22,227 nucleotides of DNA, from positions 1-22,227 of the forward strand of contig DHOG01000114.1 in the NCBI GenBank assembly GCA_002410715.1, in the 5' to 3' direction. Position 1 is the stretch's first letter; each line of letters opens with the position of its first letter. This DNA comes from Ruminococcaceae bacterium UBA5396 (GTDB taxonomy: Bacteria > Bacillota > Clostridia > Oscillospirales > Acutalibacteraceae). Made by a program: the position numbers and the translations under genes. The notes beneath the pieces are model-generated. The model searched no databases and was not told where the DNA came from. It was given only the letters and a program-made list of their open reading frames with translations. Shown here piece after piece: positions 1 to 22,227 of this stretch.

Positions 1-58
1 GCTAAGGGAGTAGGCTGGGGTAACTGGCGCGAGGGTTCGAATCCCTCCTTCTCCGCCA
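1..58 (+). tRNA. tRNA-Ser(GCT), 3' part from the anticodon onward (cut by window edge)
   Basis: The first three bases are the anticodon GCT. They are followed by the 3' anticodon strand (AAGGG), a long serine-type variable arm, a T arm with the loop TTCGAAT, the 3' acceptor strand CTTCTCC, discriminator G and an encoded CCA ending at 58. The 5' half lies outside the window, so I cannot tell whether this copy is the intact gene. It is the integration target of the island. Confidence 0.85.
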
Positions 59-74
59 AACCCGCAGAACATCT
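1..74 (+). repeat. attL-type direct repeat (left end of island)
   Basis: These 74 bases recur without mismatch at 16263-16336. They cover the tRNA from the anticodon to CCA plus the start of the terminator hairpin. Identity stops at 75 (GATGTT here, AGTGTT at the right copy). Because the window begins inside the repeat, its true left limit cannot be seen. The adjacent integrase fits site-specific insertion into a tRNA 3' end. Confidence 0.85.
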
Positions 75-92
75 GATGTTTTGCGGGTTTTT
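59..92 (+). terminator. Rho-independent terminator of the tRNA-Ser gene
   Basis: AACCCGCA and TGCGGGTT form a GC-rich stem that continues into an imperfect GAACATC/GATGTTT pairing, and a run of T follows. It sits directly after the CCA end. Its first arm is part of the duplicated attachment sequence. Confidence 0.85.
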
Positions 93-155
93 AATTTATC
101 TAAATTTCAATAGTTTTCAGGCATAGTATCGTAAAATATCATAAAATATTGACTT

Positions 156-177
156 ATAACGCACGCTATAACGCACA
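156..177. repeat. Candidate integrase arm-type sites, left end
   Basis: ATAACGCAC occurs twice as a direct repeat, at 156-164 and 168-176, between the left repeat and the integrase stop. A close variant lies inside the right end at 16199-16219. Position and pairing at both ends suggest arm-type binding sites for the recombinase or its excisionase; this is inference. Confidence 0.4.
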
Positions 178-189
178 ACTTTTTTGTGC

Positions 190-1341
190 TTATTCAGATA
201 AGTTTGGCAGACTGTTTACGGCATTGATTACATCGTCGATATTCATATGGGTGTATCCTTGGGTGGTCTTTATATCGGCATGACGGGCACCCTTTTGGAC
301 TACAAACAAGGGAGCACCGTTCCGTGATAGGCGTGTAATGAACGTATGGCGGCAACAATGAGGATTCAGGGGTCGAACACCCACTCGTTCACAGGTAGCA
401 TAATATGCGTTATAGAAATTATCCTCATTCATATGCAGCAGCTTTGTTCGGCCAGCGTCATATTTCTCTTTGATTACCGGAAGAATTACATCGGATATCG
501 CAATGGGTGTATTGCGAGAAATTACTGATTTTATGCCACCCAGCATATAGCGTTCGTCGAAAAAGACATTCTCCTTCTTGATGGTGGAAAGTTCACCATA
601 CCGAAGCCCACATTCGATCATGATTAAAATGAAGCCTGTGAACGGATGGGGCTGTGTCGCATTTCCTTCCCTATCTACACCCTTATAGTCGCGCCAAAGC
701 GCGGCTACTTCCTCGTCGGTGAAAGCATCCTTTTCTGGGGAACGGTAGTTTATCACATCTAGCAATGCTGCATAATTCATTTCGCAGTACTCCATTTTCA
801 TAGCATACTTGCTCATTTGGGACAGTAACTCACGTACGTCCTTCTGAGTATCATACGATGCCAGGGAATCTACTACCAGCTGCATATCCGGGTAATGGAT
901 CTTTCGGAAATCCTGAAACACATATAATGGCTCACAACGTTTATAAGCAATCTTATAAGCTATTATTGTACTTTTTCCAATCACCCGGCCCAATCGGCCA
1001 TTATACTTCTTATCGCTCCATTCGTCGTAAAGATCGCAGAATGTAATAACCCGGCGTGTATCGTCCCCTGCCCCAAGCCCTATCGCTTTTTTTAACTCCG
1101 GCATATAGTCCAAGGCATCAGAACGTGTCTTAAAACCGCCTTTGCTTTTACTCTGGCGAACGCCTGCTATGGATTTTGTGATGCGTGCCGTATAGGTTTT
1201 GCCACGTTTATAAACCGTCCCCTGTCCTCCCGGCCTGGACTTGCGGCCGCCATTCGTATTAAGGGCCTTTTGTCTTGTACCGCAAAGATGACAAAATACA
1301 GCTTTCAGTGGTAATTGGGCTTCACATTTTCGACATTTCAT
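190..1341 (-). CDS. int: Tyrosine-family site-specific integrase with N-terminal zinc ribbon
   Basis: This 383-aa protein should catalyse integration and excision of the island at tRNA-Ser. An N-terminal zinc ribbon is formed by C3/C6 and C17/C20. A SAM-like core-binding region follows (about 95-200), then the catalytic domain. The visible catalytic set is complete: R247 in GLRYGEL, K271 as the likely beta-hairpin lysine, H328 and R331 in HCCRHTF, H354 in GARH, and nucleophile Y363 in QGYTHMN. The start is an ATG with AGGA eight bases upstream. The gene reads toward the left attachment repeat, 98 bp away, as is usual for tRNA-targeting islands. A related but truncated integrase lies at 16450-16562. 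Confidence 0.93.
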   Translation of the reverse strand: MKCRKCEAQLPLKAVFCHLCGTRQKALNTNGGRKSRPGGQGTVYKRGKTYTARITKSIAGVRQSKSKGGFKTRSDALDYMPELKKAIGLGAGDDTRRVITFCDLYDEWSDKKYNGRLGRVIGKSTIIAYKIAYKRCEPLYVFQDFRKIHYPDMQLVVDSLASYDTQKDVRELLSQMSKYAMKMEYCEMNYAALLDVINYRSPEKDAFTDEEVAALWRDYKGVDREGNATQPHPFTGFILIMIECGLRYGELSTIKKENVFFDERYMLGGIKSVISRNTPIAISDVILPVIKEKYDAGRTKLLHMNEDNFYNAYYATCERVGVRPLNPHCCRHTFITRLSRNGAPLFVVQKGARHADIKTTQGYTHMNIDDVINAVNSLPNLSE

Positions 1342-1383
1342 TCGTTTAGTCCTGTTTGTAATGCAAATTATCGGTTAGTATTG

Positions 1384-1389
1384 TATAAT
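1384..1389 (+). promoter_or_regulatory. Candidate -10 box for the small gene at 1443
   Basis: A perfect TATAAT lies 54 bp upstream of the small ORF. No good -35 is visible at 16-18 bp (the best is TGCAAA at 1362-1367), so an activator or a different start is possible. Confidence 0.4.
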
Positions 1390-1442
1390 GCGACCATGGC
1401 CATAATTTAACAATCTCGGAGGGCCTCCGGCAGGAGGAACCC

Positions 1443-1604
1443 ATGGTTAATAGGTTCTACGTTATCTTTTGTTGTAGTCCGTTACATCCTGCGGTACTTA
1501 TCCTCGAATCGGGCCGTATCCAGTACAACTGCTATTATGCATGCCTCGCAGCTCTCGGCTTAGAGAACAGTTTCACTGAACAGTGGCGAGGGGACAGAGA
1601 GTAA
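1443..1604 (+). CDS. Small cysteine-rich protein, 53 aa, function unknown
   Basis: This short reading frame starts at ATG 1443, with a perfect AGGAGG at 1432-1437 (5-base spacing), and ends at TAA 1602. The product begins MVNRFYVIFCCSPLHP and ends FTEQWRGDRE. It has four Cys (10, 11, 30, 34) and a mildly hydrophobic N-terminal half. A TATAAT lies upstream and a strong terminator starts 45 bp after the stop, so the whole looks like a self-contained transcription unit, divergent from the integrase. I do not recognise the family. It sits where islands often keep excision or regulatory genes. The alternative is a structured RNA with a fortuitous ORF. Confidence 0.5.
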   Translation: MVNRFYVIFCCSPLHPAVLILESGRIQYNCYYACLAALGLENSFTEQWRGDRE

Positions 1605-1615
1605 TAGCTAGCTTT

Positions 1616-1642
1616 GCCGCATGCGGCTTCCTGATGCATCAG
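1616..1642. repeat. Two adjacent perfect 12-bp palindromes
   Basis: GCCGCATGCGGC at 1616-1627 and CTGATGCATCAG at 1631-1642 are both perfect palindromes, three bases apart, and AGCTAGCT (1606-1613) precedes them. They sit between the small-gene stop and its terminator. They may be RNA hairpins or protein-binding sites. Confidence 0.55.
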
Positions 1643-1648
1643 ACACTT

Positions 1649-1684
1649 ATGCCCTCACGGAAGGAATCCCGTGGGGGCATTTTT
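1649..1684 (+). terminator. Rho-independent terminator after the small gene
   Basis: ATGCCCTCACGG pairs with CCGTGGGGGCAT (12 bp, one G-U) around the loop AAGGAATC, followed by TTTT. The T run is on the plus side only, so it ends plus-strand transcription and protects the convergent repressor gene. Confidence 0.85.
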
Positions 1685-1727
1685 CATGTTTCATTTAGCC
1701 TACGATGATGCACACCTAGGATAACCT

Positions 1728-2117
1728 TCACTTTTTTCTTTTCCTTTCCTCGGCTTTAAAGAGTTCAACTTTTATCAATGTCCTAATAGCATCTTGCATT
1801 TCAGGTGGCATTATTGAAACGAGTTCATCTTCCGTCATAGGCACAGCTTCTCTATCGGCCCGTGTTTCCAGTTCGGCCATTTCCTCCGCACTAATTTCGG
1901 GGAAAGGCGCAGGGTTATCCGTTAAACCCAGCAGATAATCGGCCGAAACGTTCAGAGCATCACACGTAGCCGCCAACTGCTCAGGATCAGGAGTGGTAAT
2001 CTCTTTCTCCCAACGCGCAATTGTTTGCTGTGGCACACATATTTTGTCACCAAGCTGTTTTTGCGTTAATCTTTTCTGCGTTCGGATTTCTTTTATTCTC
2101 TCAGAAAATACTGACAT
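1728..2117 (-). CDS. XRE-family repressor (CI-like)
   Basis: This 129-aa protein has an N-terminal XRE helix-turn-helix (residues about 7-62: IRTQKRLTQKQLGDKI, then QQTIARWEKE) and an acidic C-terminal tail that may mediate dimerisation. It is transcribed divergently from the small XRE gene at 2262, with overlapping inverted-repeat operators between them. The pair resembles a CI/Cro switch controlling excision of the island. Its own candidate promoter is at 2147-2175, and GAGG precedes the ATG. No RecA-autocleavage peptidase domain is present, so induction would need a separate antirepressor or another mechanism. Confidence 0.85.
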   Translation of the reverse strand: MSVFSERIKEIRTQKRLTQKQLGDKICVPQQTIARWEKEITTPDPEQLAATCDALNVSADYLLGLTDNPAPFPEISAEEMAELETRADREAVPMTEDELVSIMPPEMQDAIRTLIKVELFKAEERKRKK

Positions 2118-2146
2118 ATAAAATTCCTCAATCCTTCTTTGTTGTT

Positions 2147-2175
2147 ATCTTACTTCAAAAAGATGTTAGAAGCAA
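2147..2175 (-). promoter_or_regulatory. Candidate promoter of the repressor gene
   Basis: On the minus strand TTGCTT and TAAGAT are separated by 17 bp, about 30 bp upstream of the repressor ATG. Confidence 0.45.
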
Positions 2176-2189
2176 AAAACAAATCGTTG

Positions 2190-2217
2190 TTGACAATACT
2201 GCGAATTGTTGTATAGT
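2190..2217 (+). promoter_or_regulatory. Promoter of the Cro-like gene
   Basis: A consensus TTGACA (2190-2195) and TATAGT (2212-2217) are spaced by 16 bp. The -10 lies inside the first operator dyad, so repressor binding would block it. Confidence 0.75.
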
Positions 2218-2239
2218 ATATACAACAAGGTGTTGTATA
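2206..2239. promoter_or_regulatory. Overlapping operator dyads (three alternating half-sites)
   Basis: TTGTTGTATA (2206-2215) is perfectly inverted in TATACAACAA (2219-2228). The latter's TATACAACA is again perfectly inverted in TGTTGTATA (2231-2239). Each pair has a 3-bp spacer. The array covers the -10 and the probable start of the Cro-like transcript. The expected ligands are the two flanking XRE proteins. Confidence 0.75.
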
Positions 2240-2261
2240 TGCGAGTTGGGAGGTGATTATT

Positions 2262-2486
2262 TTGGCACAAAAAAATCCCATTGAGAGGGCCTGGCTTATA
2301 CAGGTTCGCGGAGACCAATCCCAGGCGACCGTTGCACAGACCTGCGGAATCTCACAGCAGTATTACTGCAACATTGAGCAGGGAACCCGCAGGCCGTCCG
2401 TCCAGTTAGCAAAAGCCATTGCAAAGGCACTCGGCTTTGACTGGCAGCTTTTCTATGAAGATGATCGAGAATCATCCCTTGGTTAA
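2262..2486 (+). CDS. Small XRE-family regulator (Cro-like)
   Basis: This 74-aa protein is essentially one helix-turn-helix: GDQSQATVAQTCGISQQYYC followed by IEQGTRRPSVQLAKAIAKAL. I chose the TTG at 2262 because GGGAGGTG (2248-2255) is a well-spaced ribosome site for it. The upstream GTG at 2253 lies within that site. It is divergent from the XRE repressor and reads from a promoter overlapped by the shared operator. The likely role is the lytic/excision-side regulator of the island switch. Confidence 0.85.
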   Translation: MAQKNPIERAWLIQVRGDQSQATVAQTCGISQQYYCNIEQGTRRPSVQLAKAIAKALGFDWQLFYEDDRESSLG

Positions 2487-2556
2487 TGAGTATTTTGCCT
2501 CTGCAAATCAGAACAATCGCTGAAAGTTACCTGTGTGTATCAATCCGGAGGACACC

Positions 2557-2778
2557 ATGATAGATCTGTTTGAAATCGAAGCTTCCACCGATGAATTTCT
2601 TCTGGCTTCCGATGTGGCCCCCTTCCTGGGTGTTAACGCGCAAGACATTCGAAGCCAGGCACAAGCAGACCCAACCAAGCTAGGGTTCCCCGTAATCGTA
2701 ACGGGAAGCCGGATAAGGATTCCCCGCATGGGATTCCTCCATTTCATCAAATACGGATATGCCAAGGGGAACGTATAA
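2557..2778 (+). CDS. Excisionase-like small winged-helix/HTH DNA-binding protein
   Basis: This 73-aa protein fits the small MerR-like/excisionase class: LLASDVAPFLGV (helix-turn-helix), then a short wing ending SRIRIPRMGFLHFI. That matches the usual order of helices, basic strand and 'RIPR..L..FI' end in Xis/AlpA-type proteins. I chose ATG 2557 because GGAGG at 2547-2551 precedes it by 5 bases; a longer reading from GTG 2533 lacks this. It lies downstream of the Cro-like gene and may share its transcript. The role is either recombination directionality factor or transfer-module regulator. Confidence 0.65.
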   Translation: MIDLFEIEASTDEFLLASDVAPFLGVNAQDIRSQAQADPTKLGFPVIVTGSRIRIPRMGFLHFIKYGYAKGNV

Positions 2779-2885
2779 CCCGTCAGGCAGTTAGGGTAAT
2801 TATACCCCGCACTTTGAAAACTGCATATAGCGGACGAGTACCGCATTATCAAACGTAGGGAACAAGCATACTCCGACGTCGCATT

Positions 2886-4157
2886 GTGGATGAATCCCTC
2901 ATTGAGCTCATATGGAAATTCCTGAAAGCCGGATACCTGGAGGACTGGCAGTACAATGCCACGTTCAGCGGAACGCCGCAAGGCTCCGGTATCAGTCCGA
3001 TTCTCGCAAATATCTACCTAAACGATTTGGACGGCTATATGGAAGAATACAAAAATAGCTTTGATAAGGGAAAAATCCATGAACGGAACAACGAATATAC
3101 CAAGCGACAAAGCAGATACCAGCGTTTTATCGTTAAATGCGAAAAATACTGGCCAACCATGAGCAAGGAAGAAAAGGAGGCGGCGCTTGCCGAACAAAAG
3201 CGGCTGCGCAAAGAGTATCAACAATTCTCCGGACTTGACCCGATGGACGAAGGATACCGAAGAATCCAGTATGTTCGCTACGCCGATGATTTTCTTGTTG
3301 GCGTTATTGGGAGCAAATCAGATGCCGAGCAGATAAAAGCTGATATTTCCCGCTTTCTCTCGGAAAAGCTGAAGCTCACCATGTCGGCGGAGAAAACACT
3401 CATCACCCACGGCCACGACAAGGCCCGGTTCTTGGGCTACGACATCACCGTGAACGATGATAATTCCACACGCAAAACCTCAAAGGGGCAAACCCGAGTC
3501 TATATGAATCGGGTTAGATTGTATCTGCCCCGCGAGAAATGGATTGGGAAGTTGCTGGATTACGGTGTCTTGAAAATCGTGAAGGACGAGCACGGGAAAG
3601 AAAAATGGAAGCCGCTACAGCGGGATGATTATATGTATCTCGCTCCCCATGAAATCGTGGTGCAATACAACGCGCAAATCAGGGGTATCTACAACTATTA
3701 CCGCCTTGCGTCCAACGTATCGGTGCTGAACAAATTCCGGTATGTGATGGAATACAGCATGCACAAGACCTTTGCCGGAAAGTACCGTGTCACCATGACT
3801 AAGGCGAAGCTAAGATACCACAAAAACGGCGTGTTCTCCGTTCCCTACCGCAATAAATCCGGCGAGAAATCCGTTGTATTCTACAACGGGGGCTTTCCAC
3901 GCGTGAAATACGCAATGGGGAACTTTGTTGACCAAACACCCGAATATGCAAAGCTGAACATGCCCGGAGAGCTTTACTTCCGCTTCAAAGCGGGGATATG
4001 CGACCTATGCGGCGCAATCAGCAAGGATGTGACGGTGCATCAGGTCGGGACGTTGAAAGACTTGACCGGGAAAACGCAGTGGGAACAAGCCATGCTGAAA
4101 AAGCGGCGCAAAACTCTGGTTGTATGTAGAGATTGCCATGCCAATATTCATTCGTAG
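2886..4157 (+). pseudogene. ltrA: Group II intron reverse transcriptase/maturase, N-terminally truncated
   Basis: 423 residues remain of a protein that usually has about 600. The visible parts, in order, are GTPQGSGISPILANIYL (RT block 4), RYADDF with the catalytic YADD at 132-135 (block 5), LKLTMSAEKT (block 6), ARFLGYDI (block 7), the thumb/maturase domain X, and a C-terminal HNH endonuclease with zinc cysteines (CDLCG, CRDCHANIH). The N-terminal RT blocks are absent; reading upstream in frame gives only a few RT-like residues before a stop. The HNH motif reads VHQV where relatives usually have VHHI. The GTG at 2886 lacks a ribosome site. It is probably inactive. Confidence 0.88.
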
Positions 4158-4172
4158 ATTTGAGTAAATGGA

Positions 4173-4206
4173 GAGCCGTATACATTGAGAGGTGTACGTA
4201 CGGTTC
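4173..4206 (+). ncRNA. Group II intron domain V
   Basis: This is a 34-nt hairpin starting GAGCCGTA and ending TACGGTTC. It has the conserved AGC catalytic triad, an upper stem TACATT/GGTGTA closed by a GAGA (GNRA) tetraloop, and the 2-nt CG bulge. The helix-loop architecture matches bacterial domain V exactly in length. Confidence 0.92.
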
Positions 4207-4267
4207 GGGGGCGAGCGCCCGGAAACCTGCCGCAGTGATGCGGTAAGGCGCTTGGTGCTTAGCCTAC

Positions 4268-4390
4268 AACATCGGCCAAATTCCAAACTTTGAGCGGATT
4301 ATCTCCGTGATCCGAAGCCGGGAAATATCAGCCTGCATTATCCTGCAAGCCAAAAGCCAACTCAAAGCCCTGTATAAGGATCACATGGAT
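4268..4390 (+). pseudogene. virD4: VirD4/TraG-type conjugative coupling protein, internal fragment (3' exon of the intron)
   Basis: The frame starting at the intron's 3' end reads NIGQIPNFERIISVIRSREI, then ACIILQAKSQLKALYKDH. This is the region just after the Walker B motif in type IV coupling proteins of clostridial ICEs, where the usual context is DEFANIGQIP. The intron therefore sat between the codons for FA and NIG. Homology stops near 4390 and is followed at once by an hsdS fragment. The 5' exon is not present upstream of the intron. A deletion removed the rest of the transfer region. Confidence 0.8.
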
Positions 4391-4391
4391 A

Positions 4392-4649
4392 ATGATGTTC
4401 TTTGGCCGATCAGAGTTTGACCGTTACGTTCGCTTTCATTCTTGGGGTAGTGCAAGGGAAACATTTAGTTGGGATGATATGTGTGAAGTTAAAATTCCGA
4501 TTCCAGACATCAGGGTTCAGCAATATATCGTTAACATTTATACAGTTTATCAGTTGCGTCGCGAAATAAATGAGCAGCTCAAGGTACAGATTAAAGACCT
4601 CTGCCGGATACTGATAAAAGGCTCGCTGGAGGAAGCGGCGAGGGTGTAA
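4392..4649 (+). pseudogene. hsdS: Type I restriction specificity subunit HsdS, C-terminal fragment
   Basis: About 85 residues match the end of HsdS proteins: FFGRSEFDRYVRFHSWGSAR, then SWDDMCEVKIPIPDI and the closing central-conserved/coiled-coil region REINEQLKVQIKDLCRILIK. A full HsdS has about 400 residues with two target-recognition domains; here only the tail of the second remains. The 5' break coincides with the virD4 fragment. The stop is followed by AAGGAGG and the hsdR start 14 bp later, so the original hsdS-hsdR operon order is preserved. hsdM is absent. Confidence 0.8.
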
Positions 4650-4662
4650 GGAGGAAATAACC

Positions 4663-7191
4663 GTGGACTATGAATTCATACGAGGGCAATTTACCGAAGC
4701 CGAACTTGAATCGGCAATCATTACCCTGTTTGAACAACAGGACTATATTTATGTCCACGGTGATGGTATCCATCGCCGCAATGAGGACATCTTACTTGAG
4801 AACGATTTGCGTTCTTTCCTTTCTGGGAGATATAGCGATCTCACGGAGTTCGAGGCGGGAAAAATTATAAGCCGTCTACGCAATATTCCTACAACGCCGT
4901 TATATCAGGGCAATAAGGAAGCGTTTTGGCTTGTAAATGAAGGCTTTGATTTGGAGCGGGATGATATCGAAAAGCTTCCCATACACGTTGATTATATTGA
5001 CTATGACAACCCTTATAAGAATATCTTTAAGGTGGTCAATCAATTCACCGTTGTGGATACTCGGGAACGCCGCCCCGATTTGCTGCTCTTTGTAAACGGA
5101 ATACCCGTCACCATTTTCGAGTTCAAATCTGCCATTAACGAAGGTACAACTATTGCCGATGCGCACAGACAAATTACAGTGCGATACAACCGTGACATTC
5201 CCAAGCTGATGAAAACTTGCTTTTTGTCAGTCATCAGCGATGGAGCAAATACTCGCCTCGGTACTATCTTTACCCCCTATGAGTATTACTATGCCTGGAA
5301 TAAGGTAGACGATAAAGAGCGTGTTGCCGATGGGATTTCGTCACTACTCACCATAATTAAGGGTGCGTTTGCCAAAGAGCGTATCCTGGCAATCCTTCGT
5401 GATTTCGTGTTCTATCCCAATGATGATAGAAAATACAAAGCGGTCGTTGCCCGATATCCACAGTTTTTCGCCGCCAATAAAATCCTTACAAATATCAAAG
5501 AGCATTTGAAACCGAATGGGGATGGCAAAGGCGGTACCTACTTTGGTGCAACTGGTTGCGGCAAGACAATGATCATGCTGTTTCTTGCGCGCCTCATCGG
5601 TCAACGGGCGCGAGATACATTCAACAATCCCACCATTGTCGTCATTACCGACCGTGAAGATTTAGATACACAGGCGTCTGAATTATTCGCCAACGCACAG
5701 CATTATCTCAAAGAGAACGAAAACCATCTGCGGAGTATCGAGAGCAGACTGGATTTGCAGGATGTATTAAGCACCACCGAAAGCGGCGGCGTATATATCA
5801 CAACCATTCAGAAGTTCTGTGAAACGACAGGATTGTTGTCAACGCGTAATAATATCATCTGTATTTCAGACGAGGCACACCGTACTCAAACCGGCACGGG
5901 AGCAAAGCTGAAAAAGACCGATGAAGGCGTATTCACTACATACGGATTTGCCAAATATCTGCACGACAGTTTTCCAAACGCCACTTATTGCGGCTTTACG
6001 GGAACTCCAATTGATGAGACAATGGCTGTGTTTGGCAAAATAGTTGACAGCTATACAATGAAAGAATCCAGCGATGATGGAATTACTGTCCGAATTGCTT
6101 ATGTGCCACGTTTGGCAAGAGTAATTCTCTCCGAAAAACAGGCTCAAGAAATACAAAAATACTATGACAAATGCACTGAGGAGGGGTCTAATCCTGAGCA
6201 AGTCGAGGAAAGCAAAAAGGCAATGAGCAAGATGCGAGCTGTTCTCGGTAACCCCGATCGGTTGAAAAAACTGGCAGCGGATATTATCCAGCATTATGAG
6301 GCCCTCTGTGGTGAAAAACCTGAAATTGTGCAAAAGGCGATGATTGTATGTTCCGACCGTACTCTGGCGTTCCATTTGATAAATGAAATCATTAGTTTTC
6401 GTCCGGACTGGGGCATTGCCCGAAAAGCAGAAGACGAGAGCAAACTGGATGAAGATAAGCTGAAGAAGTTAATCACTTTGCCCAAAATTAATCTTGTAGC
6501 AACTCAAGGTACTGATAAGGATGCAGAAATACCGGGTCTTTACGATGCTTGCGGCACAAAAGAATACCGTAAAAAGCTTGATAAACAATTCAAAAACAAC
6601 GAGTCTAACTTCAAAATTGCCGTTGTTGTGGATATGTGGATCACAGGCTTTGATGTGCCGTCACTTGCTGTAATGTATATAGACAAGCCGCTTCAAAAGC
6701 ACACCTTGATTCAAACTATATCTCGTGTCAATCGGGTCTTTGAGGGGAAAGATTGCGGCTTGGTGGTTGACTATATCGGCATCAAGCAGGACATGTTAGA
6801 AGCAATTAAAAAATATGGAAATCCACAGGAAAGTCCCATAGACGAACTTGCGATTTCACTGTCCATTTTCCGCAACCATCTCGTAATGATTGAAGAATTG
6901 TTGCATGGCTTCAATTCTGAAAAGTTCCATTCTGGTGAACCGCTCGAACGATTGATGTGTCTGAACAATGCTGCCGAATACATCCAGATGAGCAAAGAGA
7001 TAGAAACTCGATTTATGGGACTGTCCCGTAAGCTGAAAGCGGCATATGAAATCTGCTTTCCTTCTGGTGAATTGGCTGACGCCGAAACCGGCAAGGCACA
7101 GTTCTACTTGGCAATTCGTTCAATCATCTATAAACAAATAAAGGGCGATAATAAAAAAAGCAAATGTGGGATTTGTGGGGGTACTATATGA
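4663..7191 (+). pseudogene. hsdR: Type I restriction endonuclease subunit R (HsdR), C-terminally truncated
   Basis: 842 codons remain of an ATP-dependent DNA translocase/nuclease usually near 1000 aa. A PD-(D/E)xK nuclease is visible (D139, E153, K155: RRPDLLLF ... IFEFKS). The SF2 motor shows GATGCGKT (295-302), DEAH (403-406), GFTGTPI and QTISRVNR. The GTG start follows AAGGAGG. Family similarity ends around IRSIIYKQIKGD. The last 13 codons (a lysine stretch and CGICGG) look foreign, so the C-terminal domain that holds HsdR on the HsdM/HsdS core is missing. With hsdS only a fragment and no hsdM, the system should not restrict. All motor and nuclease residues are nevertheless intact. Confidence 0.88.
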
Positions 7192-7343
7192 ATCGTGTAG
7201 AATCTGTCTCCTGACCAGTAATAGATTATAGATACAGATATGGTCTCCTATACGTTTGCGAGAGTGAACGCCAAACTTCAGGTTGAACGAAGAAAGGCAG
7301 ACATAGTAAAAGCATAAGCAGGTAGTTGCTTTTATACAACCAC

Positions 7344-7381
7344 AAAGAGGGGCATGGTCACTGTGGGCCATACCCCTCTTT
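7344..7381. terminator. Bidirectional terminator between hsdR remnant and grd operon
   Basis: AAAGAGGGGCATGG pairs with CCATACCCCTCTTT (one mismatch), loop of 10. A-rich and T-rich tracts flank both arms, and the T-rich side is better on the plus strand. It lies 50 bp after the stop of the minus-strand grdB-like gene and would insulate the cargo from the left part. Confidence 0.8.
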
Positions 7382-7430
7382 CTTTTGAATTGGAGCGGCA
7401 GCCAAAGCCACCGCTCCACTGCTCCGTCCA

Positions 7431-8729
7431 TTAAAATACTGTCTGTTCGGAAATATCGGTGGCCAAGGCTTTCAGCGCCTTTTGCACGATGCCCTTCCGA
7501 AGCTTAAATTCCTCATCCTTGGATAAACCGGGGTTGCCGGTCGGATAGGGGATAGCGACAGCCGGCACGATACGGTTCGCACCCACCGCTAACGAGATCG
7601 GCACGATCGAGCAAATATGTACGACAGGGATGCCAAAGCTTTCAATTGTTTTCGCCATCGTTGCACCGCAACGTGTGCAGGTTCCTCAGTTGGATGTCAG
7701 GATCGCTGCCTGTATTTGATTGCGGAGCATATCCTGGGCGATCTCCTCGGCATACCTCTTGGCGTTGCTTACGGCGGTAGTATTGCCGACAGTCGCATAG
7801 TAATGGTTGTACAGCTCGCCAAAGCCGCCTTCGCGCTCGATCGCCCGCATGGCGTCCAAAGGAAGAACGCGGTTGGGGTCTTCGGTCGCATAAACGGGAT
7901 CATAGCCGCCGTGAACGGTCATGTATTTATCAGCGGTCAAATTATCCAAGCCGGTGATATCGTAGATACCGTATAGGGAGGCGTTAGCAGACTCGATGTG
8001 ATCCGGGTTGCCCTGCGGGACGATGCCGCCAGAGGTTATGAGGGCGATCTTGGCATGGGCAAGATCTTTGAGGGCGGGGGCCGGAACGACCCTGTCGAAC
8101 ACAGGCATAGGCAGCTCGGTGGTGAACGGTTCCCCGCGGAGCTTTTTGATCAGCATATCAACGCCGCGCTCCGCGCCGTTCTTTTCGGTATGCACATTTA
8201 TACGGAAGCCCTGGGGAATATAGCCTTCTTCCTCTGGGAAACCGATCTCTTCGCCCCGCAGGAGTTTGAGCGCCAGCTTACCCATGGCGGGCATGACCTT
8301 TTTCATACCCGCGGCGGAGATGGGCGCTTTTACGATATACACGGTTTTCTTAAACATCTCGGCGCCGGGGTTTTCCGGATAGAGCGCTGTCAGCACAGGA
8401 ATGGAAAACTTGCTTTTTACGGCGTCGCATACCGTGCCGCATGCCAGGCCGTAGCGTCCTGCGTTAAATCCTGGGCCTGCGATGAGCATCTCGGGTCTTT
8501 TCTCATCAATCAGGGCCAGTATTTTCTCCAAAGCTTCGTCTTGATGATCGGCAAAATAGTTATCGCCGCAGATGATGGTGGAAGTGATCTGTGCTTCCTC
8601 TGCCAAAAGGCTCTGGAGCGCCACACCCGGCCCTATGGGTCCATCCCGTATGATCGGGGTCTGGTCGGCAAATTCCTCACCGCCGATCTGCCCATAAAAC
8701 TGATTCAGATAATGTACAATTTCTTTCAT
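7431..8729 (-). CDS. Glycine/sarcosine/betaine reductase component B, selenoprotein subunit (GrdB/GrdF/GrdH type)
   Basis: This is a 432-aa selenoprotein if the in-frame TGA at 7686-7688 is read as selenocysteine (residue 348). The sequence around it is ILTSN-U-GTCTRCGATMAK, the diagnostic Sec motif of GrdB-family proteins. Conceptual translation that stops at UGA gives a 347-aa product and a separate 75-aa ORF, which is the same protein. In the family, component B reductively cleaves the C-N bond of an N-containing acid and passes a carboxymethyl group to the selenocysteine of GrdA. Other family signs are IRDGPIGPG near the N-terminus, GRYGLACG, LITSGGIVPQGNPD and the C-terminus EQTVF. It is the last gene of the operon, 20 bp after the grdE-like gene. 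Substrate class cannot be decided from sequence alone. Confidence 0.9.
7659..7688 (-). promoter_or_regulatory. Selenocysteine UGA with SECIS-like hairpin
   Basis: On the coding strand the UGA is followed after 12 nt by CGTTGC-GGT-GCAACG, a perfect 6-bp stem with a GGU loop. The apical loop lies 18-21 nt past the UGA, within the window used by bacterial SelB-dependent SECIS elements. The hairpin is within the coding sequence. Confidence 0.7.
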
Positions 8730-8749
8730 GATCCAACCTAACCTTTCCT

Positions 8750-10036
8750 TTAACGTAGGCGGGTCGTCATGCGCTCATAGCCCATTTCGCAGCAAGAGCC
8801 CATGATAGCCGCAATCTCAACAGACAATGTACCGTCCGCACCGATGCTGTTTGCGTTCCCGCCGGTGATAACACGGGCCGTTTCGATATCGCCAATCACC
8901 CGATCCATCTTGGGCAGCACGACAAACTGGTTGCCGTTGCCATTGGTAATTACGGCATCCGCTTCGGGCGTTACATCCGCAAGGCCCTGGGACGCGCCGT
9001 CGCGGCCGCAATATTCATCGGTTACCAGCACCGTCTTGATCCCCCTCTGCTCATGGAATCGGCAATTGAGCATTAGGTCGGTCTCGGGGTTTCCGCCGCC
9101 CTCCTCGCTGATGATCATGCCATCTACGCCCAACAGGGCGGAAAGATTGCTGGTATAGTATGCGGCGCGCATCTTTTCCTTAAGCATGGCGCTTTCGTTG
9201 CTCAGCAGGACGCCCACAAAGCATAGCTCCTTGCCGTGGCGGCGCAGCAGATCCATAATGATAGGGTTGTTTTCGTGGTGGATGGTGGCGTTTTTATGGC
9301 CGGGGGCGGCACAATTGCCGCTGACGATCGCACCATCCAAAACTTCCAGAGGCCCGATCAGGGTGGAAAGGATGCCCTTGACATTCAGCCCATATATGTA
9401 GGTATCATGCATCAAGCCCTGGCATTGAACCATGTCTACATAAACCACCTTGGGCAAATCGGGATACTTAGCGCCCATCTCCAGGATGGACTCGTGCTCA
9501 AACGTCTCCACCTCGTCGGGCGCCAGGGCCAAGGACAGCTTTGCCATATAGGCGGCGGTCTTTAAGCCGGCAATCCGTACGGTGGCCTCGTGCGTATGCT
9601 TGTCTATCCCATCTATGGGCTGGATCAGGGGCACCAGAATGTTCATCTTGGAGAAGCTGTTGAATTCGGCACCAAGGCCACACATGTCAATAATGCCCTC
9701 CTGGAAGGCTACAATCTTGCCGGAGGTGGCGACGCAGCATTCTTCCAGCACATTGGTCTCGCCGTTGCCTACCGTCTCCACATCGCCGACATACCCGGGA
9801 AAGATTTGGCCTGAGCCGCTCTTCTTATAGCGGGGCTGTATGACATCTTTGATGGGAACGATGCGGACGGACTCGCCGGGGCGGGCAATATCAAAATCGA
9901 CGGACTGGATGTTGGAATCCTCCATTAGGTATGCGGCCAGGTCTTTTTTGTCTATGTAGAGGATTCCGTTTGCAAAGCTGCTTTGTTCTGCAAACCGGAT
10001 ATCCTTCACATGAAATTTGTTCAACGTGAGCTTCAT
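8750..10036 (-). CDS. Component B pyruvoyl-type proprotein (GrdE/GrdG/GrdI type, alpha and beta subunits)
   Basis: This 428-aa protein matches the usual length of the GrdE family. Such proteins are cleaved into two subunits, and the new N-terminal cysteine becomes a pyruvoyl group that forms a Schiff base with the amine substrate. The candidate cleavage point is Asn241-Cys242 in IVSGNCAAPGHKN. Other family landmarks are GQIFPGY, ECCVATSGKIVAFQEG and the glycine-rich EEGGGNPETD. I chose ATG 10036 (MKLTLNKFHV), which has AAAGGAGG upstream; an upstream in-frame ATG at 10069 has no such site. The gene follows grdX by 23 bp and precedes the selenoprotein subunit by 20 bp. Together they make one component B. 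Confidence 0.9.
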   Translation of the reverse strand: MKLTLNKFHVKDIRFAEQSSFANGILYIDKKDLAAYLMEDSNIQSVDFDIARPGESVRIVPIKDVIQPRYKKSGSGQIFPGYVGDVETVGNGETNVLEECCVATSGKIVAFQEGIIDMCGLGAEFNSFSKMNILVPLIQPIDGIDKHTHEATVRIAGLKTAAYMAKLSLALAPDEVETFEHESILEMGAKYPDLPKVVYVDMVQCQGLMHDTYIYGLNVKGILSTLIGPLEVLDGAIVSGNCAAPGHKNATIHHENNPIIMDLLRRHGKELCFVGVLLSNESAMLKEKMRAAYYTSNLSALLGVDGMIISEEGGGNPETDLMLNCRFHEQRGIKTVLVTDEYCGRDGASQGLADVTPEADAVITNGNGNQFVVLPKMDRVIGDIETARVITGGNANSIGADGTLSVEIAAIMGSCCEMGYERMTTRLR

Positions 10037-10059
10037 GGTTTCCTCCTTTGTTTTGTCTA

Positions 10060-10452
10060 TCAACTCCATTGGGCGACCTCGAGGGCGCGCTCAATGATCG
10101 ATAGGTCGATTAGTTGAAAATCCGCTTTTGCTTCATCACTGCATTGTTTGTAAAGAGGAATATCCCGCAGGCGGTACAGATCCTCCGTGTACTGGAGCGC
10201 CCGCTCCATCAGCCGGACCGATTCAAAATCGACCCGACTAGCGGTAGCGGATAGCAGAACCGTCTTATAAGGCGTAATGTCCGGCCGGATGCTGCCTGTC
10301 AGGGGGTGGGTGAGGAGCTTAACGCCCCCTATCACTTCCTGATAAACGATCCGAAGCAGCCCCAGCACATCCGTATCATGGTATTCCAAATTCGGAAAAT
10401 CCTGCACGGCCAGAAGCGGGTTGTTCGTAACGCAACGAAAAGCGTGCTTCAT
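10060..10452 (-). CDS. grdX: GrdX family protein
   Basis: This 130-aa protein begins MKHAFRCVTNNPLLAV and carries the family block KLLTHPLTGSIRPDITPYKT. GrdX is typically the first gene of glycine/sarcosine/betaine reductase clusters; its biochemical role is not settled. I chose ATG 10452 because AAGGAGG lies just upstream; the longer frame to 10521 overlaps the permease end. It is 40 bp downstream of the permease and 23 bp upstream of the grdE-like gene, clearly within one operon. Confidence 0.85.
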   Translation of the reverse strand: MKHAFRCVTNNPLLAVQDFPNLEYHDTDVLGLLRIVYQEVIGGVKLLTHPLTGSIRPDITPYKTVLLSATASRVDFESVRLMERALQYTEDLYRLRDIPLYKQCSDEAKADFQLIDLSIIERALEVAQWS

Positions 10453-10492
10453 TGCAGTTTCCTCCTTAAAGATGGCAGCCGTCAAAGCGGTC

Positions 10493-11854
10493 TTAGATAT
10501 ACATGAACAGGAACCCGACAAAGGCCAGACCCAAGGCTATTGGCAGAAGGTACATCATCGTCTTCATCGGATCGACCTTTTTGCCAAGGCTGCTGCTCAC
10601 CAGCGCGGCGCAAATCATGGCGGTGAAGTTGGCGGGCGGCATCATCTGGCCGGCGCTGGCCAGGTGGGAGCCCACGATGGATGCATGCGCCCCGGAGATG
10701 CCCATGTTCATGAGCAGCGGGCCGAAGAAAGTGAAGATGATGTTTTGTGCGCTGGTCTGGGAACCGGTCAGCATGCCCATCAGCACCACGGATGCACCAC
10801 CGCCGATCTTGATGACGTTGTCGCTCAAATGCTCCATGGTTTCGATGATCACATCAATCTGCCCGCCCGCGAGGATAGCGCCCACAAAAAACGCCGCGCA
10901 AACCTGAATCTTGAGGCTGGGAATGACGTTTTTGAAACCGCTGGACAGGATATCTTTGGCGTTATTCCGGACATTCTTAAAGATAAAGGTAATCAAGGAT
11001 GCCGCGATCAGGATCATCACGATGCTGTTGGTTAGCCCCTTGACGACGGGTATTTGACTGAGGAAGGTATAGACGGGCCCCAGCAGCATTTTCATGATAT
11101 TGAGGTTAAAGATGGAGTTGAGGATGATCAGCACGATGACGAGAATCAGCGGCAGAAGGCCGGCGAATCCTTTTTTAACGATCGTCAGCGGGCTCTCCTT
11201 GGGAATCATATCCGCGGGCAGAGGCTGGTTCTTCACGAAGAAGAAAGCGGCGTAGGCCGTGCTCAGCACCAGCAGAATGCCGGATGTAATGAACGTAATG
11301 TTAACCGTTTGATCCGTGACCGCCTGCGGCAGATCCAAAATCGAGGTAGACAGGATGACCGCCTGCGAAATTGGCGGCATAATGGAGCCCAGCATGCAGC
11401 CCAGCGCAATCGTTGCCGCTACCTTTTCGCCGGACATTCCCATGCCGGCCAGCGCCGGAACAACCAGTAGGCCAATAACGGCTGCCGCACCGTTGCAATC
11501 GCCAAAGGCTTCGCCGCCCACAACGATGGCGATAATCACGGCGCAAACCATACCCCTTGCGGATTTGCCGAAGAGGGAGCGGAACAAATCCACCACCGTA
11601 TCCAGCGTGCCGATCTTGTCCTGTGTCTCACCGTAAAAGCTGCCTACAAATGAAAGTGCCATGACCCAGGATAACCGGTCAAGGCCGTTGATCCAGGCTT
11701 TCGCCCATTCGATTGGGTTGTAAATTTTACCGCAGATCAGCGTAACAATGGCCCCGATCAACAGGGCTAGGGGGACGTTTCCGCCAATCTTTGGTATTTT
11801 TTTCACCATGATGAGAGTAAATAACAAACCAACCGGAATGATTACACTATACAT
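10493..11854 (-). CDS. IT-superfamily (TRAP large-permease-like) membrane transporter
   Basis: This 453-aa, strongly hydrophobic protein has about 11-13 predicted membrane segments. Two halves carry matching re-entrant motifs, GCMLGSIMPPISQAV in the first and ASAGQMMPPANFTA in the second. This is the inverted-repeat architecture of ion-transporter-superfamily carriers such as TRAP DctM permeases for carboxylates. No DctP binding protein or DctQ gene is nearby, so it may act alone as a secondary carrier. As the first gene of the operon it probably imports the substrate of the component B downstream. Exact family placement is uncertain; a GntP- or NhaC-like permease is an alternative. Confidence 0.7.
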   Translation of the reverse strand: MYSVIIPVGLLFTLIMVKKIPKIGGNVPLALLIGAIVTLICGKIYNPIEWAKAWINGLDRLSWVMALSFVGSFYGETQDKIGTLDTVVDLFRSLFGKSARGMVCAVIIAIVVGGEAFGDCNGAAAVIGLLVVPALAGMGMSGEKVAATIALGCMLGSIMPPISQAVILSTSILDLPQAVTDQTVNITFITSGILLVLSTAYAAFFFVKNQPLPADMIPKESPLTIVKKGFAGLLPLILVIVLIILNSIFNLNIMKMLLGPVYTFLSQIPVVKGLTNSIVMILIAASLITFIFKNVRNNAKDILSSGFKNVIPSLKIQVCAAFFVGAILAGGQIDVIIETMEHLSDNVIKIGGGASVVLMGMLTGSQTSAQNIIFTFFGPLLMNMGISGAHASIVGSHLASAGQMMPPANFTAMICAALVSSSLGKKVDPMKTMMYLLPIALGLAFVGFLFMYI

Positions 11855-11998
11855 ATCCTATCTCTCTCCGCATCTTTATTTTTTATATGCCCACCATAAC
11901 TCCTTGCGGCCGCTAATCCGGTGAAGTTAGGTCGCTGCTATATTTGAAAAATTGAGATCGAAATAATACATCGGAGACCCATTTGTTTGTTTGCCGTT

Positions 11999-12027
11999 AT
12001 TATATGGCCAATCATAATGTCTTTCAA
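11999..12027 (-). promoter_or_regulatory. Promoter of the permease-grdX-grdE-grdB operon
   Basis: On the minus strand TTGAAA and a perfect TATAAT are 17 bp apart, giving a leader of about 135 nt before the permease ATG. The spacer and -10 include a loose dyad (ATTAT ... ATAAT with TGGCCA at its centre) that could bind the divergent regulator. Confidence 0.65.
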
Positions 12028-12221
12028 TACAAACATCTTATTTATCGATTATATCTATCTTTGATTTATATAGAAGTTAAAAAGGAGCAGATTCAGCGGA
12101 AGTTCGCCAGTTTCATCTCTTTCCCCACAGAGCCTTCGCTTTTCCCCGCGGGCTGGTACATGGAATCGTTTTTCTGTATTTGTATTAATTTAAATATGAA
12201 TTATTTAAAACAGTGTGCAAC

Positions 12222-12254
12222 TTGCTGGAAACATACGGTGCTTTATGTTAACAT
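12222..12254 (+). promoter_or_regulatory. Candidate promoter and palindromic operator of the GntR-lyase gene
   Basis: TTGCTG (12222-12227) and TATGTT (12244-12249) are 16 bp apart. The -10 overlaps the perfect palindrome ATGTTAACAT (12245-12254), which suggests autoregulation. A stem-loop CGGCTT-TCGT-AAGCCG follows at 12268-12283 in the presumed leader. The rest of the intergenic stretch 11855-12221 shows no gene. Confidence 0.4.
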
Positions 12255-12323
12255 CTATCATAGAGATCGGCTTTCGTAAGCCGCTGTCCAATGCAACAAA
12301 ACGTGCGAGGTGGTATATCTTCT

Positions 12324-14057
12324 ATGTCGGATCACACGCTGAAACAAAAAGGCATTTCTCTTTATTATCAGGTGGAAACGCACATCCGCGAGAAAATTGA
12401 ATCAGGCGAATGGGCCTTGGGCTCCCGGCTCCCCACGGAAAATGAATTGGCGCAGCATTTTAACGTGAGCCGCACCACGGTCCGCCAGGCTGTCGACGGC
12501 ATGATAGAGGCGGGCCTGCTTACCCGCAGGCAGGGGTCCGGCACTTACGTGGTCAAATCCCCTTATGCCAGAAATCGTCTTAATACCCAGCCCAGCGATA
12601 CCGTATGCAAGTATGTTTATATGCCCTTCCTGCAGGATGATCTGAAGCGATCATACCAGAATCTGCTGCTGACCATTATCGGTCATATCCTTATGCTGCA
12701 CCGTCAAAAGCTTATTACCAGGGAAGACGGCCAAGAGCTTTTGCGGTTTATCCTGCCCCTGATGGACAGGCACGCTTATACGATCGGCTCCAACCCCTTG
12801 AATGAGGACTGTTTTTTAAATTTTGAGCAATACCTGATTTCCAACCTAGGCCTTAAGCTTGGCAGTAAGATCCTCATAGCCCGCAGCCGTAACGACATGA
12901 CGCCGACTATGATGCGCATGAGTGTGCGTGATGGTTTGCTGGTCGTTTACGCGCGCTTGATGGCCCTGATGCGCCGCATACTTGCCTTGGCGGAGGAAAA
13001 CCAGGGGCGCGTCATAACCGGCTATACCCATTGGCAGCCTGCCCAGCCCATTACGCTGGATCACTATTTTTTGGCCATCGCCGAAGCGTTGGAGCGGGAT
13101 TTTGCGCGCCTGCTAAATGCTTACCAGAGGCTAAACCTATCGCCATTGGGCAGCTGTGCCTTTGCGGGGACCTCGTATATGATCGACCGCGAATATACGG
13201 CGCGGCTTCTTGGTTTCGACGGGATCGTTGCCAACACGCTGGATGCGGTGGCGTCAAGGGATTTCCTCATGGAGCTGTCCGCCGATTTTTCCACGCTTGG
13301 TTCTACGATCGCCCGTTTTTCCCAGGATCTTTACCTTTGGTCTACAGCGGAGTTCGGTTATGTCAGCTTTTCGGATTCTACTTCCTGCTGCAGCAGTATT
13401 ATGCCGCAGAAAAAGAACCCGCTATCCGCGGAGCACATCAAAAGCCGCACCGCGCATTTGTCCAGCGCGTACATGGACATCGTTATGTGCTTAAAAGGCA
13501 CGGTATATAGCCACAGCCGCGACCTATTTGAGTGTATGCCGCCATTTTGGAACTGCATGGAGCAGATGACGAGCATTTTGGAGCTAACATTGGATATGCT
13601 GCACGGGATCGTATTTAATTACGATCGAATGGAACGCCTTGCCGATACCAATAACTCGGTATTGACGGATGTATCGGACTTTTTGGAACGAAGAGGGGAG
13701 TTCCCATTCAGGAGCGCGCACAACATCGTGGCGTTGGCTATAAGCGAGAGTGCGGCAAAACAAAGGGCCGGGATTGCTCTGAGCGACCTGAATTATATAA
13801 GCCAAAAGGTCTATGGGCACGATACCTCTATTACAGAAGAAGAGTGGGCTGCCCTAATGTCGGCCCACAACTCCGTTTCGAACAAGGCCAGCGAGGGAAG
13901 CCCGTCCCCCGGTTCCTGCCGCAAAATGTTTCTATCGCTGCGAGCCACCGTTAATCGTGACGGCGAGTGCCTGGACCAGCTTTTGAATTCCCTGCAGTTG
14001 TCCGAGCAATTCCGTCTGGAGCAAATCAACGCCTTGATGAACAGTACGGCAAATTAG
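12324..14057 (+). CDS. GntR-type DNA-binding domain fused to an argininosuccinate-lyase/fumarase-superfamily domain
   Basis: This 577-aa protein has two parts. Residues about 8-78 are a GntR winged helix (ISLYYQVETHIREKIESGEW, LPTENELAQHFNVSRTTVRQ, GSGTYVV). Residues about 100-570 are a complete lyase fold of the argininosuccinate lyase type rather than the usual UTRA or FadR effector domain. Superfamily motifs are kept: ARSRND (186-191), GYTHWQPAQP with the catalytic His at 236, and SSIMPQKKNP with the flexible-loop Ser at 357/358, K363 and N365. The His before RSRND in true argininosuccinate lyases (LHTGRSRND) is replaced (ILIARSRND), and the Asp after QKKNP is Leu. I chose ATG 12324 for its GAGGTGG site; ATG 12291 is also possible. 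It is divergent from the reductase operon and probably regulates it. It may sense, or cleave, an N-substituted dicarboxylate. Confidence 0.85.
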   Translation: MSDHTLKQKGISLYYQVETHIREKIESGEWALGSRLPTENELAQHFNVSRTTVRQAVDGMIEAGLLTRRQGSGTYVVKSPYARNRLNTQPSDTVCKYVYMPFLQDDLKRSYQNLLLTIIGHILMLHRQKLITREDGQELLRFILPLMDRHAYTIGSNPLNEDCFLNFEQYLISNLGLKLGSKILIARSRNDMTPTMMRMSVRDGLLVVYARLMALMRRILALAEENQGRVITGYTHWQPAQPITLDHYFLAIAEALERDFARLLNAYQRLNLSPLGSCAFAGTSYMIDREYTARLLGFDGIVANTLDAVASRDFLMELSADFSTLGSTIARFSQDLYLWSTAEFGYVSFSDSTSCCSSIMPQKKNPLSAEHIKSRTAHLSSAYMDIVMCLKGTVYSHSRDLFECMPPFWNCMEQMTSILELTLDMLHGIVFNYDRMERLADTNNSVLTDVSDFLERRGEFPFRSAHNIVALAISESAAKQRAGIALSDLNYISQKVYGHDTSITEEEWAALMSAHNSVSNKASEGSPSPGSCRKMFLSLRATVNRDGECLDQLLNSLQLSEQFRLEQINALMNSTAN

Positions 14058-14244
14058 CATGCGCCCGGAAGAACTGCAAGCGATGCGCCGGAGGTCTATC
14101 TGATATTCTTGCGCTCTCCACAAACCACTCCACCAGCTTTTAAGCCGGCCGCCCGGCGTATATCCAAAACGGGCGATTTCAAGTTCCTTTCCATTTTCCC
14201 AAACGACGGAGCTTCAAAAGCAGGGAATCTCCGATTACGTTAAA

Positions 14245-15420
14245 TCAGCCGGGAATATGGCAGCTTTTCCAGGTCAGTTTGCATTGCTTCTTGATCGAAG
14301 AGGCTGTGCAAGCCAATTCATCAACGCTGTTGAACTTTTTGTGGCTGCTGCTGATGCTAGCTACCGAAACGCTCATAGTTGGGCAATGTTCTTCCTCGCC
14401 TTTCCTGTTTTTTGCCACAATCTAACCGGAATCCAGGTCGTCTTTCGAATAGAAAGCGCGGATGCCCTCGTCAAAGCGGCGGATAAAGTCACTGCAGACA
14501 TCGCCGATGTCGTATGTGTTCAGTATGGCGATAAAGTCATCCCCGCCGATATGGCCGACGAAATTGCCTGCCGGGATCGTATCCGTCAGGAGGTTCGCCA
14601 CGAATTGGATCACGCGATCGCCGTTGCCAAAGCCATAGGTATCGTTGTATGCCTTGAAGTTATCCAGATCGATATATAGGATGGAACGAGGCTCCTGGGC
14701 CGTAATGGATCGCTGGATGTTTTTCCCGACAGGTTCCAGGGCAGCCCGGAAAGCGGGTTAAGGTGCCTGGAACTGAAGACCTCGATTTCCATCGTTTTCT
14801 CCAGAAGGTCCTTGATGGTGACGACCCCCAGGTATGTGTTCTGCTCCGTTACAACGATGAAGTCATAAATGGATCTGAGAGGCCGGGACATAGCCATCCT
14901 GGAAACGATATCGATGGCCGTTGTGGAATCCGTCACCAGGGGAGACGTGTTGATGATATTGGAGATCGGGCGCCTGGCATGAAGGCTGAAGCCATATTGC
15001 CCGCTCATCATATGCTCGATGCCGGAGCGTGTCACGATTCCCATGATCTCTTTTTTTCATTGACGACCGTGATGCCCATAAGGTTTTCGTCGCGCAAGAA
15101 AGCGTCATACACCTCCCCCGCGAGGTCCTGCGGCGAGGCGGTGATACCTTCTCCGCAAAGGTTACCGATATAAAAGCTTGTCACGGCCCTGAAATGGTGA
15201 TTCTTCTGGGCGTTGCTTGCCCGAATGGAATCCAGGACATGCGGCTCGATCTCGCTGATGTCGCTTTGCGGATACTGGATGAAATAGCCCTGTCCGTAAT
15301 GAACGCCGATGTCGATAAGCGCCCGTAGCTCCGACTCTGTTTCTATGCCTTCGGCGATCATGGCCATGTCGGTGAGGCAGCAGAAATCATACAGGCTTTT
15401 GACGAGCAATTTCTTGTAGG
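14245..15420 (-). pseudogene. EAL-CBS-GGDEF cyclic-di-GMP protein, 5'-truncated and frameshifted
   Basis: Reading on the minus strand, the sequence encodes the end of an EAL domain (MIAEGIETESELRALIDIGV, GQGYFIQYP), a CBS pair (ISNIINTSPLV, LGVVTIKDLLE) and a GGDEF domain with GGDDF. Three lesions break it. An extra A in an A7 run near 15050 shifts the frame after VVNEKK. A second shift near 14720-14745 precedes the GGDEF segment ILYIDLDNF. An in-frame TAG at 14419-14421 precedes the final part (IVAKNRKGEEEHCP ... SVDELACTASSIKKQCK). The 5' end is cut at about 15420 by the hypE fragment. All catalytic EAL residues before that point are lost. Confidence 0.8.
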
Positions 15421-15781
15421 AATGCAAGACCCAACGCGGGGCGGCCTTGCCACCGCGCTCTGCGAAATATCCGAAAGCCATCATATCGGTGCTTTGATCG
15501 AAGAAGATCAATTGCACATCCGTCCGGCCGTGGGCGCTGTCCATGAGCTTTTAGGCACAGATCCCCTGTATTTTTCCAGCGAGGGAAGGATGATTCTTGT
15601 CATTGAAAAAGGCTATGGCATGGAAATCGTAAATATCTGAAATGCCTTGAGATCTGCCGTGACGCAGAACAAATCGGAACATTTAACAAGGCGTACAAGC
15701 AAAGTTTGTATTCGAACACCTCCGGGAGGCGAACGAATCCTTAGTATGTTGGAAAACCAAATGATATCCAGAATCTGCTGA
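15420..15781 (+). pseudogene. hypE: HypE hydrogenase maturation protein, C-terminal fragment with premature stop
   Basis: The frame starts MQDPTRGGLATALCEISE, the late signature of HypE, and continues to LLGTDPLYFSSEGRMILVIE. A TGA at 15638-15640 interrupts it. The same frame then continues NALRSAVTQN ... RTPPGGERILSMLENQMISR and ends IC-stop at 15779-15781, which is the canonical HypE C-terminus. HypE dehydrates the thiocarboxamide on its C-terminal Cys to cyanide for [NiFe] hydrogenase. The N-terminal two thirds are missing, with the break at the EAL pseudogene, so this is a relic. Confidence 0.8.
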
Positions 15782-15800
15782 TGATGGATTTTAAAATATT

Positions 15801-16047
15801 TTAGGGGGATGATCCCATGGCATGTTTCCTAGCTCCGGTAGTGGAAGCCTTTGCTGTGACCATTATCAGAAAGAGAGTTAAACAGCGGGAAATTGCATGC
15901 ATATCCCGCCATGGGGCACCTGTGCGCAGTACCCAAAACACACCGTTAAAAAACCTCCGGTTATCATCCGCAATACCGCCCCATTGTCCTTTTTTACCCA
16001 GGCAGATGAGGGGCCAACAATGCCCAAACAGAGTCTGAAATATCATG
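15801..16047 (-). pseudogene. IS5-type transposase, N-terminal fragment, decayed
   Basis: The minus strand reads DISDSVWALLAPHLPG in one frame and, after a shift in a run of A, KKGQWGGIADDNRRFFNG and VFWVLRTGAPWRDM in the next. This is the N-terminal signature of IS5/IS1182-like DDE transposases (NGxxWxLRTGAPWRDL). The sequence then degenerates and no DDE catalytic core remains. It lies close to the right end of the island. Confidence 0.65.
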
Positions 16048-16198
16048 CCGGTTCTGTGGATTTTTCATGCTCGCTCCTCGCTGCTGAGATGCTGTTATAT
16101 ACCACAATATTCGTGTCAACACAAGACATGGAATCGCGACCGGCAATTAAAATGCGTTCATCGAGATAGCATACTATTATTTAAAATTAAAGTTTTCG

Positions 16199-16219
16199 AT
16201 AACACACGCTAAACGCACA
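16199..16219. repeat. Candidate integrase arm-type sites, right end
   Basis: ATAACACACGCT followed by AAACGCACA closely matches the left-end block at 156-177 in the same orientation, 44 bp inside the right repeat. The shared core is ACGCAC. Confidence 0.4.
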
Positions 16220-16262
16220 TCACGGCATCGCGCCTAGATATTTAGCTAGGATTTAATCCCCT

Positions 16263-16336
16263 GCTAAGGGAGTAGGCTGGGGTAACTGGCGCGAGGGTTC
16301 GAATCCCTCCTTCTCCGCCAAACCCGCAGAACATCT
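16263..16336 (+). repeat. attR-type direct repeat (right end of island; partial tRNA-Ser)
   Basis: This is an exact copy of positions 1-74. Upstream, only CCCCT of the anticodon stem matches what a tRNA-Ser(GCT) would need; no D arm or 5' acceptor strand (GGAGAAG) is present. It is therefore a duplicated 3' end and not a functional tRNA gene. Confidence 0.88.
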
Positions 16337-16355
16337 AGTGTTCTGCGGGTTTTTT
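16321..16355 (+). terminator. Duplicated tRNA terminator at attR
   Basis: AACCCGCAGAACA pairs with TGTTCTGCGGGTT, followed by six T. The stem is more perfect here than at the left copy. Confidence 0.8.
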
Positions 16356-16449
16356 GTTGTTTTAGTTGTTCCTTTTATTTCTCTCAATTTTTGCTCAAGT
16401 ATCGTAAAACGCCATAAAATATTGATGTATATCATACATTTTCGTTCAG

Positions 16450-16562
16450 TCAAATAGCTTAGGAAGGCTCTTTACAGCAATGATTACATCATCGATATTC
16501 ATGTGTGTATACCCTTGTGTAGTCCTTATATCGGCATGACGTGCACCCTTTTGGACTACCAA
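16450..16562 (-). pseudogene. int: Second tyrosine integrase, C-terminal remnant (37 codons)
   Basis: The minus strand reads LVVQKGARHADIRTTQGYTH and then MNIDDVIIAVKSLPKLFD-stop. This is nearly identical to the last residues of the integrase at 190-1341, including the catalytic His and Tyr. The DNA differs at many third positions, so it is a related element and not a recent copy. Homology stops at about 16562 in GC-rich sequence of different character. It lies just right of the att repeat, in the same relation as the full integrase to the left repeat. Confidence 0.88.
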
Positions 16563-18155
<1,593 letters not shown>

Positions 18156-18284
18156 TAATGATGATTTCAGGGAAAATAGGGTCGTGTCAAGCGAAGTTCG
18201 TTATATGCTTTATATGTCATATTATCAATAACCAACTTTTTCATTGGCATAAATAGTGTAAATGTAAGGGCATGGCCACTATAA

Positions 18285-19223
18285 ATGAATCGGATTTTAA
18301 TTGTAGAGGATGAAAAGCCTATTTCAAATTTAATAAAAACTAATTTATCAGATGCCGGATATCACTGCACGTGTGCATTTGACGGAGAGGAAGCAGCAAA
18401 TCTTATCGAAAAAGAATCCTTTGATTTGATTTTGCTTGATATTATGCTGCCAAAAATTAACGGCTATGAGCTGATAGAGTATATCAAAAACTTTAAAACA
18501 CCGGTTATTTTTTTAACTGCAAAATCAGATGTTTTGGACAAAGTAAAGGGACTGAAGCTCGGAGCTGAAGATTACCTTACAAAACCGTTTGAAATCATTG
18601 AGCTTTTGGCAAGAGTTGAAACCGTGCTGCGACGCTATCATAAAAATGAAGAGATGCTCAGAGTTGATGATGTTACAATCGACACCCTTTCCAGGGTCGT
18701 GAAGAAAAATGACGAGATTATAAATTTGACAGTAAAGGAGTACGAAATTCTTTTGCTGTTTGTAAGAAACAAAAACATTGCTCTGTTTCGTGACCGCATC
18801 TATAAAAAGGTGTGGGGCGATGTTTTTATGGGCGATACAAGAACCAACGAAAAGCAGGAACGCCTTTTTAATAATAAGATAGAAAACTATAAAGCAAAGG
18901 GATATTCCGAGGAAGATGCAAAGAAAGAGGCGGCAAAATGGGTTGCGGTACCGGGAACCAGCGAGCATCAGTTAGGGTTGTCAGTAGATATCGTTTCATT
19001 GAATAATCAGATGCTTGATGAGTCACAAGAAAAAACGGAAGAACAAAAATGGCTGATGAAAAACAGCTATAAATATGGATTTATTCTTCGCTACCCTTCA
19101 GATAAAATTGAAATAACAGGGATCGGCTATGAACCATGGCATTATAGATATGTTGGAAAAGAAGCAGCTGCTGAAATAACTCAAAAAGGAATTGCCTTGG
19201 AGGAATATTTAGGCAACCTTTAA
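18285..19223 (+). CDS. Chimera: OmpR/VanR-type response regulator fused to VanY-type D,D-carboxypeptidase C-terminus
   Basis: Residues 1-187 are an OmpR-family regulator: receiver with E8/D9, phospho-acceptor Asp52, Thr78 and Lys100, then a winged-helix start (DDVTIDTLSRVV, LTVKEYEILLLF, IYKKVWGD, FMGDTRT). The recognition helix that normally follows (VDVHIQRLRKKL-like) is absent. From residue 188 the protein is the catalytic end of VanY (NEKQERLFNNKI, PGTSEHQLGLSVDI, FILRYPSDK, YEPWHYRYVG, ALEEYL), with zinc ligands H228, D235 and H286 and base E283 intact. The VanY export signal is missing, so the enzyme part would stay in the cytoplasm. The join falls on an Arg-Thr that both parents share. 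An in-frame deletion across vanR-vanS-vanY is the simplest origin. It is probably non-functional in both roles. Confidence 0.85.
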   Translation: MNRILIVEDEKPISNLIKTNLSDAGYHCTCAFDGEEAANLIEKESFDLILLDIMLPKINGYELIEYIKNFKTPVIFLTAKSDVLDKVKGLKLGAEDYLTKPFEIIELLARVETVLRRYHKNEEMLRVDDVTIDTLSRVVKKNDEIINLTVKEYEILLLFVRNKNIALFRDRIYKKVWGDVFMGDTRTNEKQERLFNNKIENYKAKGYSEEDAKKEAAKWVAVPGTSEHQLGLSVDIVSLNNQMLDESQEKTEEQKWLMKNSYKYGFILRYPSDKIEITGIGYEPWHYRYVGKEAAAEITQKGIALEEYLGNL

Positions 19224-19279
19224 GCTATATCATTCTAAATAAACTATATAATCTATCATACTAATAAACAACAAGATTA

Positions 19280-19318
19280 AAAAGCACTTGCCAATCTTCG
19301 AGAATGACAAGTGCTTTT
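19280..19318 (+). terminator. Rho-independent terminator after the VanR/VanY chimera
   Basis: AAAAGCACTTG pairs perfectly with CAAGTGCTTTT, loop of 17. It can work in both directions and lies 57 bp after the stop. Confidence 0.8.
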
Positions 19319-19340
19319 ACATTTTGAGTAAGTGCATATA

Positions 19341-19388
19341 AAGAATCGCGGTACATTCTTTTTCAAAAAGGCATGTACCGCGATTCTT
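19341..19388 (-). terminator. Long inverted repeat, probable terminator of the lipoprotein gene
   Basis: AAGAATCGCGGTACAT (19341-19356) and ATGTACCGCGATTCTT (19373-19388) are a perfect 16-bp pair around a 16-nt loop. Read on the minus strand it is followed by TTTATA. It lies 34 bp after the lipoprotein stop. Confidence 0.65.
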
Positions 19389-19421
19389 GCCGATATATGA
19401 TGATTGATATGCTTGAGAAAA

Positions 19422-19622
19422 TTAGCCTTTTATATTTGGATTTGTTAATTCATCTTCTGTAAGTGGTGCATTATCATCGTGGTTTGGTGGTCTTTGAACC
19501 TTTTGGGTACTGCTTTGTGGAGCATCAGATGGACTTGCTCCTTGGCTGTCTTTTGGTCCGCAAGCTGCCAACATTGTTGAAAGGCACGCAATAAGCAAAA
19601 TTACAGCTATCGTTTTTTTCAT
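19422..19622 (-). CDS. Small secreted lipoprotein, 66 aa
   Basis: A type II signal peptide is clear: MKKTIAVILLIACLSTM followed by the lipobox LAAC, so Cys20 is lipidated. The mature part is about 47 residues, low-complexity and hydrophilic (SQGASPSDAPQSS, RPPNHDDNAPLTEDELTN), with no recognisable domain. I chose ATG 19622 because GGAGG lies 13 bases upstream. An in-frame upstream ATG would add an unlikely N-terminal tail. A TATAAT (minus strand, plus positions 19657-19662) lies 34 bp upstream. It converges with the VanR/VanY chimera. Function unknown. Confidence 0.75.
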   Translation of the reverse strand: MKKTIAVILLIACLSTMLAACGPKDSQGASPSDAPQSSTQKVQRPPNHDDNAPLTEDELTNPNIKG

Positions 19623-19766
19623 TAAGAATAACCTCCTGTTTTTGTATTGTATTTCTATTATAAGTTTTAAAAGCGACATCCCTGTATCATTTTTGCATCT
19701 AAACTGCATCGTCTTTTTTAATTAACTAAAAACTGCAAATCTATATCAACCATTTTGCAAGTACAT

Positions 19767-20224
19767 TTACCAGCCAAATGTGTCTTCCCAACGCCGGCTG
19801 GCCCCAGGTAGAAAGGGGATGGGAATGCCGTTCCTTTCCACAAGACCGCTGTACTGCCCCGCAGGAAAACAACGTTACCGGAACAGTATTGCGCCTTATG
19901 CTTCGCCAGTAGCGCCTCACCATAATAAATCTCCAGAGAACCAGCGCACAGGCGGGCGTGTTCTTCCTTGCCGCTGTATTGCTACGGCCCGCCGTAACGG
20001 ACGTCGTCGAAGCTGATCATCCCGTCGCGCGTGACGCCCCGGGTTTCCCAGCGGTATTTGTCCAGTGTTTCCCTCGGCGGCAGTTCCCGCAAGCCTTCAT
20101 TTATCAACTCCTGTAGCGGGATTTTGCCGGTAGTATGATGAACTTTTCCGTCGGCCTGACGACACCAGCTCAGCGCTTGCCGGTTCAGATCCTCCAGATC
20201 CATGCTATAGGTATGATTTTTCAC
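19767..20224 (-). pseudogene. istA: IS21-family transposase IstA, C-terminal remnant
   Basis: The minus strand reads LNRQALSWCRQADGKVHHTT, PLQELINEGLRELPP, then GMISFDDVRYGGP and, past a TAG stop at 19982-19984, QYSGKEEHARLCAG, EIYYGEALLAKHKAQY. These are the conserved C-terminal blocks of IstA. The TAG sits where relatives have Trp (TGG), and a further frameshift near 19865 precedes GQYSGLVERNG. A Walker-A-like GPAGVGKTHLA at about 19765-19800, in another frame, may be a scrap of istB. The left break abuts the anti-sigma stop with one base between. The DDE catalytic region is gone. Confidence 0.7.
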
Positions 20225-20225
20225 C

Positions 20226-21164
20226 TTAGCGTATATCTAAATTGTCAATATATCCTTGAAACTCATTCCTCTGCTCCACGTCCAGTTCTTTCAAAGGCTG
20301 CCCGTACTGTTGAAGCATGAATTTTCCATTTCGCTCATACACAAAGGCAACATCCTCAAATGGAATAAGTCCCAGCTGAGCTTGATTTCTTATCATGAGC
20401 GCATGATGGGTTTTGGGTATAGAAATCGAAATGTAGCTATCAAGTTCCGGTTCCTTATGCTCTACAGTAGTGCCTGTAGATTTGGCAGAGTTAAATAAAG
20501 TAATTAACTTGGCATATACCGTACGATCAGCTACCGATCCATTCTGTGTATACGCATTGTTTTCAAAGACTGAAACGTATGGTAGGAATTCAGATTCCCA
20601 AAATAAATCCTGCTGCTTGTCTCGTTCCTGCCATACCACGTACATATCATCCTGTAAGGGGATGGTAGTGGTAAAGTCTTTTTTATTAAACAAAAATGAA
20701 GGTAGCACTTCATACATGGTTAACTTGGTAATGTTTGTGTTATTTGTATCACGCACCACCACCCTGCCAATGCTGTTTCCGTTTAGGAGTTGCCCTTGAA
20801 TAACAACATTATCGTTTTTATAATCATAATCAATAGTAATATCAGTAGAAAATATGTTGGCAGGCCAACCAATTACGTAGAAACGCAAAAATGCACCCAT
20901 TGAAATAACTAAGGCAAGGAATAGGATTCCAAGGCTGATATATTTGGATCTTTTCATCTTGCTCTTAATTTTTTTAAGATAATCAATTTCATCCGGTAGG
21001 TCTGCCTGTGGCGCGATATCTTGCCGGAGTTCATTGAGATATTTACTGCATTCCGAGCAATTGTTTACATGTTTTTCAATCGCCTGATTGCTCTGCTCAC
21101 TGGTTAGCCTTTCAATATAGGACGGTAGTAAATCCTGAATAATATTACAAATTACTTGCTTCAT
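20226..21164 (-). CDS. Anti-sigma factor with zf-HC2 zinc finger and one membrane segment
   Basis: This 312-aa protein begins with a putative zinc-binding anti-sigma domain (H32, C36, C39 in IEKHVNNCSECSKYL), followed by a single membrane helix at about 75-97 (YISLGILFLALVISMGAF) and an extracytoplasmic domain of about 210 residues that I do not recognise. It should hold the co-encoded ECF sigma factor at the membrane until an envelope signal arrives. Its start overlaps the sigma stop by 4 bp, which implies translational coupling and matched amounts. An IS21 remnant abuts its 3' end without cutting it. Confidence 0.85.
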   Translation of the reverse strand: MKQVICNIIQDLLPSYIERLTSEQSNQAIEKHVNNCSECSKYLNELRQDIAPQADLPDEIDYLKKIKSKMKRSKYISLGILFLALVISMGAFLRFYVIGWPANIFSTDITIDYDYKNDNVVIQGQLLNGNSIGRVVVRDTNNTNITKLTMYEVLPSFLFNKKDFTTTIPLQDDMYVVWQERDKQQDLFWESEFLPYVSVFENNAYTQNGSVADRTVYAKLITLFNSAKSTGTTVEHKEPELDSYISISIPKTHHALMIRNQAQLGLIPFEDVAFVYERNGKFMLQQYGQPLKELDVEQRNEFQGYIDNLDIR

Positions 21165-21640
21165 AACAACACCTCCACTATCATTTTTTTACCCCTGTAA
21201 AAGGTGACCCTTGCCCAGGTTTCACTTTGCTCCATTATTTCACCTATTTCTTTAAAGCTTAAATCCCCAAACAATCTTAAGTAAAGCACCTCACGCATCG
21301 GATCTTTCACCAGATGCAGAGCCTTAAATAGCCCTATTTTTTGTTCTGTGGCAACGAGTTGATCAATGACATTTACATCTCCAGCGGGTAGCTCATCTTT
21401 TAAATCTGTTGTTAAATACTTAGCTCTTTTTTCAATTTCTTGCATCCAAATATGCTTTGCAATCTGACACAGCCATGTAGAAATTTTACAAGTGCCGTTA
21501 AAAGTATCCAGAGAATACATGGCCCTGTAAAAGGTTTCTTGGGTTAATTCTTCTGCCCAATCACCATTTTGGGTTTTAGAGTACAAAAATTTATATACTG
21601 TTTTTGCGTGTTCTCTATAAATTGTATCTAAGTCCTGCAC
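21161..21640 (-). CDS. ECF-family RNA polymerase sigma factor
   Basis: This 159-aa protein has the ECF two-domain layout. Region 2 is AEELTQETFYRAMYSLDTFN with STWLCQIAKHIWMQ; region 4 is MREVLYLRLFGDLSFKEIGE with a helix-turn-helix ending ARVTFYRGKK. The start is GTG 21640, preceded by a full AAGGAGGTGA. It is co-transcribed and translationally coupled with the zf-HC2 anti-sigma. A -35/-10-like pair of the ECF kind lies just upstream, suggesting autoregulation. The stimulus is unknown; envelope stress is typical for this group. Confidence 0.9.
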   Translation of the reverse strand: MQDLDTIYREHAKTVYKFLYSKTQNGDWAEELTQETFYRAMYSLDTFNGTCKISTWLCQIAKHIWMQEIEKRAKYLTTDLKDELPAGDVNVIDQLVATEQKIGLFKALHLVKDPMREVLYLRLFGDLSFKEIGEIMEQSETWARVTFYRGKKMIVEVLL

Positions 21641-21662
21641 TGGCTCACCTCCTTGTACCTTA

Positions 21663-21689
21663 TATCCGGAAAAATAATGTTTCGTTACA
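21663..21689 (-). promoter_or_regulatory. Candidate ECF-type autoregulated promoter
   Basis: On the minus strand TGTAAC and CGGATA are 15 bp apart, 22 bp before the GTG start of the sigma gene. The AAC core of the -35 is the hallmark of ECF promoters. The spacing is at the short end. Confidence 0.4.
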
Positions 21690-21690
21690 A

Positions 21691-22107
21691 CATTATTAAA
21701 AATATTTCAATTCGACCGCTTAAAGCAAATAGCTTTACGAAAGATAGATAAATAAGCACAACATCTAAGGTAGTACCCATTTAATAAAAGGTGTTGACTG
21801 AAGAGCTTAACATAATAATAGAAAACCTTCAACCGTAGAAACTGTATGTATTGCCATGCAACTAATCCACTTACAGGAAGCAGATAGTGATATCCTTGAG
21901 TGGTTTCTTTTATTCGAAAGTGTATGAGCATGCAGGGAGCTCGACCAAGAGCCACTGGCAAAGCTGTGGGTAGAATTGTGGTAGGACAGATAACAGTTAC
22001 GGCATAAAGCGGCAGGAAATTACCATTATCTACAACCTTTATGGGTCGTATTGGCTGACAGCCCTTTTGCAAGGATACCCTGGCGAATTTTAGGTATGTA
22101 GGTAAAG
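21691..22107. other. Intergenic stretch without recognisable gene
   Basis: The one long minus-strand frame here has no ribosome site and no family resemblance, and its composition fits chance. No repeat, RNA or convincing promoter was seen. Confidence 0.45.
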
Positions 22108-22108
22108 A

Positions 22109-22140
22109 AAAGCACAGGGAGCTAATGTCCCCTGTGCTTT
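22109..22140 (-). terminator. Terminator-like hairpin beside the IS3 fragment
   Basis: AAAGCACAGGG and CCCTGTGCTTT pair perfectly. On the minus strand the hairpin is followed by TTCTTT. Confidence 0.65.
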
Positions 22141-22143
22141 GCC

Positions 22144-22227
22144 TTGCGTTTCTCCCTGCCTGGACATGCTCTGACGAATGCCGCATTTGATCAATTCGTC
22201 ACAGTAAGCTTTGGAAGCATACTGCAC
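22144..22227 (-). pseudogene. IS3-family transposase OrfB, fragment at window edge
   Basis: The minus strand reads from the edge VQYASKAYCDELIKCGIRQS, then MSRQGETQ. This is the integrase-core stretch between the second Asp and the Glu of IS3-type DDE transposases (usually SQYxSxxYxxxL ... SMSRKGNxxDNA). Homology ends at about 22144 before the DNA-ESF block and is replaced by a terminator hairpin, so the catalytic Glu is missing. The 5' part may lie beyond the window. Confidence 0.7.

Follow-up and report, generated by a model that had tools for sequence, protein, structure and literature searches.

A GntR-lyase fusion protein encoded divergently from a transporter-Grd operon

The GntR regulators are divided into the FadR, HutC, MocR, YtrA, AraR and PlmA subfamilies, and in the part of the source considered here a fumarase-superfamily lyase is described for none of them (PMC4494728). 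In the MocR/PdxR proteins a GntR winged helix is followed by a whole enzyme fold that acts as the sensor, in HutC the effector domain has the fold of chorismate lyase, and AraR is chimeric, joining a GntR-like winged helix to a C-terminal domain of other origin (all PMC4494728). In a survey of companion domains GntR is credited with 76, and the main text of that survey, in the portion available, does not contain the word lyase (PMC5882156); the fusion in the accessible part of PMC3359211 joins a ligase to ArgH. The preliminary description of this DNA knew of no GntR-lyase fusion, and likewise we found no description of a GntR protein fused to an argininosuccinate or fumarate lyase in the open-licence literature. 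An enzyme fold as a GntR sensor is already known from MocR; what is new to us is that the enzyme is a lyase and that the operon from which it apparently came is visible.

The protein reported here resembles MocR/PdxR in its layout, yet carries in place of a PLP aminotransferase a fumarate-releasing lyase, an enzyme type that is cofactor-free. Its winged helix is most like that of HutC-type GntR-UTRA regulators that adjoin stand-alone lyases, whereas the UTRA domain is missing and a full-size lyase stands in its place. It is chimeric as AraR is, but the C-terminal domain of AraR is LacI-type and not a fumarase-superfamily lyase. With ArgH it has the fold, the catalytic residues and the fumarate-side contacts in common; it differs in the amine-side residues, the clade, the genomic setting and the added winged helix.

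Composition and recurrence of the fusion

The window, meaning the whole stretch of DNA analysed (22,227 nucleotides), carries the fusion in these positions:

12324 to 14057, plus strand: GntR-lyase fusion gene, 577 amino acids (open reading frame; Pfam GntR, Lyase_1 and ASL_C2; AlphaFold2)
12360 to 12551, plus strand: GntR winged helix, residues 13-76 (Pfam; nearest to GntR-UTRA regulators adjoining stand-alone lyases)
12570 to 14054, plus strand: whole lyase domain, residues 83-577 (alignments, Foldseek)

The frame is open without a break from ATG 12324 to 14057 in the translation of the window, and an alternative in-frame ATG at 12291 would make the protein 11 residues longer. Pfam finds GntR (PF00392) at residues 13-76 with an E value of 9.5e-22 and 76.9 bits against a cut-off of 27, which places the protein in the GntR superfamily, Lyase_1 (PF00206) at residues 177-374 (E 4.3e-44) and ASL_C2 at residues 448-518 (E 1.8e-6). 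The same scan finds no UTRA, FadR-C or aminotransferase domain, so that neither the C-terminal UTRA of GntR/HutC nor the class I aminotransferase domain of MocR is there to assign the protein to those subfamilies; its C-terminal part consists of Lyase_1 and ASL_C2 only. A winged helix and a whole argininosuccinate-lyase-type enzyme are thus found in one open reading frame, as the preliminary description had claimed. Because R83 lines up with the second residue of stand-alone lyases that begin MRERL, the linker between the two parts is nearly nil. The AlphaFold2 model of the single chain, built from 54 sequences, has a mean pLDDT of 89.7 and a pTM of 0.83; it is weak at a hinge near residues 81-90, where the block mean is 62. 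Among the best 50 Foldseek matches the top solved structures are argininosuccinate lyases, delta crystallins and EDDS lyase, at 25-32% identity and a TM-score by target of 0.86-0.94, and in the sequence search against chains none of the 60 matches listed, out of 61, covers the winged helix and the lyase together.

PF00392 and PF00206 are present in one protein in 34 of 120 listed homologues, the list being 120 of the 7846 that pass the E-value limit. Among the 34, P0033 and P0035 are truncated and P0032 is chimera-like. Full-length fusions are found in three genomes: the one holding the window (G000), an uncultured Lachnospiraceae (G655, locus L001) and a genome found within the genus of the latter (G1426, locus L154).

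Could the gene be an artefact, two adjacent genes joined by an assembly or frameshift error? Two metagenome proteins, P0030 and P0032, resemble fusion/ArgH chimeras joined at SSIMPQKKNP, and therefore this loop can mislead assemblers. Fusions 43-68% identical to the window protein lie on many contigs, always with the join at the start of the lyase, and the independent full-length copies at L001 and L154 run counter to the possibility, raised beforehand, that relatives are always two genes and the join an assembly error. With the open frame, these copies uphold the earlier statement that the gene is continuous, with no frameshift at the join, and we find an artefact scarcely credible. P0030 and P0032 themselves are probably assembly errors at a conserved stretch.

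The fusion is sparsely distributed. In its own family it is present in one of 300 sampled genomes (among the matches listed), in its own order in one of 394 and in its own class in one of 391, each time its own genome only; in the family of G655 it is found in one of 397 genomes, G655 itself, and in the genus of G655 in two of six. G425 (order sample) and G1226 (class sample) also exceed the limit, but with stand-alone lyases. These samples overlap, and the strict E limits used for the own order, the own class and the family of G655 could miss diverged or broken copies. Viral contigs give ten loci and no fusion, none of the ten matching ahead of query residue 119.

Stand-alone lyases and the origin of the fusion

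The stand-alone lyases are found in operons whose genes were named mostly by eye from translations. In Petroclostridium one operon (L141) consists of an opine-dehydrogenase-like gene, the lyase, a GntR-UTRA regulator, TAXI and TRAP; a second (L142) holds the lyase, DctQ/M/P, asparaginase and a GntR-UTRA regulator, with malic enzyme on the opposite strand. In Ammoniphilus (L002) asparaginase, two lyases, a GntR-UTRA regulator, TAXI, TRAP and an opine-dehydrogenase-like gene occur together, the regulator gene overlapping the second lyase by 4 bases. The genome of the window has a stand-alone lyase of its own on C74 (L128) with TAXI, TRAP and an opine-dehydrogenase-like gene; a transposase-like frame (by eye) is inserted at 3970-5400 of that locus, between the lyase and the TAXI/TRAP genes. 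Elsewhere the order is symporter, lyase, malic enzyme and aspartase (G655, C16), or asparaginase, lyase and aspartase (Selenomonadaceae, L007). NCBIfam bears out two of these names, TAXI for the L128 protein and aspartase for that of L127; for the name opine dehydrogenase it gives no match with the L128 piece and only NAD-binding families below cut-off with the L002 protein. Such neighbours, transporters and dicarboxylate genes, would fit a catabolic role of the stand-alone lyases, namely the release of fumarate from N-substituted aspartates.

In a tree of 77 rows, in which the stand-alone lyases are a chosen subset, all 31 fusion rows tested lie on one side of a single branch (SH-aLRT 100), and the closest stand-alone rows are P0041, P0053 and P0054. 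The 31 rows leave aside P0001 (S357R; the window translation was used instead), P0032 (chimera), P0033 and P0035 (truncated). In a more careful tree of 42 of these rows, 15 of them fusions, the fusion clade is supported at 100/100 and in 100% of 200 bootstrap trees, and the placement of its sister is weaker, at 89/88. Both trees nest the fusion clade among stand-alone lyases, with the ArgH rows, including L083 of the same genome, far outside, and place a single origin of the fusion inside the stand-alone lyases.

The winged helix points to the same neighbourhood. With the fused winged helix alone as query and matches taken at E <= 0.01, the two best of 35 matches in Petroclostridium (G1226) are both lyase-adjoining regulators (96.3 and 91.9 bits, the third scoring 60.3), and the best of 35 in Ammoniphilus (G656) is the lyase-overlapping regulator (71.8 bits, with the runner-up at 59), whereas the best other match in the own genome reaches 51.4 bits. 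The 31 fusions are 51-65% identical to the two Petroclostridium regulators; the UTRA nature of the lyase-adjoining regulators was assigned by eye from their sequences. Since each half of the fusion finds its match in one member of an adjacent gene pair, the simplest account would be that, in the GntR-UTRA regulator of a catabolic lyase operon, the lyase encoded by that operon took the place of the UTRA sensor. In the stand-alone operons the lyase precedes the GntR gene and in the fusion this order is reversed, therefore the fusion was not made by simple read-through. As each of its domains matches one of two genes that stand side by side in living relatives, the sensor can be traced to an enzyme of the operon that the regulator probably once served.

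Active site and ligand

The alignment used to compare residues holds four groups (fusions, 31 rows; stand-alone P rows, 43; stand-alone locus rows, 9; ArgH, 15) and, in addition, the archaeal rows L005, L006 and L015, which belong to none of them. Three codons are referred to below:

13029 to 13031, plus strand: codon of H236, equivalent of duck delta-2 crystallin H162
13392 to 13394, plus strand: codon of S357, equivalent by alignment of EDDS lyase S280 and delta-2 crystallin S283
13512 to 13514, plus strand: codon of H397, equivalent of EDDS lyase Y320 and of the ArgH Tyr, at an amine-side position

The motifs RSRND, GYTHWQPAQP and SSIMPQKKNP, noted at the outset, are indeed present in the translation. 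S188, R189, N190, T235, H236, S357, K363, N365 and E370 are invariant across the four groups, so that the marks of the fumarase/aspartase superfamily (the Ser loop, the Thr-His pair and the Lys/Asn/Glu set) are found in 31 of 31 fusions. EDDS lyase S280 and delta-2 crystallin S283 are presumably the catalytic Ser, the loop Ser acting as base. The numbering, checked by M290 of the D290M/Y320M EDDS lyase chain 6rx8, makes the first Ser of SSIMPQKKNP the equivalent, S357; the second Ser was considered as the catalytic residue and is ruled out by it. E370 is, by spacing, the partner Glu of H236. In the part of the source considered, duck delta-2 crystallin H162 contacts the fumarate part, and its Glu partner is highly conserved across the superfamily (PMC2779060).

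The amine side differs. His397 is found in 31 of 31 fusions and 43 of 43 stand-alone P rows, at a position that is Tyr in ArgH (15/15). The Gln of ArgH (15/15) is replaced by Phe402 in 28 of the 31 fusions, its Asp (15/15) by Cys404 in 30 and its Lys (15/15) by Met405 in 26. Among the 43 stand-alone P rows Phe402 is found in 0, Cys404 in 3 and Met405 in 2, and this rarity suggests that the ligand of the fusion may differ from the substrate of the stand-alone lyases. EDDS lyase, an ASL-fold C-N lyase that acts on N-substituted aspartates and for which six substrate-proximal residues are named in the part of the source considered (PMC12363623), is 25% identical. The positions of its R112, N113 and N288 are kept in the fusions; those of Q159 and Y320 are His, the former as in ArgH, and that of D290 is Leu, Ile or Val in 31 of 31 fusions, compared with Asp in 15 of 15 ArgH rows. 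To judge from these residues, the fumarate side and the chemistry are conserved and the amine side is altered.

The preliminary description had read the loss of the His before RSRND and of the Asp after QKKNP as a clue to the ligand. Both are indeed missing from the window protein (L184 and L367). The His is lost in 18 of 31 fusions and kept in 52 of 52 stand-alone rows; none of the 52 stand-alone rows has the Asp, so its absence is not specific to the fusions. The wider point, a ligand other than argininosuccinate, gains support from the arginine-side residues and from the presence of an ArgH in the genome. Since the arginine-side residues are replaced, an N-substituted aspartate (R-NH-succinate) is the most likely ligand, and since the catalytic set is complete the lyase domain probably also cleaves it to fumarate and an amine. 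Most likely the protein responds to a ligand as a regulator, and it may cleave that ligand as well.

That it is a true argininosuccinate lyase serving arginine synthesis, with an incidental GntR domain, seems to us very improbable. The score alone would say so, at 351.2 bits against the TIGR00838 argH cut-off of 279.5, and therefore automatic naming could call the protein argininosuccinate lyase; but the fusion falls outside the ArgH clade in the trees, the genome has a separate ArgH on C187, and the Tyr, Gln, Asp and Lys of the 15 ArgH rows are replaced.

The lyase fold might also be a dead enzyme that binds the ligand without turnover, its residues being kept for binding the succinate part. 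Many MocR proteins are described as binding their ligand without turning it over. Binding alone could have preserved H236 and its partner Glu, whose crystallin counterparts, in the part of the source considered, either contact the fumarate moiety or order it (PMC2779060). In the fusions the catalytic loop is looser, Thr or Ala replacing S358 in 6 of 31 rows and Ala replacing P366 in 7 of 31, and the region near S357 (S358, I359, P366) is more variable than in stand-alone lyases; P0001, a database cluster representative that agrees with the window protein at every other position, carries Arg at 357. Against this, relaxed selection would predict loss of S357 and of the loop Lys, Asn and Glu, which are present in all 31 fusions, and we regard a dead enzyme as unlikely. 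Whether enzyme-derived sensors turn their ligand over, measure flux and reset themselves is a general question that this protein can serve to test.

The divergent operon and its regulation

Next to the fusion gene lie the following features:

11855 to 12323, no strand assigned: divergent intergenic region (promoter and operator scans)
10493 to 11854, minus strand: DctM-like membrane transporter, 453 amino acids (PF06808, E 1.1e-9)
10060 to 10452, minus strand: GrdX family protein (NF038093, 88.8 bits, cut-off 40); the listed frame begins at TTG 10521, and ATG 10452 is preferred
8750 to 10069, minus strand: GrdG-like alpha subunit of component B of a Grd-type reductase (PF09338, 579 bits); a second possible start is at 10036
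7431 to 8729, minus strand: GrdF-like selenoprotein, 432 amino acids
7648 to 7685, minus strand: SECIS_4 element directly after the TGA (RF01990, 49.0 bits, gathering 38)

The GrdF-like frame runs through a TGA (Sec) at 7686-7688, read as ILTSN-U-GTCTRC. Both Grd proteins stay below the cut-offs of sarcosine reductase component B (643.5 of 800 bits for GrdF with NF040794; 512 of 780 for GrdG with NF040793), and GrdF scores 602.9 bits with the glycine reductase selenoprotein B model TIGR01917, whose cut-off is 602.2, the sarcosine model giving the higher score. Grd-type reductases are otherwise known from anaerobes; at 16878-18155 the same contig encodes a cytochrome P450-like protein. GrdA is present in G655, and none was found in the own genome, which is 73% complete.

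In three of three fusion loci the fusion gene is divergent from a transporter-GrdX-GrdG-GrdF operon. The divergent layout first described for the window (permease gene at 10493-11854) is thus confirmed, and because the linkage is kept in all three, the operon is the probable target, as had been proposed. In L001 and L154 the GrdX, GrdG and GrdF genes, with SECIS_4, follow a DctQ/M/P TRAP transporter (the L154 genes and the L001 GrdF were named by likeness). The GrdG orthologue is 86-87% identical in both other fusion genomes, while none of seven congeners lacking a match of fusion strength (four from the search of the genus of G655 and three from that of the own family, among the matches listed) has a close GrdG orthologue, paralogues being at most 48% identical or missing. 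GrdG is thus far more alike between the loci than the regulator (68%) or the transporter (22%), which suggests that a transfer from one lineage to another may have taken place and that the transporter was exchanged in it. The TRAP Q/M/P proteins of L001 are 50/63/44% identical to those of the stand-alone lyase operon L142, compared with 26/35/27% for a second TRAP nearby, and this links the fusion to lyase substrates. On the other hand, the transporters of the window and L001 are barely related, which weakens the case for a single common imported ligand. The context of the fusion points to a class of substrate for the Grd-type selenoprotein reductase.

We consider it rather probable that the protein is a one-component GntR regulator whose sensor, a complete argininosuccinate-lyase-fold enzyme gained from its own operon, responds to an N-substituted aspartate and controls the divergent operon, a reading in which we infer DNA binding, the direction of control, the class of ligand and catalysis. 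The fusion protein would bind within the divergent region 11855-12323 and control both the transporter-GrdX-GrdG-GrdF operon and itself, repressing the divergent promoters when the ligand is absent. An N-substituted aspartate, imported by the divergent transporter and held in the active site of the lyase, would alter the arrangement of the winged helices, and its cleavage to fumarate and amine would end the signal, which would be short-lived and track the supply of substrate.

More tentatively, the protein may be both the regulator and the first catabolic enzyme, sensing the N-substituted aspartate by cleaving it, with the amine (an N-substituted glycine) passing to GrdGF and on to acetyl phosphate and fumarate serving as electron acceptor. 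If this were true, the switch would read substrate flux rather than concentration, and its evolution would have consisted in the operon's own enzyme taking the place of a classical ligand-binding domain.

That the protein is mainly the lyase of the operon, its winged helix being a relic or a means of minor autoregulation, we hold to be improbable: no second lyase is seen in any of the three fusion operons, yet G33, P37, V48, S49, R50, T52, R54, G64 and Q70-T74 of the winged helix are invariant in a 32-row fusion alignment, and the divergent arrangement kept at all three loci is a usual layout for a local regulator.

Scans for palindromes, shared blocks and the HutC consensus covered the divergent regions of the window, L001 and L154. 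In the window a sigma-70-like promoter at 12027-11999 (minus strand) matches 11 of 12 positions; the number of promoter-like sites in 11855-12323, three against a shuffle mean of 2.6, is not above chance. A weak palindrome, AACATW-N8-WATGTT, occurs without mismatch at one place in the window (12230-12249) and at one in L001 (9939-9958), in both cases just upstream of the fusion gene. We rejected it as the operator: the pattern was derived from these very sites, it is imperfect in L154, and when one mismatch is allowed a match turns up in 29 of 100 and 39 of 200 shuffles too. A block shared upstream of the fusion genes is within chance: the best ungapped alignments of the regions lie elsewhere and are reached by 16 of 60 and 7 of 60 shuffles. 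No TTGTN4ACAA within one mismatch is present at the three fusion loci, nor a convincing HutC operator GT-N4-AC, L154 having one poor match; its GTMTAKAC-like site, with two mismatches, is within chance. The MocR regulators also lack a common palindrome in the part of the source considered (PMC4494728), therefore a missing operator does not exclude DNA binding by the fusion.

Upstream in the stand-alone operons, TTGTN4ACAA is exact at 5822 of L141 and at 3844 of L142, where 48 and 47 of 1000 single-base shuffles also have one, and in L002 it occurs three times with one mismatch, within a repeated 33-base unit. There TTGTACGTACATACGTACAA is present three times at 9740-9922, spaced 74-76 bases apart, upstream of the second Ammoniphilus lyase; these repeats are likely an operator array for the adjoining GntR-UTRA regulator.

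Other features of the contig may be recorded here. A probable pseudogene at 14610-15544 lies downstream of the fusion gene on the opposite strand and consists of EAL- and CBS-domain pieces whose frames are broken. A group II intron at 2886-4267 (RF00029 at 4171-4267), with a reverse-transcriptase-like frame recognised by eye, lies just before the R gene of a type I restriction system (4663-7191). At 18285-19223 one frame joins a response-regulator receiver, a truncated DNA-binding domain and a VanY-type D-Ala-D-Ala carboxypeptidase domain, and looks like a deletion fusion of two genes.
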